The notes beneath the pieces were generated by a model, which did no database searches, was not told where the DNA came from, and was given only the letters and a program-made list of their open reading frames with translations. Of a stretch of 64,000 nt of DNA, positions 1 to 64,000 are shown piece by piece. The DNA comes from Fabrea salina. Lineage: Eukaryota; Ciliophora; Heterotrichea; Heterotrichida; Fabreidae. How positions within the stretch are numbered: the stretch's first letter is position 1; each line of letters starts with the position of its first letter. A program made the position numbers and the translations under genes. The stretch spans positions 124,001 through 188,000 of the forward strand of contig JALIHJ010000021.1 in assembly GCA_022984795.1 (NCBI GenBank), read 5' to 3'.

Positions 1-705
1 AAAGTTGCCTGAGTCCAGCTTATTAAGTGTCCATTCAAACTGAGGAGTGTTAAGGGTCCTTTTTAAACTTGAAAGTGCTCTTCTTTCCTCACTAACAAGC
101 AGCTCTAAGTTAGTTCTTGAGTCAGTGACTTGTTTCATCCAACCCATCATAATCGAAGTGTCGAAGTTGGGAGACTTCGCTTGGAATTCAGCAGTGGCTC
201 GAATGATTTCTTCAAGTGTTTGTGGGTTGAGTTTTTCTAAAGCAGAAGTGTACTTAGCAAAAATACTTTGGGCATTCTTAGCTATGATATGCAAGCAATG
301 GAAGTAAAGTCTTTGCCAGTGTTCTGAGTGGGCAGTTGACTGCAGTTTAGTAGAAGCGTCGTGAACAAAAGCAAGAGCTGTATCTTTGGTAACTTGAGGA
401 ACAATAAGTTGGTTGATAAGGCTTCCTTGCATTCCGTAATCCTTGAAGAAGTCCGCAATCCACAACAACTTCTCTGCGGTCAGAATGTCTGTTTCAGGGA
501 GTTTCTTAGTTTCGAGGTACTTAAGGTACTGCTCAAATGGCCTCAATGTGACCCATTCTGGTGGAGTGATCCTGACTTCTTTGAAGCCTTGTGAGTTCTG
601 AAGAACCTTTTTGAAGTAAGGGCTGTTCTCTGCTAGAAAAGCTTTGGAAGATCTCAGTTCCTTGCCTTCAACTATAAAGCACACGTCTCCAACTTTGTTT
701 TGCAT
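1..705 (-). CDS. BTB/POZ-domain protein (partial, runs off the left edge)
   Basis: The minus strand is open from an ATG at 705 to the window edge (235 codons, no stop). The N-terminal ~100 residues look like a BTB/POZ fold: MQNKVGDVCFIVEG, then KAFLAENSPYFKKVL, the typical pattern where an internal segment must not be on the surface before a hydrophobic helix. Residues ~110-235 are helical and resemble a BACK-like region (LLWIADFF). BTB proteins usually dimerise and often serve as Cullin-3 adaptors; whether this one does cannot be judged because the C-terminus is missing. The start is chosen as the first ATG, preceded by A/T-rich sequence. It is divergent from the gene at 773, with 67 nt between start codons. 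Confidence 0.72.
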   Translation of the reverse strand, partial: MQNKVGDVCFIVEGKELRSSKAFLAENSPYFKKVLQNSQGFKEVRITPPEWVTLRPFEQYLKYLETKKLPETDILTAEKLLWIADFFKDYGMQGSLINQLIVPQVTKDTALAFVHDASTKLQSTAHSEHWQRLYFHCLHIIAKNAQSIFAKYTSALEKLNPQTLEEIIRATAEFQAKSPNFDTSIMMGWMKQVTDSRTNLELLVSEERRALSSLKRTLNTPQFEWTLNKLDSGNF

Positions 706-772
706 TACCGTTTAAATTTATTTAATTAAGTTAGACTTTCCACTTAGATAATATTATTTGTTGGGTTAAGTA

Positions 773-1675
773 ATGGAAACTTGCTCTACAAACATTAAAA
801 TACTTTCTGGTGACCCTCCGCAACCTGTTACTGGAAGAATTTCTTTTGACTTAGTTACTGGAACTGAAAACTTGAGTCAGGGAACCCAAAAACTCTCTAA
901 ACGTATAGGCAAGACCCCTACTGAGCTGCATGCTTACATTGTGGTTGACTGTGTCTCGCCAGAATCAGCTCAGTTTGTCCAAAACTTGCTTTCTCAAATT
1001 TGGGAAAATACTCAAAGAACAGCTAGTCAGAGTGGACAGCAAGATCCTTTGTGTGAGCTTTTAGGGAGTTTTTTAGCTAGCTCTGGAGAAGTGTTAGTGG
1101 ATTGCCTAATTTCAAGCAGTAACACCGAAGTAGTGGTAGAAGTCTACCCATTGGAAAGCAAAAAAGAAACTTTTGAAGCAATGGTATCTACAGTGTGCTC
1201 AATGCTGCAACTCCAAACTGAACAGAAAATTAACGGCTCCTTTACTGTAGGAAAAAGAATGCTTGAAATACTTTCGTCTTCTAACACCCTGTTTGAGCTG
1301 CTTGACTCATTGCAGTTCGACTTAAACATTGAAGTTTCAGAAAGCTTTTTTGGACACTTAAGCCAAATTCTGCCTGAAGACTCAGAAAGCAAGTCTATTT
1401 TTGACACTTTAAACACTTACCAAGGAGGAAGCATTGACTTGGCTTTTAATAGAAGCAATGAACTCCCTTTGAAACTCAGACAAATAATTACAAACGAAGT
1501 GAACCAAAGGTCAATCGCTAAACTCAAAGAAAGCCTTAAGTCTAGCTTCGGAGCAACACTTAAAACACTTGCAGAACACTTAAAAGGAGGACCAGACATT
1601 TATGCCCTGACGAAGCAAATACAAGGTTCTCTTAGAATTAGACTTCCAGGACTTTCTGAGTTCTTTTTATCCTAA
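773..1675 (+). CDS. Hypothetical protein, 300 aa
   Basis: I do not recognise this protein. It is an uninterrupted 300-aa frame, acidic to neutral, with no signal peptide or membrane segment. The middle (~residues 50-165) alternates hydrophobic strands and helices (HAYIVVDCVSPESAQFV, EVLVDCLISS, TEVVVEVYPLE), suggesting a compact alpha/beta domain. The C-terminal half is mostly helical. Stop is TAA at 1673-1675, only 7 nt before the 3' end of the convergent WDR7-like gene, so 3' UTRs must overlap. The ATG follows GGTTAAGTA, in line with other starts in the window. Reality is supported by length, codon use like its neighbours and fit between flanking genes. Confidence 0.7.
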   Translation: METCSTNIKILSGDPPQPVTGRISFDLVTGTENLSQGTQKLSKRIGKTPTELHAYIVVDCVSPESAQFVQNLLSQIWENTQRTASQSGQQDPLCELLGSFLASSGEVLVDCLISSSNTEVVVEVYPLESKKETFEAMVSTVCSMLQLQTEQKINGSFTVGKRMLEILSSSNTLFELLDSLQFDLNIEVSESFFGHLSQILPEDSESKSIFDTLNTYQGGSIDLAFNRSNELPLKLRQIITNEVNQRSIAKLKESLKSSFGATLKTLAEHLKGGPDIYALTKQIQGSLRIRLPGLSEFFLS

Positions 1676-1682
1676 TTAAGCA

Positions 1683-4600
1683 CTAGTCAATTATAAAGTT
1701 GTAGTCATTTCCGTCTTCTCTCACAAGCACTACTCCTCTGTTGTTTTCGCTCCAAATAATACTAATTACATCTAAGAAGTCACTGTACTTTGAGTTTTCA
1801 GGTTCAATTTCGGGAAGTTCAATGTTTTGGAGTTGAATTACTTCAAGAGTGCCCAGCAATCCTGAAAAAAACCCAGTTTCTGTCTTCCAAACTTTTAAAG
1901 TTAGGTCTTCTGAACTGTACGACGCAATGTAGTTTCCAGTTTCACTAAACTCTAAAGCAGACACTGGCCCTTGATGTGCTTCAAACTCTTTTAGCTTAGA
2001 GGTGGTCCTCATATCATAAATGCAAATCTTTCTGTCCAAAAGCCCAATACCCAGTCTTTGTTTTTCTTGCGAAAAAGTCACCATTGGGAGTTTAACTATC
2101 AACTGCTGTAAAGTTTGCTGTACCCTTTCAAAGCACTTTTTCCTTAGAAAAGAATCTTGGGGGTCTATTGCACTAAGAATTATTTCAACTACGCTTAAAA
2201 GAAACACAGCTACTTCATCGTAGTGCTTTTTGATAAACTCTTCTAAAGCTCCTAAACAACAAAGTATTGCATTTTGGTCTTTGCTAGTAAGGTTCTCCAC
2301 CACTACTTCTAAGAAAGCACCAAAGTCCGAAGCCGCAATGCTTACAACGGCTTTGTAGAAAAGTCTGGGCTCAGTGTTAGCGTTAGCTATAAGTTCTTTT
2401 TGAACTTCTTTAGCCACTCCTGGACTCATCAGTCCTCTCCAGTAAGGCACTCCTTTCCTCAAAAGGTCTGCTGCTACTTTTACGTAGCCTTCGTTCCCAC
2501 TTTTTAGCATTCTCCGCAAAGCTTTCAGAAGCCCTTCTTTAACTGTGCTAGCACCCAGTTCTGCATAGCCTAGCAAACAACAACTCAAAGCTTCTACAAA
2601 TCCAACGTAGTTTCTTTGACCCAAGCCTTTAATAGGTGTTCTGTAGACTCCTGGCACGTAGGTCAAGGACCTTCTGCCTTGAGTTGTGGGTTTCAGCTCT
2701 GAAAGGCACTTGCTTGTTTCTTTGATTAACTCTTCTTTTTGCGCAGGACTCATGTAAGTTGAGCCTTGTCTTAGCAGTGTTCTGGCATTTCTATAGCCTC
2801 TAAGACTAAGTATAGCAGTGGTAACCAGGTTTATGTGCATAAAAGAGTTTCTGTGGACAGGAGTTCCTGAAATGGTTTCTGAGAGTTTCTTCAGAAAAGG
2901 CTTTATTGAAGGGTGCAGGCCTGAAAGACCAGACAACATAAGTATTTGGGCATTTACAAGAGTACTTGTGATAGAAGTTGAGATATCAAAGTTGTTGCGA
3001 GGCTTGGGCAAAGGAAAAGAAAAGCACGACTTGCAACCTAAAGACCCTACTTGTACAACTAAAGCTGGCTTCTCCACTGACAAAATGTTTTCAATAGCCT
3101 CCATCAAAACCAAGTTTGGCTGGCACTGGTCCCAACAAGTAATTAAACTTAGAATGCATTCTATGTGCTTTGTTGAAGCTAGGTAGTAAGCCACTGAACT
3201 ACTGATTGAGGAAATGTTTACACAGAAAAAGGTGAACCTGCTTCCTCCAATTGATACGTTCTTGATGAATATTGGGTTGGGCGAACGAATGTAAAAGTGC
3301 GACCTTAAGTTGTACAAAACAAGTTTGTGGAGTTCCGAAACGTTTACATCCATGTCGTCAAAACTTTCGTACTGCAAACTCCCTTTAAAAGACTTTTTGA
3401 AAATGGTTGAAACGTCTTTTCTGCTAACTATTCTTTCTAATGCCTGGACTGCCATATTAAACACGTACACTAGGTAGTCCTCGCAGGTGACTAGTAAGTA
3501 CTCTAAAGGAGCGTGGACTTCAGCTTCTCTAATTGAAGAGCTCAGTGCTTGGAAATGGCACATGACGCAGTTAGTCACTAGTGAGACTAACAAAATAGAA
3601 CCATCAGTGCACTGTGCGAGTAAAGTTTTTTCCCAGCCCTTGACTTCATAGCCGTTTATGGGCTTTACTGGAACAAGTTTTCTAATGCAAGAACCCCACA
3701 AGTTAATTGTTTGGATGGGGTGGTGGCCAGTGGTTTCGTACTTAGATGAAGAAGGTTTGGAGCATTGGAAGGATCTACTGCGCTCCAAAAGAGGTGCCTT
3801 TACACTAACGTCTTCATCTGTGTCATCCACTACCTTGGGCTCAAACTTCCAAACGCACATTAGGTTGTCTTCGCTGCAAGTAACTAATTTAGACTCTGCA
3901 AGTATCATGCAAGTAATAGGTGCTTTATGGTAACAGTAAGTTAGTACTGCTTGGGAACTCAAAAAAGGGCACACAAAAATATTGCCCAAAGAGGTTCCTA
4001 GCAAGTAATAGGGTTGGGTGCTTGTGAAGATGAATGTGCTGTCTGTTATCCACTCTTCAATTTGAAGTAGATGCTGGACTCTGTTGTCTGCGAAGTTTTC
4101 AAAAGGGACTTTGTGTAGGGACAGTGAAAAGGATTTGGGGCAGACTTTTTGGGAGTTCTTTAGCGACTTCAACTTAAAAAAAGAAATAGAGTTGGTTTGA
4201 CCTGTAATCAAAGTTCCTTTGCAAAACACTCTAGCACCTCCACAGTTCTGCAGCTCGTACTTCCTTTGAACAACTGGGTTCAGTTTGAAATGGTGGGTGA
4301 GTTTTGAGTTCTGCATTGAGTCTAGAATCTCAGAACAGTTGTAAAAAGAAACAATTCCACTTTTAGAAAGCACCAAAAAGTACTTGCTAAAGAAAAAAAC
4401 TCCAGCAGCTTCTTCTTCTAACTCTAAGTAAGCCTCGTCTCTGTAAGCTTTGTCAATCCAAGAATGGTGCACAAAAGAAATAACCTTTTTGTAAAGTATA
4501 GCTAGAAGTTTGTTTTTGTGGGAAGTAGTTATTTGTGTAGGCGATTCTTCAGTCTTCATAGTAAGTTTATACTTGGGGTCTTCGGAAATCGAAATGTTGT

Positions 4601-5183
4601 CTGTTTCTTTTAAACTAGGCACTTCCCAAATAGCTATTTCTCCTTCTGAGTCAATCAGAGTAACTTCGCTGCTCTGCTGAAAGTCAGCCACATCAAGCCC
4701 AACTACTATGTTGGGCAAGCATAAAGTAGCCAACAATTGCATGGTCCAAGGGTCGACTAGAAAGGCTTCAGCTGTCTCGCCTCCAATAACTAAAGCTCTT
4801 TCCTGCACACTGTGCATTAAGTCAAAGCTGCTTTCTTTTGGAAGTAAGTCGTCAGAAGACGCTGAAATGCATTTTCCATCTTGCAAGTCCCAAGCTCTAA
4901 GAATATTGTCTGTGTGAACTGAAACTACCCAGTTTCGGGACCCTGTGAGTTCTGGAAAAGGAGCTTTGCAAAAACTTAGCCCTCTGCATTCTGCTTCATG
5001 TCCAATACAACACATTAAGTCTGGAGTGAATTCTTGTTTGTCTTTGTGCCAAATGCAAACTTCGCCTGTTTCACTGCCTGTGCAAACTACTCCTTTGTTA
5101 TAGTTGATAACTGTGACTTTGTGAACTATTTCAGAAGAGTTTTTATTCCAAAATATAAAGGGAATTTGCAGATTGAAGTTCAT
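1683..5183 (-). CDS. WDR7: WDR7 / rabconnectin-3 beta-like WD40 protein
   Basis: A 1166-aa protein with WD40 repeats at both ends and a long helical middle, the architecture of WDR7/WDR72 (rabconnectin-3 beta). The N-terminal propeller (~1-450) contains GVVCTGSETGEVCIWHK and CCIGHEAECRGLSFC, matching the family order of a GH...C repeat followed by SVHTDNILRAWDL. The C-terminus (~1060-1130) has LGIGLLDRKICIYDM, FEAHQGPVSALEFSETG and IASYSSEDLTLKVWKT, close to the WDR7 C-terminal repeats. Family members partner DMXL proteins and promote V-ATPase assembly and acidification of endosomes and vesicles. Human WDR7 is ~1490 aa, so this copy is shorter. Stop is TAG. It follows the MFI-like gene by 16 nt on the same strand. 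Confidence 0.8.
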   Translation of the reverse strand: MNFNLQIPFIFWNKNSSEIVHKVTVINYNKGVVCTGSETGEVCIWHKDKQEFTPDLMCCIGHEAECRGLSFCKAPFPELTGSRNWVVSVHTDNILRAWDLQDGKCISASSDDLLPKESSFDLMHSVQERALVIGGETAEAFLVDPWTMQLLATLCLPNIVVGLDVADFQQSSEVTLIDSEGEIAIWEVPSLKETDNISISEDPKYKLTMKTEESPTQITTSHKNKLLAILYKKVISFVHHSWIDKAYRDEAYLELEEEAAGVFFFSKYFLVLSKSGIVSFYNCSEILDSMQNSKLTHHFKLNPVVQRKYELQNCGGARVFCKGTLITGQTNSISFFKLKSLKNSQKVCPKSFSLSLHKVPFENFADNRVQHLLQIEEWITDSTFIFTSTQPYYLLGTSLGNIFVCPFLSSQAVLTYCYHKAPITCMILAESKLVTCSEDNLMCVWKFEPKVVDDTDEDVSVKAPLLERSRSFQCSKPSSSKYETTGHHPIQTINLWGSCIRKLVPVKPINGYEVKGWEKTLLAQCTDGSILLVSLVTNCVMCHFQALSSSIREAEVHAPLEYLLVTCEDYLVYVFNMAVQALERIVSRKDVSTIFKKSFKGSLQYESFDDMDVNVSELHKLVLYNLRSHFYIRSPNPIFIKNVSIGGSRFTFFCVNISSISSSVAYYLASTKHIECILSLITCWDQCQPNLVLMEAIENILSVEKPALVVQVGSLGCKSCFSFPLPKPRNNFDISTSITSTLVNAQILMLSGLSGLHPSIKPFLKKLSETISGTPVHRNSFMHINLVTTAILSLRGYRNARTLLRQGSTYMSPAQKEELIKETSKCLSELKPTTQGRRSLTYVPGVYRTPIKGLGQRNYVGFVEALSCCLLGYAELGASTVKEGLLKALRRMLKSGNEGYVKVAADLLRKGVPYWRGLMSPGVAKEVQKELIANANTEPRLFYKAVVSIAASDFGAFLEVVVENLTSKDQNAILCCLGALEEFIKKHYDEVAVFLLSVVEIILSAIDPQDSFLRKKCFERVQQTLQQLIVKLPMVTFSQEKQRLGIGLLDRKICIYDMRTTSKLKEFEAHQGPVSALEFSETGNYIASYSSEDLTLKVWKTETGFFSGLLGTLEVIQLQNIELPEIEPENSKYSDFLDVISIIWSENNRGVVLVREDGNDYNFIID

Positions 5184-5199
5184 TTTTACTACATGTTAA

Positions 5200-5811
5200 T
5201 TAAAAGCTTTTTGAATTTATTTGGTTCCAGTCAAGCCTTATCATTCCTTTTCTGTTCCAGTAGTTGCGGTACTCCAAGTTAGAAGCTTTTTTAGATTCAA
5301 AAGAAGAACTTTTGCGAGTTTTAAGTTCAGAGTGCTTGGATTGCTTTAGGGGTGGCAAAACCGACCTTGACCTTTCAAGAGGCTTATCGTTAAATAAAAC
5401 CCTCCACTCTGTTTCTTGTCTGACTTGCTCGTGGAAGTTAAAGATCTTGTAGTTACTGACTTCGGCTTTGTAAACTATCATAGGAGGCCAAGTTGTTCCG
5501 TCAAGTCGGAACCTTACAAACACTTTACTAGTGCGGTTTTTAAGGATGCCTATTAGTCTCGGACTGACCTTTTGCAGCAGAATGTAGTTCATGTCAGTGC
5601 AAAGCCAGTCAATGATTTTCTTGAGCTTTTTAAAAATCAGTTGGTTAACTTTCTTGACAAAGATACTATGGTGACGGGCCGGAAAAGGCTGTGAAGGAGG
5701 AGGTCTAGGTCTTAAATTCGTTTTGGAGTGCTCGTACCTTCTGTTGCTGAGGACTGGAGTGTACAAAGGGGACAGCTTTGAGATATTCTTTTTTTTAGCT
5801 TTAATCATCAT
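5200..5811 (-). CDS. C11orf65/MFI-like protein
   Basis: A 203-aa basic protein. The core resembles the vertebrate C11orf65 (MFI) family: VFVRFRLDGTTWPPMIVYK parallels the family's R-F-G-G-x-x-(F/W)-PP-x-I-x-YK block, followed by a short TEWRVLF segment (family NGWRPVS-type) and a basic C-terminal tail (YWNRKGMIRLDW, family K-x-R-K-I-E-W). Family members are small proteins of ciliated organisms; the vertebrate one has been linked to mitochondrial fission factor. The frame extends to 5817 only with a TTG, so I use ATG at 5811; another ATG follows immediately. The N-terminus is rich in K, R and P and probably disordered. Function here is inferred from similarity recalled from memory only. Confidence 0.55.
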   Translation of the reverse strand: MMIKAKKKNISKLSPLYTPVLSNRRYEHSKTNLRPRPPPSQPFPARHHSIFVKKVNQLIFKKLKKIIDWLCTDMNYILLQKVSPRLIGILKNRTSKVFVRFRLDGTTWPPMIVYKAEVSNYKIFNFHEQVRQETEWRVLFNDKPLERSRSVLPPLKQSKHSELKTRKSSSFESKKASNLEYRNYWNRKGMIRLDWNQINSKSF

Positions 5812-5956
5812 ATTCAATAACTTAGATTATTTGCGGTTAGTAGTTACTTAAATCCTTGAAATTAACTAAAGCAAAAGCCAAAACAATCTAGCTTCGGAGG
5901 TTAGAAGTTTACTTAGAAGTCATATCTCTCATGGCTATAAATACTCCATATTCAGG
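5812..5956. promoter_or_regulatory. Divergent promoter region of the MFI-like gene and RPS15A
   Basis: This 145-nt spacer between divergent start codons is the second longest in the window. On the plus strand it contains GGCTATAAATA (TATAAATA at 5936-5943), 14 nt before the RPS15A ATG, which resembles a TATA box but sits closer to the start codon than usual. A promoter role is inferred from position only. Confidence 0.35.
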
Positions 5957-6349
5957 ATGGTACGCATGAACGTGTTAGCCGATTGTCTCAAAACAATTGT
6001 AAACGCAGAAAAACAGGGAAAAAGACAAGTACTGATCAGGCCCTCCTCCAAGGTAGTGGTTAGGTTCCTGCGACTCATGCAGAAGCACGGATACATTGGG
6101 GAATTCGAAATTGTGGACGACCATAGAGCAGGCAAAATCGTCGTTGACTTGAATGGCAGACTTAACAAATGCGGAGTCATCTCTCCAAGGTTCAGTGTGA
6201 CCGTAAAAGACATCGACAAAATCGCTTCCACACTTTTGCCCTCCAGACAGTTCGGCTACGTAGTCCTCACAACCAATTTAGGCATAATTGACCACGACGA
6301 AGCCCGCAAAAAACACACGGGCGGCAGACTCTTGGGTTTCTTTTATTAA
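5957..6349 (+). CDS. RPS15A: 40S ribosomal protein S15a (uS8)
   Basis: A 130-aa protein that is almost collinear with eukaryotic RPS15A, including the start [11 protein letters not shown], the block [63 protein letters not shown] and the terminal [13 protein letters not shown]. It is a component of the small ribosomal subunit near the central domain of 18S rRNA. Length equals that of human RPS15A (130 aa). There is no intron. The start codon context (CAGGATG) differs from the A/T-only context of nearly all other genes in the window. The next gene starts 30 nt downstream on the same strand. Confidence 0.98.
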
Positions 6350-6379
6350 CTAACATCCACTCGTCTAACATGGCCATAA

Positions 6380-9300
6380 ATGTTTCGGGCTGTTCGCCGA
6401 TTCTCAAACCTTAGTTACACCTCTAAGCTTTACGAAACCCTAGTAAAAGAAGAGGCAGAGTTCCTGCAGTTAGAAAAGTTCCTTAACTTTGTGAACCAGA
6501 TGTCCAAACTCGAACAAGTTCAGCATGAAGAAGAAAGTCGTGTTTTAGTTAGAGATCACCAATTCAAACTTGCTGCCCTCACTGGTAAGGAACCCCTACG
6601 CGACATCTTAAGTACCTTCATAAACAACCGAAAAGACTTCAATGGAGAAGACTTAGCTGCTTGTTTGGAGTGGCTTGAAAAAGCTGCAAGGGCGCGTGGG
6701 GATCATTTCTATACCGATTTCACCAAGCAACAGCTCTTCAGCTCCTGGCAGTTCGAAGTTATTGTTAATGACCTAGAAAGTGCTGTGAAAGGTTACGAGC
6801 AAATGGCTCCTTTGCACATTGCAAGGTGCATAGAAGCTCTTTCTAAGGTAGGGTACAAGAACGCTGAACTTTACAAAAACTTAACTGAGATTCTAAGTAA
6901 CCCTCCAGAACCCAAGTCCTCTTCAGACCACAAGTACCACGTCTACTCAGGTTTTGTCAACAATGAAGAGTTCCAAAATCACATCAAGACCCTTTTGGCC
7001 TGGAAGAACCCCCAAGAAATATCTGGAAACACTCAGATTGAAAAAGAACTTAAGCAGTTAGTAGAAACCTCGCACTCCAACAAGTTGGTGCAGAAGTCAC
7101 TAGCCTCAGGAATAACAAACTTGAACAAAGCTTACTGGGACTTAGTTAAAAGACAGCAACAAGAAGAAGTCCTAGACACTCCTGAAATCATAGAAAGCAT
7201 TGCTGAACTCCAAGAAGCACTAGTCAGAGCTAGAATACTGAACCCTAACGATCTAGAAAGCTCTGAAAACTTCACTGACTTCAGCAAACTTATGCAACGC
7301 TCTGAGGCAACTTTTAACCGCTTGGTGAACTCTTCGTACCCTTACTTCAAGTCTCCAATTATAGACGCTATTTACGAAGCAACTAAACCCTACCACAAAC
7401 TCGAAATACCGGACTACTCGAAAATTGAAATTCCAAGTTCCAAAACAATTGAAGGCGAAATTTCAGCTAGAGTGATTTATGGACTGGCAGAGTGTATGAA
7501 CATTCCAGTTCCTGAAGTCAATGGAAAGGACTACCCAAATCCAGCGTGGCCTAGGAGAACTAAGAAGCACCACAGTAAGCTGGGAGAAGACAATTACTTG
7601 AAACTTGCACTTCCCTTCACAAACACTTGGAAACAAAACAAAGAACTAGTTATGGAACACAACCACAAACTTGAAAAAGTGGTGGAGCACTGCGAGTTGG
7701 CAGTGGTAGGATTGGGCTTGGAAGGTCTGGGCAAAGCTTCTGTGATCAACAAAAATATTGTGGACAAACTCCCTAGTTTGTTTGAGCAAGGCAAAAAACA
7801 TGACATTGAAGGTCTTGTTTCTGGTTTGTACGGAGTGGGACTTATGGGCTACAACCAAAAAGTAGCTGATTTATTTTTGCAAGAAATAGTAAACCACCCC
7901 GAACTAGAGACTTTGTCTGTGTCTTCTTTGCTAAAGGCTTTGTGGGGCCAGTGCGTTTTTGGAGTAACTAACGAAAGCAACGCAAAGGTTCTGATTGACA
8001 GACTAGACAACTTTAAAATAGAATACTGTTCAGAAGAAGAAGTAGAGTTGCTGAAAGACATAGGCCTTGCTTTGGAAACTCAGTTCAAAGACAAACCTGA
8101 GTACCAGTCTTCAGCTTTGAAGGAAGGAGTTTCTTATGCAAGGTCCAGAAGCCTCTGTACAGAAAAGTTGTACGATCCTGTGAAAGATCTTATGAAAACG
8201 CTTACTAGGAACTTCATTGGTTTTGGGTTAACTAAAGAAGAAACAGAAGACTTTTTTGAACAGATTTCTAAAACCACTGAAGTGTTTGACGACTGGGATG
8301 ACTTACTGGGTTTTAAAGGAAAACCCCTAGCTGTGTACATTCTTGGAGACGAAGGCGTTTGTGAAAACCAAGTTGTAGGAAAGTACAAACTCAAAGCTAG
8401 GAACCTTGAAAGTTTAGGGTTCAAAGCACTGTTTGTGCCTTACAACGACTTTGTTGAGTTAGACTCAAGTGAACCAAACATAAAGCTCAAAGAAAACCTT
8501 CCTTTTGAAAGCTTAGTGAAGTCACAACTTGGAAGTATTCCTCAGTACCTTGAGAAAATTGACAACTTCACTAATCAGTGGCTGCAAAGTTTTCTGAAAA
8601 ATAAAAAAGGCTTTTCAGTGCAACACAGAGAACTGGCTCAAGCTTTGTTAGGGGCTTACAAGTTCCAGGTGGAGTCTAGAATCAAGATTAGTGAACCAGA
8701 GTACAACAGTGCTTTGCAGAAAATAAAAATTGAGTTGTTCAAAGCCTTGCAGGTTTTCAACGAACTTTCAGAACAACAAAAAACTAAAATCGAAAACATT
8801 GTAAAAGAAAGTTCAGAGTTTTCAAGCTTTGAGGAACTACTCAAAAGCACAAACAAAGGAATCCCTGTGACTCAAACTGAAACTCCTAGTTGGGGGGGAA
8901 TGAGACAGGCAATGGAGCACAAAAACCACACCTTTACCATAGACCAAGAACTTATTAACCACGAATTCTTGTGGGTGGAAGACTACTTTAACTACAAAGA
9001 CTGGGAAAAAAGAGTTGTGAAAGAACTGCCTTTAGCTGTGGACTGCTACATGAACGCTGACCCTTTCCACAATAACTTCTTTACTATGGGAAGGAGGCAG
9101 CAATATGGCATACTCCCCGATCCCTCTAAAGCCTCTTCACTAGGAAACAAGTTGTCTGGAGAAACCAAACTTATGTGCAGTTTGCTCAACATTAAGTACA
9201 ACCTCAAACGCCAGTTTTCAGACCAAGAAGTACTTGACAAGGTTTTGGGAATGCAAACCTTGGATCAACTTTACGAAGAACACACCTCAGAAAAGCAGCC

Positions 9301-10795
9301 GGCTAAACAGCTTAGATTGCCAAGAGACTCCAATTCGTTAATTGAACTTTATACGAAGCAAAAGAACCTTTCTAGAATGACTGATCCTTTCTTGAACTAC
9401 TACAGAAAACACTTTGCAGTGCAAAATGCCAAAGACTCCCTTTTCAAAAGACTCATCAAATCCAAAGAAGCTATTTCAGAGCACCCTAGCCTGTCCCAAA
9501 TTGAGAAGCACGGCTTGAAAAACAGACTTACTGAAAAGTACATGAAAACTGCCCAAGAAATCGACAAAAACAACCCCAACAGAGAACTTTTGTTCAGGGA
9601 CTTTAGAAGTCACACCTATGAACTCGAGTTTGACCCTGAAACTCTACAAGTAAAACCCTACAAAATCACAAAAGACCCAGAGTACCTTTCCTTTGACTCA
9701 GACCAGAATTACTTGGAGTTCAAAATGAGAAAAGCAGAAACTAGCCTTTTAAAAGCCCGCATTATCTACAAACTTGCTTTAGAAAAAGAACTCACACAGA
9801 ACGAAAAGAACTACCTGCAAAAGTGGAAAACAGCTCTTGACTCTTCTTCTATCAGAGACGCTGGAAAAGTGCTAGTTCAAAAAAATGTGACTTCTATGAC
9901 TTTTGAGTCCCTTGACACTGCAGACATGGACTTCTTAAATTCTCTCCCAAAAGTTGAACTGCCTTCTGAAACTAAAGAGTTTTGCTTAAACGAACTCTTC
10001 TTTGAGTTAAGTCACTTTATAGACGAAGAAACCATCAAGGAAATAGAAAGTGCTTACATAGAAAAAAGAATCCTCAGTGATTGGGGCATTCAAAGTGAAG
10101 ATGTGAGCTTAGTAGAGGGCACTAGAAACAAGTCTAAACTCATCCAAAACTTAGAAGAAGAAGAAAAACTCTGGAGAGAACAAGGAAGGTTTGACTCAGA
10201 GGACACAAACAGATTCAAAAGCATCTGGGGAGTTATGAGAGGAAAGTCTTACAAAGACAGAATCTACTGGAACCTAGACACTAAAAGCTTTGATGAGTTC
10301 TTAGAAGACACTAATGACTACGACTCCAGACTGAAGTTCATTAAACACTGGTACCAGCGCAAGCAAGAAGAAATTCGTGAAAGAGCCAAAATTCCTAGAG
10401 GTAAGTTTGCTAAGTCCGACAGAGAACTGCGCAGTAAGTGGCTAGAAGCCAAAACAATCCAAGCAAAGTCAAAGTTAGAAACCCACTTAGACATGCCTTG
10501 GGAAGAAATCACTCCAAAAACACTTAGTTTCTTGCTGAAAGAACTCAAAGTAAAACTAGGGAACAACAAATTTGGGGAAAAAGACAAAGAACTTATGAAC
10601 TGCTTGCTTTTGCACCCCAACTTGACAGAACTTGATTCAATAGAAATTGACACCCTTAAGACTTACTACAAATTCCAAGAAGACGAAATAGACAACTATG
10701 TCTTTGCCGACCCTGTCAAAGTGAGGGGTGACAAAATCACAGAAATTAAGTCTCAGAACAAAAAGATTTCTTCTCTTTCCAACATTTTAAGTTAA
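6380..10795 (+). CDS. Large putative mitochondrial protein, 1471 aa, unknown family
   Basis: A single uninterrupted 1471-aa frame. The N-terminus MFRAVRRFSNLSYTSKLYETL is basic, Ser-containing and free of acidic residues for ~18 residues, as in mitochondrial presequences. No transmembrane segment is obvious. The protein is rich in charged helices; residues ~430-560 contain repeating helix pairs (LAVVGLGLEGLGKASVINK, GLVSGLYGVGLMGYNQK, SLLKALWGQCVFGV) reminiscent of octotricopeptide- or FASTK-like arrays. Later parts carry tryptophan- and tyrosine-rich basic segments. Ciliate mitoribosomes and respiratory complexes contain many large lineage-specific subunits, so this is a plausible place for it, but I cannot assign a family. 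An out-of-frame ATG lies 10 nt upstream (6370). The 3' end is 5 nt from the convergent CDPK gene. Confidence 0.8.
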   Translation: MFRAVRRFSNLSYTSKLYETLVKEEAEFLQLEKFLNFVNQMSKLEQVQHEEESRVLVRDHQFKLAALTGKEPLRDILSTFINNRKDFNGEDLAACLEWLEKAARARGDHFYTDFTKQQLFSSWQFEVIVNDLESAVKGYEQMAPLHIARCIEALSKVGYKNAELYKNLTEILSNPPEPKSSSDHKYHVYSGFVNNEEFQNHIKTLLAWKNPQEISGNTQIEKELKQLVETSHSNKLVQKSLASGITNLNKAYWDLVKRQQQEEVLDTPEIIESIAELQEALVRARILNPNDLESSENFTDFSKLMQRSEATFNRLVNSSYPYFKSPIIDAIYEATKPYHKLEIPDYSKIEIPSSKTIEGEISARVIYGLAECMNIPVPEVNGKDYPNPAWPRRTKKHHSKLGEDNYLKLALPFTNTWKQNKELVMEHNHKLEKVVEHCELAVVGLGLEGLGKASVINKNIVDKLPSLFEQGKKHDIEGLVSGLYGVGLMGYNQKVADLFLQEIVNHPELETLSVSSLLKALWGQCVFGVTNESNAKVLIDRLDNFKIEYCSEEEVELLKDIGLALETQFKDKPEYQSSALKEGVSYARSRSLCTEKLYDPVKDLMKTLTRNFIGFGLTKEETEDFFEQISKTTEVFDDWDDLLGFKGKPLAVYILGDEGVCENQVVGKYKLKARNLESLGFKALFVPYNDFVELDSSEPNIKLKENLPFESLVKSQLGSIPQYLEKIDNFTNQWLQSFLKNKKGFSVQHRELAQALLGAYKFQVESRIKISEPEYNSALQKIKIELFKALQVFNELSEQQKTKIENIVKESSEFSSFEELLKSTNKGIPVTQTETPSWGGMRQAMEHKNHTFTIDQELINHEFLWVEDYFNYKDWEKRVVKELPLAVDCYMNADPFHNNFFTMGRRQQYGILPDPSKASSLGNKLSGETKLMCSLLNIKYNLKRQFSDQEVLDKVLGMQTLDQLYEEHTSEKQPAKQLRLPRDSNSLIELYTKQKNLSRMTDPFLNYYRKHFAVQNAKDSLFKRLIKSKEAISEHPSLSQIEKHGLKNRLTEKYMKTAQEIDKNNPNRELLFRDFRSHTYELEFDPETLQVKPYKITKDPEYLSFDSDQNYLEFKMRKAETSLLKARIIYKLALEKELTQNEKNYLQKWKTALDSSSIRDAGKVLVQKNVTSMTFESLDTADMDFLNSLPKVELPSETKEFCLNELFFELSHFIDEETIKEIESAYIEKRILSDWGIQSEDVSLVEGTRNKSKLIQNLEEEEKLWREQGRFDSEDTNRFKSIWGVMRGKSYKDRIYWNLDTKSFDEFLEDTNDYDSRLKFIKHWYQRKQEEIRERAKIPRGKFAKSDRELRSKWLEAKTIQAKSKLETHLDMPWEEITPKTLSFLLKELKVKLGNNKFGEKDKELMNCLLLHPNLTELDSIEIDTLKTYYKFQEDEIDNYVFADPVKVRGDKITEIKSQNKKISSLSNILS

Positions 10796-10800
10796 GTGGA

Positions 10801-12255
10801 TCAACTGTTAACTCTTTGCAGCATCATACTAGAAAATTCTTCTAAGTCAATTTCTCCGTCGCCCTTAGAATCAGCTTCTTTTAGGATTTCTAAAAGTTTG
10901 GTGTTGTTTAATTGTTCGTTACCTATTGTTTCCTCGAGCTCTTGAAGGGAGATTTTTCCGTCCTTGTTTTTGTCGAATTTTTCAAAGGCTCTTTTTAGTT
11001 TGTCTTTAGACAAGACTTTTTCCCAGTTCACAGCTGCTGTGAGAAACTCAGAGTAACTAATGAAGCCATTCCCGTCTGTGTCGCACTGCTCAATAACTTC
11101 ATTTACATTGATTTTTAGGTGCTCGGCTTGGGACAAGCCTTTTTCAATTTCTTCACGACTGAGCTTGCCATCACCGTTTTCGTCCAAAGCCCTAAACACC
11201 TGCTCAACTTGGTGAGTTTCTTCCTTGGTGAGCAAGTTGGACACTATATAGGACATAGTTGCCCTCTGAAGTTCGTTTTGCACATTGAAAGCTGCTAGGT
11301 TTTTCAAGTACTCTCCTTCAAAAACTGTGTCAGGGCAAACGTTTCTTCCGTGAGTTTGCAACCAAGGGTCATTGAAAACTTCTTGGATACTAGGTCTTTT
11401 TTTAGGGTTTTTCTTAAGCATTTTACCTAGTAGGTTCCTAGCTTCTTTTGAAACAAACTTCCAGATTTCCCCTGAAAAGTTTAAATCTGAATCCAAAATG
11501 CACTCCCTGATGTCTGAGTCTGAACGCCCATTAAAAGGCGGAATTCCGCTTAAAAGAATGTACAAAATAACTCCACAACTCCACACGTCGCACTTTTCGT
11601 TGTAGTTGCCTTGCAAAAGTTCAGGTGCCATGTAGTAACTAGTCCCTATGATCTCCTTCATCTTTTCGTTAGGTCTAAAGTGCACTGAAGTACCGAAGTC
11701 AATTACCTTGACGCGCGAATTCGGGTCGGAAGACTCAAGTAAAATATTTTCAGGCTTAATGTCCCTATGTACAATTCCCCTTTCGTGGCAGTGCATTACT
11801 GCCGAAACTATGTCTAGCATGTACATTGCTGCTCTGTTTTCTGAAAAGAACCCCTTTTCCATGATCTTGTCAAAAAGGTCTCCTCCACAACAAAGTTCTT
11901 GAATAATGTGTAACTTGTTGTTTTCTCTGAACACGTCGTAAATCTTAGTGATGTTAGGGTGGTCTAGAGATTTCAGTATCTCAACTTCATTCAGAAGTTT
12001 TTCTGTTTCTTGTTGTCCAATTTTTTTAAGATTCACTGTTTTGCAGGCCCTTTCAGCACCTGTTTCTTTTCTGGAGACTCTAGTAACTCTGCCAAACCCT
12101 CCTTCGCCTATAACTTCTTCTACAGAGTAAAGGTCTTGTAGGCTCTGAATTTCTTGGACTCTTACAAAGTCAGAGGGACTGATTATTGGCTTAGGGAGTT
12201 GTGTGGAGTTGTTTTTAGGAGGTTCTAAAAAGTAATTGCGACAGCAATTTCCCAT
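10801..12255 (-). CDS. Calcium-dependent protein kinase (CDPK)
   Basis: A 484-aa classical CDPK. MGNCC at the N-terminus is a typical myristoylation (Gly2) plus palmitoylation (Cys4, Cys5) signal for membrane attachment. The kinase domain (~43-305) has the Gly loop GEGGFGRV, Lys72, HRDIKPEN at 163-170, DFG at 186-188 and APE at 210-212, so it should be active. A junction/autoinhibitory helix follows. Four EF-hands lie at ~358 (DENGDGKLSREE), 392 (DTDGNGFISYSE), 428 (DKNKDGKISLQE) and 462 (DSKGDGEIDLEE), all with intact acidic ligands. CDPKs occur in ciliates, apicomplexans and plants and transduce Ca2+ signals into phosphorylation. The stop is TGA, one of only two TGA stops in the window. It lies 13 nt upstream of nothing but the end of the ENGase gene. 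Confidence 0.97.
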   Translation of the reverse strand: MGNCCRNYFLEPPKNNSTQLPKPIISPSDFVRVQEIQSLQDLYSVEEVIGEGGFGRVTRVSRKETGAERACKTVNLKKIGQQETEKLLNEVEILKSLDHPNITKIYDVFRENNKLHIIQELCCGGDLFDKIMEKGFFSENRAAMYMLDIVSAVMHCHERGIVHRDIKPENILLESSDPNSRVKVIDFGTSVHFRPNEKMKEIIGTSYYMAPELLQGNYNEKCDVWSCGVILYILLSGIPPFNGRSDSDIRECILDSDLNFSGEIWKFVSKEARNLLGKMLKKNPKKRPSIQEVFNDPWLQTHGRNVCPDTVFEGEYLKNLAAFNVQNELQRATMSYIVSNLLTKEETHQVEQVFRALDENGDGKLSREEIEKGLSQAEHLKINVNEVIEQCDTDGNGFISYSEFLTAAVNWEKVLSKDKLKRAFEKFDKNKDGKISLQELEETIGNEQLNNTKLLEILKEADSKGDGEIDLEEFSSMMLQRVNS

Positions 12256-12268
12256 TTATCAGTAGTTA

Positions 12269-14875
12269 TTAAAAGGGGTACAGTTTAAGTGCTTCTTGTT
12301 TTGTAAACTCAATTGTAGTCGAGCCAACATAGTGGCCGTCCAGGGATTCTGCTTTTACTTCTATTGCATTCTGGTCTTTAATTTCTATGCGCTTAGCAAT
12401 GACATAAGGAGTGTAAGCCCTGCCCAGCCAAGTTTCTCCTTCATACAAGTCTAAGTGCCTAACCAACTCTCTGTTTCCTTCAAGAACTAACTCAGCTTCA
12501 ATGTTCACAATGTAAGCATCTTTGTCCAAGGAGTCCATGTGCCAAAATATTTGGTAGCTTTCCAAACTTATCCTAATTTGGGGCAAATCCAGGGGAACTA
12601 TATGCAAACCCCCTAAGAATGCTGACCCAGAACACTCAACATCCACTCTAGAAAGGTGGCTGTTTAGTCTGTACTCACAGATGCTCCAGCCTTCTTCCTG
12701 GTCTGAATTAGTGCTTAACAACTCCAACTCAGTGTCTCCGTTCCTAAGGACTAGCTTAGGTTGTCCCTTAGACACAAATACTACTTTTTTCCCAGAAAGG
12801 TCAATATCGCAGTTATACAGATGAGTAACTCCTTTTTTCAGCATAAGAGAACTTGTACCATGGAACACTTCCTCCTGAGAAAAGGAGTTGCTGGCTATTG
12901 CTTTGAAGTCAGGCAGCACATCCCCGTCTCTGTTACAGTTCCAGTGAGTGTTTTTTATAACTTTTCCTCTTCTGAACAGTTTAGGTCCTTGGCACTCATT
13001 AAACCAAGTGGATATTTGTTGCACAGTTTTTACTTCAAAGCAGTCCAGTAAGGTTTTTCCTTTTTTCTTGACTAAAACATTAGTGTTTTTAAACCTAACT
13101 CCAAAGAACCCTGCCCAAAACTCAACATCTTTTCCACTTTCAGTCCACCTGATTCTTTTTCTTCCGTGCAAAGGCACTTCTAGTTGAATTGTGTCCCAAA
13201 CTTCTGAGGACTTTAGAGTTCCTGTAGAACTTTCTCCAACTTCTCCATTTTCGCCCAAAACTTCCAGTTTAATGCAAAACTCGTCTTGGTAGTTGGGCTG
13301 GGTTCCCTTTACACTTACTTGGCCTACTACTACTTCTCCGTTAATCACTCCTAAGGTTTCTAAGTTGACTTCACACACTCTTCTAGTCCACATGTGACCT
13401 GTTACAAATTCAAAGTCATCTGTTACCTCCCAGAACTGTCCAGGCCTTTGCACATTTACCCAATGTCTTCCATTAAACACTTGAGTAGTCCACCCTTCCA
13501 TAGCATTTGTGGCGTTTTTTAAAGGGCGGTTCGGAACTCTAGCTCCAAAGGAGTCAATTACTACTTCACCCACATCAGTCCACACGAGCTTTTCAAGTTC
13601 GTGGAAGTTAGCTTTTTTTGAATTAGAATTTTCCCATGTCCAAGCTGGGGCAAAAATAGCTACGGAAGTAGTAGGGCAATCCTCAGCCCCTATGCGGGTG
13701 TTAAAGCGTCCTCCTCCCCAAGTTCCTCTTCCGTGCATGTCTGTTCCTGTGTAAACTTTCCATTTTCTTTCATCAGCTAATTCCGAAGACACAAAAGGCA
13801 TTCCTTCTTTCCAGTGATAGTCTGTAAAGAACCCATCGCAGGCATTGAAGAACTCCATGTTTTCGTAGTTAAGTTGGCTCTGCCACTTAATTTTTCCGTC
13901 GTGAGTTACTGAGTCGTACCAAACTATACATGCTCTGTCACCCATTACACTGTGAGCCAAAGCTGTCAGCATTTGCACCCAGTTAATCAGACCTTGAGGG
14001 TCATCAGTTTCTGATTCAAAGTTAAGAAGCCACCCGTCAAAGTTGTAAAAAACCATAATCTCCACTAACTTTTCAGCGTAGTACTCAGGGTTTTCTAGCA
14101 GCTTTGCATTTTCAAGTTTGCCCTCTTCCCACTCAGTGATAAACGTGCCCAAACACCGCGATCCATTGCGGTGGGCCCATTCAGTCCAGCCAGCAGGTGG
14201 AATAGTTACTCTTGAGTGCGAAAAGTACACAAATACATTGGTTCTTCCCCACTGGTAGAACTTGTAGGTGCACTCTAGGTTATTGTGCTTTTTATCTATT
14301 TTGTAGTTCTGTCCACAGTCGTGACAAACCAGTAGTTCTCTTTTAGTGGGGTACTCCACAAAGGGAACTTGGCAAATGTTAACTTTATCGCAGGGTTCCC
14401 AGAGTTCAACCTCTTGCAAAGAGCGCAGTGGCCTTGCGAAGTAAGCTTCGTAAAAAGAAGTGTCGGGACTTTCTTCTTTGTTTGTCTCGAAACTGGGAAC
14501 TGAAATGAGTCCATTGAAGTCCTTTGAGCCTACTTGCAAAAAACAACTCAGTTCAACAGCTAATTCTTCAATGTCTGTTTCTGAGTTTATTTTAAGAGTG
14601 TTTCCACTTAAAATGCTAAGGGAGTTCCAGCGCCTTCTACTGAGGTGTCTAGAAGACTTTAAAACCCTTTGGCCCTGCACCACCACTACACGGTTATTAA
14701 AAGTCATTCCAATGCAAAAGTTTTTGCATTTCACTAAAGAAATTAGTTGTTGGTGGCAGTTTTTGTTGGGAAAAACTCTGATGTGCAAGTTTTGAAGTTC
14801 CTGGAGGGGTTTTGGAAGGTTTAAGGAAACGCTTGAGTTGTGCTTTTTGGGAAACACCAGAATGTTTTCGCTCAT
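12269..14875 (-). CDS. ENGASE: Cytosolic endo-beta-N-acetylglucosaminidase (GH85, ENGase)
   Basis: An 868-aa GH85 enzyme that cleaves the chitobiose core of free or protein-bound N-glycans. The catalytic domain spans ~205-500: TNVFVYFSHSRVTIPP, NGSRCLGTFITEW, and FDGWLLNFE, in which N285 and E287 correspond to the family's catalytic Asn-Glu pair for substrate-assisted cleavage. Further family blocks are VWYDSVTHDGKIKWQ, DGFFTDYHW and APAWTWEN. The region after ~510 forms beta-rich accessory domains, as in animal ENGases. There is no signal peptide, consistent with the cytosolic form that trims free oligosaccharides released during ERAD. The first ~140 residues are not recognisable to me and contain a small conserved Cys pair region (CHDCGQ). 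The stop is TAA. The downstream CDPK gene starts 13 nt after it. Confidence 0.92.
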   Translation of the reverse strand: MSENILVFPKKHNSSVSLNLPKPLQELQNLHIRVFPNKNCHQQLISLVKCKNFCIGMTFNNRVVVVQGQRVLKSSRHLSRRRWNSLSILSGNTLKINSETDIEELAVELSCFLQVGSKDFNGLISVPSFETNKEESPDTSFYEAYFARPLRSLQEVELWEPCDKVNICQVPFVEYPTKRELLVCHDCGQNYKIDKKHNNLECTYKFYQWGRTNVFVYFSHSRVTIPPAGWTEWAHRNGSRCLGTFITEWEEGKLENAKLLENPEYYAEKLVEIMVFYNFDGWLLNFESETDDPQGLINWVQMLTALAHSVMGDRACIVWYDSVTHDGKIKWQSQLNYENMEFFNACDGFFTDYHWKEGMPFVSSELADERKWKVYTGTDMHGRGTWGGGRFNTRIGAEDCPTTSVAIFAPAWTWENSNSKKANFHELEKLVWTDVGEVVIDSFGARVPNRPLKNATNAMEGWTTQVFNGRHWVNVQRPGQFWEVTDDFEFVTGHMWTRRVCEVNLETLGVINGEVVVGQVSVKGTQPNYQDEFCIKLEVLGENGEVGESSTGTLKSSEVWDTIQLEVPLHGRKRIRWTESGKDVEFWAGFFGVRFKNTNVLVKKKGKTLLDCFEVKTVQQISTWFNECQGPKLFRRGKVIKNTHWNCNRDGDVLPDFKAIASNSFSQEEVFHGTSSLMLKKGVTHLYNCDIDLSGKKVVFVSKGQPKLVLRNGDTELELLSTNSDQEEGWSICEYRLNSHLSRVDVECSGSAFLGGLHIVPLDLPQIRISLESYQIFWHMDSLDKDAYIVNIEAELVLEGNRELVRHLDLYEGETWLGRAYTPYVIAKRIEIKDQNAIEVKAESLDGHYVGSTTIEFTKQEALKLYPF

Positions 14876-14889
14876 TTATAAGAACTTAA

Positions 14890-15885
14890 TTATTCCTTTT
14901 TCTTCACAAGGTGATAAGCAACGTAGACAGTGTCTTGTGACTCAAGCTGGTTGTATATGTTGGACCCTTCGACTCCTGAGAACTTCTTTAAAATGGAGTG
15001 AAGGAACCTAGGAGTTCTTTGTTGGATCAGACCCAGTCTTCTGTTAGAGTCTAGTTTCAGAGACATAAGTACGTTTTCTGTGACATCGTTCTTAGTTACC
15101 ATCTCAAGGTTTCCGGACTTAAGGATTTCTTCATAGTCACCTAATTCTGTGGCAGCCATAAAGTCAGTAATCAAAAAGTGACCTCCTGGCTTCAGAACTC
15201 TTTCGACCTCTGCAACAAAAGCTCTTTGGTTCCCGTAGCAGTGCGAACTCTCTACGTTTAAAACTAAGTCCACAACTCCATCGGAAATAGGTAAGTTTTC
15301 AGCATCTCCCCAAACATACTTGAGGTTTTCTACTTTGCTGTAGGTCTCATTGCAGAAGCTCACTTGTTGTTTGGAGTAGTCCACTCCCAAAGCCGACTTG
15401 GGTTTAAGGTACTTAACTACGTAAGCCAATCCACCACCTCGGCCACTTCCAACCTCAACTATGTCCATTCCTTGCAAGTTGGGGAACTTCTTAAACCCAG
15501 TTGCCATATAGTGATAGAGTTGATAAGAGAACCTTTCAGTCTCTTCGTCTGGGTCCAGCACTATTGTGTGGCCTGTTTCAGTGTGAACCGCATATCCGTA
15601 ATTCATGGTTTTCCACTCTCCTTGGGGAAACATCCAGCATAAGAAATTGTAAAACTTCTGCCAAATGTACTTGCGGGGTTTGTCACTTCGGAACATAAGC
15701 CAATCGTAAGCGTCACCTATCATCCTGGTAACCCATTTCCAAAGCCCCAAAGCCTTTAGTAAAATGTATAGGGCCAGCAACCCTCCTATCCAAAGTGGAG
15801 CTGTAAATATTACTACTGGAACCCATATCCAACTAGTAGCTATCAGAGTCACCAGTAGCGAAATCAGCACACAGGTGTAAATCAT
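14890..15885 (-). CDS. Membrane-anchored SAM-dependent methyltransferase
   Basis: A 331-aa class I methyltransferase. Two hydrophobic helices occupy residues ~3-47, then a basic/aromatic linker. SAM motif I is VEVGSGRGGGL (144-153), followed by GVDYSKQQVSFC (motif II acidic D), GDAENLPISDGVVDLVLNVESSHCYG and RVLKPGGHFLITDF. These blocks resemble mycobacterial phthiotriolone-type O-methyltransferases (recalled motif CGHGGGASYL...GDAENLPF...NVEASHCY) and their eukaryotic relatives. The true substrate is unknown; lipid, quinone or polyketide are all possible. The membrane anchor is an addition relative to bacterial relatives. It is divergent from the phosphatase at 15897 with only 11 bp between start codons. 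Confidence 0.8.
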   Translation of the reverse strand: MIYTCVLISLLVTLIATSWIWVPVVIFTAPLWIGGLLALYILLKALGLWKWVTRMIGDAYDWLMFRSDKPRKYIWQKFYNFLCWMFPQGEWKTMNYGYAVHTETGHTIVLDPDEETERFSYQLYHYMATGFKKFPNLQGMDIVEVGSGRGGGLAYVVKYLKPKSALGVDYSKQQVSFCNETYSKVENLKYVWGDAENLPISDGVVDLVLNVESSHCYGNQRAFVAEVERVLKPGGHFLITDFMAATELGDYEEILKSGNLEMVTKNDVTENVLMSLKLDSNRRLGLIQQRTPRFLHSILKKFSGVEGSNIYNQLESQDTVYVAYHLVKKKE

Positions 15886-15896
15886 TATTGTTATAA
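15886..15896. promoter_or_regulatory. 11-bp divergent intergenic region
   Basis: Only TATTGTTATAA separates the start codons of the methyltransferase (minus) and phosphatase (plus). Any bidirectional promoter must extend into one or both coding regions. The plus side carries the common ATAA-ATG start context. Confidence 0.4.
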
Positions 15897-16820
15897 ATGA
15901 ACATAGAAGAGCTGATTGAAAAAGCCTACAAAGGAGAACTTCTGGACGAACTAACCATAAAGTTAATTTGTCTTAGAGTGAAACATCTTTTGGAATCAAG
16001 CGAAAACATAGTGGAAGTGAAAGCCCCTTTAGTTGTGGTAGGCGACATACATGGCCAGTACTACGACTTGCTAGAAATATTTAAGATTGGAGGCTACCCG
16101 CCAGATGTAAATTACCTTTTTTTAGGCGACTACGTAGACAGAGGGCCTTGCTGCATAGAAATAATGACGCTTTTGGTGCTTCTGAAACTCAAGTACCCCC
16201 AAAGAGTCACTCTTTTGAGAGGCAACCACGAAACTCGTTCGATAACTCAAGTTTACGGGTTTTACTCAGAGTGCCAAAGAAAGTACGGAGGTCCTTCAGT
16301 TTGGCAGTACTTCACAGACTTGTTTGACTACCTGCCTTTATGTGCTTTAATAGAAAATTCAATATTTTGTGTGCACGGAGGTTTGTCTCCTTCGCTTTCT
16401 GCTTTAGATGAAATCAGAAAAATCTTAAGGGCAAAAGAAATCCCTCACGAAGGTCCCTTCACAGACCTTATGTGGTCTGATCCTGACGAAAGTACGTCTG
16501 GGTTTTCTATATCCTCTAGAGGCGCAGGTTACGTTTTTGGAAAAGACATTGTAGACAAGTTTTTGCACTTGAACGGAGTTTCCCACATAGCACGTGCTCA
16601 CCAACTCTGTAACGAAGGGTACCAAGTTTTGTTTGACGATAAGTTTTCTACAGTTTGGAGTGCGCCAAATTACTGCTTTAGGTTCCAAAACAAAGCTAGC
16701 GTAATGCTGGTAGACGACAACCTTCACAGAGAATTTGTTGTGTTTGAGGAGTCGCCTGAAAATGTTCGATTCCAAGAAACTAAAACTTTTGACCCACAGC
16801 CAGACAACTTTTTGATTTAA
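15897..16820 (+). CDS. PP2A-group Ser/Thr phosphatase catalytic subunit (PP4/PP6-like)
   Basis: A 307-aa PPP-family phosphatase of the PP2A/PP4/PP6 group by length. Metal and catalytic motifs are intact: GDIHGQ (D50, H52), GDYVDRG (D78), LRGNHETR (N110, H111), and HGGLSPSL, plus SAPNYCFR near the C-terminus. The tail ends DNFLI rather than the canonical YFL, so the terminal Leu used for carboxymethylation in PP2A relatives is followed by one extra residue. The window also encodes a PPP4R1-like regulatory subunit (41480), which makes a PP4 assignment attractive but unproven. It starts 11 bp from the divergent methyltransferase gene. Confidence 0.93.
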   Translation: MNIEELIEKAYKGELLDELTIKLICLRVKHLLESSENIVEVKAPLVVVGDIHGQYYDLLEIFKIGGYPPDVNYLFLGDYVDRGPCCIEIMTLLVLLKLKYPQRVTLLRGNHETRSITQVYGFYSECQRKYGGPSVWQYFTDLFDYLPLCALIENSIFCVHGGLSPSLSALDEIRKILRAKEIPHEGPFTDLMWSDPDESTSGFSISSRGAGYVFGKDIVDKFLHLNGVSHIARAHQLCNEGYQVLFDDKFSTVWSAPNYCFRFQNKASVMLVDDNLHREFVVFEESPENVRFQETKTFDPQPDNFLI

Positions 16821-16851
16821 CTTAATAAGCATTAAACTGTTGTAAAGATAA

Positions 16852-17727
16852 ATGTTTGGGCCTTGTCTGTGGAAGAAGTTAAAAATCCAAGAACTCAAAA
16901 GAAAACAAGCTATGGAAATCCGCAACTCTAAACTGCAAAACAAAATAAATAAGTCAAACAACGAAGCTTTAATCCAAGAAAACAGAAAAAAAGACCAAGA
17001 ACGTGCTTTGAAACTTGAGGAGGAGTATGCTAAAATCGGAGTCAAACGAACAAGTCAACTTGCTTCTAGGCTAGAAAGTGAGTTAGCCACCGTAAGAACC
17101 TCCAGAAACTTGTCTGAGTCTCAAAAGCATACTGCTAGGCCAAATAAAGTCAATTCTCCCGGAATAATCAACCAATTCTCTTTAAAGAAAAAACTAGACT
17201 CCTACGATACCCAAGAAGACAACAACTCTAGGTTCCCCGAGCCACCCACAAACAACAAGCTAGAAACTAAGTCAAGCAGACTCCTTGCAGAGAAAAAAAT
17301 TGACAACTCAAAACACAAAGCAGAGCAAACTTATACTTTTACCAGACAAGAAAGAATACACAGCGAAGCAGACTCACAGGACCTAAACTCTGTTCCTTCA
17401 GGCATCTACGCTTCTAAACCCAGCAGAGAAAGCAACTCCAAAAGTTCTAGTAGGTACTTGACTCCTTCACCAGTGCTCCAAAACGCCAAGAACTTCAGCC
17501 CTAAAATAAAACAAACCAAAAGCATCAGGTACCCTTCCCTCCAAAGGTTCACTAGACAACCCCAAAGAGGAAGAACCGTAGACCGAATGCACAAGTATTA
17601 TCACGAAAGAGTTAAACCTGACTTTCCACCTGTTCTTAGTGAAAACAAAAAGTTTGAAATCCAATTTAAACTTATGAAAAAGGACTTCAAGAGCAGGTGC
17701 TTTACAAGAATTAAACTCCCACTTTAA
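16852..17727 (+). CDS. Hypothetical basic protein with N-terminal coiled coil, 291 aa
   Basis: I do not recognise this protein. Residues ~8-90 form a highly charged helix (KLKIQELKRKQAMEI, KKDQERALKLEEEYAKIG) likely to be a coiled coil. The remainder (~95-260) is low complexity, rich in Ser, Asn, Lys and Pro, and probably disordered, with possible kinase sites. The last ~35 residues are again charged and more ordered (FEIQFKLMKKDFK). Composition resembles ciliate cytoskeleton or basal-body proteins, which is a weak inference. It follows the phosphatase by 31 nt and precedes the first MFS gene by 42 nt. Stop is TAA. Confidence 0.68.
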   Translation: MFGPCLWKKLKIQELKRKQAMEIRNSKLQNKINKSNNEALIQENRKKDQERALKLEEEYAKIGVKRTSQLASRLESELATVRTSRNLSESQKHTARPNKVNSPGIINQFSLKKKLDSYDTQEDNNSRFPEPPTNNKLETKSSRLLAEKKIDNSKHKAEQTYTFTRQERIHSEADSQDLNSVPSGIYASKPSRESNSKSSSRYLTPSPVLQNAKNFSPKIKQTKSIRYPSLQRFTRQPQRGRTVDRMHKYYHERVKPDFPPVLSENKKFEIQFKLMKKDFKSRCFTRIKLPL

Positions 17728-17769
17728 GTTTTTATGTATGAATAATTGAGCTTAATTTTCGAACAATAA

Positions 17770-19191
17770 ATGGTTACTCCCAAAAAAGATTACTTAGGTG
17801 AGATCTTAGAAGATGTAGGGTGGGGGAAGTACCAGTACTGGATGTTTTTTGTTTGTGGTTGCGTAATGCTTACTTAGTCATGGTCCCAAGACATGATTTG
17901 GACCGTAAACATAGGAATCATTATGAGCAGTGCTGGTGACGAGTGGAACTTGAGTGAAGTAGAAAAAGGAATTATAGGGTCTTGTTTTATGGTAGGGATG
18001 CTTATAGGTTCTTACACGTGGGGAGTCCTTGCAGACAAACGTGGAAGAATGTTTGCTTTTAAAAACACTATAATCTGTGCAGGAATTGCAACGTTGGTTT
18101 TAACTTTTTCAGTGAACTTCTACATGCTGTGCGTAATGGTTGTAGTGCTAGGTGCAGGAGTGGGAGGAGAAATATGCGTTGGAGGAGTGGTTTTCCAAGA
18201 ATTCTGTCCTCCAAGTAAACAATGGGCTCTTGCATTACTTGCTGCATGTTGGTGCTTGGGAGGAACTTTAGCCGCACTTATAGCAGTAGTAGTGGAGTTT
18301 ACTTCGCCTCCCTATCAGCTTTGGAGGTGGCTTTGTGGTATAGGAGTGCTTATTCAAGTGGTGTACTGGCTCATCAGAAGGAAGAACCCTGAAACTCCAA
18401 GATTCCTTTTTTTGAGTTCAGAGTTTGAATTAGCAGAGGCTTTGCTGCAGCAAATGGCAAACACCAACGGAAAAAATATCAGAGTCAAAATAGACATTAA
18501 CCAAGCAAAGGAAGTGTGTGAAAGCCAAAACAACTTAAAAAAGTCGCTTATAGAAAAAACTGAAAACTCAAGCATCATGCGTGAAATATGGACAAATTAC
18601 TTAGGAGTAACTGTAGCACTACTGATGGTGTACTTCTGTTTGAACTTTGGGTCAACTGGAATAAACATATTCATGCCTGAGCTGCTTAAAGAAAGTGGAG
18701 GAGAAGTTAAAGGAGTCATGCTTTACATGACTATTGTAATTCAACAAGCAGCTGGAATTCCTGGAGTTTTTGTCTCAACTAAGCTAGTTGAGTCGCGACT
18801 AGGCCGGAAAATCACCCTTATATTCTCTGTGGTGGTAACTGGACTGTTTGCGTTTTTGTTTTTGGTGGCTCGGTCGTACGCTCTGGTGAGTTTTACTTAG
18901 ATTTTAACATTTACTTCTTTGTCGAGCTTTTTCAACTACATTACTTTTTCTTGCCTGTATTTGATCACGCCTGAAAGCTACCATACAGAAGTCAGAAATA
19001 CAGGGGTAGGAATAGCTAATTCCTCAGCAAAACTAGGCGGACTTATAGCGCCTTTGTTAACAGGATTTATGCTGGACATTAAGGACGGATTTAGCATTAC
19101 TTTGATTGCTATGTCTGTGATGTACTGGGGAAGTGGGTTGTCAGCACTGATGCTTAAAGAAACAAGGGGGCGTTCTCTAGACGCAAAGTAG
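17770..19191 (+). CDS. MFS transporter, SV2/SVOP-like, two 15-nt introns (copy 1)
   Basis: The coding sequence is 17770-17862, 17878-18885 and 18901-19191, giving 463 aa. Unspliced, each intron adds an in-frame TAG. The N-terminus YLGEILEDVGWGKYQYWMFFVCGC is typical of the SV2/SVOP branch, followed by ~12 hydrophobic helices. The MFS signature lies between TM2 and TM3 (LADKRGRMF) with a second copy after TM8 (ESRLGRKITL). The NPETPRFLF motif before the central loop and the C-terminal SYHTEVRNTGVG block are typical of organic solute carriers. Substrate unknown. It is the upstream member of a tandem pair of identical length and intron layout. Stop is TAG; the next copy starts 51 nt on. Confidence 0.9.
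17863..17877 (+). other. 15-nt intron, MFS copy 1, intron 1
   Basis: GTAATGCTTACTTAG separates FVCGC from SWSQDM. It has GT..AG ends, is phase 0, and its last three bases form an in-frame TAG. Removal joins an otherwise broken transporter, and the paralog has an intron at the same position. Confidence 0.92.
18886..18900 (+). other. 15-nt intron, MFS copy 1, intron 2
   Basis: GTGAGTTTTACTTAG lies between YAL and ILTFTS in a membrane helix. Phase 0 with in-frame TAG; removal restores the helix. The 5' site is GTGAG rather than GTAAG. The paralog has an intron at the same position. Confidence 0.93.
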
Positions 19192-19242
19192 TTTAATAAT
19201 ATTCAGTTCTGAAGTTCTAAACTGATTTTATGGGACATAAAT

Positions 19243-20664
19243 ATGGAATCACAAAGAAAGGATCACCTTGGCGAAATACTTGAGCAGGTAGGGTGGGGAA
19301 GGTACCACTACTGGCTGTTCTTTGTATGCGGATGTGTAAGTTTTACTTAGTCATGGTCTCAAGACATGCTTTGGATCATAAACATGGGAATCATTATGTC
19401 AAGTGCGGGGGACGATTGGAACCTTACGGAGCTAGAAAAAGGCGTTTTGGGCGCTTGCTTTATGTTCGGAATGTTTGTAGGGTGCTACTTCTGGGGCTAC
19501 TTTGCAGACAGGCGTGGCCGCATGTTTGCCTTTAGGAAGACGGTGATCATTGGAGGTTTGGCTACGCTAGCGTTGACTTTCTCGGTGAATTACTACATGA
19601 TGTGCGTTCTGACGATACTAGTCGGGGCAGGTGTGGGAGGAGAAATTTGCATGGGGGGTGTTGTTTTTCAGGAGTATTGCCCTCCCAGTAAGCAGTGGAT
19701 GCTGGCGTTACTGTCGGTGTTCTGGTGCTTAGGAGGAACTCTGGGTGCGTTTGTGGCTTTGATTGGAGATATTATTTCTCCTCCTTTTGCTTTGTGGAGG
19801 TGGGTCTCTGGTGTGGGCACGCTGATTCAGTTCGTTTACTGGTTAATCAGACTAAAGGTGTCTGAAACTCCAAGATACTTGTACATGAACTCCAGGTACG
19901 AAGAAGCAGAAGCTACACTCCAGAGCATCGCTGACGATATAGGAAACAACATGAACGTTAAAATAGACCAGATTGACTTAAAGCCTATGGGAACACTTGA
20001 CAACAGCCTTAAAGAATCACTTGTGCAAAAGGAGAACTCTAGCATCATGAGGGAACTCTTTGGCAAGAAGTACTTCAGAGTCACTACAGCTACACTGTGT
20101 GTGTTCTTTTTGATCAACTTGTCATACATAGGAATTACTGACTTCATGCCCCAACTCCTCAAGGACAGCGGAGGAGGAATCAATGGAGTCATGCTTTACT
20201 TAACTATGGTTGTGCAACAAGCTTCAGGAATTCCTGGAGTTCTGGTTTCCACTTGGCTTGTGGAAACTTGGATGGGCAGGAAGTACACTCTTGCAGGTTC
20301 AGCAATAGTGTCAGGCATGTTTTGTTTTTTGTTTTTGATTGCTGACTCTTATGCAATGGTAACTTTTACTTAGATATTGACTTTTACATCCTTGTTGAGT
20401 TTCTTCAACTACAGTATATACTCCTGCTTGTTCCTGATAGTTCCAGAAAGCTACCACACTGAAGTAAGGAACACTGGAGTAGGACTTGCCAATTCTTCGG
20501 GAAAGTTAAGTGGTCTTTTGGCTCCTCTGGCAATGGGACTGATGCTTGACGTGCCTCACGGGTTTACTATCACACTTATTTCAGCTTCTGTAATGTTTTG
20601 TGCTTGTGGCTTGTCGGCTTTGTTGCTGAAAGAGACAAGGGGTCTTTCCTTAGACGCTGATTAA
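19243..20664 (+). CDS. MFS transporter, SV2/SVOP-like, two 15-nt introns (copy 2)
   Basis: The coding sequence is 19243-19335, 19351-20358 and 20374-20664, giving 463 aa, exactly the length of the upstream paralog. Conserved landmarks match: HLGEILEQVGWGRYHYWLFF, FADRRGRMFAF (MFS signature), GAGVGGEICMGGVVFQEYC, SETPRYLYMN and SYHTEVRNTGVG. The central loop (~230-255) diverges most. The two genes clearly arose by tandem duplication, and the introns predate the duplication because their positions and phases are the same. Substrate unknown, probably small organic molecules. Stop is TAA. A secretory cyclophilin follows after 86 nt. Confidence 0.9.
19336..19350 (+). other. 15-nt intron, MFS copy 2, intron 1
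   Basis: GTAAGTTTTACTTAG between VCGC and SWSQDM, same place as in copy 1. Phase 0, in-frame TAG at the 3' end. This is the exact consensus form seen elsewhere in the window. Confidence 0.94.
20359..20373 (+). other. 15-nt intron, MFS copy 2, intron 2
   Basis: GTAACTTTTACTTAG between YAM and ILTFTS, same place as in copy 1. Phase 0 with an in-frame TAG. Confidence 0.93.
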
Positions 20665-20727
20665 CTTCCATAACTTAGGTATCATCACTTAACATATGAG
20701 TGCAGACTCAACTGCATCCAAGATACT

Positions 20728-20747
20728 GGCGAATAAATAAATTCGCC
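20728..20747. repeat. Inverted repeat (hairpin) just upstream of cyclophilin ATG
   Basis: GGCGAAT is followed after 6 nt (AAATAA) by its perfect complement ATTCGCC, ending 3 nt before the ATG at 20751. As RNA it could form a 7-bp stem; as DNA it could be a dimeric protein-binding site. The role is unknown. Confidence 0.55.
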
Positions 20748-20750
20748 ATA

Positions 20751-21332
20751 ATGAAACTCTACCTATGCTTTTTAGTTAGCTTGGCCCTGGCTTCCAAGCC
20801 GGAAATCACTAACGTGGTTTACTTCGACTTAGCTATAGAAAACAAAGACGTAGGCAGAGTTATCTTTGGACTCTACGGCAAAGATGCTCCAAAAACTGTC
20901 CAGAACTTCAGAGGACTCTGCACAGGCGAGTACGGCAAAAACGCAGAAAGAATCCCCCTGCACTACTCAGGGTCGCACTTCCACAGAATAATTCCTGGGT
21001 TTGTAGTTCAAGGAGGCGACTTCATTAAAGGAAATGGCAAAGGAGGCGAAAGCATATACGGTAAAGAATTCAAAGACGAAAACTTAGACTTGAGTCACTC
21101 AGGCCCTGGAGTGCTATCTATGGCTAACTCTGGACCCCACACAAACGGTTCGCAGTTTTTCATTACACTGAGAGAAACCCCCTGGCTTGACGGAAAACAT
21201 GTAGTTTTTGGGGAAGTTTTGGAGGGCTTTGAAGTAGTTAAGATGATTGAAGAAGAAGGCACAGAAGAAGGAGTTCCCAAAAACAAAGTTTGGATCACCG
21301 ACTCAGGCGAACTTAAAGACTACAAGCACTAA
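20751..21332 (+). CDS. Secretory-pathway cyclophilin (peptidyl-prolyl isomerase B type)
   Basis: A 193-aa cyclophilin. The N-terminal 15 residues [15 protein letters not shown] are a clear signal peptide, so the protein enters the ER. The isomerase domain covers ~20-190 and retains the active-site blocks: [15 protein letters not shown] (Arg, Phe, Gln), [21 protein letters not shown], and [14 protein letters not shown] with the Trp associated with cyclosporin binding. There is no KDEL; the C-terminus is ELKDYKH. The frame is open to 20700, but the ATG at 20751 is chosen because it directly begins the signal peptide and has the usual CATAATG context. It lies 3 nt after a perfect inverted repeat. 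Confidence 0.95.
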
Positions 21333-21395
21333 CTTAAAGTACCATTTGAAAGTAACTACTTCACTGATATAACTAACATTGAGATGACCCTTTAG

Positions 21396-21803
21396 TTATT
21401 CTACGGGTTGGCCTGAAATAGCCTCAACTCTCTTGAATCCGATAGCGAGTCTTACAAGTGGGTAAAGTGGGAATAGCAAGTACCTCATGGCCCAAACAGT
21501 GTCAAACACGCCGTCCAACTTTCCTCTTCCTTCAGCACTCTTCAAATTGTGCATGATTTTGGGTTGTGTGCAGTTTTCCACGCACTCGACCCACTGCCTG
21601 TATCTGAACAAACAAGTTTTTTCAGCGTCAACGCCTTTGATGATTTTAAGGGCTTCTTCACATCTTTCAAGCATGGCTTTGCTCTCAGGACACTTGGGCT
21701 TGCACCACTCAAGTACAAAAGGTTTGGGGTCCTCTCCTTCTTTTAAAGTTTCCACAATCTTGTGGTGAAGCTCTTTCTCTGACATCTCTGCCATCTCTGC
21801 CAT
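21396..21803 (-). CDS. Cytochrome bc1 hinge protein-like (UQCRH/QCR6), copy A, with membrane tail
   Basis: A 135-aa protein with a UQCRH-type Cys framework: WCKPKC, then RCEEALKIIKG, TCLFRYRQWVECVENC, and a trailing LKSAEG. These spaced Cys pairs form the disulfide-linked helical hairpin of the acidic hinge protein of respiratory complex III in the intermembrane space. Unlike the usual hinge protein, it has a C-terminal hydrophobic stretch (MRYLLFPLYPLVRLAIGF, ~105-122) that may anchor it in the inner membrane. A related gene lies 6 nt upstream on the same strand. Assignment is by motif; other twin-CX(n)C families are possible. Start context is GAATAAATG. Confidence 0.68.
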   Translation of the reverse strand: MAEMAEMSEKELHHKIVETLKEGEDPKPFVLEWCKPKCPESKAMLERCEEALKIIKGVDAEKTCLFRYRQWVECVENCTQPKIMHNLKSAEGRGKLDGVFDTVWAMRYLLFPLYPLVRLAIGFKRVEAISGQPVE

Positions 21804-21809
21804 TTATTC

Positions 21810-22223
21810 TTAGTGAAAGCCTGAAGGCCCGTGTGCCTTGATCCAGTCCAGGGGTCCCCTTCTGCTAGCTCCTTTTAAATGGTAGAACACTTTTGGTTGT
21901 GTACAACCCTCCATGCACTCCACCCACTGCCTGTAGCGGAACAAGCACGTCTTGTCTGAGCCTGTGCCTTTCAGAGTTTTAAGACCTTCTTCGCAACGGG
22001 TGAGCATGCCCTCTTCTTGACGGCAACTTGGTTTGCAGTAGTCCATCCACTTTTCTTTAGGGTCAATACCTCTTTCAATACCTGAAATACGTGCTCTGGC
22101 AAATCTAGGGTGGAATCTTCTATAAGGGTACTCTATTTTTTCTCGGGAGTCTGACATGTCTTCGTGATACTCAGTGTAGGAGTGATTTCCAATTGAAATA
22201 AACCGGCCTTCGTTCTCTTGCAT
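21810..22223 (-). CDS. Cytochrome bc1 hinge protein-like (UQCRH/QCR6), copy B
   Basis: A 137-aa paralog of the next gene. The core matches closely: YCKPSC, RCEEGLKTLKG, TCLFRYRQWVECMEGCTQPKV, FYHLKG. The N-terminus (~1-55) is different, Tyr- and Arg-rich, and the C-terminus lacks the hydrophobic tail, ending WIKAHGPSGFH. A tandem pair of hinge proteins with different termini suggests two distinct positions in the complex or separate complexes. It ends 6 nt before copy A begins (TAA-GAATAA-ATG). Its own upstream spacer, 153 nt, is the longest in the window. Confidence 0.66.
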   Translation of the reverse strand: MQENEGRFISIGNHSYTEYHEDMSDSREKIEYPYRRFHPRFARARISGIERGIDPKEKWMDYCKPSCRQEEGMLTRCEEGLKTLKGTGSDKTCLFRYRQWVECMEGCTQPKVFYHLKGASRRGPLDWIKAHGPSGFH

Positions 22224-22376
22224 AAATATGGATCAACTATATACTTTTCGGCTGGGCCCAAGATAATGCTTCTTAGTTTTAGTTAGACTTAGCAGTTACT
22301 TTTAACCTTTTCCAAGCAAACCCAGAAGCCCACTTTGGAGTTAAATTCTTTAAGTGTTAGTTTAGTTTCTAGAAAC
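22224..22376. other. 153-nt spacer, longest intergenic stretch here
   Basis: Lies between the 3' end of the small membrane protein gene and the start of hinge-protein copy B, both minus strand. It contains no ORF, tRNA-like fold or box C/D elements that I can support. It probably holds the promoter of copy B. The only notable feature is a GC-richer patch (GGCTGGGCCCAAG) near 22250. Confidence 0.3.
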
Positions 22377-22691
22377 TCAGTCTTCTTCGAAGTGTTCGTA
22401 TTTGTAAACAGGCAGGGTTTCTTCTTCTCTGTCAATAGGCACAGCAGTTCCGTCGAATTCCTCAATCTGGCTCATAATCTGTTCGTAAGTTTTGTTTTGT
22501 TCGTATTCTCTTTCAGAAATCGAGTTTTTAGTTTGCTGCTTAAAAGAAGACATTTGGGATTCCATTTGCATTCCTACGAAAATAGACACTCCTAGTAAAA
22601 AGAAATAGTGAAAGTTCATTTTCAAAGCACTGACGTCAACTTTAGAGTTCACCCAGTTTTTAACTAAATTCAAGTAAGATTGCTTTGCCAT
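22377..22691 (-). CDS. Small single-pass membrane protein, 104 aa
   Basis: I do not recognise this protein. From the ATG at 22691 (context ATTAAAATG) it reads MAKQSYLNLVKNW, a hydrophobic helix MNFHYFFLLGVSIFVGM (~26-42), then a charged helical and acidic C-terminus ending YKYEHFEED. Size and layout (short basic N-terminus, one membrane helix, acidic tail) resemble small accessory subunits of mitochondrial complexes, but this is a guess. The frame is open upstream to 22772 but that would overlap mL41. Stop is TGA, one of only two in the window. Divergent from the mL41 gene with 19 bp between starts. Confidence 0.62.
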   Translation of the reverse strand: MAKQSYLNLVKNWVNSKVDVSALKMNFHYFFLLGVSIFVGMQMESQMSSFKQQTKNSISEREYEQNKTYEQIMSQIEEFDGTAVPIDREEETLPVYKYEHFEED

Positions 22692-22710
22692 TTTAATTAT
22701 ACTGAGTAAA

Positions 22711-23049
22711 ATGGGAATGCTAAGTGTTTTGACTCCTTTTGCTCGTTCTTCTTTTAGAAAGCGAATTGGCAACTACCACTACAAAATAGGCGGGGAGCAC
22801 AAAAAACCAGGTGTTATTCCTCTGCATGTTAAAAACAACATTAGAAAAACCATCAAGAACCCTCACAGAGCAGAGTTAACTATTAAAAACCTCGAAAGGA
22901 AGTCAATCTACCCCTTTGGAAGGTTCGTCCACAAGTCTTTCCGAGTCGAATCCCAGAAGACCCCTTTCCTAGACATTCCAGACCTCTCCGACTTTAAATT
23001 GCGGCCTTATGTGTCTTGTCACTCCTCAAAGCTTCCTAAAAGTGATTAA
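22711..23049 (+). CDS. MRPL41: Mitochondrial large ribosomal subunit protein mL41
   Basis: A 112-aa protein resembling MRPL41. Recognisable are the start MGMLSVLTPFARSSFRKRIGN, a basic Gly/Lys stretch (YHYKIGGEHKKPGVIP, compare the family's RGxRxFYKGRGAKG), and the conserved IPDLSDFKLRPYVS, which parallels PDLTGFKLKPYVS of the animal protein. mL41 is a structural protein of the mitoribosomal large subunit. The start is the first ATG, context GAGTAAAATG. The following gene begins only 6 nt after the stop. Assignment rests mainly on the PDL-x-x-FKL-(K/R)-PYVS motif. Confidence 0.72.
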   Translation: MGMLSVLTPFARSSFRKRIGNYHYKIGGEHKKPGVIPLHVKNNIRKTIKNPHRAELTIKNLERKSIYPFGRFVHKSFRVESQKTPFLDIPDLSDFKLRPYVSCHSSKLPKSD

Positions 23050-23055
23050 TCTAAA

Positions 23056-23484
23056 ATGGACGGGGAAAGTCTTTTCTGGCTGTTATTGTGTTTAGTTGGT
23101 TCTGGTGCTGGGTTTTATTTCGGGAAGCGTTCTGAAAAACCCAATCTGCAGGGTGGGGCTTACTCAGGCATAGAGTTCGAAAGTGAGGAAAAAGACCTGT
23201 ACAGCACCCAAAGTGGAGATGTTGAGTACTTCAAAAAAGAACTTGAAAGGGAACGCAACACTAAAAAGCGGATGGCTGACGAGTACGAACAAGAAATTGC
23301 TTACTTGAAAGACCTACTCAATAAAATGCAAACTAAAAGCAAGGAAAGCATGAAAAGGCAAGAAGAAACCCAAGAGTTGTTTGAAGAGATGAACACCGAA
23401 ATGGGCCCTTTGGTGTCAGTTGTAGAAGGCTCTGCAGAGGAACTAGATGAAGAAATCGACAGAGAAATTAGCATGGACACTTAA
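23056..23484 (+). CDS. Single-pass membrane protein with coiled coil, 142 aa
   Basis: I do not recognise this protein. The N-terminus has one hydrophobic helix (LFWLLLCLVGSGAGFYFG, ~5-22) followed by basic KRSEK, which may be a signal anchor. Residues ~55-120 form a highly charged coiled coil (YFKKELERERNTKKRMADEY, EIAYLKDLLNKMQ). The last 25 residues are acidic. It begins 6 nt after the mL41 stop (TAA-TCTAAA-ATG) and is convergent with the RING gene (26 nt). Confidence 0.65.
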   Translation: MDGESLFWLLLCLVGSGAGFYFGKRSEKPNLQGGAYSGIEFESEEKDLYSTQSGDVEYFKKELERERNTKKRMADEYEQEIAYLKDLLNKMQTKSKESMKRQEETQELFEEMNTEMGPLVSVVEGSAEELDEEIDREISMDT

Positions 23485-23510
23485 CTGTAGCTTCAAGTAA
23501 AATTAGATTA

Positions 23511-24833
23511 TTAGTCCAGCTCGGTGACAGTTAAGTTTTGAGTTACAACAGCAAATCCTTCTTCGTTATGCTGAGTTTTTTCGAAGAACTCATCAGCCTT
23601 GGACAAGTCTTGCTTGCACAAGCAACAATTAGAACTTTTCTTGAACCACTCTTGTATGCACTTGTCATGGAATACGTGTTTGCAAACTAGCACTCTGACA
23701 GTGTGGTTGTCTTCAAAATTGTCAAGGCAAATTGCACAGGTAGTCATGGACTCGTCTAGGTTTCTGAGTTGTCCCTTGACTTTTTTAAAGGGTTTAGGAG
23801 GAAAGAGCTTGTCTGCCTTGGACTTAGAAAACTTCCGTCTTTGACTTGTATCTTGGATTCTTCTTTGGCGGGCTCTTGTCCTGCAATGAATCACTTTAGC
23901 AATAATGATCAAAAGTATCACAGTTCCAATAGAACTTATTATTCCTAAGTATAGGTAGTCAATTTCTTTTACTTCAGTTTCATGGTCTACGTTGACTTTC
24001 ACAAAAAACTCTGAGGAATCTGGGTCATTGAATAGCCCTAAGTAGATATACCTTTGCGTCATGCCTTCTATACTAAATTCAATTCTTTTCTTTTGGTCTT
24101 TTTGGTCGAATTCAACTTTTGTGATGTAATCAAATTCACTGGGAAGTTCAACAAATCTACTTAAAACTTACCCATTGCCTGGGATGTCAATTAGGGCATA
24201 GGCGTTGGAGCCAGTCCATTCAAAATCGATTTCTAGCTTGCTTCCTACAATTTCTTGTCTGACAATGTAGGAGTAGATTGCCTGACTGGGAGATAAATTA
24301 AAGTTTGAAGACTGTGAAACTTCTAACTTGTAGCCTTTAACGTCACAGTTTGAGTCAATATAACCACTGTTACAAACGCAGTGGTTGTTTTCATTGCAAT
24401 ACCCATTTCCACTACAGTCTTTTCCACACAAGTTTTTATTGGAAGTGTACACTTCCAGAGTGTACTCTAAACTAGGGTTTTTTGTCCCAGATACTCCAAT
24501 TCCAATAAAATATTGCGTGTTTTCAAGTTCATCCCTTTTAACTGTGATTGAATGGTAATTTTTGTTTGAAAGCCAAGAATTGGTGTCACACCACTCAGCA
24601 TTAACTTCTGACTCAGCAGTGTTAAAACTAGCTTTATAGCTTGAAAGAGTTAAAACTACATTTTCTTCACCTACTCCCTGGATCTGAGTGAGGCTGATTC
24701 TGATATTTTTCCAAGCATCTGAAAAGTCGGCCAGGATGTAGTTCCACTTTGAAGCTTGGGAAACAGTAAACTCGTCTCCAATTTTAATAGTTTCTTGGGC
24801 TGCTGAGCAAGCAATGAGTAGGAGTATAACCAT
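23511..24833 (-). CDS. Transmembrane RING-H2 E3 ligase with EGF-like module, one 15-nt intron
   Basis: Exons 24833-24172 and 24156-23511 give 435 aa. A short signal peptide (MVILLLIACSAAQ) leads a lumenal region with an EGF-like module (CGKDCSGNGYCNENNHCVCNSG, split here as CGKDC, GNGYC, NHCVC) near residue 135. A membrane helix (IISSIGTVILLIIIAKVI) separates this from a cytosolic RING-H2 domain: CAICLDNF, CKHVFHDKCIQEWF, CCLCK, all eight ligands present. This layout is that of membrane E3 ubiquitin ligases in endosomal or ER sorting. I do not see a PA domain. The start ATG is directly adjacent to the TAA of beta-adaptin (zero nt). Splicing joins GN-GF and restores the frame. Confidence 0.85.
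24157..24171 (-). other. 15-nt intron of the RING gene
   Basis: On the minus strand GTAAGTTTTAAGTAG. Phase 2: the codon GG|A is split, and without splicing the G|GTAA junction gives an in-frame TAA. Removal fuses two ORFs into one frame. Confidence 0.92.
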
Positions 24834-27437
24834 TTAATGATTAGTAGAAAGTAAAAAGTTAACTGCTTGAATGAAAATAGGAGCAAGAGATTCGTTTGGA
24901 GTTTTGCAAGAAATATTGACGCTGCCAGCTTCTAGGGAAAGTTCTGCTAAAACTGATTCTCCTGAAACTGCTAAGCACGAAAAGCAACTTGCATGCTCAG
25001 GAACTTCTTTGTTGCATACAAAGAAAATGTTGTTGGCACTAAGTCTAGAGTTGATGGCTTGCTCAGAAATATAGTCTTGGTGGACAGGAGATATTGTGTG
25101 AGCAAACTCTTGGGACTCTGGAATGCTTTCCCAGACTTTTCGGTAAGCTTCATAGTCCATCTTTCCAGCTTCTGAAACTAAAGTTGTAAACATGCAAGGA
25201 GTTTGGAAGTAAAATATGTCTAAGTTGCACTTTACAGCCATCTGCACAATAAAAGGCACTGAAGGAGGCTGGGAACTGGAGTTTTGCGAAGGCACAATTT
25301 TAGTTTTGGTGTAAGTGGGAGACTCAGGGTATATAGTTTGCACGTTAATGTTGTCAGCTAAGTCTAAACCAAAGTAGTTGGTATTGAACTTCATAGCAAA
25401 GTCACTAATGGGTGTTGAAGTGAAGTTAGTAAATCTGCACTCCAGCACTATACCTTCTTCTCGCTGAAAGGCCATTTCAATCTGCAGCCCAGTTTGCCCA
25501 TTGGTTCCAGGGGTGTCTTTGGATAAAACAACTTGCATTGGAACCTGAGCTTTTTTACCCTCTGCAGGTGACTCGACTGATGGCTCTATTCCTATTAAGT
25601 CATCAATCAAGTTAGGCATCTGGGCTTTAACCTCAGCGGCAGGCATTTCTAACTCAACTTCTTCTTTAGCAGCTTCTTTTTTTTCAAGTTCTTTAGCTTT
25701 GCTAGCTTTGGTTTCATAGGGCTTGTGGTAAATAGAAGCAAGAGTCCCCATTTGCTCAATGAGTTTGTCCAATACTTGGGGCTCTAGAATATAGGAGTCC
25801 TCGGATATCAGGGGTTTTTCGCACAAAACTACGTTCTTGGTAGCCTCTGGGTCTATAGAAAGAAGTCTCCAGTAAATATAGGCGCGGTCCCTTATGTCGG
25901 GGTTGGGGTTTTCTTCTGTAGCCATTTTAAGCAAGTTAGTAATCATAGCTTCTGAGTCGTCAGGTCTTTTTAAGAAGAGTTTGACTGTAGCTGTCAGTAT
26001 CTGAAGTTGCACTTGGACTTGTTCGTCCTTAAAGCCCTCTATAAAGCCCTGCAAGTGGGAGTCTGCGTCGTCAATTCTTTCTGCGTACTCACCCAGGATC
26101 CATATTAAAGAAGACTTAGCTTCTGGATCTGTAAGTTCTTCAATGCTTGGGAAAATGTCTTTAATAATCATCTCAAAGCGGTTGGGGTACTTCCTAAAAA
26201 TGTCCTTAATAACCACAAGAATCTCTTGGACTGCGTAAGAAACCTTCAGCTCAACTATGTCTAGTAAGGCTTGCACGCATTTTTCCACAGCTTTTTCTAA
26301 CTTTATGGCACATCTACCTATAGTCTGTATGGCTTTTCTCACAAAGTCTATGTCGATTTCTGTAGAGTAGTCTTTGAGTTCGTACAAGACCTGGTCAATG
26401 TTTTTGGTGTCGACAAGTCTAACTATTATTTCTAGTTTTTCTAGTTTGACATAAACTGGGTCATTGAACTTGCAGAAAAACACCCTAATTTCTTTTTCTA
26501 AAACGCTAGGGCGCTTCTGAACTACTAAGTTAATACACCTCAGAGCTACATACTGAATTTCAGGTTCAGAGTTCACTAAGGACACTAAACTCGGAGCTAG
26601 TTTTAAAACACACGACCGCATAAAGTCAGTTGCGCTTACGTAGTCTAGGTACTTGAGAATAACCTTTACAGCCGAAGTAACTACAGCTGGGTTGGCGTGT
26701 GCTAGTCTAGGGACTACTCTTTCTATGATGGTTTCGGCTTCTTTGGAGTCAGCTGGAGAGTACTCTGCGATGTAGTCCAGTATAAAGACTTGTCCCCATT
26801 CAGTGCACTCGTTCATGGCAGACAAGATTCTGTTAACTACTTGACCATTCAAAGGTATAATGCCGGAGCCCCTAGCTTCACTTATTTCTGCAATACTGGC
26901 AACTGTATTAGAAATCACCATTGCGTTTCCGTCAGACAACCCTGCTGTTAATACTTGCAAAAACTCTGTGTCTTCCACCAATTCAGGAGCAATGTCGTAA
27001 AGCTTCCCCACACAAATAGCAGCTGTTTTGCGGACATAGGGGTCTTGGTCTTGCAAAGCGTCCTTTAAGGGTTCAGTGAGGTACTCAGTGATTTTATCCA
27101 CACGTATGTACCCCATGGTTCTCACAGCAAGTGCCCTTACTAGGGGACTGGTGGGGTTGCGGGAGTCTTTTCTAAAAGAGTTAACAGCCATGATAGCAAG
27201 GTCAGGTTGTGTTTTAGCGTAGTTGATGATATATAGGTAAACGAGTTTTTTGATTTCTACGCTTTGGGTTTCCATGCACTTTACCATGTGTGGAAACAAG
27301 GGCGAAACATCTTTTCCCACTGTCATTGCTGCAATGGTTTTTTTGATAGCTTCTCGTTTCTGCTCGAACTTAATAGAGTTGAGTTCTTCTTGCAGTTCAG
27401 GAATTTCACCGCGCCGAGTGTTTGTGAAGTAAGCCAT
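24834..27437 (-). CDS. Beta-adaptin of clathrin adaptor AP-1/AP-2
   Basis: An 867-aa large adaptin. The trunk (~1-580) begins with AYFTNTRRGEIPELQEEL and has the family's VGKDVSPLFPHMVKC, LVYLYIINYAKTQPDLAIMAVN, DQDPYVRKTAAICVGKLYD and LIWILGEYAERID. A hinge near 600-650 (rich in A, E, K; NLIDDLIGIEP could be a clathrin-box variant) leads to a C-terminal appendage (~665-867). It pairs with another large adaptin, mu and sigma subunits to form coated vesicles at Golgi, endosome or plasma membrane. I choose ATG at 27437 (context AATAATAAAATG); an ATG further upstream at 27476 would overlap the SDHAF3 gene. Four nt separate it from that gene, and zero from the RING gene. Confidence 0.95.
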   Translation of the reverse strand: MAYFTNTRRGEIPELQEELNSIKFEQKREAIKKTIAAMTVGKDVSPLFPHMVKCMETQSVEIKKLVYLYIINYAKTQPDLAIMAVNSFRKDSRNPTSPLVRALAVRTMGYIRVDKITEYLTEPLKDALQDQDPYVRKTAAICVGKLYDIAPELVEDTEFLQVLTAGLSDGNAMVISNTVASIAEISEARGSGIIPLNGQVVNRILSAMNECTEWGQVFILDYIAEYSPADSKEAETIIERVVPRLAHANPAVVTSAVKVILKYLDYVSATDFMRSCVLKLAPSLVSLVNSEPEIQYVALRCINLVVQKRPSVLEKEIRVFFCKFNDPVYVKLEKLEIIVRLVDTKNIDQVLYELKDYSTEIDIDFVRKAIQTIGRCAIKLEKAVEKCVQALLDIVELKVSYAVQEILVVIKDIFRKYPNRFEMIIKDIFPSIEELTDPEAKSSLIWILGEYAERIDDADSHLQGFIEGFKDEQVQVQLQILTATVKLFLKRPDDSEAMITNLLKMATEENPNPDIRDRAYIYWRLLSIDPEATKNVVLCEKPLISEDSYILEPQVLDKLIEQMGTLASIYHKPYETKASKAKELEKKEAAKEEVELEMPAAEVKAQMPNLIDDLIGIEPSVESPAEGKKAQVPMQVVLSKDTPGTNGQTGLQIEMAFQREEGIVLECRFTNFTSTPISDFAMKFNTNYFGLDLADNINVQTIYPESPTYTKTKIVPSQNSSSQPPSVPFIVQMAVKCNLDIFYFQTPCMFTTLVSEAGKMDYEAYRKVWESIPESQEFAHTISPVHQDYISEQAINSRLSANNIFFVCNKEVPEHASCFSCLAVSGESVLAELSLEAGSVNISCKTPNESLAPIFIQAVNFLLSTNH

Positions 27438-27441
27438 TTTA

Positions 27442-27774
27442 TTATTTGTTATAGATGAAGTTAGTTTGGTACTCATTGATGGCTTCTCTTTGCTGTTTGC
27501 TCATCTTCTGGAGTTCTTCGGGTTGAAGATTCCGACCGTAAAGTTGGGTTTCAGGTTGGGACATTAGTTCTAGGTAAGTTTGCCACTGGCTTAAAAAAGT
27601 GGTGTAATGGGCTGCTGAAAAGTTAGGAATTGTTGGGTAGTGGTGCTTCTTAAACTCTTCCTTGACGTAGTTGTTTCCTAAGTTTTGGAATTGGTCAGGC
27701 AGTTTCCTGTGGAGCAGTAAAATGTTTCGGTAACACTTTAAGCCCTCTACTTTTAGCTTGTTCGGCACTGACAT
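27442..27774 (-). CDS. SDHAF3: Succinate dehydrogenase assembly factor 3 (Acn9, LYR family)
   Basis: A 110-aa LYR-motif protein. The N-terminus GLKCYRNILLLHRKLPDQF contains the (L)YR signature, followed by LGNNYVKEEFKKHHYP, which matches the family block LGDxYVKDEFRRHK very well, and a C-terminal helix FLSQWQTYLELM. SDHAF3 protects and assists Fe-S insertion into the SDH iron-sulfur subunit in the mitochondrial matrix. Length agrees with family members (~120 aa). Start context GTAATG. It is followed after 4 nt by beta-adaptin on the same strand. Confidence 0.88.
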   Translation of the reverse strand: MSVPNKLKVEGLKCYRNILLLHRKLPDQFQNLGNNYVKEEFKKHHYPTIPNFSAAHYTTFLSQWQTYLELMSQPETQLYGRNLQPEELQKMSKQQREAINEYQTNFIYNK

Positions 27775-27794
27775 TACAGATTTTTATTAACATA

Positions 27795-28622
27795 TTAATA
27801 CTTTTCTGCAGAATTCTGGGTGTACTCAGGTGTGGTTTGACTATAGAAGCTTTTTAGCGATTTTTCTTCAGAAATCTCACTGAGCCTCAGCCCCCTTGTT
27901 TCTTCTTTTGGAGTTTTAATTGAGGACTGGAACAAAGGGTTCTTTAGGAAGTCGTCTGCAATGTTAAGTACTCCAGAGTCGTAATCGCAAGTTTTCTCTG
28001 AAGAATTCAGAAAAGTAGGACTGTTAAAGGCACTTTCTAGGTTTTCTTTTTCAGTGGTTCTGCTACTGCAAAGTAGCTCTTCAAGTGTAGGCGAGTTGTG
28101 CACTTGTTTTTTCTGTATTCCTAATTTAAATAAGTCTAGGTCTTTGCGCACATTGTCTTTGATTCTAGAGTTAACGTTTTGGAGGTACTTAGGAACTTTG
28201 GGTTTAGCGGCTTTAGGAGGCTTTTTTAGAGTTCTAGAGCATTTAAGTGAACCTTTGAACTTAGGAGTGGACTCTACTTGGCTTGCAAGGATTTTGGGTT
28301 TTGGAGGCTTTTTGCAATTTGTGTGAGGAAGACTGTAGCTTCTGTTGACTTTGTTAGACTCAACACTTTTGTTGATGTCTTCTAGTTCCTTCCTCATTTC
28401 AAGGAGTTTTTTCTTAATATCTGGAATTTGAACGCTCAAAGGCAAAGGCGACCCCTGGGCTACACTTTTGAGTTCTTCTAGGCATAAAAACCCTGGAATG
28501 CTGTTTGACAGAGAATTCAGCCCAACTACAGCTACTGTTTCTAAACATTCTTGCCACTGCGACTTGGGGTAGAGCATTAGGAACTCCTTTAAAAGAGGGC
28601 TTTGAATTAATCTATCTAACAT
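27795..28622 (-). CDS. Hypothetical protein, 275 aa
   Basis: I do not recognise this protein. Residues ~1-85 are ordered and helical (MLDRLIQSPLLKEFLMLYPKS, QECLETVAVVGLNSL, IPDIKKKLLEMRKELEDI), the latter part a likely coiled coil. Residues ~95-275 are Lys/Ser/Pro-rich and disordered. The first 60 residues could be a small dimerisation domain resembling those of basal-body proteins, which is only a loose impression. It lies in the six-gene minus-strand array, 5 nt after the Tul1-like gene and 20 nt before SDHAF3. Start context TAATAAAAATG. Confidence 0.7.
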   Translation of the reverse strand: MLDRLIQSPLLKEFLMLYPKSQWQECLETVAVVGLNSLSNSIPGFLCLEELKSVAQGSPLPLSVQIPDIKKKLLEMRKELEDINKSVESNKVNRSYSLPHTNCKKPPKPKILASQVESTPKFKGSLKCSRTLKKPPKAAKPKVPKYLQNVNSRIKDNVRKDLDLFKLGIQKKQVHNSPTLEELLCSSRTTEKENLESAFNSPTFLNSSEKTCDYDSGVLNIADDFLKNPLFQSSIKTPKEETRGLRLSEISEEKSLKSFYSQTTPEYTQNSAEKY

Positions 28623-28627
28623 TTTTA

Positions 28628-30199
28628 TTACTCTTCAAGCAAAGGCAGCCCACTTCTGCAGGTGGGACATTCCATCTTAATGTTCATCCAGTTCACCAAA
28701 CAGTCTTCATGGAACATATGTCCACAAGGAGTATGCATTGTTCTTGACTTGTTAACCACTTCTGAGGAGTTTTTGCCTGGAATATTAAGTGGCGTCATAC
28801 AGATTATGCACTCACTTTCTTCAAAGTCCTTTTCTTCTGCAAAGCTTCTGTAGTAGTTGTAAGCTTGGGGTCTAAGCACTCTTGGAACGAAGAACCGGGG
28901 CCCTAAACGAGACCGCTGCAGCAACATAAAGGCTACTTGGAGACCCATATAGCAAACAAATACCAAACAGTACTGGTAGTTAGGCTCCATCACAATGAAG
29001 TTGGAAGGACACCCAAAGAAGTAAAGGATTAAAGTTGTTCTAGCTCCAAAGACTGTCAATATGAAAATAGGACTTACTGAGTCTCTGTACCCGTTTTTGG
29101 CATTCATGTAGATTTGGGGCACAAAGAAACTGTGGAGTGCCAGGATTGTCAGCAAGTACAAAAAGTCAAGAACTACCAAACCAATAACAACTCCAATCAC
29201 CAGTAAACAAAACCTAGACTGGAAGTTGCTGTAGTGCCTCCTAAGGGCCTCCAAGCCTTCGTTTTGTATTTCAGAGTTGTGGGCTTTCCAAACAATCAGC
29301 AACAGCCTTCCTTGAACTACCATAAAAGCCGCAAAGTTCCAAAAAGAAGCTAGCATTAAGTAGTCGAAAGCTATGAACACCTGGAAAGCCCTGTTTAAGT
29401 GCCACAAACACAAAAAGCAGTCAATTATAGCGTTCATACTCAGCATTAACATTGAAGTTTTCCTTGCGTGGTTTTCAGATAAAGCACAGTCTTGAGTGTG
29501 CTTCGCAAAAGCAAAAATCAAGGCTACTGAAATGCAAGAAATAATGAAGCAGTAAGTCACTATGGGTTCTTTGTACTCTGTTTCAGTGAGTATGTGCAGC
29601 TCTAATTGTATGTAAAGGTTGCGCTCTGGAATGCTTATCCAACCCTGGGACCTTAACTCAGTGCCGTTCTCGTCAATACTTCCTTTTTTAGTCCAAAAAC
29701 TAAACTTGGAAGACCCCTTGTAAGTGGAGTTGTTGAGGTTCTTAGACGAAATTAAGGCAATCGTCCCGTTGTGGGTGATTTCGTGCTTTTCTGGGTTAAA
29801 CTCTGCGTCTCTCACTCTTATAGCATACAGGTCGTCACTTTCCCATTTTCCGTCAAAAAAAACAATAGTGAAGAAAGCGGAATTCCCGAATTCTTTTTCC
29901 ATAGCGTAGAAGTAAGCCCTGCCTTCTTGGCTTTCTAACTCCCCGAGCACAGGGCCTTTGAGTTGGTTCCTCCACTCGCCCAGGTACATTTTGGAGTTGA
30001 TTTCTTTTGACTTCGAATGATTTTCACTGAGAATACTTTCTAGTTCACTCGTGTCCGAAGCGTTTTTTTCCGCTCTTAAATAAGAAGTGTGCCTATGTTC
30101 TTTGGGGTTATTTTCGGAGCTAAATACACTGAAGCAAGCAAAAGAAATCAGGAAAAAACTAGCCACTACCAAGAATCGTTGTCTGACAGTATCAACCAT
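28628..30199 (-). CDS. Tul1/Dsc1-like Golgi transmembrane RING E3 ligase
   Basis: A 523-aa protein. It has an N-terminal signal anchor (FLVVASFFLISFACFSVF), a lumenal beta-rich domain (~70-215: YLGEWRNQLKGP, FTIVFFDGKWESDDLYAI, HNGTIALISS), about seven membrane helices (~220-440) and a C-terminal RING-H2: CIICMTPL, CGHMFHEDCLVNWMN, CPTCRSGLPLLEE. The lumenal W-x-G motif region followed by multi-TM and C-terminal RING is the layout of Tul1/Dsc1, which ubiquitinates misplaced Golgi/endosome membrane proteins. It is 4 nt after the phosphatase gene (TAG-TAAA-ATG) and 5 nt before the next gene. Confidence 0.9.
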   Translation of the reverse strand: MVDTVRQRFLVVASFFLISFACFSVFSSENNPKEHRHTSYLRAEKNASDTSELESILSENHSKSKEINSKMYLGEWRNQLKGPVLGELESQEGRAYFYAMEKEFGNSAFFTIVFFDGKWESDDLYAIRVRDAEFNPEKHEITHNGTIALISSKNLNNSTYKGSSKFSFWTKKGSIDENGTELRSQGWISIPERNLYIQLELHILTETEYKEPIVTYCFIISCISVALIFAFAKHTQDCALSENHARKTSMLMLSMNAIIDCFLCLWHLNRAFQVFIAFDYLMLASFWNFAAFMVVQGRLLLIVWKAHNSEIQNEGLEALRRHYSNFQSRFCLLVIGVVIGLVVLDFLYLLTILALHSFFVPQIYMNAKNGYRDSVSPIFILTVFGARTTLILYFFGCPSNFIVMEPNYQYCLVFVCYMGLQVAFMLLQRSRLGPRFFVPRVLRPQAYNYYRSFAEEKDFEESECIICMTPLNIPGKNSSEVVNKSRTMHTPCGHMFHEDCLVNWMNIKMECPTCRSGLPLLEE

Positions 30200-30203
30200 T
30201 TTA

Positions 30204-31316
30204 CTATAGATTACTTGCGATGTAATGCCTCACATCTTGGTTGCTGTTTGCTAGGTTTATTAAGAAAGGCAACAGTGAGATCAGTGCTTGGTCGTCGGGG
30301 TCTCCTTTCCAAGTTGTTATTTGTATTCCATTTTGAGGCTGTTTCGAAAAACTATAAGGGCTATTGTCCACTATGCAAACTCTACTTAAGTCCCTTCCTA
30401 GAGTCCTCAAGTCCTTTATGTAATTTTGGGTGTGTTCTCTGTAAAGCCTTAGAGTTATTCTACTCCCGGAGTCTATTGTTCTGAGAGCAGCATCAGCGTG
30501 TCCCGCTGAACTAGCTGTGAACAAAACAACTTCGAATCTTTCAGAAACCTCAGTTAAAAACCTTTCTACTCCAGGCCTTGCTCTAAAACTGTTTTTCCAC
30601 AAGCACCCTAGAGTTTCGTCAAGGTCCAGCACAAGTGTGTAGCTTTTGCTGGTGTAAGCAGGTAGGTAAGGCATAACTTTGTTGGTGTACATCGAGTAGA
30701 GTGTGGGAAAGTTCTTTAACTCCACCACATTGGGAGCTTCGGTTTCAATGTTCTGAGCAGCCGTCAAAACCAAAAACAGTGGTGTACGAATCAAATGCTC
30801 AAGGAGTTCGAGCAGTTTGATCAACTTGAATATAATAGAAGTGGAAAGTTCTGAGTAACCAGACAAGAATTCCTGAAAGGCCTGTTTTATGTATTTTCCC
30901 AGCTCAAGGTTAGACCTAAAAAGCTTCTCAATAAGGTATCCCACTTGGTAAGACTCTCTGCAGTGCGCTATTTGCACTAAGCTCACTCCCATCAATTTTA
31001 CGTTTTGGGAGATTTCGTTGTAGATTTGGGCTTTTCTAATTTTGAGAGCCTTGGAGCTGGCCTTTGAAAATTCTTCCATTACAAGAATTGCTATTGCCTG
31101 GAACCCAATGCTTTCGTGGAAAAGCGAAAAATCTGAGTCTATCAAAATGCACAATCGCTTGTAAATATCAAGAAAGCATGCTGTACTTTCAGAAAAAGAA
31201 CTTATTAAAGTACCTAGGCGTGTCAGTATAGGCAGTAACTCATTAATTTTGCCACTTGAAAAACTTGGTAAACCTGAATTAATAGTTAGAATCCCTGGAG
31301 TTTTAGCTTCCTGCAT
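30204..31316 (-). CDS. FCP1/SCP-type (HAD) phosphatase with N-terminal helical domain
   Basis: A 370-aa protein. The C-terminal ~160 residues form an FCP1-homology/HAD domain: TLVLDLDETLG (catalytic DxDxT), RARPGVERFLTEVSERFEVVLFTAS, DLSRVCIVDNSPYSFSKQPQNGI (second acidic motif) and the tail TTWKGDPDDQALISLLPFL, as in SCP/Dullard proteins. The N-terminal ~200 residues are helical and unknown to me. Possible substrates are RNA polymerase II CTD or lipin-type proteins. The frame is open to 31340 only from a GTG; ATG at 31316 with context TTTTAAAATG is used. Stop is TAG. Confidence 0.88.
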   Translation of the reverse strand: MQEAKTPGILTINSGLPSFSSGKINELLPILTRLGTLISSFSESTACFLDIYKRLCILIDSDFSLFHESIGFQAIAILVMEEFSKASSKALKIRKAQIYNEISQNVKLMGVSLVQIAHCRESYQVGYLIEKLFRSNLELGKYIKQAFQEFLSGYSELSTSIIFKLIKLLELLEHLIRTPLFLVLTAAQNIETEAPNVVELKNFPTLYSMYTNKVMPYLPAYTSKSYTLVLDLDETLGCLWKNSFRARPGVERFLTEVSERFEVVLFTASSAGHADAALRTIDSGSRITLRLYREHTQNYIKDLRTLGRDLSRVCIVDNSPYSFSKQPQNGIQITTWKGDPDDQALISLLPFLINLANSNQDVRHYIASNL

Positions 31317-31448
31317 TTTAAAAGTATTATTTAGCACCACGGCATAATTAATTCAGTTCAGTTCAGTGAAGCCATTTAATTTAATTTAATTAGATTTTTC
31401 TAGCTGCTTATTATTGCCTTAAAAGTCCCAAAGCCCTTCTGTTTATAA
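31317..31448. promoter_or_regulatory. Divergent promoter region with short tandem repeats
   Basis: This 132-nt spacer between the CTD-type phosphatase and Atg8 start codons contains the repeats TTCAGTTCAGTTCAG and TTTAATTTAATTTAATTAG, at about 31352-31394. It is one of only a few spacers large enough to hold a complete promoter. A function is inferred from location. Confidence 0.4.
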
Positions 31449-31802
31449 ATGTCAACAATAGATAGCGCTTCTTTTGAAGAAAGACTGCGTCAATACAACC
31501 TTTTCAAAACAAGGTTCCCCAACTCAGTGCCAATAGTGATTCAAAGAGATTCTAGGTCTAGTCTTCCTTTAAGCTTGCAGAACCAGTTATTTCTAGTTCC
31601 AAGGACCCTTTCAGCAACTGAGTTTTCTTCTATGATAAGGAAGAAAGTAAACCTAGCAAAAACCCAAGCAATGATGATGTTTGTAAACAGGAGAACCCTT
31701 GTAGCTGGAGACTTAACAGTCTCTGAACTCTATGATCGCTTCCGTGGAGAGGATGGCTTCTTGTACGTTTTATGCACAGATCACGCCTCTTATGGAACTT
31801 AG
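31449..31802 (+). CDS. ATG8: Atg8/LC3-family ubiquitin-like protein
   Basis: A 117-aa Atg8 homolog. Family landmarks are present: SFEERLRQYNLFKTRFPNSVPIVIQR, FLVPRTLSATEFSSMIRKKV, MMFVNRRTLVAGDLTVSELY and EDGFLYVLCTDHASYG. It ends YGT, so one residue follows the glycine that is exposed by Atg4 and conjugated to phosphatidylethanolamine. The protein functions in autophagosome formation and cargo capture. It is divergent in several usually conserved positions compared with GABARAP, so it may be one of several paralogs. VPS26 follows after 13 nt. Confidence 0.92.
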   Translation: MSTIDSASFEERLRQYNLFKTRFPNSVPIVIQRDSRSSLPLSLQNQLFLVPRTLSATEFSSMIRKKVNLAKTQAMMMFVNRRTLVAGDLTVSELYDRFRGEDGFLYVLCTDHASYGT

Positions 31803-31815
31803 TGTAACATAAATT

Positions 31816-32685
31816 ATGGTAAGAGACACCTAGTGGTTTGGCACCAATGCTGATATACAGATTATGCTTGACGCAAAAACCTTCAAACACAACTCACCAG
31901 TTTACCTGCCTGGAGACAACATCAAAGGCGCTGTTAAGGTGTCTCCTATCCAAGGCAAAAAGTTCGACCACCAAGGAATGCAGATTGAGTTTATTGGGAA
32001 AATCAGTAAATTCCACTTAGCAAATAAACTTAACCCCTCTGAAGACTCTACCTTTATTAGTTCAACTCGAAAACTAGAAAATGCTACTTCGCACCCTAGC
32101 CAAGTCCTTGTTCCTTTTGAGTTCAATTCAGTTGAAAAGCCTTATGAAACCTATAAAGGCGAGTTGTTTTCAGTGACTTACACTTTGAAACTAACAGTAA
32201 TCAGAAACTTTGCAAGCAACATTGTGAAGGAGGAGGAAGTCCTTGTAGTAGTTCCTGTTCAAGAACCAAAAATCAATTCCACTGTCAAAATGGAGTTTGG
32301 CCTTGAAGATGCTGTTCATGTTGAGTTTGAAATGAACAAGTACAAGTTCCACCTGAAAGACTGCATTATAGGCAAAGTTTACTTCCACTTGCTTAGAGTG
32401 AGGTCAACCACTATGAGCATCAGCATTGACAAAAAGGAAACTTTAGGTAGTGTTGTAGATACAAAGGTCATGGGCGAGTTCGAAATTATGGAGGGCTGTT
32501 CCACTAGGGGCGAAACTATTCCTTTTAGAGTTTTTCTATCAAATTACGAGTTGAGCCCTTCTTACGCTAGAATTGGGCAAACCATGTCTGTGAAGTACTT
32601 TTTGAATTTGTCTCTTGAAGACGATGAAAACAGAAAGTTCTCTAAACAAATCGAAATCGTGCTTTGGAGAGAAACCCTAAACTAA
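31816..32685 (+). CDS. VPS26: Retromer subunit VPS26, intron directly after the ATG
   Basis: Exons 31816-31818 (ATG alone) and 31834-32685 give 284 aa. The spliced N-terminus MWFGTNADIQIMLDA matches the VPS26 N-terminus (FxG...IDIVLND). Further family matches: HQGMQIEFIGKISKF, VPFEFNSVEKPYETYKGE, GLEDAVHVEFEMNKYKFHLKD, EIMEGCSTRGETIPFRVFL and KQIEIVLWR. The arrestin-fold protein forms the retromer core with VPS35 and VPS29 for endosome-to-Golgi recycling. Without splicing, translation would stop after five codons. An alternative start, ATG at 31864, would lose 16 N-terminal residues that clearly fit the family. Confidence 0.94.
31819..31833 (+). other. 15-nt intron immediately after the VPS26 start codon
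   Basis: GTAAGAGACACCTAG follows the ATG directly (phase 0), with an in-frame TAG at its end. Its interior departs from the usual TTTTACT. Removal adds residues WFGTNADIQI that fit the VPS26 family. Confidence 0.85.
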
Positions 32686-32793
32686 GTATAACTAAATTCT
32701 GGCAATGGGGAAAGCAGCTACTAATGAAAAACACGAAACTCACTAATCCACTAAACTTATAATACCCTTAGTTAATTACTGGTCAGATAAAAA

Positions 32794-34389
32794 ATGGAAT
32801 CAGAAGAGGAATCACTCAAGTGTCTTACTGAAAATGAACTAAACTCGCCACTAATTGAGAAATATGAAATAGTTGAGCACTCGCCTAAAATGCGATTTTC
32901 TCGTTTCAATGAGCAAATAGGGAGTGGGGCCAGTAAAGTTGTATATAAAGCCGTAGACAACTACACAGGGTGCGAAGTAGCTTGGAATGTTGTCAAAACC
33001 TGCAACCTTACGCGTTCTGAAAAGCAAAGAATCAGGGACGAAATCATGATAATACAGAGATTGCAGCACCAAAACATTATACACCTAATTCGGGCTTGGC
33101 ACAACAAACAGAAGGAGGAAATAGTTTTCATCACAGAAATCATGACTGGAGGGTCTCTCAGAAATTACCTAAAAAAAATAAGGAAGCCTTACCTCCGTGT
33201 GATCAAGCACTGGTGTTTAGGAATCTTAAGGGGACTTCATTACCTGCACTCCCAAAAACCCTACCCTATTATTCACCGAGACCTTAAATGTGACAACATA
33301 TTTGTGAGTTCCAGTACTGGTGACGTCAGAATTGGGGACTTAGGTCTTTCAGTTTTTATGACGAGCTCACACAAAGCCAGTTGTCTAGGCACCCCTGCCT
33401 ACATGGCCCCTGAACTTTTTGAGGAGAAATATGGCCCTAGTGTGGACATTTATGCCTTTGGAATGTGCGTTTTGGAAATGTGCACCCAAGAAATGCCTTA
33501 CTCTGAATGCAGCAAGGCTACTGAAATCTATCGGAAAGTAATGACAGGAGTCAAACCAGAGGCTTTGGAAAGAATCCAGGACGAAGAGCTCAAAAGCTTC
33601 ATAGAACTGTGCATAACACCTGTTGACCAAAGACCACTTACAGAGGAGTTACTTAGTCACTCTTTCCTTGAAGTAGACGATTCTGACGAAAGAGTCCACA
33701 GACCTCCCAAAGTAAAAAATGGAGTTCCGAAACTCCTCGATCTTAAGTCAGAACCAACTCAAGAAGGCACTATAAAGACTTACATTTCTATAGGAATTAA
33801 AGACCCAGTCAGTAAAACTGTCAGAAAAGCAAGGTACGACTTTGACTTTGACTTAAGTCGTGACTGCTCTTACGAAGTAGCTTCTGAACTCGTAATGCAA
33901 CTGGGTTTAGAAGTTAAGCATCTCCCAGTACTTGCTGAAACTATGCAAGAAAGAATAGACGAGATCCTTAACGAAAAGGAAGAAGGAAGTATTAGTTGCA
34001 ACTCAACAGCCATCACGCACAAATTGACTCCCTTTTCTTCTGGAAACCGGTCCCCCCTGGACTCTTGCCAAGCCACCTTGCCAGATGAGGTAGAAAGCAA
34101 TGTGATAGAAGCTCTGTGCCACTGGGAGTTTCCGGGAGTGCTTAACAAGGAAACTTGCGACATTGTTGCCATAGCTAAGTTGCAAGAAGCCCTTGAACAT
34201 GCTTTAGGCGTTAAAATAAACGAAAGGGGATACTACGGACTTAAAACTGAAATTATGGTTAAGAAGTTCGAAGAGCAACTTGGGCTGAACCCTACCGGAG
34301 AGGTAAATTACGAGATTTGGGAAAAACTTTTTAACTCACAAAGTTTAGCAAACCCCAAAAAAGTATTTCTAAGACATTTAAGCTTCTAA
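32794..34389 (+). CDS. WNK-family kinase with CCT/PF2-like and PGBD-like C-terminal domains
   Basis: A 531-aa protein. The kinase domain (~35-300) has the WNK hallmark: the usual VAIK lysine is replaced (VAWNVV, Asn65) and a lysine sits in the glycine loop (GSGASKVVYK, Lys48). HRDLKCDNIF, DLGLS and LGTPAYMAPE are intact. At ~325-390 (TYISIGIKDP, RKARYDFDFDLSRDCSYEVASELVMQLGL) lies an OSR1/CCT-like PF2 domain, standard in WNKs. At ~455-515 a segment (AKLQEALEHALGV, RGYYGLKTEIMVKKFEEQLGL, PTGEVNYEIWEKL) looks like a peptidoglycan-binding-like PGBD module, which is unusual here. WNKs regulate ion transport and cell volume. Confidence 0.92.
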   Translation: MESEEESLKCLTENELNSPLIEKYEIVEHSPKMRFSRFNEQIGSGASKVVYKAVDNYTGCEVAWNVVKTCNLTRSEKQRIRDEIMIIQRLQHQNIIHLIRAWHNKQKEEIVFITEIMTGGSLRNYLKKIRKPYLRVIKHWCLGILRGLHYLHSQKPYPIIHRDLKCDNIFVSSSTGDVRIGDLGLSVFMTSSHKASCLGTPAYMAPELFEEKYGPSVDIYAFGMCVLEMCTQEMPYSECSKATEIYRKVMTGVKPEALERIQDEELKSFIELCITPVDQRPLTEELLSHSFLEVDDSDERVHRPPKVKNGVPKLLDLKSEPTQEGTIKTYISIGIKDPVSKTVRKARYDFDFDLSRDCSYEVASELVMQLGLEVKHLPVLAETMQERIDEILNEKEEGSISCNSTAITHKLTPFSSGNRSPLDSCQATLPDEVESNVIEALCHWEFPGVLNKETCDIVAIAKLQEALEHALGVKINERGYYGLKTEIMVKKFEEQLGLNPTGEVNYEIWEKLFNSQSLANPKKVFLRHLSF

Positions 34390-34405
34390 CTGTAATTATA
34401 AGTGG

Positions 34406-34903
34406 TTACATACTTTGGCGGAACTTAGCAAACTTAGAATAAGCTTGCAAGCTGTTTTCTGGGCTTGAGTCAGGTTGTTTGTTTTCTTCTGGGAGTTGTT
34501 GAGGCTCGGAAGAAGAACCTTTAGTTTGGTCTAGTAAACTAAACCACAAAGAGATTATTGAAGAGTCTGCTTTATCATAAAAAATGAATGAAAAATTACA
34601 AATGCACCTGTGCTGCCCGTACCTAATTATAACTTTTCCTTTGATGTTTTTGGACCTTCTGGGCTCGCAGTAACGCTCTTCAAAGGTAGAACTTAACTTT
34701 GCTGAGAAACTGCTCATGTAGCTTTCTTCGTAGTTGATGAATACAATTTTGCTAGTTGTCAAAATAAGTTTGCCTTCGCCGTGGAATGTGTCGAGGTCGT
34801 TAATTTCAATTAACCCAACTACGTTAGAAGCTTCTTTAACAAAGTACTCGTTCTCTTCATAAATTAGAGTTTTGTCTTTGACTTGTTCGCAGTTTATTGC
34901 CAT
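34406..34903 (-). CDS. GRAM/WBP2-like domain protein
   Basis: A 165-aa protein. Residues ~30-130 resemble the GRAM/PH-like domain of the WBP2 family: FHGEGKLILTTSKIVFINYEES is the typical strand pair (G-x-L-x-L-T-x-x-R/K-I-V-F), followed by strands CICNFSFIFYDKADSS and IISLWFSLLD. The C-terminus is Glu/Gln/Pro-rich and disordered. Function is probably membrane or protein binding. Its first 10 nt overlap the end of the upstream gene, in another frame. The 3' end is 16 nt from the convergent WNK gene. Confidence 0.66.
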   Translation of the reverse strand: MAINCEQVKDKTLIYEENEYFVKEASNVVGLIEINDLDTFHGEGKLILTTSKIVFINYEESYMSSFSAKLSSTFEERYCEPRRSKNIKGKVIIRYGQHRCICNFSFIFYDKADSSIISLWFSLLDQTKGSSSEPQQLPEENKQPDSSPENSLQAYSKFAKFRQSM

Positions 34904-35430
34904 TTAGTATTATAACATGCAGAGTTCTTTGTTCCGAAAGTACTTAAGTGTTGGGGTTTGGGCGGAGGCTTCACATCAAAAGCTGCAAACCTTTTTAGTT
35001 CTCTTTCGTAGTAAGAGTTAAGGCGTTGTCTGAATATTTCAGAAGGAGACTGGTCGTACCTTTTGGGAAAAGACCTTCTTTGCAACATAGAGTTGATTTT
35101 CCACTTGAGGTCTTGTGCGTTGTTTACTTTTCTGTGACTTGAAAGCAAACCTCCAGAGTCTAGTTGGCTTAGTTCTTTTAGGCTTTGAGAGTTAACAACT
35201 GTTTGGGAACCTGTTTCAGTTTGGGTGTTAGAACTTTGGTTTGTTTTTGAGTCTTGGTCAGTTTCGAGTTCAGCTATTTCTGACAAGCTTTTTTGGGTGA
35301 AAAGTACCTTTTTGTTTTCCCGGTTAGGGAGTTCTGTGGGCTTTTTAAGAATAGACTCAGGTTTGTAAAGTTCTTTTTTAGAGGGTTCCAAGTCATCTAT
35401 TGTTAATGCGGGGTCTGCTTTTTTGTCCAT
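34894..35430 (-). CDS. Hypothetical disordered protein, 178 aa
   Basis: I do not recognise this protein. It is rich in Lys, Glu, Ser, Gln and Pro and probably disordered. Short motifs include KKVLFTQKSL (a KVxF-like PP1-docking motif, VLFT) and a C-terminal helix QSPSEIFRQRLNSYYERELKRFAAFDV. The last residues TKWQ are encoded by sequence that also contains the ATG of the GRAM-like gene, an overlap of 10 nt in different frames. Six nt separate it from the Rrp43-like gene upstream. Reality is supported by the array context, by the ATG context AATTTAAAATG and by neighbour-like codon use. Confidence 0.62.
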   Translation of the reverse strand: MDKKADPALTIDDLEPSKKELYKPESILKKPTELPNRENKKVLFTQKSLSEIAELETDQDSKTNQSSNTQTETGSQTVVNSQSLKELSQLDSGGLLSSHRKVNNAQDLKWKINSMLQRRSFPKRYDQSPSEIFRQRLNSYYERELKRFAAFDVKPPPKPQHLSTFGTKNSACYNTKWQ

Positions 35431-35436
35431 TTTAAA

Positions 35437-36030
35437 TTAGTTTTTTAAAGAAAATAGTTTGCCTACGAACTGGTTGTTTTGCTTGAGCAAACTAAGGTTG
35501 TGTGAAGCAGAACTGATGCAGGACTGGCAGGTTTTTACTATGTTTTCTAAGTCGGACAAAGCTATGGGGTCTCCTTGGGTTTTGAAAAAGTTCACTTTGT
35601 TTTGACTTACAAGCACTGTGAACTGCGAAGTTGAGTTTTGTTCTTCTTCTTTAGTTGGGTCTCTCACGTAGTACCCAAACAAGTCTCCAAAAGTAAAAGG
35701 AAACAAAACTTCGTCTTTGTCTATCAAAATCTGGTACCCCAGAGTCACTGCTTCTTCAAGGTTTCCATCGTCCACAATCACTTTAACAAGTGTTTTGCCA
35801 GCAGTCTCCCCTAAGAAACTTAAGTCCCTCCAACCTTCAATTCCTTGTCCCTCAGTCTTTTCTAGTAGCACAGCTGTGTTGCCTATTCTTACTAAGCAAG
35901 AGTGGGATTTTAACTGAATAGCGTACTTTCGGGGCTTGTCTAGTTTCCTGCCGTCAGGTCTGAGTCCCTCTTTCAAATAAGCGGTAAAGAAGTCACGAGG
36001 CAGAACTTTCCTGATGACTGAAGAATTCAT
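35437..36030 (-). CDS. Shortened RNase PH-like exosome subunit (Rrp43/EXOSC8-like)
   Basis: A 197-aa protein. The N-terminus FFTAYLKEGLRPDGRKLDKPR and CLVRIGNTAVL match the opening of the exosome RNase PH-like subunits Rrp42/43/45. The C-terminal half (YYVRDPTKEEE, QFTVLVSQNKVNFFKTQGD, LSDLENIVKTCQSCIS) matches the DPTxxEE...G..L..A-rich end of EXOSC8. Human EXOSC8 has ~276 aa, so about 80 internal residues are missing although the fold ends are kept. The subunit is part of the non-catalytic exosome ring that threads RNA to 3'-5' nucleases. The ATG shares its A with the TAA of the upstream REEP-like gene (TAATG). Confidence 0.78.
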   Translation of the reverse strand: MNSSVIRKVLPRDFFTAYLKEGLRPDGRKLDKPRKYAIQLKSHSCLVRIGNTAVLLEKTEGQGIEGWRDLSFLGETAGKTLVKVIVDDGNLEEAVTLGYQILIDKDEVLFPFTFGDLFGYYVRDPTKEEEQNSTSQFTVLVSQNKVNFFKTQGDPIALSDLENIVKTCQSCISSASHNLSLLKQNNQFVGKLFSLKN

Positions 36031-36581
36031 TATTGATTATTAGCTAAGTAAGAGGCACCTTGCTTCACAACTTCTTCCTTTGCTTTGGCTGCGGCTTCAC
36101 TTGTGGCTGAAACTACTTTGTCTATTCCTTCGTCAATTACTTTTTGGTGCTTAGCTAAGAAGGGTCCTACAAACGAGTCGTAAATAGTAACTGCGCCTTT
36201 AGTTTGTGGAGCAAACAAGTACACTAGAAATACTAGTTTGAAAACAAAGAAGAAGGGAATCCAGGAAAACAGCACCTCTACCCAGTCATCCACCACTCTG
36301 AAAATAGAGAAAATCACCCAGTATGTGAGCCAGAGCTTATCGTCTTCTTCACCAGGTGACTCAATGGCCTTAATGGACATGTAAGCTGGGTAGGCTGTTC
36401 CGATAAAGTTACAAATCACGTCTGCTCCGAAACCGAAAACCATCAAAAACAGAAGAAAACCAACCACTCCCAGAATGAGATAGCGAGTAGGGACTCCTGC
36501 CTTCTCCGTGATCTTTTGCACGGCTGGAATTCCGTCTAGAGCCTTTTCGATTTCAGACAACTTTTGGTTAACCTGCTCCAT
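36030..36581 (-). CDS. REEP/Yop1 (TB2/DP1/HVA22) ER membrane-shaping protein
   Basis: A 183-aa protein with a TB2/DP1/HVA22 domain: a hydrophobic hairpin (LILGVVGFLLFLMVFGFGADVI), then NFIGTAYPAYMSIKAIES, the family hallmark, DDKLWLTYWVIFSIFRVVDDW, and FVFKLVFLVYLFAPQTKGA, then an amphipathic C-terminal helix. Family members insert hairpins into ER tubules and curve the membrane. Length is close to yeast Yop1 (180 aa). The stop TAA overlaps the start of the Rrp43-like gene by 1 nt. Eight nt separate it from the EH-domain gene. Confidence 0.94.
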   Translation of the reverse strand: MEQVNQKLSEIEKALDGIPAVQKITEKAGVPTRYLILGVVGFLLFLMVFGFGADVICNFIGTAYPAYMSIKAIESPGEEDDKLWLTYWVIFSIFRVVDDWVEVLFSWIPFFFVFKLVFLVYLFAPQTKGAVTIYDSFVGPFLAKHQKVIDEGIDKVVSATSEAAAKAKEEVVKQGASYLANNQ

Positions 36582-36589
36582 ATTATTTA

Positions 36590-37888
36590 CTAGCTATTAT
36601 TTTTGGGTAAGTTTTGCTTGAAGAAACTTACAGTTGCTTCGCAAGTGTCTTTGATCGTTTTAGAAGAAATGTCTTGGAGTCGCGACGAAAGCATTTGGTT
36701 ACGTTCTCTCTGCAAAGAAAGTTTTTGCCTCAATGCTTGCCACTCCCGCATTACCTTTTGGAGCTCCTCTTCAACTTTCTTTAACTCTTCAGTGCAGTCT
36801 TCGTCTGCTTTTACTTGGTTTCCAGAGAAGTTGTTTTGTTTGGAAACTGAAATGCTAATTTTGGTTTTGAAGTCTTGTGAAAAGGCTCTGGCTGAGTCTT
36901 GAGAGGACCTGTAGGACAAAGAAGGCGACTTTAACTCTGAAGAAGCAGGCTCTTTAGGAGAACTTTTAGGTGGAGGAATTTTAGGAACAGAACTTTTGGG
37001 AGGAGAAGCTTTTTGCGAAGGAAAGGGTTCGAAAGTGTCAAATTCGGCAAATAGTTCTTTTTCTGTAGGTTCGAAAGTTTGGGCTTTTTGAGGCAAAGGC
37101 TGAAACTCTTGAAAGGCACTTGGCTGAGGGGGTTCGAGTGGTTCTGGATGCTGAATAGGTTCGTTTATAACAGTTTTTAGCGAAGGAGGGAGTTCGTTTG
37201 GAGGGGGTTCTTTCTTTTCAGTGAGCATGTAAAGCAAGTGCATCATAACTGCAAACTGGTTAGTGTTGAAAGTTCCTGTTTGATTAACATCACAAAGGTC
37301 CCAAATGCGTGAAAGCATTCCTTGGTCAGCTTTGGTTTGCATCATAACTTGCATAGCTTGTTGTGTTTGGAGTTCAGGGGCTCCTGCACTAAGTTGGTCA
37401 AACATTTGGTGGTACTTAGTTTTGTCAGCTTCAGGCATTGACCAAAAGTCAGGCTTAGGCCCAGTTGACTGGAACTTAGGAAGCGGTGCCTGTTCGTCGT
37501 TGTAAACGGCTTCAGCATTTACGGGTTTTCCAGACTGAGCAAGTCCAACAAGTCTTAAAGCGCAGTAAAACCTGTCTTTGTCTAAAAAAGTTTCGTTGTT
37601 GGGAGTGCAGATGTTCCAGATTTCTTTCAAAACGTCAACTGGAAGACTGGAGCGCTTCAAAAACTCTACAATAGTAGGCCCTTCAATATGCTGTTTGTCC
37701 TGAGGGTCTACTTGAGACAACAAAAGATTGTACAGACCTCTTTCTTTAGGAGTGAGTTTTACTCGCAGAGGTTTGGGAGGAGCTGGTTCTTCTGGTTGAA
37801 ACTGTTGGTAATTGCCAGGCGGCATGGTTTGGTACTGGTACATGTATGGGTTTGGTTGCCCTTGCCAACCCATGAAGTTTGGGTTCAT
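36590..37888 (-). CDS. EH-domain endocytic protein (Eps15/Pan1-like)
   Basis: A 432-aa protein. The N-terminus is Gly/Gln/Tyr/Pro-rich. Two EH domains lie at ~48-140 (LTPKERGLYNLLLSQVDP, LPVDVLKEIWNICTPN, FLDKDRFYCALRLVGLAQ) and ~150-240 (DKTKYHQMFDQL, LSRIWDLCDVNQTGTFNTNQF). EH domains bind NPF peptides of endocytic adaptors. The middle is rich in Pro/Ser/Lys and disordered. The C-terminus is a coiled coil (EELKKVEEELQKVMREWQAL). It resembles Eps15-type scaffolds that gather clathrin adaptors. The frame is open to 37945, but ATG at 37888 (GTATAAAATG) is used; it is 16 bp from the divergent MFS start. Confidence 0.9.
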   Translation of the reverse strand: MNPNFMGWQGQPNPYMYQYQTMPPGNYQQFQPEEPAPPKPLRVKLTPKERGLYNLLLSQVDPQDKQHIEGPTIVEFLKRSSLPVDVLKEIWNICTPNNETFLDKDRFYCALRLVGLAQSGKPVNAEAVYNDEQAPLPKFQSTGPKPDFWSMPEADKTKYHQMFDQLSAGAPELQTQQAMQVMMQTKADQGMLSRIWDLCDVNQTGTFNTNQFAVMMHLLYMLTEKKEPPPNELPPSLKTVINEPIQHPEPLEPPQPSAFQEFQPLPQKAQTFEPTEKELFAEFDTFEPFPSQKASPPKSSVPKIPPPKSSPKEPASSELKSPSLSYRSSQDSARAFSQDFKTKISISVSKQNNFSGNQVKADEDCTEELKKVEEELQKVMREWQALRQKLSLQRERNQMLSSRLQDISSKTIKDTCEATVSFFKQNLPKNNS

Positions 37889-37904
37889 TTTATACGCAAT
37901 AAAG

Positions 37905-39239
37905 ATGTCCCAAGAAAGAGGAGCACTTGAAATCTTCAAAGCCACTATTCTAGAGATCCTGAAGAGTCCTAAAGAACTCTTCTTAGTTTACTCAATAAAC
38001 TTGCTTTTGACCTTTAACTACAACACCCTAACGTTCATGATTCCTTTGTATTACACGCAAGAACAAAAGGTATCGGACACCCAAGCAGGCCTAGTTTTTG
38101 GTTCACTTGGAGTACTGATAGGAGTGCTTGCTGTTGTTTTAGGACCAGTTATAAACATTTTGAGCTGTAAAAAAGGCATTTTGATGTCAAGCATCTCCGG
38201 AGCTGTTGGGTTTGGACTTCTTGGACACACTCGGGCTTTTGGGGTAAGTTTGGTAGCAGTGGTGCTGTTCCATTCAGTTTCTATTTCAATGGCTTGGTCA
38301 GTGGTAGAGTTGGGTGTTAAAATGTTCACTCCGCCTGAAGCCCGCAACACAAGTAACTCTTTTCTGTTGGTAGTTAACTATTTAAGTGGAATTCTGGCAG
38401 GCTTTTTCATCGACTACGTTTGGTCCAACTACGAAAACAAAGAGCACATTTACAGAAACATTTATTACACAAGCTGTGCAAGTGCATGCTTAGCTATGAT
38501 TCTAGCCCTTTTCTTGAACGAAAGTCAAGCTTTTGAAAGCATTAAGCCTGAAAGTTACGGTTTGAACCGCAAAGTCTTTGTGAAAAAGCGGTTTTGGAGG
38601 TTTGCAGGGCTTATTTTACTTTTGACACTTTTGAGAAGTGGTTGTTTCGGCCACTTAGACGCAACTTTTCCTAAGTTCATGGTGAGGGTGTTTGGAGATG
38701 ACGCTCACTTTGGGAACTTAATAGCTGTGCATTCGACTTCAATGATGCTGGGGACTCTAGGTTTCACTCCACTGTCTTACATCACCTCTAGTTACAACCT
38801 TATACTAGTAGGTGGTTTTTTGGGAGCACTAGCTCCTACAGTGTTGGCCTTTGAGCCCACTTATGCAACTTGTGTAGTTTTTGTAGTTCTGATATCTTTT
38901 GGAGAAAGCATCTGGGTACCCAGACTCCTTGACTACACATTTGAAGTTGCTCCGCAGGGTGAGGAAGGGACTTACTTAGCCCTCAACAACTCACCTAACT
39001 ATTTTGGAATGATTTTAACAGGTTTGTTTTCAGGGAATTTATTAGAGTCTTTTTGTCCGCCAGAAGGAGAAAAGCAATGTTACTTAATTTGGATAGTTAT
39101 TGGAATAGCCACTTTCACTATTTCAATAGTGATTTGTTTGTTGAAGCCCTTTATAATCCAACCTAAGGACGAAGAAGAAGAATTTCTGCCTTGCTTCAAA
39201 GACTCCCAACCCATTATAGACGGCAAACCATGTAATTAA
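37905..39239 (+). CDS. MFS transporter
   Basis: A 444-aa protein with ~11-12 hydrophobic helices. The N-terminal basic region (MSQERGALEIFKATILEILKSP) precedes TM1 (LFLVYSINLLLTFNYNTL). The A-like loop (GPVINILSCKKGILMSS) replaces the classical signature, and TM4-6 (SISMAWSVVELGVKMFTPPEARNTSN) resemble those of peptide/solute MFS families. The C-terminus is acidic. I cannot name a substrate. The frame extends upstream to 37812 but that would overlap the divergent EH gene; ATG at 37905 fits the start context. Its stop TAA abuts the ALIX stop on the other strand with zero nt between. Confidence 0.85.
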   Translation: MSQERGALEIFKATILEILKSPKELFLVYSINLLLTFNYNTLTFMIPLYYTQEQKVSDTQAGLVFGSLGVLIGVLAVVLGPVINILSCKKGILMSSISGAVGFGLLGHTRAFGVSLVAVVLFHSVSISMAWSVVELGVKMFTPPEARNTSNSFLLVVNYLSGILAGFFIDYVWSNYENKEHIYRNIYYTSCASACLAMILALFLNESQAFESIKPESYGLNRKVFVKKRFWRFAGLILLLTLLRSGCFGHLDATFPKFMVRVFGDDAHFGNLIAVHSTSMMLGTLGFTPLSYITSSYNLILVGGFLGALAPTVLAFEPTYATCVVFVVLISFGESIWVPRLLDYTFEVAPQGEEGTYLALNNSPNYFGMILTGLFSGNLLESFCPPEGEKQCYLIWIVIGIATFTISIVICLLKPFIIQPKDEEEEFLPCFKDSQPIIDGKPCN

Positions 39240-41444
39240 TTAACGAGACCCATAGGGATTATGGTAAGGGTATCCCTGGCTAGGTTGGTGCACTCCAAAG
39301 TTGCCCTGGGAACTTAATCTAGCTATAAGGTCGTTCTTCTCAATGTTCCTTGCGTAAATAAAGTCACTGATGCTTTGCTGAATAACAGTTAGGTGGCGGG
39401 ACAGGTTGTTGTAGAACTGCAGTCCGGAAGAGATTTTGCCAACTATTTTTCCGAAAAGGTTAGTTGCGTTTTCTAAGTTTTGAAGTACTCTGGTTCTTTC
39501 AGACTCGCTTTCTATAGCTCCCATTTCAGTGTCGTAGTTTTGGTTGGCATTCATGAGTCTTTCCATTCCAGCCCTCATTTCTCCAGTTTTTTGTTCAATT
39601 AATTGTTTGGACTCTTCGAACTTAGACATTTCTTTTTCAAAAACCTGTTCTTTGGGAATCTTTAGTTCTTCCATCCTAATGATTTCTTCAATGATGTTTT
39701 CTTGTTCCACAGTAGTGTTGAGTCGAGCAACTTCGTCAAAGAGTTCTTTATTCACTGTTTCTACGTTTTCAATAGCGTTGTTAAGTTCCTCATAAGTTGT
39801 GCTGGATTGAGTTTGGGTGTTTCTTTCTGGAATAAGTGCTTCAATTTCTCTTTTGCTTTTGCCTAGAAGCTGCAGACTTTCTTGGTTTGACTCCCACCTG
39901 TTTTTGTTCTCTTGGTCTACTTCTTTTGCTTGAGCAAGTTTAGTTTTGAGGTTAGATATGTCGTTTTTGAAGTGGATGTTTAAAGCAGAACTTTGGGGAC
40001 GACTCCAGTTGTGGCCGTACATTTGCCTTAGGGTGTTGTCTTCGTTTTCTTCTTGAGTTAAAGAATTCAGAAGTTCGTTTGCAAACCTTTCGTTGTTTGC
40101 TGAAAAGTTGTCTAGGTTCTGGAGTCCTTGGTTGACATAATTAACACCTCCTTGTGACTGGTTCTGGAGTATTTTCTTCCATAAGCTGTCTGGAAGTCCT
40201 TTTCCTCCGATAGTGGCCTCAAGTTTGGTGGGGAGTCCCATGTTGCTCATGGTTTCATACAACTGGTCACTTATATAGTTGACTTTTTCTGTTTCGCTTA
40301 CAAGCATTTGGTTGAGGAGTTCTTTGTACTCAGCCATAGCAGCTAAAACACTGGGAGGAACTAGTTCGTTCATGCATTCTTGACCTTCTATTTTAGAGTG
40401 TATGTCTATGCTTTTTGGAAACTGAGGCACTAGTCTAGTGATTTCTTCAGCTTCTTCTAGAGTGTTCGGGTCAGGAATTGAGTCCATGTAAATGCTTAAG
40501 TTTTCTTTTTCTGCGCTTTCTTTTTCTGACCTGATCATTTGCAGGTAGGTTCTTCCGTTTTCTAAGTAACGCCCTCTAATTCCTTTAACCCTCATAGCTT
40601 TTTCAATGGACTCCAGAGCCTTTTTGAGTCTGGCCACTCCTTTTCCAAAACCATCGCCTGTTTGGGAGCCCTTTTCTCTGTCTTCAAAAGACAGCCAGTA
40701 CTGACTTGCGGAGTAAAACAACAAGTACTGGAAGTAAAGTATGTTTCTGATCTCTTCTCCAATATGCTTGTACAACACGCTGTCCTTGCTAACGTCGTAA
40801 CTCTTTCTGAAGTTTCTGCTCATAGTGATTGCAAGCTTAGCCAAGTTAGGTTTGCTTCCACTTGACTTAAACAACTTATCGTACATGCAGTAGTAAGCTT
40901 GCCCAATCAAAATGTTAATCATAAAGCTAATATGCTCAGGAGAAACATCAATCATTTGGACTTCCCTCATGTCTAATGAAAACTTCCTTACCTCATCAAA
41001 GCACCCTGCTGCCGTTTGGTAGTAGTTCATCACAGTTTTGTGCCCATCGGGAGCTTCTAGGCTAGTTCCGGCACCCAGTTGGCTATAAAGAGCCCCTATG
41101 TTATAAAGAATGCTTACTTTTTCCAAAAGGTAAGATGAATCTAACTTCTTCCTTTTAGTAAGCGAGTCGTACCAAGTGAACCTAATTCCTGCCGAAGACA
41201 GAGGCAACTTAGCTTCAAGTACGTTCACGAACCTGTAGTAAGTTGTTAAGTTTTGCAGGTTCTGGTTAGCTTGGTCCGGGTTTGAGTAATCTGCCAAGAC
41301 CACTCTCTCTCTAGCCTTTTCTGCTTCCAGTATGAAGCTCCGGACCTTTTCGTAAATGCCCTTATTGAAGTTCTTCTTTATATACTTCTCGGCGTTCTTA
41401 GCTATTTTGGCACTGTCAGTTTTCTTAGTTGATATACTCAACAT
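39240..41444 (-). CDS. ALIX/Bro1-domain protein
   Basis: A 734-aa ALIX-type protein. The BRO1 domain (~1-370) contains FTWYDSLTKRKKLDSSYLLEKVSILYNIGALYSQLG, given here as parts FTWYDSL and EKVSILYNIGALYSQLG, plus CFDEVRKFSLDM and LLFYSASQYWLSF. The V-shaped helical domain (~380-700) follows: IPDPNTLEEAEEITRLVPQ is not repeated here beyond its pattern, then QLYETMSNMGLPTKLEATIG and LNSLTQEENEDNTLRQMYG. The C-terminal tail is a short Gly/Pro/Tyr-rich stretch (QPSQGYPYHNPYGSR), shorter than in animals. Bro1 domains bind ESCRT-III CHMP4/Snf7, so the role is in multivesicular body sorting and membrane scission. It converges with MFS at zero spacing and diverges from PPP4R1 by 35 bp. Confidence 0.93.
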   Translation of the reverse strand: MLSISTKKTDSAKIAKNAEKYIKKNFNKGIYEKVRSFILEAEKARERVVLADYSNPDQANQNLQNLTTYYRFVNVLEAKLPLSSAGIRFTWYDSLTKRKKLDSSYLLEKVSILYNIGALYSQLGAGTSLEAPDGHKTVMNYYQTAAGCFDEVRKFSLDMREVQMIDVSPEHISFMINILIGQAYYCMYDKLFKSSGSKPNLAKLAITMSRNFRKSYDVSKDSVLYKHIGEEIRNILYFQYLLFYSASQYWLSFEDREKGSQTGDGFGKGVARLKKALESIEKAMRVKGIRGRYLENGRTYLQMIRSEKESAEKENLSIYMDSIPDPNTLEEAEEITRLVPQFPKSIDIHSKIEGQECMNELVPPSVLAAMAEYKELLNQMLVSETEKVNYISDQLYETMSNMGLPTKLEATIGGKGLPDSLWKKILQNQSQGGVNYVNQGLQNLDNFSANNERFANELLNSLTQEENEDNTLRQMYGHNWSRPQSSALNIHFKNDISNLKTKLAQAKEVDQENKNRWESNQESLQLLGKSKREIEALIPERNTQTQSSTTYEELNNAIENVETVNKELFDEVARLNTTVEQENIIEEIIRMEELKIPKEQVFEKEMSKFEESKQLIEQKTGEMRAGMERLMNANQNYDTEMGAIESESERTRVLQNLENATNLFGKIVGKISSGLQFYNNLSRHLTVIQQSISDFIYARNIEKNDLIARLSSQGNFGVHQPSQGYPYHNPYGSR

Positions 41445-41479
41445 TTATATTTTGACTCATTAGTTCAACACACTAATAA

Positions 41480-43414
41480 ATGGATTTTTTGGCTTCTTTA
41501 ATTAGATCAAAAGACACCAAGTCATACCTAGACATTCCAGACTTCAACGGGCCAGGCAACGGCGAATTCCCTAACAAAACAGGAAATTCCTCTTTAGATT
41601 TTGCTTTGTTCAAAATAAGTCTATTCAACTCAACTGAAAGCACTGAAGACATAGTGAACTTTATCCGAAACTCAGAAGAAACCCTTAAAGAACTAGGATC
41701 TGATGGGCCTTCTTCATTAGTTCCTTTGCTCAAGCTCCTTTTGTCACACCCAACTTCAACTAAACAACACTTAGTTTCTTCACTGCCTGGAATTACTTGC
41801 CAACTCCTCCAAACTCAAAACCTAGACATTGTCAAGCAAGAAGTGCTGCCTATCTTTAAAGAACTCCTTTTCAACAGTGAAAGCGAAGTAGTTTCTTCAG
41901 CCGGCCAGGCTTTTGTGGAAGCCTTTAAAGATGTCAGTGACCAGGAGTGCTTAGAAGAACTGGTGAGTCTTGTTATCGATTTAGTGAACAACCCCCAAGA
42001 AAACATAACACTTGAAGGACTTAAAATGCTAGGAAGCCTGGCCAAGAGTTTCGGACCTGAAATTTGCAAGCAGTTTGTGGCAAGTGTGTTACAGTCTTTT
42101 ACTGAAGAAAGCAGTGCAAAGGTAAAAAAAGAACTGATTAATTCTCTGTGCAAAGTAAGTGAAGTCATCGAACCTGAAGTTTTCAAGGAAAAACTACTTG
42201 ACTTGTTTTTAAACCACTGCAAAGACACCAAATGGGGCATAAGGAAAACCTGCGCTGAAAACTTTCCTAAAATACTGGCTGTTTGTGACGCCGAAACACA
42301 AAAAGAAAAACTCATAGACGTGTATTTAGGTTTCCTCAAAGAAAGTTCAAAGTGGGTAAAAGTAGCAGCAAAAACTAACATAGGGTTAGTTATTGTTAAC
42401 TACAAAGCAGAAGTTCCTCAAAAGTTACTTAAGAAGTACTTAGCGTGCGGAGTCTCAGGAGATATAGGTTACTACGCAGCTTACTATTTTCCAGGAGTCT
42501 TATACACTTTAGGCAAAGACTACTGGACTCAACTAAAACCCCTTTTCGACAAACTGTGCTTGCTCAACAAAAAAACCCAAACTTGCTTAGCTAGTTCCTT
42601 GCACGAGGTCGCCAAGATTCTGGGCCACGAAGTTACTGAAACTGAACTTGCTGTGGCTTTCAAGAACTTTTTGCAAACTCCTTCTATGCCCACTCACAAG
42701 TATATTTGTGACTTTTTAGCTCAAACTCAGTCAGACTCTTTGAAAAATGAATTGCTACCCTTTATGAAGTCAATGCAACAAAACATTTCTAACTGGAGAG
42801 TAAGGCAATCCTTGGCAGAACAACTCGACAAAATGCATGAAGTCTACAGTCAAGACACTCTGCTAAATGAAATCTGGCAGATCGGAGTAGCTCTTTGCGA
42901 AGACAGACTCCACAAAGTGCGCTTCACAGCAGCACCTAAACTAGGAAAACTTGCGTGCTACTTGCTTAAGCACTTTCCAGAGTCTAAGTACATTCTAGAT
43001 ACCCTAAACAGATTCTCAAGGAACTCCAACTATCAGTTCCGCAAAGTCTTTTTGGAAATGGTCAAGTCTATGAACGAAACTGTGTTTTTTGAGTACTTTG
43101 AAAGTGAAGTTCAGTCGCTTGCTGAAGACAAAATAAGCAATGTCAGAATTGGAGTTGCCCAAGTAATTAAGAACTTCGACCTTTGTGAAGGAAAGTGGAA
43201 GTCAATTAGACTGAGGATGAGATTCGACATGAACCAGGACGTTAGGTGCATCTTAGAGCCATCTTTGAATTCCGGTCTGACTCCTCCCCTATTTAGAGTT
43301 GGGCACGATCCTGAAGCTTTAGAAATTCTAGAGTTCACTTGTCGCAGTGAGGAAAAGCTTGAGTTCTTAGATGGCTGTTCTGGAGTTTTGATTCTTAATA
43401 GTTATAAACAGTAG
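41480..43414 (+). CDS. HEAT-repeat PP4 regulatory subunit (PPP4R1-like)
   Basis: A 644-aa HEAT-repeat protein resembling PPP4R1. The clearest blocks are WGIRKTCAENFPKILAVCD, SSKWVKVAAKTNIGLVIVN, KKTQTCLASSLHEVAKILG (family: LAFSLHELAVILG), NWRVRQSLAEQLDKMHEVYS and VRFTAAPKLGKLACYLLK. HEAT repeats run through most of its length, beginning around residue 50. Family members anchor PP4 catalytic subunit. With a PP4/PP6-like catalytic subunit at 15897 in the same window the pair could act together, which is inference. A PP2A scaffold is an alternative, but the HELA-type motif favours PPP4R1. Confidence 0.82.
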   Translation: MDFLASLIRSKDTKSYLDIPDFNGPGNGEFPNKTGNSSLDFALFKISLFNSTESTEDIVNFIRNSEETLKELGSDGPSSLVPLLKLLLSHPTSTKQHLVSSLPGITCQLLQTQNLDIVKQEVLPIFKELLFNSESEVVSSAGQAFVEAFKDVSDQECLEELVSLVIDLVNNPQENITLEGLKMLGSLAKSFGPEICKQFVASVLQSFTEESSAKVKKELINSLCKVSEVIEPEVFKEKLLDLFLNHCKDTKWGIRKTCAENFPKILAVCDAETQKEKLIDVYLGFLKESSKWVKVAAKTNIGLVIVNYKAEVPQKLLKKYLACGVSGDIGYYAAYYFPGVLYTLGKDYWTQLKPLFDKLCLLNKKTQTCLASSLHEVAKILGHEVTETELAVAFKNFLQTPSMPTHKYICDFLAQTQSDSLKNELLPFMKSMQQNISNWRVRQSLAEQLDKMHEVYSQDTLLNEIWQIGVALCEDRLHKVRFTAAPKLGKLACYLLKHFPESKYILDTLNRFSRNSNYQFRKVFLEMVKSMNETVFFEYFESEVQSLAEDKISNVRIGVAQVIKNFDLCEGKWKSIRLRMRFDMNQDVRCILEPSLNSGLTPPLFRVGHDPEALEILEFTCRSEEKLEFLDGCSGVLILNSYKQ

Positions 43415-43431
43415 TACACACAAAGTGTTAA

Positions 43432-44520
43432 TTATTTTATGGGTGAAAAGCCAACTCGGGACTTGCCGTAGTCAAAGTGGGTGTAGTAGGTGCGCATAAA
43501 CATGTCGCCCAGAATGATGGTGTTTCCAAGTTCTGAAGGCAAGTCCATCGACATGAACCCATCTAAGCACTCCTTTACTCCTGCTGATTCTACCTGAAGC
43601 GTATAACTACTTGGTTCCAGGGGGTACTCAACACCTCCAATTACAAAAGTCACTGAGGGCAGGGTGTTTAAGTTACTGCAGTCATCCTTTACTTCGCCTA
43701 GAATGCTGTTGATTTCCTCTATTAAGTTTTCGGCCCCAGCCAGTGTAGAAGTTCCGCTGTCAACAATTCCTCTAATGTTTGAAGCCCCCACTTTAGAACT
43801 TCCTACATAAATAGAATCTATTTGAATCATCCAATACCACTCCTCAACTAGGTCTACATAGTGCCATTGGTTTTTTGACAGGGAGGGGTCGTAGCCTCCA
43901 AGTGTCAGTATACTGCCTAACTCATCGGCTTCTTTAGTTAAGAAAAAGGCAAAACTGTTGTCTTCTATTACTTTTTGTCTGTAAAAAGACTCGTACACTG
44001 GAGTTATTCCGTCTTCGCTGATTCTTTTCCAAGCCATTCCTAGAATCCCGTCAAACCTTCCAGCAATCCAAGTAGCTTGGTTCATTTCAGTCATTTCTCC
44101 AAAGGTAATGTTAACTCCACTCATTCCTCCCCAAGTCACAGTGTCTTGGGACAAGTAACCACTTACAGCTCCTGAGCCGTACTGAATGCTAATTTTAGTT
44201 CCGTTCTTTTTGTAAGTACTGGACTCACCTGCGTGGTAAGTGTCGTGCAGGTAGCAAGCTATTGAGTAGCAATTACTCGAAGGCACCCAAAGATTGGAAG
44301 ACCCAGTGTCAAACACAACTTTAAAGGTTTGCGGAGGAGTTCCAATTCCTATTTCTCCGTAGTACTGGGCGTCCATGAAGTTGTTGAGGTTTACATTGCT
44401 TGACTTTAAAACTTTTAAGTTAGCCAGTTTTTGTTCTGGACTTGAGTGCACAGGCTTAATAGGGATAGTTAGCTTTCCAAAAGCCACGCTGAAAACAATA
44501 ACTGAAAGTAAGAACTTCAT
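43432..44520 (-). CDS. Pepsin-family aspartic protease (cathepsin D-like)
   Basis: A 362-aa protein. A signal peptide (MKFLLSVIVFSVAFG) precedes a short propeptide. Both catalytic aspartates are present: VFDTGSSNLWVPS and GIVDSGTSTLAG. Other family features are YYGEIGIGTPPQTF, YGSGAVSGYLSQDTV (flap with Tyr-Gly), FDGILGMAW and the terminal LGDMFMRTYYTHFDYGKSRVGF. Cys pairs (C-x4-C in the first lobe, late C...C) match pepsin disulfides. It is likely a lysosomal or phagosomal digestive enzyme or is secreted. Start context AATAAAAATG. The 3' end is 17 nt from the PPP4R1 gene. Confidence 0.96.
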   Translation of the reverse strand: MKFLLSVIVFSVAFGKLTIPIKPVHSSPEQKLANLKVLKSSNVNLNNFMDAQYYGEIGIGTPPQTFKVVFDTGSSNLWVPSSNCYSIACYLHDTYHAGESSTYKKNGTKISIQYGSGAVSGYLSQDTVTWGGMSGVNITFGEMTEMNQATWIAGRFDGILGMAWKRISEDGITPVYESFYRQKVIEDNSFAFFLTKEADELGSILTLGGYDPSLSKNQWHYVDLVEEWYWMIQIDSIYVGSSKVGASNIRGIVDSGTSTLAGAENLIEEINSILGEVKDDCSNLNTLPSVTFVIGGVEYPLEPSSYTLQVESAGVKECLDGFMSMDLPSELGNTIILGDMFMRTYYTHFDYGKSRVGFSPIK

Positions 44521-44537
44521 TTTTATTATTCACCATA

Positions 44538-47461
44538 CTAAGGAACATGCAAAAGGGTGTTCAGGTACTCCCACCTTTTGAGAAGTCCAGATTTCTTGGC
44601 TTCCAAAACCTCAGCCATTATGATCTTGGGGTTTTTCTCCTTTATAACGCCAAGACACTTGTGGGCCATTTCTTTAAACTCGCCTTCGTCTTCAGAAAGC
44701 ACTAAGCTTGTTAAATTTTTGATGATTTTTCTCAAGTCGCCTACCAGATTTTCTTCAGACTCGTCCACAATGTTTCTTTGCAGGGATATTTTTCCACTCT
44801 TAACCTCTTCAATAAAGTTGGGCTCTACTAGTACATTGGGCAAACAACCAAGAAGAGTCTGTAAGCATTCAAGAGCCCTTAAACTTACTTCTTCATTAGA
44901 ACTTTCGAGGAGTTCTAGCAACTTCTGACAAACAACTGGAGTCACAGGTTTGTTTTCAAGGTGAATGGCTACGTCTTCTGTTTCAAGTGATCTTTCTTGG
45001 AGTATTGAGAATTGATGGACTAGATGAGTTAAAGCCTGGGCAACTATAATCTCATCTGGGTCCTCCAAGCAAGTGTAAAGGGCATGAACTAACTCAGGCT
45101 TTATTTCTTTCAAGTCGTAAAAGTCCAGAATGCTAAGGGTTTCTTCTCTAATTTTTGACTTAAGGTTTTGATTTTTACCCAAAGGCTCCAAAGCTGGACA
45201 AATTACTTTTTTTATGAGTTTTTTGCCTTCAATTATTTTAAGACGTGCAAGGTTCAAGCACTCTAGTTGGATGCTAAGTGTTTTTTCTGAGGTGTAAACT
45301 CTGTTAAGAATACTGAGAATCTTTTCGTTGCAGGTTTTGTCTTTCAAAGTGCCCATTAAGTTGTTAAGTTTGTTTGAGCAAACTTCAAACAGTTTCCACT
45401 AAGTAAAACTTACGTTTTCGTCGTAACTATGCCAGTTTTCAACATTGGTGTTTTCAAGTTCTCGCACTACTTCTTGCATGCACCAAGAAAACTGGTTTGT
45501 TGGCTCGGTTTTTTTGTTTTCTTCCCACTTAAGAATGTTGACCAGACTAGTTATCAAGGCTTCAGAGCGTTTGCTTGCTTCAGTTCCGCCCATGCCTAAA
45601 GCTTCAGCTTTCAAAATCAACTTGGTCAACCTAAAGGCTTCTTGGTATACCAAAGACAAGTCTTCCAGCTCTTCGCACCTTTCAGAAGCTCCTTCTACCA
45701 CTGAAGCAATTACTTCTAGCACCTGTAGTACATTACCTGAGTTTACCAAAGGCAGGAACTGCTCTAGAGCTTCCAGAAGGTCCTGGAACTTAGAAGCAAT
45801 TCTTGAAATGCCTTGGCCCGGAGGAGAGGCTTCCACTGCGCCTTGGATTAAAAACCTGAGTGCCACTATGGCCCCTTCACTGTTGATTTCTTCTGTAACA
45901 TTTCCCTGAAAACAGTTAATAAACATGCATAAAATATTGTATGTAGACTTTGGTGGCTATAGATTACATACCTTACCCTTAAAGTTGAAAGTACTTGAGG
46001 AAGGTAGCTTTCGATAGGCACATACCTACCTACTAGGCGCAGACTTGTATGGAGGTTTTCAAGGACTTTAGGAGAGTCGTTGATTAGGAGTGCTTTGTAC
46101 ATGTTTGTAAGGAACTTGTCTAGCTGCTGTGTGATGTAGTCCTCTGTAAATATAATCAAAGCCAAAAGTAAGTTTGAAGAGTGTTCGCGCGAAGTAGAAA
46201 TCCAGTCAGAAACCTCAGAAAAGATTGGTTTGAGGTACCTCTGAACGTACTTTCTGAAAAAAAGACGTGCTCCTAAGCGAGGTCGTTTTGCAAAAGGTTC
46301 GGGTAAGGGCAGATATATCATTTGCCCTTCTGCAGTCCAGGGTTCTTGGAAACCTAGTTGTCTGATTTCGCGTATGTCTTTTTCGTTGTCTTCTTCGTAC
46401 TGCTGTCCTATTTCTTCAATTTGTTCAAAACACATTTCCCTTATTTCTGGAATAGGGTCAAAAAGCCCTGCCAGTATGTAAGGAATCAGTCTTGACTCGT
46501 GGTCACCTTTATCAGGCAGTCGCAGAAGCCAGTCTGCAACTACTCTGTAAAAGACTTCCCTTACGTTAGCAGACCTGTCGTTCACAAGCATTGCTAAGTA
46601 GTTCAGTTTGGTAGAGGGTTCGTAAAAGTCTTTTATAGGAACTACGTTAGGGTCTCTAAACCCTATTAAGGCTTCCATTATAGTTGCGTTGTATTTGTAA
46701 GGACCACAGTGCATAACTTTTCCTAGGGCGTCGAGTCCGGCCTTTCTGACTTTCCAGTGCTTGTGAACCAAGCAAGAAAACAAACTTCTAGCAAGTTTCT
46801 CGCTGTAGTGCAAAAGCAGTTTTGGCGCGGTGCAGCATAGCAAAGACATTCCGTTGCAGGCTTCTTTCATAACGTCTCCGTTGGAAGGGTCCATAACTAA
46901 AGCTCTAATCACGTTAGTGAACTCGTCAAGGTAAGGAGCAAAGTGCTGGGGTTGCGTGATTTCAATCAAGCGTGACACTAGTTGGGCAATGATTAAGCGA
47001 ATTTCTTCTGACTTCTCAGGGGGGTCTTTGAGGGCTTGTGGCTTTTGGGAGGGCTGAGGACGCATCACTTCTGGAAGGTTTTCGACTCCTTCGAGGTCAA
47101 AAGCTCCTAATCTCTCCACTAAAACTGGCATAAGGTAGGGCAGGAACTCTGCTTCGTCTATGCACCTAGAGATCAGTCTAAGTTAACTTTACTCTTTGAA
47201 AATGTTAATTGACAGTTCTCTGCACTTTTCTTTGATGTCTGAAAACTCCTTTAGAAGGGGCTTGGCTATTTCTGAAAGAACTTCTTGAACCACATCTTTG
47301 TAAAGTTTACATTGCTTGAGGGGAGGTTTGGCGTCTATTAACACTTCTTTGAGGGTAGTGAGACTTTGAGTCCTTATTTTGAAGTTTGAGTCTGAAAGTC
47401 CGTTTATTTCGCGCTGAAGGGACTTCAATAAGTCCTGTGCAGAATGCCTGACGTCTGACAT
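44538..47461 (-). CDS. DNAAF5: Dynein axonemal assembly factor 5 (HEATR2), three introns
   Basis: Exons 47461-47193, 47177-45977, 45905-45414 and 45398-44538 give 940 aa made almost wholly of HEAT repeats. The start LLKSLQREINGLSDSNFKIR leads into CIDEAEFLPYLMPVLVERLG. Similarity to DNAAF5 shows in EEIRLIIAQLVSRLIE, LARSLFSCLVHKHWKVRKA, ADWLLRLPDKGDHESRLIPYI split in parts, and FEQIEEIGQQYEEDNEKD. DNAAF5 works in the cytoplasm with other factors to preassemble outer and inner arm dyneins, which fits a heavily ciliated cell. Two introns are 15 nt; the third is ~71 nt (or 20 nt). Human DNAAF5 has 855 aa. Stop is TAG. Confidence 0.88.
45399..45413 (-). other. 15-nt intron in DNAAF5 (third)
   Basis: GTAAGTTTTACTTAG on the minus strand, phase 0 with in-frame TAG. 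It joins YDEN to WKLFEV and identifies the first Met of the last ORF (45356) as internal. Confidence 0.93.
45906..45976 (-). other. Probable 71-nt conventional intron in DNAAF5 (second)
   Basis: The reading frame changes here and no 15-nt intron repairs it. A 71-nt intron starting GTAAGG, with a branch-point-like TATTAAC close to the 3' end and a TTTTCAG acceptor, joins TLR to GNVTEE and restores the frame. A 20-nt intron from the same donor to CTATAG would also restore it and insert 17 extra residues. The donor is shared. Confidence 0.65.
47178..47192 (-). other. 15-nt intron in DNAAF5 (first)
   Basis: GTAAAGTTAACTTAG on the minus strand, phase 2 (GA|A). Without splicing GAG-TAA ends the frame. 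Removal gives FKELISRCIDEAEF, continuous with the downstream ORF. Confidence 0.9.
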
Positions 47462-47514
47462 TTTTAAACTAAACTTACAACTCTGCTTAGTTTTGGTTAC
47501 AATTAACTAACAGT

Positions 47515-48264
47515 TTAAGGGCTCTTAGCAGCAGTGGGCCTGATGCGTGTTATTGGGTTCCTAAAACCTTTAAATAATATTTCTTTCCGGTTTCTGTTTC
47601 CTGGAGTGTTTAATCTATAGGGATTTCTTTGTGAGTGACTACTTTTAGGTGTAGGTTGAAATCCTGAAGTTAGGGTGTTATTTAACTGGTTTGGTTCGGT
47701 GGAAAAAGCTTCTAAAATTTTAGCGCCTTTTTCTCTTAAAGCATAAGTTTTTCCAGTGTATCTTAGAAGCATGAGTTCACGTCTTCTGTTGCTAAGTAGC
47801 AACTTGAAAGGCAAGCCTTTGTATTCAGGAAGAACTTTGCCGTCAACTAAGTTTTTGAAAAACTCAGCCACAGCGTTGTTGCCTTGCTTGTCCTTAGCAC
47901 TTTGGAGAATCTGGAGGAACTCATTGAATTCAATAAGTCCTGATTTATCATAATCCACTTTATCCATTAAGTACTGAACTTCTTCTTTGCTTTCAACTAA
48001 ACCAAGTGACATTAACGGATCGTATATTTCATCTAAGCTTAAAGACCCACTTCGATCAGTGTCGAGTTCGTTAAAGATCTTTTTGATTCTGGACCTTTGT
48101 CTGTTGTCAAAAGAAGTATTGGCCTTTCCTCTTCTCTTCATCCACATTCGCATTGAGTAGTCGTGGAGTACCAAACTCTGGAAAGACTCCTGGGGTTTTT
48201 TTGTAGTTCTCTGAGTTGACTTGAAGTACCTTGTTGTAGAAAGGGGTCTGCAGTTTTTCTTCAT
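47515..48264 (-). CDS. EF-hand protein, 249 aa
   Basis: A 249-aa protein with two EF-hands in the middle: FNELDTDRSGSLSLDEIYDP (loop ~69-80) and VDYDKSGLIEFNEFLQIL (~105-116). Ligand positions are Asp, Asp/Arg, Ser, Ser, Glu type and look competent. A basic N-terminal extension (~1-55) and a Pro/Asn/Arg-rich C-terminus (~180-249) flank them. A single EF pair with basic tails is reminiscent of axonemal or cytoskeletal calcium sensors. Exact family unknown. It is divergent from 48304 with 39 bp between starts. Confidence 0.82.
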   Translation of the reverse strand: MKKNCRPLSTTRYFKSTQRTTKKPQESFQSLVLHDYSMRMWMKRRGKANTSFDNRQRSRIKKIFNELDTDRSGSLSLDEIYDPLMSLGLVESKEEVQYLMDKVDYDKSGLIEFNEFLQILQSAKDKQGNNAVAEFFKNLVDGKVLPEYKGLPFKLLLSNRRRELMLLRYTGKTYALREKGAKILEAFSTEPNQLNNTLTSGFQPTPKSSHSQRNPYRLNTPGNRNRKEILFKGFRNPITRIRPTAAKSP

Positions 48265-48303
48265 TACTTGTTTATTAATTTCTATATAAACTACTTATAA
48301 AGT

Positions 48304-49098
48304 ATGCAAAAACAAAACTCTAAGGTAAACGACTTTTCACTTCTAAAAAGCATAGAAGAAACAATAGCTGAAATGATCAGAGACAAGGAAGAAAACCCTT
48401 CTTTGATAATTCCTTACAGTTTCCTTGAGTCTTACAACAGTCCCCAAATGCTGGAACTCTTTAAAGCTATTTATGAGTACTGCAAGAACCTTCACGACAC
48501 CGAAATCAGAGTTGAAGCTTTAAAAGAAGAAGGGAAGTCCTTAGAAGCACACCTAGTTTACGACTCCAGCAGCAAAGTCCTCCACAACTTAGGCAAAGCA
48601 GTTGCTCAGAAGTACGGGGAACTTATTTTGACCCAAAGACTGTCCAAAACTAAGTTTGACGACCAGAACTTCTTTGAAACAGTAATATACTTCATAGCAA
48701 GGGTGCTGCAGCCAGCTTTCGAAAAAACTAAAGTTGTGGAATTGGAAGAAGAAATCAACAGACTGTTCAGAGGAACTGCTTTTAACTTAAGCGAAAGAAA
48801 GCACAGACAAGATGAAAAGAAAAAAACTTTCCCTGAACTCAAAGTTTCCCAACGCAAAGACCCAGACACCGTAATCAACAGCATCATTATGAGGCAGAAA
48901 CATAAAAACTTAAAACTAGAGTCTTACGGTAAAAAAGACTCTTTTTTGCGTCCTGCTTACGTAAAACTCACTCCTTATAGAGCAATTAACAGCCGTTCGC
49001 CTTTAATCTCCATGATACTGCCTTCCCCCAGAGACAGAATACTTACCTTCGAAATGCACCGTAAAAAGAAAAGAACTACTCAGTACCCAGTCATTTAA
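48304..49098 (+). CDS. Hypothetical protein, 264 aa
   Basis: I do not recognise this protein with confidence. Residues ~10-150 are helical (LLKSIEETIAEMIRDKEE, LELFKAIYEYCKNL, KVLHNLGKAVAQKYGELIL, ETVIYFIARVLQPAFEK). The C-terminus is basic and ends in a short ordered segment PYRAINSRSPLISMILPSPRDR followed by KKKRTT. The SPL...LPSP motif is reminiscent of some ciliary proteins, but I could not place it. It follows the divergent EF-hand gene and precedes the MAP3K by 56 nt. Start context TATAAAGTATG. Confidence 0.68.
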   Translation: MQKQNSKVNDFSLLKSIEETIAEMIRDKEENPSLIIPYSFLESYNSPQMLELFKAIYEYCKNLHDTEIRVEALKEEGKSLEAHLVYDSSSKVLHNLGKAVAQKYGELILTQRLSKTKFDDQNFFETVIYFIARVLQPAFEKTKVVELEEEINRLFRGTAFNLSERKHRQDEKKKTFPELKVSQRKDPDTVINSIIMRQKHKNLKLESYGKKDSFLRPAYVKLTPYRAINSRSPLISMILPSPRDRILTFEMHRKKKRTTQYPVI

Positions 49099-49154
49099 TT
49101 CTTAGTTAAGCATCTTTAGTAACTCACAAAAGTGCACTAAAGTATATATGATAA

Positions 49155-50573
49155 ATGGGTTCGAAATTAAGCGTCTTCAATATCTGCAAAGGCACCTCGA
49201 AAAACCTACAGTCAGAAACTCCCCCTGAGTCGCCAACAACAACCAACAAAAGAGAAGGACCTGCAAAAGACAAAATATTTACTCCAGGAGGTTACAACTA
49301 CTTTAGTGAACAAGAAGAAAAGCACTACGAACAACTTTTAGTTCAAGAAGCTAAGTCTACTAACGAAATCCACCCTCCTCAGAACTGGCAAAGCTCAGAA
49401 GTCATTGGACAAGGGAGCTTTGGAAGAGTGCTTTTTGCTGCTAACATGGACACTGGCGAACTCATGGCTGCCAAGCAAATACCTATAGTGGGTTTTGCTT
49501 ACGAAACTGCTCATGAACGAATTAAAGAAATCCAAGAAGAAGTTGAGATACTCAGTCAACTCAACCACAAAAACATAGTGCGGTACTTAGGGACGCAACG
49601 GGATGATCAGTACTTGCATATATTTCTGGAGTACGTTGCTGGGGGGAGCATTGCTTCCCTCCTAGCTAAATACGGCAAGTTCAACGAGACTCTCATCAGA
49701 GTTTACACACAGCAAATTCTTGAAGGGCTTGAGTACTTGCACTACCACAAAATAATTCACCGAGATATCAAAGGAGCCAATGTTTTGGTAGGCAATGACG
49801 GGGTTTGCAAACTGGCTGACTTTGGGTCTGCAAAGCGCATCATTGGAATAGGAGACAATACCCAATTTAAGTCTATGAGAGGAACTATCAACTGGATGGC
49901 ACCAGAAGTCATGAAGCAAGAAGGTTACGGAAGGTTTGCAGACATTTGGAGTTTGGGGTGTTTGGTAGTTGAAATGGCTACAGGCAAGCCTCCTTGGTAC
50001 CACAAAACAAACCCCATAGCAGTGTTTATGCACGTTTGTAACACTGAAGTTTTGCCTGAACTTCCCCACGACCTCAGCGAAGATGCCAAAGACTTTATTT
50101 TAAAGTGCTTCAACAGGAACCCCAGCGAAAGACCTAACGTGTGCAAGTTGCTGAAACACAGGTTCATATCAGGAATAGCGCCTATTCCAATGATGATAGA
50201 ACCGGACACTGGAGAAGAAGTATTTAACTCTACTTCCACTAAGTTTACTTCTGACACAAAAGTCCCTAAGATAATTTGCACGTACTCTACCTACCAAGAA
50301 GACTCCAAGTCCCCCGAAGAAGTCAAAGTTAGCCACGAAGAAAGACAGTCTGAAGAACCTAACTACGAAGAACTCGACCCCAGCCACAACCTCAAAGGGC
50401 CCTTTGGAAACATAATTACAACTTCTATGTACAGCAGAGAGGAAGAGAGCCCCCAGGCTGAAATGGTTTTACGACGTCCCAGTACAAGTGAGTCAGATGC
50501 CAGTAACGACTATAACTCAGACATCTCCTCAGTCAATTTTAATATGAGGCTTCCAACTGCCACTCAAACTTAA
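49155..50573 (+). CDS. STE11/NPK1-type MAP kinase kinase kinase
   Basis: A 472-aa protein. MGSKLSVFNIC is a possible myristoylation site plus Cys. The kinase domain (~78-337) has GQGSFGRV, Lys107 in MAAKQI, HRDIKGANVLV, DFGSAK and RGTINWMAPEV, which is the STE11/NPK1 (MAP3K) signature. The sub-domain WSLGCLVVEMATGKPPW is intact. The C-terminal ~130 residues are acidic, Ser/Pro-rich and disordered. It probably starts a MAPK cascade; partners are unknown. The NEK kinase follows after 10 nt. Confidence 0.93.
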   Translation: MGSKLSVFNICKGTSKNLQSETPPESPTTTNKREGPAKDKIFTPGGYNYFSEQEEKHYEQLLVQEAKSTNEIHPPQNWQSSEVIGQGSFGRVLFAANMDTGELMAAKQIPIVGFAYETAHERIKEIQEEVEILSQLNHKNIVRYLGTQRDDQYLHIFLEYVAGGSIASLLAKYGKFNETLIRVYTQQILEGLEYLHYHKIIHRDIKGANVLVGNDGVCKLADFGSAKRIIGIGDNTQFKSMRGTINWMAPEVMKQEGYGRFADIWSLGCLVVEMATGKPPWYHKTNPIAVFMHVCNTEVLPELPHDLSEDAKDFILKCFNRNPSERPNVCKLLKHRFISGIAPIPMMIEPDTGEEVFNSTSTKFTSDTKVPKIICTYSTYQEDSKSPEEVKVSHEERQSEEPNYEELDPSHNLKGPFGNIITTSMYSREEESPQAEMVLRRPSTSESDASNDYNSDISSVNFNMRLPTATQT

Positions 50574-50583
50574 TGTAAATTAA

Positions 50584-51913
50584 ATGTCTTTGTCTGATTT
50601 TGAAATACTCAGAAAAGTCGGGGACGGGGCCTACAGCATAGTTTACCAAGTTAGACGCAAAGCCGACGGAGAGATCTATGCTCTCAAAAAAGTCAGGATG
50701 AACCGACTCAAACCCAAAGAAAAGAAAAACGCTCTGAACGAAGTCAGGATCATGGCGAGTATTCAAAACTCTAATGTAATCTCTTACAAAGAAGCTTTTT
50801 TCGACGACGAAAAGGGGTGGTTGTGCATAGTTATGGAGTACGCAGACGGAGGCGACTTGTACCAAAAGATCGTATCGCACCAACGGAGAGGATGTTACAT
50901 GAAAGAAAGCTACATCTGGAAACTCTTTATCCAAGCCACTAAAGGGCTCAAGTCCTTGCACGATTTGAACATCCTACATCGGGACATGAAATCAGCCAAC
51001 GTGTTTTTGAACAGAGACGGAAGTGTGAAACTTGGAGACATGAACGTTTCCAAAGTGGCAAAGGAAGGGCTGCTTTACACACAAACAGGGACTCCTTACT
51101 ACGCCAGCCCTGAAGTTTGGATGGATAAGCCTTACGACACCAAAAGCGACATATGGAGTTTGGGTTGTGTGCTTTACGAAGCCATTGCTTTGAAGCCTCC
51201 TTTCAGAGCTGACGACATGCAGGGTTTGTACAGAAAAGTAGTCAAAGGCCTCTACCCCCCTATTCCTTCTAACTTCAGCAAAGAGTTAGAAGTACTTGGT
51301 AGGCCAGTTGCTCCAAACTGACCCTACTAATAGACCCAACTGCGAGCAAATCTTGAAAATGTCCGTTGTTCAAAAACGCCTCAAAGACAACGACGACCAC
51401 CTAGAAACCAAAAACCAGCTCTTGGGGTCCATAAAGCTTTCTAAAAACTTAAAGCAAATTTCTACTAACCTTCCCGACCCTACTTACGCCAGAACTGAAG
51501 CAGGCAGCCAAAACAACTCCAGAATCTTAGAAAAAAGCTACAACAGCAAACTTCCCAACCTAAACCCTCAGTCCAACAGGTATAAATTGACTAAGCATAA
51601 CCAGAAAAAGCAAGCAATGTTTGTTTCTAAGTCACCTCAGCCTGTACTAGTGAGTTCAAAAAAGAAAGAAATCCTCAAACAGAACTATGGCGCCTTTAAA
51701 CTACCTAGGCTAAAGTACCCAGGCCAGGAGTATGAACTCACTCCTTCCCAGATAAGCGAAAAACTCACAAGTAAGAGTCTCCCAGCAAGTCTAGCAGGTG
51801 TAGATAGAATCAAAAGAATCAAGGATGTCTATATGATGAATTCTCCTGCTAAAGGTAAGCAGACCAAGAATCTTGACATTAAGCCTATGCGTGGTCCTAA
51901 ATTCATTATTTAA
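50584..51913 (+). CDS. NEK-family kinase with a +1 reading-frame break
   Basis: A NIMA-related kinase, ~442 aa if one nucleotide near 51293-51299 is skipped. Motifs: GDGAYSIVYQV, YALKKV, HRDMKSANVFLN, and GDMNVSKV in place of DFG, then TGTPYYASPEVW and DIWSLGCVLYEA. In the frame of the start, the domain stops at a TGA 20 nt after the break. In the next frame it continues VGQLLQTDPTNRPNCEQIL, the expected end of a NEK domain. The C-terminal ~200 residues are basic and Ser/Lys-rich. The break sits at GAAGTACTTGGTAGG. It could be an assembly error, a mutation or programmed frameshifting. Family and gene are certain; integrity is not. Confidence 0.85.
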
Positions 51914-52005
51914 TATTGGATTAATGGTTTCTTTAATCAGAATGCTATGAAAATTAGTGTTGAGACTGCTTTAGCTTATTGAAACACTCATTAGAAATTT
52001 ATAAT

Positions 52006-52715
52006 ATGCTTGCAGAATTTGTTTAGGGTCGTTCCATTTTAGCTTGTGTGTTTGGGGTTTTGGTTTTGGGCACTCCTCCTTTGGTTTTAATGTTTCTGAG
52101 AAACCACTCTACAGAGATCAAAACTAGTTCTGAAGACTCCTACTTCTACAAAGCTTACGGTTCCTTTTTTTACGAGTTCAAAACTGAGGGTTCGTTTGCT
52201 AAGTACACTTACTTAGTGTTTTTCTGTAAAAGACTTGCTTTTGGACTCATTTTGGTCTTTTTAAAGGATTTGCCTATATTTCAAGGTGTAGTGAACTCCT
52301 TGTTGATGTTAGGGTATTTTCTCTTTACAGTAATTGTGAAGCCTCACAGTGAAACCATAACCCAAGTGGTGAATAGCATAGTTGAACTAGGAGTGACTTT
52401 GGTCTTTTCAGGACAGCTTACTTTTTGCAAGCTGAAGTTACTGAACACGATGAGGTGATTGAGGGGATCATATTTTACGCTGTAATGGGACTAGTGTTAG
52501 TGCAGTCACTAGGATCGGTTTTGAGTTTCGGAGTGACAGCATACGAGTTCTTGAAAGAAAAGTGTTCAAGGAACAAAGTTAGTCCGGATAATGTTGACGA
52601 AGTAGTTGTATTGAATGCTGGGCATAATGAATTCAGCCCCAGAAACCAAGATGAAGAACTAACTGTATTGTCTTTTTTCGTAAAAAGTAAGGATGCTACC
52701 GATAACAATAAATAA
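52006..52715 (+). pseudogene. Relic of a multi-TM ciliate membrane protein
   Basis: The segment encodes two membrane-rich pieces in different frames. The first (~52027-52425) has TM helices VFGVLVLGTPPLVLMFL, YLVFFCKRLAFGLILVF and ITQVVNSIVELGVTLVFSG. The second (52425-52715) continues with HDEVIEGIIFYAVMGLVLV and FGVTAYEFLKEKC. An ATG at 52006 meets a TAG six codons on, and no 15- or 16-nt intron reconciles the frames. This resembles the C-terminal TM block of the large EGF/insulin-receptor-like proteins common in ciliates. The 5' part is absent. I read it as a truncated host-gene relic; an unannotated short gene is less likely. Confidence 0.5.
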
Positions 52716-52741
52716 GCATTAACCCTAAAACTTACCATTTC

Positions 52742-54286
52742 ATGTTTATTATAATGAAAAACTTAGCAATACTTTCGGTTTGCTTGGTGTTGAGTTTTAT
52801 TTTAGAAAGTTCAATACCACTTGTTCTATTCAGTATATTTAGAGAAAGTAGTACACTATTCAAACGGGAATTCAGTTTGGAAAGCTACTTAAAGATCCTT
52901 AGAATTCCTGCGGTTATAATTGACCACCACAAAAAAGTCACTGGAAACTCCCAAGCTCACGAGTTTTTTGACTCGAATTCCCCCGAACACTTGAAGTATG
53001 CTTTGAATGGTATTGATGGGCTATGGGAAGGAATCTTTAGCCAAGACTCCCAAACTTATTTTATTTACGGACAGAAAAAGTTCGTATTAAACTCTGTTCT
53101 CTGGAAAAAAAAGGTCCTAGTTACCTTCCAGTGCATTACTTCAGCAGTCGAAAGCATTGGTCTTTCCCAAAACTCCGACCACAAACTTTTAGTCAGTATT
53201 TCGTCCAGCGTTTCTGAGTTAAATGGAGTGCTAAAAAAGGCTACTTCAGGCTTAGAAGAGCTTTATTTGCCTGTGCAAACTAAAGATTACACCGAGCAGA
53301 TTAAAAGCTGCATCAGTGGCTTAGAAGTCCTAGAAAGCCTTTCAGCTGACAACACTTATGGACTTCACAAGCCACTACAGATGGTTAAAACTGGAACTTC
53401 TAAGGTGATTTCAGAAACACTAGGAAAGTTCAGAGCCTTTGCAGATAGTTTGGGCATTGATCTAGTTTGCGAAATCAACTCTGATGTTCCTCAAAAACTA
53501 TTCACCTACAAAAACAGACTTATAAAAGTTTTGTGTGCACTACTAGTGAATTCTTTGCACAAGAACTACAGTGGTTTTATAAAAGTTAAACTTACTTTAG
53601 AAAGATTTAACTTGATTAGAGTGAGTTTAGTAGAAACAGTCCGCAATTATTCAGAAAGCAGAATGAAAGGAGTTTTTGTGGAAACAGCCAGCAAGCTGCT
53701 TGAGTCAATTGGAAGCAGAATTGAGTACAGTGACACTGAACTGAGTACTTTTAGTTTTGTTTTTCCTTTTAAAGGTACTTTGAGTAGAGTGGGAGTGCTT
53801 GACGAAACTACTGAAGTAGAAGACGAGCATGCAGACTTGACTCCTCCAAGGTACTTTCCAACTAACTTAGCAATAGAGACTTCAGTGGTTTCTAAAGACT
53901 TCCTTGTAGTCACTTCAAGCCTCATCAGCAAAACCACTATCGAAAGAATTCTGAGTATAGAGAACTGCTCTTTCGAATTCGCACAAAGCTTCATGGACGG
54001 AATCGAACTTTTGAGGAAAGCGGACAGAAATTACTTGATTTTAGTGCTAGACGCAGACTTAGAAGGGATTTCTCCGCTAAAAGCAATCAAGCAAATCCAA
54101 AGCATGCTAGCACTTGGGGAAATCAAGCACTTACCTAGGATCGTGGCGTTCGGCAAGAAGGTTCCACGAGAAACCAGAAGGGAAATGCTTGACTTAGGAG
54201 TTTTGGGCTTTATTGAGAAGCCTCTTAGATACAAAAACTTCAGTACAGTTGTTTACAAGAGCCTTAGGGACACTATTATTCAGTAA
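52742..54286 (+). CDS. Degenerate hybrid histidine kinase (pseudokinase) with receiver-like domain
   Basis: A 514-aa protein. TM-like residues (MKNLAILSVCLVLSFIL...PLVLFSI) begin it; the ATG at 52754 with context TATAATG is equally possible. A PAS-like region (~55-125) leads to a HisKA-like helix where the His motif reads SISSSVSELNGVL, with Ser for His. An HATPase-like domain (~230-345) keeps N-box-like CALLVNSLHKN but lacks the G1 and G2 glycine boxes. The C-terminus (~380-505) resembles a receiver: LILVLDADL and FIEKPL keep the Asp and Lys, but the acidic pair and Thr are lost (LVVTSS, IVAFGKK). Catalysis is unlikely; a signalling scaffold role is possible. Confidence 0.72.
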   Translation: MFIIMKNLAILSVCLVLSFILESSIPLVLFSIFRESSTLFKREFSLESYLKILRIPAVIIDHHKKVTGNSQAHEFFDSNSPEHLKYALNGIDGLWEGIFSQDSQTYFIYGQKKFVLNSVLWKKKVLVTFQCITSAVESIGLSQNSDHKLLVSISSSVSELNGVLKKATSGLEELYLPVQTKDYTEQIKSCISGLEVLESLSADNTYGLHKPLQMVKTGTSKVISETLGKFRAFADSLGIDLVCEINSDVPQKLFTYKNRLIKVLCALLVNSLHKNYSGFIKVKLTLERFNLIRVSLVETVRNYSESRMKGVFVETASKLLESIGSRIEYSDTELSTFSFVFPFKGTLSRVGVLDETTEVEDEHADLTPPRYFPTNLAIETSVVSKDFLVVTSSLISKTTIERILSIENCSFEFAQSFMDGIELLRKADRNYLILVLDADLEGISPLKAIKQIQSMLALGEIKHLPRIVAFGKKVPRETRREMLDLGVLGFIEKPLRYKNFSTVVYKSLRDTIIQ

Positions 54287-54326
54287 ATTAAACTTCACTA
54301 AATTTAACTATTGTTAGAATTTCAAA

Positions 54327-54950
54327 ATGGACACTTGCAGGAAGCACTCTCAGATAAGCATCGGGTCTGTCGGTTCACTTAGCAGCGAAAACCGAAACCC
54401 ACCCTTACGTTCCGAAACCTACTCTACTTTCAAAGGCTCAAAAGAACTAACTCAGCCTGAAGACTCCAAACTCAAGAACCCCGAAATTTCATTCTTGTTT
54501 AACCCTGAAAGGGACCAAACCAAGCCTTACCACCTTGACGGGGACATGTCTATGTACACTGAAGCAGCAGTGGGCCAAAGGCAAGCCCTTAAATCCAACA
54601 AACTCGTAGAAAGCAGCATCAATGACTTCATGCAACTGTACAGAGATGACGAGAACGGAGAGATTTCGAGAACTGAATACGAAAGAATATACGATAAGCT
54701 GATTTCAATTCTGAGGCCTGGAACCGACGTTATGGAAAAGAAGAAACTTATGGCTGAAGACTGGAAAAGAGACTGTAAAGGCCAAGAAACCATGACTAAA
54801 GAAATGCTTTACGACTGTCTTTTCGAAATGGTTGATGTGTGGTGTCCTAACATCGATCCTAACGACTATAAAGCTTTTTTCGACCAAATTAAGTTTCGGA
54901 TTAGGTACGAAGGACAGAACGACTCAAGGGCATATGATATTCTAGGCTAA
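54327..54950 (+). CDS. EF-hand-like protein, 207 aa
   Basis: A 207-aa protein. An EF-hand-like loop at ~105-120 (LYRDDENGEISRTEYERI) has Asp, Asn, Glu and Ser at ligand sites. A second half-hand may lie at CKGQETMTKEMLYDCLFEM. The C-terminal ~85 residues (WKRDCKGQETMTKEMLYD, IDPNDYKAFFDQIKFRI) form an ordered helical domain known to me in flagellated protists but not named. The N-terminus (~1-70) is Ser/Pro-rich and disordered. A calcium-sensing, cilia-associated role is inferred. Neighbours are the degenerate kinase (40 nt) and a MIF4G gene (63 nt). Confidence 0.72.
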   Translation: MDTCRKHSQISIGSVGSLSSENRNPPLRSETYSTFKGSKELTQPEDSKLKNPEISFLFNPERDQTKPYHLDGDMSMYTEAAVGQRQALKSNKLVESSINDFMQLYRDDENGEISRTEYERIYDKLISILRPGTDVMEKKKLMAEDWKRDCKGQETMTKEMLYDCLFEMVDVWCPNIDPNDYKAFFDQIKFRIRYEGQNDSRAYDILG

Positions 54951-55013
54951 TATCATTATCTTACACTAAAACTATAATAACTACTGGAGTTTTATCAATG
55001 GGTTATAATAATA

Positions 55014-56201
55014 ATGGGAGACAGAAGCACCATAGTTAGAAGATCTAACCGTATGAAGACTTCTCCCCCCGACGCTATGGAGCCCCAACTAAGAGACAAC
55101 TCAGTTTGGTCTCTGCGTTACGCTGCACTTCGTCTCCAAGAAACTATTTCTTCAACTTACAACTCTCCTTCAGTCACTCCCAAAGCAAATACAGACCGAG
55201 CTTACGAAAAGTTTACTTTTTTCGATGAGCCTTCTCAAGATGGAGTTTTCCCAGAAGAAAGAAGTGACTCCGAAGAAAGAGTTTCAGAGTTTTCAGAGGT
55301 TCTTTATAGTCAGAACAGAAGCTATAAAGAATTAAATGAAAAAGAAAGTTCGAGAGAAAACACTTCAGCTTGTTCTTATGACATAGCCTTAAAGCAATTA
55401 GGAGCTGACAAAAAAGTTTACTTTATTGAAGAAATACTAAGGATTGGACAGGAGAACCGGTCATTTATGAAACCCCTGGACATTGTAAGAATCAAAAGGC
55501 GGAAATTCAAGCTAAAGCAAAATTCAGTTGAAGAGCCTATTCCTAAAATCGGAGATGGCTCTGGAAAGAGTGCTTTAAAAACTTCAACTGACAAGTTAAC
55601 CAGGAAAATCAAACTAGGACTAAACAAGTTGTCAAACCGAAACATTGATCAGCTTAAAAGTCAGTTATTAGAAACTGGTAAAGAAAATATAAGTCTCTTA
55701 GCAAAAGAAGTATACAAAAGAGCATGCACTCAAGTAAAGTACCTTGGCACTTACGCCTATTTTTGCGATTTCATCATCAAAAAACAACTTTTGGAGTCTG
55801 AAAGCTTGTTCAAGCAACAAATAATCAAAGAAATAAAGGATTTTTTTGAACTTCAAGAGTGTAAAACCAGAAAGGAACTCCTTGGAACCGCTAGGTTAGT
55901 TGCAGAATTGTTTAAGTTTAAGTTAGTTTCTGATGAAATACTGTTGGTTTGCATCAAAAACTTGATTAGTTCAGAACTAGAGTCTATTTTTAATGACTTA
56001 GAACTCAAAACGCAAGTAGTTGAAGAACCGAAAATAGAGGCACTAGTCACACTCATTTCAAGTCTAGGAAACAGCATCCAAACTCCCCAGTTCAGGAACA
56101 AAACAGCTTTAGTTTTTTTGATACTCCGTCAAATAGTAGAAAAACGTTTAGTCTCGAATAAAGTACGTTTCACGGTAATGAACTTCATAGAGCCAAAGTA
56201 A
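55014..56201 (+). CDS. MIF4G-domain protein (eIF4G/PAIP1-like)
   Basis: A 395-aa protein. The C-terminal ~200 residues are an MIF4G-type helical domain: KLTRKIKLGLNKLSNRNIDQL, ISLLAKEVYKRACTQVKYLG, YAYFCDFIIKK, GTARLVAELFKFKLVSDEIL and EALVTLISSLGN. Such domains bind eIF4A and RNA. The N-terminal ~150 residues are charged and Ser-rich and lack an obvious eIF4E-binding motif (YxxxxL-phi). Compared with eIF4G (>900 aa) it is short, so it could be PAIP1-like or a ciliate eIF4G paralog. Start context ATAATAATG. Confidence 0.85.
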   Translation: MGDRSTIVRRSNRMKTSPPDAMEPQLRDNSVWSLRYAALRLQETISSTYNSPSVTPKANTDRAYEKFTFFDEPSQDGVFPEERSDSEERVSEFSEVLYSQNRSYKELNEKESSRENTSACSYDIALKQLGADKKVYFIEEILRIGQENRSFMKPLDIVRIKRRKFKLKQNSVEEPIPKIGDGSGKSALKTSTDKLTRKIKLGLNKLSNRNIDQLKSQLLETGKENISLLAKEVYKRACTQVKYLGTYAYFCDFIIKKQLLESESLFKQQIIKEIKDFFELQECKTRKELLGTARLVAELFKFKLVSDEILLVCIKNLISSELESIFNDLELKTQVVEEPKIEALVTLISSLGNSIQTPQFRNKTALVFLILRQIVEKRLVSNKVRFTVMNFIEPK

Positions 56202-56219
56202 CCCTAAGTTAATATTAAT

Positions 56220-57464
56220 ATGGTCAAACACAAAGCCACTCCTTTGCCTAAGAAGAAACAAAAACTAAACCCCATGGACGAGGAAATAGACAGCGACGAA
56301 GCCGACATCGAAAACGAGGACGACTTCTTTGAACCTGAAGAAACATCTGAAGAAAAAAGAATTCGTCTAGCAAAAGAACTTATCAAAAAAGCTGAGGAGT
56401 CTATGGACCCAGACGAAGTTAACACCGCTCTAACACACAGTGCTTTAAGTTCACAAGGCCGGTTCATTTCGCCAATAGCAGAAGAGGTCAAAGACCTAAG
56501 CACAAGCTTTGCCAAAGGACACCTTTTAGGAGTCACGTGCTTGGCAGTCTCCTCTGGAGTATGTGTGACAGGGTCTAAGGACTGCTGTTTGATTGTTTGG
56601 AGTTTAGAGACTCTTCAAAAGTTACACATAATCAAAGGCTTCAGACACGACAAAAAGTGCGGGGGCCACTCAGACGAAATCTTCGGAGTTGCCATTTCTG
56701 ACGACGGGAAGTTCATTGTAAGTGGAGGCAAGGACAGGATAATCAGGGTCTGGGACGGAAGGACTTATGAGTTCCTAGACGCTTTTAAAGGACACAGAGA
56801 CACAATAACTTCAGTGAAGTTCATGCCTTTTTCCCACGTATTGGTGAGCATAAGTGCTGATAGGTCAGTAAAGACTTGGAACTGCGACGACATGGTGTTT
56901 CTTGACACTTACTTTGGACACCAAAGCCACATTTTGGACTTAGACACTCTTCCGGGGGAAAGGGCGTTGACTTGTTCTAGAGACTGCACTGCAAGGATTT
57001 GGAAGACACAAGAAGACTCACAAATAGTTTTTTCTGGACACACTGAAAGCATAGACTGTGTGCGTGCAGTTGCCTACGATACCTTTGTCACAGGAGGACA
57101 GGATGGCAGTTTGAGCCTTTGGAAAATAAGCAAGAAAAAACCCTTTAAGAAGTACCAAAACGCCCACGGAGGGGAGTGGATAACTGCCTTAGCAGTGCTT
57201 AAAGGAACTGACTTAGTTGCCTCTGGAAGCAGTGATGGCTGGGTGAGGTTCTACAAAGTAGGTGAGGCAATACAAGAAGTTAACAAAGTGTGTGTGAAAG
57301 GCTACGTAAATGCTTTGGAGTTCACTGCAAACGGAGAAAAGTTAGTTGCAGGCATCAGTGCCAACCACAAATGGGGGAGGTGGATGCCTGACATTAAAAC
57401 CAAACCAGGAATTACTGTCATCCAAACAGGAGTCAAGCTAACAAATGAGATTTTAAGTAATTAG
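56220..57464 (+). CDS. RRP9: U3 snoRNP protein Rrp9 (U3-55K)
   Basis: A 414-aa WD40 protein. The acidic N-terminus (EEIDSDEADIENEDDFFEPEE in part) is followed by an RRP9-type segment (KRIRLAKELIKKAEES) and seven WD repeats from ~90: GVTCLAVSSGVCVTGSKDC, GGHSDEIFGVAISDDGKFIV, GHRDTITSVKFMP, SISADRSVKTWNCDDM, GHQSHILDLDTLPGERALT, ALTCSRDCTARIWKT and GGQDGSLSLWKI. The order and the CSRDCTARIW motif fit Rrp9. It acts in U3 snoRNP for 18S rRNA processing in the nucleolus. Its stop TAG is adjacent to the stop of the convergent coiled-coil gene. Confidence 0.94.
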   Translation: MVKHKATPLPKKKQKLNPMDEEIDSDEADIENEDDFFEPEETSEEKRIRLAKELIKKAEESMDPDEVNTALTHSALSSQGRFISPIAEEVKDLSTSFAKGHLLGVTCLAVSSGVCVTGSKDCCLIVWSLETLQKLHIIKGFRHDKKCGGHSDEIFGVAISDDGKFIVSGGKDRIIRVWDGRTYEFLDAFKGHRDTITSVKFMPFSHVLVSISADRSVKTWNCDDMVFLDTYFGHQSHILDLDTLPGERALTCSRDCTARIWKTQEDSQIVFSGHTESIDCVRAVAYDTFVTGGQDGSLSLWKISKKKPFKKYQNAHGGEWITALAVLKGTDLVASGSSDGWVRFYKVGEAIQEVNKVCVKGYVNALEFTANGEKLVAGISANHKWGRWMPDIKTKPGITVIQTGVKLTNEILSN

Positions 57465-59531
57465 TTACTTCTTAAACTTTTTTTCTAGTTGGCTAAGCTT
57501 CCTGAGGTCATTTTCGATTTTAAAGGACTCTTTCTGGACTTCTCGGTGAATTTCTTGAAGGAAGTCTTTGCGGGTTTTATTTTGGGTGTTTTTGAAGGAA
57601 ATAAAGGGCAGACTTACAGATTTTTTTGAAGACTCTTTCTTTTTAGGACTTTTTTGTGTAGTTAAGAAGTCAGGGTTCTCGTCAGTTTGAAAGAGTTCTA
57701 AGTAGTTTTCTTGAATTCGGTTTTTCCGAGAGAACTCCATTTCTTTAAGGCTTTCGTTGCTCACGTAGAACCTGTTCACGTAGTTTTCAAAGTCGTCTTT
57801 CAAAACGAAAGTGTTTTTTTTCCTGGAACTTCTGTTAGAGTACCTTTTCAAAAAGCTGGGTTGGGAGTTGTTTAGTTCGTTGAATATTTGGTTGCTTTTT
57901 AAAGCTGGCAAAAGTTGGTTCGGAACTTGGTTGCTAGATAATTTTTTGACTTCAAAAACTAAGTAACTGATGAACTCAGTAACAACTTCAGTTCTTCTGG
58001 TGAAGTTTTGGGACCCCTTGTTAATTAAGCTTCTAATTGACTTTTCTAAGTTGGAGTAGTTAGTTCCGGTTAGTGTTTTGATACAGTCTTGCAGTTCTTT
58101 TTGAGTAGTAAATAGTTTTATTAGTTTGGTTTCAGAAACTTCTCTAGTGAAAGCAAGGGCTTCTTGTTGGCTTTTAGGAAAAAGTTCCAAAAACAAGTGT
58201 TTTGCTTTTTCGATTTGGTAGAGTTCACTTGAATTCTGTGTTTTGTTAGTGACAACTTCTTTTAAGAACCTGTTTTTTGCGTTTTCTGTGGTTTTAACTA
58301 ATCCTTTAGCTAAGTTGCAGTGTGACTTTTCTGCTATGAGTTCTATTTTTTTCATTAGCCCTTTTAGAATCTGCATTAAGTTCAGTAAAAGGTTTACTGA
58401 AAGATCTTCGAACTTTGTACTGGGAATTTCTAGTTTCTCAATGTCAACTAAAACAGATAGTTTGTTGAAGGTGGAGTCTTTAAAGTACTTACTGGACTTT
58501 TCTATGACTCTGTTGTACAGCTCTAAGGGGTATTCTTTTAAGCTGTTTAAGTCAAACTCAAGGTCCATGAATGTCTGTTTAAGGAACTTTTGTTTTTCAA
58601 CTAAACTAAAATAATACTTTTCAAGGTTCTCAGTTTTAAATGATATACTATGGAACTGGGATATTATTAATTGTATTTGATGGTTATCTAAAGGTGGGTC
58701 TTTGGAGAAATCTATTTTTAATCCAAGTAGATTAGAAATAGATTCAATACTGTTTTGGAAGGAATTGTATCTTTTATAATATTCTTTTCTGGTTGCTTTG
58801 TTTGAGTTAAGTTCTTTAATGTTTTTTTCTAAGTTTTGGAGTTTCTGGGCATTTTCTGTTTCTAGTTGGGCTTTTCTAAAAGACAGGTTGGAAATTCTAG
58901 TTAAGGTTTCTTGAGTTTTAGAGTTTATTTGGGCTTTAAGTTTTTCTTTGGAGTGGAGTTCTTGAGTTCTTTGGTTGGTTTTGTGGTTTAGAGTTTTCCT
59001 CATCTTTAAGGTTTCGTACTGGGACTCATAAAGTTCGTTTTCAGCTTTTTTTTGTTTGAACTTGGCTTCTTCGAAGTTTTTAGTTAGTTGTTGGTGGATT
59101 CTTTGGAGTTCTTCTAAGTTAGACTTAGCTATTAGGTGTTTTTGGAAAGTTTTTTCTTTTAGGTTTAAAAGCTGTTTAGTTTCTTCTTCAAGTAGAATAG
59201 TATTGGATTTGACGCTTTCAATCCTTTCGTTGATGCTGGGCTTATTTGTGTCAGTGGTTTTTTGTGTGATTTCGAGACTTTTAAGTTTCTTTTTGAGTCT
59301 ACTTAGTTCTTTTTTCTTCTGCAAGTTTTGAAAACTTAGTTGGTTCAAAGTGTTACTTAGTCTGTAATTTTCACTCGAAAATACTCTAAGGCTTTTCCTT
59401 TCACTGAAAGCTGGACTTAGGGTTCCAGTGAGTTGTCTGGAGTTAGGACTGGTTGCACAAAGGGCTTTAAGTTCTTTTTGGCTTAAAGAAGTAATCATGA
59501 TTCCTGGAACATTTCGGTCGTAGCTCGCCAT
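57465..59531 (-). CDS. Coiled-coil protein, 688 aa
   Basis: A 688-aa protein with an extended coiled coil from ~50 to ~310 (heptads in LSRLKKKLKSLEITQ, LLEEETKQLLNLKEK, LYESQYETLKMRK), then helical segments ending in a basic tail (REVQKESFKIENDLRKLSQL). No signal or TM. A cytoskeletal or basal-body role is plausible, exact family unknown. The frame extends to 59636; ATG at 59531 is chosen because upstream sequence is the divergent AAA gene and the context is ATATATATG. Only 4 bp separate this ATG from the divergent ATG at 59536. The convergent stop side also has zero spacing with RRP9. Confidence 0.75.
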   Translation of the reverse strand: MASYDRNVPGIMITSLSQKELKALCATSPNSRQLTGTLSPAFSERKSLRVFSSENYRLSNTLNQLSFQNLQKKKELSRLKKKLKSLEITQKTTDTNKPSINERIESVKSNTILLEEETKQLLNLKEKTFQKHLIAKSNLEELQRIHQQLTKNFEEAKFKQKKAENELYESQYETLKMRKTLNHKTNQRTQELHSKEKLKAQINSKTQETLTRISNLSFRKAQLETENAQKLQNLEKNIKELNSNKATRKEYYKRYNSFQNSIESISNLLGLKIDFSKDPPLDNHQIQLIISQFHSISFKTENLEKYYFSLVEKQKFLKQTFMDLEFDLNSLKEYPLELYNRVIEKSSKYFKDSTFNKLSVLVDIEKLEIPSTKFEDLSVNLLLNLMQILKGLMKKIELIAEKSHCNLAKGLVKTTENAKNRFLKEVVTNKTQNSSELYQIEKAKHLFLELFPKSQQEALAFTREVSETKLIKLFTTQKELQDCIKTLTGTNYSNLEKSIRSLINKGSQNFTRRTEVVTEFISYLVFEVKKLSSNQVPNQLLPALKSNQIFNELNNSQPSFLKRYSNRSSRKKNTFVLKDDFENYVNRFYVSNESLKEMEFSRKNRIQENYLELFQTDENPDFLTTQKSPKKKESSKKSVSLPFISFKNTQNKTRKDFLQEIHREVQKESFKIENDLRKLSQLEKKFKK

Positions 59532-59535
59532 ATAT
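59532..59535. promoter_or_regulatory. 4-bp divergent intergenic region
   Basis: Only ATAT separates the start codons of the coiled-coil gene (minus) and the VPS4-like AAA gene (plus). Promoters and any 5' UTR must lie inside the neighbouring coding regions. Confidence 0.4.
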
Positions 59536-60888
59536 ATGAGAAACCTTAAAAACCCTAATCCTCTTTCAGCTATATCTAATGTTAAACCTGAAAGAAGAGG
59601 TTTAGTGGAACCTGTGATATCTCGAACTAGTCTCAATAAAAAACTTGAAAGGGGTTTAAAGAACCTTTTGGACGATCAGAAATCAGGATTTCAAAGCCTC
59701 TTGAGTAAAGGCAGTTTAAAGTTCATAGACAGAGTGATGTTTGACGCAGGGGAGGGGCGGAGCAGCTCCAGTTCCTGTGCAAGTAGCTCTGGCAGCTGCA
59801 CTACCTTGCAAACTAGGTTCTGCGAAGACAGCAATTCTAAGTACCAAGCACAGCTTAGAAACCAAATCAAAAGTAATAGTTACCTAGAATGCATACTGAC
59901 TTGCAAACCCCAAGTTAAATTCCAGGACATTGCTGGCAACGAGTACCTAAAAGAAATCCTAAATGAAAGTTTATTTTTGCCCAGAGTAATTCCAAAACTT
60001 TTTAAAAATATTCGCGGAAAGCCTCGAATCTGGAATAAAGTTCTGTTGTACGGACCTCCTGGAGTGGGCAAAACTATGATTGCACAAGCAATTTGTGGAG
60101 AGTCAGGAGCTACTTGTTTTTGGGTTTCACTTAGTGACCTTGTTTCGAAGTTCATTGGAGAGAGCGAAAAGTTAATTCACATTCTGTTCCAAATGGCACA
60201 AGAAAACAGCCCTTCTGTTATTGTGTTTGATGAAATCGACTCTTTAGTGAGGAAAAGAACTGACGAAGAAAACGAAACTGAACGCCGCATTAAAACTGAA
60301 TTCTTGAGAAAGATGGACCAAGTTCAAAGCCCGGGAGGCGAAGTGATCATAGTAGGCACTACCAACATGCCTTGGGAAATCGACATTGCTGCTTTGAGAA
60401 GGTTCGACCGCAGAGTGTTGGTTCCTTTGCCTAACAAAAGCACTAGATCAGAGATCATCAAACTCCACTTAGGCGAAAGTCACGAACTAACTGAAGAAGA
60501 CTTTGAGTACTTAGCAGAACTTACAAGCGGATACTCAGGGTCAGACATAAGTGTCATTTGTAACGAAGCCTTACTGAAGCCTGTAAAAATGCTGCAGTAT
60601 TCAAGTTACTTCAAAGAAATGTGGATAGACGGGTGCAGGTTTTGGAGTCCTTGTGAAAAGACCGAAGAAGGCTCTGTAAGTATGAACTTAACTTCACTTG
60701 ACCCCTCTGAGTTACTGCTGCGCAAAGTCAGTATTAAAGACTTTAAGTCAAGTATCCAAAACTGCAAACCCACTGTTCAGTCCAGCTTAACTGAGCATTA
60801 CACAAACTTCCTTTACAAATTCGGCCACACTGAACAAAAGCACTCCTTAAAAGCTGTAGACCGAGGGCACTTAAGCTACTTTTGTTAG
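59536..60888 (+). CDS. VPS4/meiotic-clade AAA ATPase without visible MIT domain
   Basis: A 450-aa AAA ATPase. Walker A GPPGVGKT is at 173-180, Walker B VIVFDEIDSL, sensor/arginine region ALRRFDRRVLVPLP, and DIAGNEYLKEIL before it. The C-terminal segment VSIKDFKSSIQNCKPTVQSS...FLYKFG parallels the Vps4 C-terminal helix (DF...A..P.V...-FG). Vps4 disassembles ESCRT-III; katanin and spastin are the nearest alternatives. The N-terminal ~120 residues carry a Ser-rich tract (SSSSSCASSSGSC) and no obvious MIT domain, so it may be a divergent paralog. An ALIX gene lies at 39240. Stop is TAG. Confidence 0.88.
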   Translation: MRNLKNPNPLSAISNVKPERRGLVEPVISRTSLNKKLERGLKNLLDDQKSGFQSLLSKGSLKFIDRVMFDAGEGRSSSSSCASSSGSCTTLQTRFCEDSNSKYQAQLRNQIKSNSYLECILTCKPQVKFQDIAGNEYLKEILNESLFLPRVIPKLFKNIRGKPRIWNKVLLYGPPGVGKTMIAQAICGESGATCFWVSLSDLVSKFIGESEKLIHILFQMAQENSPSVIVFDEIDSLVRKRTDEENETERRIKTEFLRKMDQVQSPGGEVIIVGTTNMPWEIDIAALRRFDRRVLVPLPNKSTRSEIIKLHLGESHELTEEDFEYLAELTSGYSGSDISVICNEALLKPVKMLQYSSYFKEMWIDGCRFWSPCEKTEEGSVSMNLTSLDPSELLLRKVSIKDFKSSIQNCKPTVQSSLTEHYTNFLYKFGHTEQKHSLKAVDRGHLSYFC

Positions 60889-60926
60889 CAATTCACTAAA
60901 TTTAAAAATCCTTTTAATTTTGATAA

Positions 60927-63900
60927 ATGAAAAACAGTTTTGATTCTGAGCTTTCAAAGCAAAGTCCTGAAAGGTTCCACAGACACTCGCAGTCTACCCA
61001 GTCTTTTATAAGTTCTTTGCACTCTAAGCTGCTTTCGCTTGAACAAAAGTACTCAGACTTTGTGACTCACTGCACAGATTTGCTTCAAGAACCCTCTAAA
61101 ATTCCAAATCTAGAAAAGAAAGCTACTTTAGACTTCACTGAAAAGTCTATAAGTTCTAGTTTTGAAGAGGCAGTTGAAAAGTTGAACCAAGCCTTTGGTG
61201 TGGGTTCTCTTCAGAAGTCCCAAAGCATCATTGAAAATTTAAAGAATCAAGTAAACCACCAAGTCCAGAAGCTCAAAGACGAAAACCAAACTTACAAGCA
61301 ACAACTAAGAGACCAAACCCCTTACTCAACTGAAAGTGCTGAGTTCAAACAAATAAAACCCCAAACACCCAATTCCCGGCCCAGAAGACAAACTGCAAAT
61401 ACAGTTTCTAAAAGCTTTGACTTCAACCACTCACCCAAAATCAAGTTCCGAGTAAACAGAAAAACTCCTAGAAAAAGACTTCACAGCCAAATTTTAGGAA
61501 TCACTCCTCCTAAACTAAAGGAGTACAGTCCTTTAAGGTCCCAGTCCCCCATAGGAAGGTCTGAGTCACCTATTCAGTTCCACAAAGAAAAAAAACTTTA
61601 CAAAAAGTCACCTCTAAAGTTTTCTAAACTATTCAAAACAAGCAAAAAGCTAGTAGAGCATTCCAGAAAAATCCAAAAAGCAGTTGAACTAAAAGACCCA
61701 GACTTAGAAGTCTTTTTAAAGAAGTGCGAGAAAACCCGAAGCGACTTAACTAAACTTTTCAAACTCATTCAGAGTGAAGGATCTAAAAACATCGAAATAA
61801 ACACTGAAATAAGTATTTTTCAAACTGAGGAACTCAAGAAGAAAGTCGAACTCAAAAACCAAAAAGTAAAAGAACTCAAGGACTCTTTGCAGTTGCTTAA
61901 AAAAGAAAACCAAGAACTAAGGAACTTTAAAAAACCCAAACACTCAAGTTTAGGAGATAGTTGCAAAGAAATCTCTTCTGAACTCCAAAAAATCAAGGAT
62001 AACCTAAACCAGTATAAAGACCTTGAAAACAAACTCGGGTACTTAAAAACTGAAAACAAAACTTTAAAAGAAGCAAACACTCAGGCCCTTAGTAGCTTAG
62101 TAACCCCAATAAAGCAGAACTTAGCAGCTTATGAAAACTTAGGTCAAGAGTTTCAAACGGCCTTTGACAAAATACTTTCCAAAATAACCAACTCCACCTT
62201 GCTTGTAAAAAATTTCCTAAAAAGCACCAAAAACACCCAAGAAACCCGCATGATTCCAAAAAAAGAACTCCAAAACTTAGTTCCTCAAAAAACTCAAAAC
62301 CTACTTGACTCACTCACTAAAGAAAACTCACAACTCAAAAGTCAAGTTACTGAGTACCAAACCCAAGTTGAAGAACTCCAACAAAACACCAGAATTCATG
62401 AAGTTTTTCAACTAATTAACGAAAAAAACCAACTAGAAAAGAACCTAAGCGACTTAAAAGAAGAAAGAACCAAACAAGAACACATTATTTACCAACTCAA
62501 CCAAAACTTAGAACACCTTAAAAACAAAGACGCAAACAAAGTCAAAGAAATCCAAGAACTCAAAAGTGCCATAGAAAACGAAATCCAAAAGAACGATGAA
62601 GTCTCCAAAGAACTTATAACCAAAACAGACGAGTACCAAGAAATGTGCACCAAGTACTATCAACTCCAAAGACTCCAAAAAAACTCTAAAGAAACACCAC
62701 ACCAACCAACAGACTTACTAAATAAAATAAAGCTGCTTCGAGAAGAAAACCACAAACTCATGCAAAGGTCCAAAAAAGACTCTGAGTACATCAAGCAAAA
62801 AGAATCCGAAATAGAAAACTACATCAAAAAAGTCAAAGAACTCAGAAAAACAAGCACTACATCTAAGCACCTGAGTTCCTTTTTTGATGACTTCCAAAAA
62901 GCCACCTTGCAAAAACTAACTCAGTTCCAAATAAAGCTAACTCAAAAAGAAAATACCCTATCAAAAACTCTTAGAAAAACTAACAATTTAAAGTTGTACC
63001 TAAAACAAGAAAACTCAGCACTCAAGCAAGCTTTAAGTACCTCAAAGACTACACAGGGGAGACTCAAAGAAGTCATTGACGACTTAAAACTAGACAAATA
63101 CGAACTGAACCAAAAACTAAAAGACTACGACCAACTAACCAAACAACTCACAGAAAAGTCCACTGAGCTCTCTGAACTTTCTGAGCAAAACAAAAACTAT
63201 ATGCTAGAAAACATCAAACTCACTGAAGAAAAAACTCGCAGTGAACAACTCATTCAAGAACTCACTCAAAACCTAGAAGAATCCAAAGAGTCTTTGAAGA
63301 AAACCCAACACCAAGTCCAAAGTATAGCTGAAGAAAAAGACTTGCTTGAGCAAAAATTAAGCATATCCACTTCGCAACTCTCTGAAAATCACACCAAAAA
63401 GCAAATTATGGATCTGCAACACCAAAACTTAGCCTTGGAAACTGAAAACGTCTCACTTCAAAAGTCCAAAATAAACATAGAGTCTTCTTATGCATGTTTG
63501 AATCAGGACTACGAAACCCTTAACCAAAACTACCAAAGCACCTTGGAAGAACTTAAATACTACCAAAAACTCAATGACTCACTTCAAACACTCAAACAAG
63601 AAAACAAAGAACTCCAAACAGCTTTGAGCAATGAAAAAGTAGTTTCGGCAAGCTTAACCAAACAGCTCAAAAACGAACAAGTTACCCACTCAACCAACGT
63701 AAAGTCTTTGGAGGCTGAACTAGAATATGTTAGGTCTAACAGTTTTGTTGCTGATGGGTCTTTTCGCTTAGACACTGATAAAACCGAAACCTTAAGCATT
63801 GAAAAAACACCTACTAAACAAACTAATGTTTTAAACGAACTTACGGACCAAATAGTTGAGTTCATTGAATCTGATAGGGAACTTCCAAGTGAACTCAGTG

Positions 63901-64000
63901 ACTTATCTGAAAAACTCAACAGAGTCAAATCAAAGCACTCTAAAAGACTCCAAAGTTTAGAAGAATTCCATAATACACCTAGTTCAGTGTTCAGACTTGA
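60927..64000 (+). CDS. Very long coiled-coil protein (partial, runs off the right edge)
   Basis: From the ATG at 60927 (context TTGATAAATG) the frame is open to the window edge, 1024 codons without stop. The N-terminal ~260 residues are Ser/Pro/Lys-rich with short coiled segments and basic stretches (FRVNRKTPRKRLHSQ). From ~270 on it is almost continuous coiled coil (KQEEI-free heptads such as LKNQKVKELKDSLQLLKKE, LEKNLSDLKEERT). I verified codon continuity at several internal points. Such proteins build fibres, centriole/basal-body links or cortex filaments. No globular domain is visible in the part present. Antisense frames are also open here, probably an effect of biased codon use. Confidence 0.78.
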   Translation, partial: MKNSFDSELSKQSPERFHRHSQSTQSFISSLHSKLLSLEQKYSDFVTHCTDLLQEPSKIPNLEKKATLDFTEKSISSSFEEAVEKLNQAFGVGSLQKSQSIIENLKNQVNHQVQKLKDENQTYKQQLRDQTPYSTESAEFKQIKPQTPNSRPRRQTANTVSKSFDFNHSPKIKFRVNRKTPRKRLHSQILGITPPKLKEYSPLRSQSPIGRSESPIQFHKEKKLYKKSPLKFSKLFKTSKKLVEHSRKIQKAVELKDPDLEVFLKKCEKTRSDLTKLFKLIQSEGSKNIEINTEISIFQTEELKKKVELKNQKVKELKDSLQLLKKENQELRNFKKPKHSSLGDSCKEISSELQKIKDNLNQYKDLENKLGYLKTENKTLKEANTQALSSLVTPIKQNLAAYENLGQEFQTAFDKILSKITNSTLLVKNFLKSTKNTQETRMIPKKELQNLVPQKTQNLLDSLTKENSQLKSQVTEYQTQVEELQQNTRIHEVFQLINEKNQLEKNLSDLKEERTKQEHIIYQLNQNLEHLKNKDANKVKEIQELKSAIENEIQKNDEVSKELITKTDEYQEMCTKYYQLQRLQKNSKETPHQPTDLLNKIKLLREENHKLMQRSKKDSEYIKQKESEIENYIKKVKELRKTSTTSKHLSSFFDDFQKATLQKLTQFQIKLTQKENTLSKTLRKTNNLKLYLKQENSALKQALSTSKTTQGRLKEVIDDLKLDKYELNQKLKDYDQLTKQLTEKSTELSELSEQNKNYMLENIKLTEEKTRSEQLIQELTQNLEESKESLKKTQHQVQSIAEEKDLLEQKLSISTSQLSENHTKKQIMDLQHQNLALETENVSLQKSKINIESSYACLNQDYETLNQNYQSTLEELKYYQKLNDSLQTLKQENKELQTALSNEKVVSASLTKQLKNEQVTHSTNVKSLEAELEYVRSNSFVADGSFRLDTDKTETLSIEKTPTKQTNVLNELTDQIVEFIESDRELPSELSDLSEKLNRVKSKHSKRLQSLEEFHNTPSSVFRL

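Follow-up and report, generated by a model that had tools for sequence, protein, structure and literature searches.

How should five nuclear genes that touch and overlap one another on the same strand be read: as a bacterial-type arrangement in which translation passes from one gene to the next, or as separate genes packed to the limit? The question arises from a window of the Fabrea salina genome, the whole stretch of 64,000 nucleotides that was analysed, in which five consecutive ATG-to-stop frames follow one another on the minus strand with spacings of 8, -1, 6 and -10 nt. An initial annotation had reported this five-gene array and taken its overlaps as a hint of bacterial-type translational coupling and dicistronic messages; the spacing was reproduced exactly from the frames. 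The analysis indicates that the array is very probably an ordinary part of an extremely streamlined heterotrich macronuclear genome, made up of separate genes with tiny flanks. Genes in every orientation are commonly packed this closely, and the overlap therefore looks like a product of compactness, not like an operon of the bacterial kind.

The array proteins were compared with Pfam profiles, considering matches up to E 0.1. The first gene (36590-37888, minus strand, as are all five) is an ORF for a 432-aa protein in which the annotated EH domain is confirmed by a Pfam EH match of 1.3e-28 in two stretches. It is followed, after an 8-nt gap of A and T only (TAAATAAT, 36582-36589), by a 183-aa member of the REEP/TB2-DP1-HVA22 family (36030-36581), again as annotated (Pfam TB2_DP1_HVA22, 4.5e-29) and one of nine matches to that family genome-wide, the array gene counted. 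The third gene (35437-36030, 197 aa) had been called Rrp43-like, an exosome subunit, and this identity stands: RNase_PH_C matches at 8.4e-05, and a phmmer search of PDB sequences gives three distinct sequences at E <= 0.01, every one named RRP43. A 6-nt A/T gap (35431-35436) leads to a fourth, unknown-function gene (34894-35430, 178 aa), which has no Pfam match, a best match of E 0.63 in PDB sequences, and only itself as a match in a genome search at E <= 0.001. The fifth gene (34406-34903, 165 aa) bears a GRAM/GLUE-like label that lacks profile confirmation, since the only match is to Vps36_ESCRT-II at E 0.023, under its cut-off; its best match in PDB sequences is at E 0.66. Single-sequence structure prediction gives a mean pLDDT of 37.2 for the Rrp43-like protein and 40.0 for the GRAM-like one.

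The frames were also considered as exons of one gene, a reading rejected because three of the five match distinct families, every frame begins with an ATG and ends with a stop of its own, and no intron between them was placed by the gene finder. Bacterial contamination or transfer was rejected on the eukaryotic families, the predicted introns and the ciliate telomeres in the same genome. Plus-strand genes close the array on both sides. A convergent protein kinase (32794-34389), WNK-like by a weak CCTL2_WNK match and with a PG_binding_1 match at its C-terminus, is separated from the fifth gene by 16 nt; a divergent MFS transporter (37905-39239) lies 16 nt away from start codon to start codon by the gene finder's starts, a longer frame of the transporter opening at 37824. 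A DNA search of the genome gives one match to the array, which is thus single copy, with no second copy in the genome for comparison.

The two overlaps differ in how secure they are. At 36028-36032, inside the A/T-rich GCTAATAATCAATAATG, the REEP stop codon TAA (36032-36030) and the Rrp43 ATG (36030-36028) have a single A in common, so that the TAATG described initially is a true one. The best Rrp43 match is PDB chain 6h25_C, which we take to be the human RRP43 chain (whole-sequence E 1.6e-4), and the N-terminal stretch alone still matches at E 0.0059, with query residues 7-55 on residues 8-61 of the chain. Because this alignment runs from residue 7 (against residue 8) and the ATG of TAATG is the sole in-frame ATG, the 1-nt overlap is genuine as far as the sequence goes, and the predicted Rrp43-like start is sound. 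The coding signal of the REEP tail is ordinary (44.8th percentile among 163 gene tails).

The other overlap (34894-34903) is less secure. Its geometry is exactly as annotated, with the GRAM-like ATG (34903-34901) inside the final 10 nt of the fourth gene's frame and in a differing frame, and yet the overlap itself is provisional: the last 20 or so codons of the fourth gene carry a weak coding signal (the last 20 score at the 6.7th percentile among the 163 tails), no frame in that tail is clearly coding, and an EF-G-like gene elsewhere in the same assembly (locus L028) has a frame break that, in our reading, goes unexplained by any intron-like insert. An assembly indel or a wrong frame could therefore have produced the -10 spacing, though not the TAATG, with the real stop of the fourth gene lying slightly earlier. 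This is rather unlikely, given that weak tails are not rare and that the gene's single 15-16 nt intron candidate has a score of -13.6 and is located well upstream of the tail. Such an error can also be true together with tight packing, with which it is compatible.

Whether the array stands out depends on how genes are spaced elsewhere. An intron-aware gene finder built for this work was applied to 244 kb of sequence, made up of the window and 18 sampled stretches of 10 kb; about 90% of this sequence falls inside predicted genes. The 19 pieces held 175 genes and 156 adjacent pairs, of which 138 were kept after 18 pairs with a gene score below 20 had been removed; loci L001-L008, L027-L034 and L049-L055 were excluded from the gap statistics. 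Median gaps were 6 nt for convergent (n=28), 16 nt for tandem (n=79) and 34 nt for divergent pairs (n=31), and an earlier gene set with a cruder choice of starts gave 7, 19 and 31.5 nt (33, 89 and 34 pairs). Rank tests on the gaps yielded p 0.085 for convergent against tandem, 0.024 for tandem against divergent and 0.007 for convergent against divergent pairs. The closest divergent genes have 3, 4 and 4 nt from start to start, and six of the 28 convergent pairs overlap; in five of these the stop codons interlock over 4 nt (TTAA in four, CTAA in one). No common sense message is possible for convergent or divergent pairs, and very small gaps are therefore no sign of operons in themselves. The initial statement that TAATG-type overlaps are rare in nuclear genes may be correct for genomes of ordinary density, but in this genome genes commonly abut.

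Within this distribution, the array is somewhat tight and not outstanding. Four successive tandem gaps of at most 8 nt occur in one of 13 possible runs of that length (permutation p 0.083, with pairs taken without the score filter), and neighbours on the same strand, at 79 of the 138 pairs, show no clear excess (p 0.11). Tandem overlaps number three in 79 (-17, -10 and -1 nt, the last being the only one-base overlap), as compared to four in 89 in the earlier gene set. Two of these three lie in the array, which makes it mildly unusual. Very probably, the TAATG and the 10-nt overlap belong to the low end of the range of tandem gaps and are no coupling device.

This reading was put to a quantitative test by an additivity model in which a tandem gap is the sum of one 3' flank and one 5' flank, deconvolved from the convergent and divergent classes. 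For gaps below 200 nt (27 convergent, 73 tandem and 30 divergent pairs, with 8 pairs of at least 200 nt left out), the tandem mean minus the half-sum of convergent and divergent means was -4.0 nt (95% bootstrap interval -15.4 to 7.5); tandem mean and median thus fall slightly, and not significantly, under the half-sum. The model gives a median of 16 nt against 15 observed in the 73 pairs, and probabilities of 0.09 against 0.04 for gaps below 0, 0.40 against 0.36 for gaps of at most 8 nt, and 0.55 against 0.62 for gaps of at most 20 nt. The divergent and convergent means differ by 13.0 nt, with an interval (-5.7 to 31.2) that includes zero. Tandem gaps lie near the prediction for independent flanks, and tandem genes are therefore not detectably tighter than independent genes; the operon signature of same-strand gaps shorter than independent flanks predict is absent from these 73 pairs. 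Common operons would have shifted the tandem gaps clearly under the prediction, whereas a minority of true operons would escape notice in a sample this small.

The strongest case for coupling is a dicistronic mRNA with termination-reinitiation at UAAUG, by which ribosomes would pass from REEP to Rrp43 and likewise from the fourth gene to the GRAM-like one. The exact TAATG and the 10-nt overlap are what such a mechanism would use, and the Rrp43 start's own context reaches only the 31st percentile. Against this, tandem gaps are not detectably under the independent-flank prediction, and TGGGA, a motif used by viral reinitiation sites, occurs on the sense strand of the array only at 36472 and 37303, more than 400 nt from both overlaps. 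We also know of no functional link between REEP and an exosome subunit. Reinitiation at these two sites is accordingly improbable, and it is more doubtful still that both gene pairs are expressed from such messages as a genome-wide habit of a free-living ciliate. Among the papers listed by a literature search on ciliate operons (10 of 60), none was relevant by title, which is no proof of absence.

Leaky scanning past a first ORF is the least credible alternative, and a very remote one, even though it would suit close same-strand genes and such bicistronic loci are documented in green algae (PMC11892635). The algal loci resemble the array in being adjoining same-strand nuclear genes, but the features reported for them, a weaker start of ORF 1 and fewer AUGs upstream of ORF 2 (PMC11892635), are found neither at the array overlaps nor, as regards ATG counts, in the sample. 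The start of ORF 1 is the stronger one in both overlaps (context scores of 3.75 for REEP against 1.40 for Rrp43, and 5.87 for the fourth gene against 4.02 for the GRAM-like gene), and there is no clear depletion of ATGs before ORF 2 (4 in REEP against 5.5 +/- 2.3 in shuffles, and 6 in the fourth gene against 3.1 +/- 1.7). Across the sample, the upstream members of close tandem pairs show no depletion either (10.2 ATGs per kb in 31 genes against 10.8 in 132 others, p 0.99). With convergent and divergent gaps also small and tandem gaps close to the independent-flank prediction, translational coupling of the array genes, as hinted at initially, is not supported by what can be read from the DNA.

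Start codons are preceded by about 20 nt of A/T-rich sequence, in which positions -4 to -1 are rich in A. The 32 genes with a tandem upstream neighbour ending at most 10 nt away show this too, with an A/T fraction of 0.91 over the last 5 nt ahead of the ATG and 0.71 over -20 to -10. TAATAA occurs in -30 to -1 of 31 of 161 starts against 10.0 expected, a count to which the stop codons of upstream genes may contribute. At the TAATG itself, REEP's final codons include the A/T-rich block GCTAATAATCAATA. A higher A/T content at the coding end of genes that have a close tandem neighbour (29 genes against 98; p 0.058, 0.067, 0.056 and 0.32 over the last 12, 15, 20 and 30 nt) is no more than suggestive of start signals embedded in the upstream gene.

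Direct observation covers the spacing of the genes, the distributions of gaps, the A/T-rich region before the starts and the alignment of the Rrp43 N-terminus. Beyond these, the packing explanation holds that each gene is most likely transcribed alone, presumably with one promoter per gene, starting in a very short A/T-rich stretch immediately before its ATG. Each message would have a very short 5' leader, and its 3' end would extend into the following gene. Among the closest neighbours, start signals would be embedded in the final codons of the gene upstream, and mRNA ends would overlap. Flanks so short that transcripts overlap their neighbours are familiar from Giardia, microsporidia and nucleomorphs; those, however, are parasites or endosymbiont relics, whereas the organism studied here is probably free-living and heterotrophic.

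Of greater interest is a genome-wide fact: in a probably free-living eukaryote, tandem genes are spaced by a median of about 16 nt. If genes are expressed singly, each would typically need only about 3 nt of DNA of its own beyond the stop and about 16-17 nt ahead of the start (half of the convergent and divergent medians), and with flanks this tiny promoters and poly(A) signals would often lie within neighbouring coding sequence. This makes the genome a suitable system in which to ask what minimum of DNA a eukaryotic promoter and terminator require, and how RNA polymerase separates genes that abut. Ciliates are described as usually having short 3' UTRs, with a median of 41 bp given for Loxodes (PMC11441545), a length that exceeds most 3' gaps here. 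Even 3' ends as short as those of Loxodes would reach into neighbouring genes in this genome.

The wider assembly (18,328,466 bases in 103 contigs) fits this picture. Telomere repeats CCCTAACA/TGTTAGGG stand at 12 of the 14 contig ends read; neither end of C17, the contig that contains the window, carries them. Introns predicted from the sequence are few (37 in 175 genes, some probably false), and the clear ones are 15 nt long and GTAAnnTTTACTTAG-like, for example at 17863-17877 and 45399-45413. The stop codons of 158 predicted genes are TAA in 126, TAG in 23 and TGA in 9. Together, the CCCTAACA telomeres, the predicted 15-nt introns and the standard code indicate the macronuclear genome of a heterotrich ciliate, in keeping with the canonical genetic code reported for Fabrea salina (PMC10553269) and with the title of the report on its macronuclear genome, which calls it "extremely streamlined" (Zhang et al. 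2022, msac062). The heterotrich Blepharisma stoltei, whose macronuclear genome is described as minichromosomes, is alike in its CCCTAACA telomeres, its introns of 15-16 nt and its short intergenic regions, but there UGA is reported to encode tryptophan (PMC9942806), whereas TGA ends nine of the 158 genes predicted here.

A profile search listed five other RNase_PH loci genome-wide, the profile not listing the divergent Rrp43-like gene of the array. The eukaryotic exosome has six RNase PH subunits, and the five loci together with the Rrp43-like gene would make six, matching that number.

In 5 of the 28 convergent pairs among the sampled genes, the two stop codons interlock and the neighbours share exactly 4 nt: at L009:7857-7860, L014:6429-6432, L016:2331-2334, L017:5403-5406 and L023:8350-8353, where each handle denotes another stretch of the same assembly. 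The interlocking stops form the palindrome TTAA in four of these pairs and CTAA in the remaining one. TTAA also often lies directly 3' of stop codons in the sampled genes, and TAATTAA is the top heptamer starting at the stop codon (13 of the 160 genes examined). Divergent genes can lie close together, with the start codons of one pair separated by 4 nt at 59531-59536 and further gaps of 3 and 4 nt elsewhere in the sample.

Among tandem genes, the adjoining 17770-19191 and 19243-20664 probably represent a duplication, since they are equal in length and each carries two predicted 15-nt introns at matching relative positions.

The protein kinase gene at 32794-34389 (+), the convergent neighbour of the five-gene array, has a weak CCTL2_WNK match and a C-terminal match to PG_binding_1, a peptidoglycan-binding domain (2.5e-08). 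The CTD-phosphatase-like protein at 30204-31316, named by eye rather than by profile, has 24 genome-wide matches, itself included. In the stretch L028, an EF-G-like gene switches frame near position 2823 without an intron-like insert, reflecting either an assembly indel or a true frameshift.
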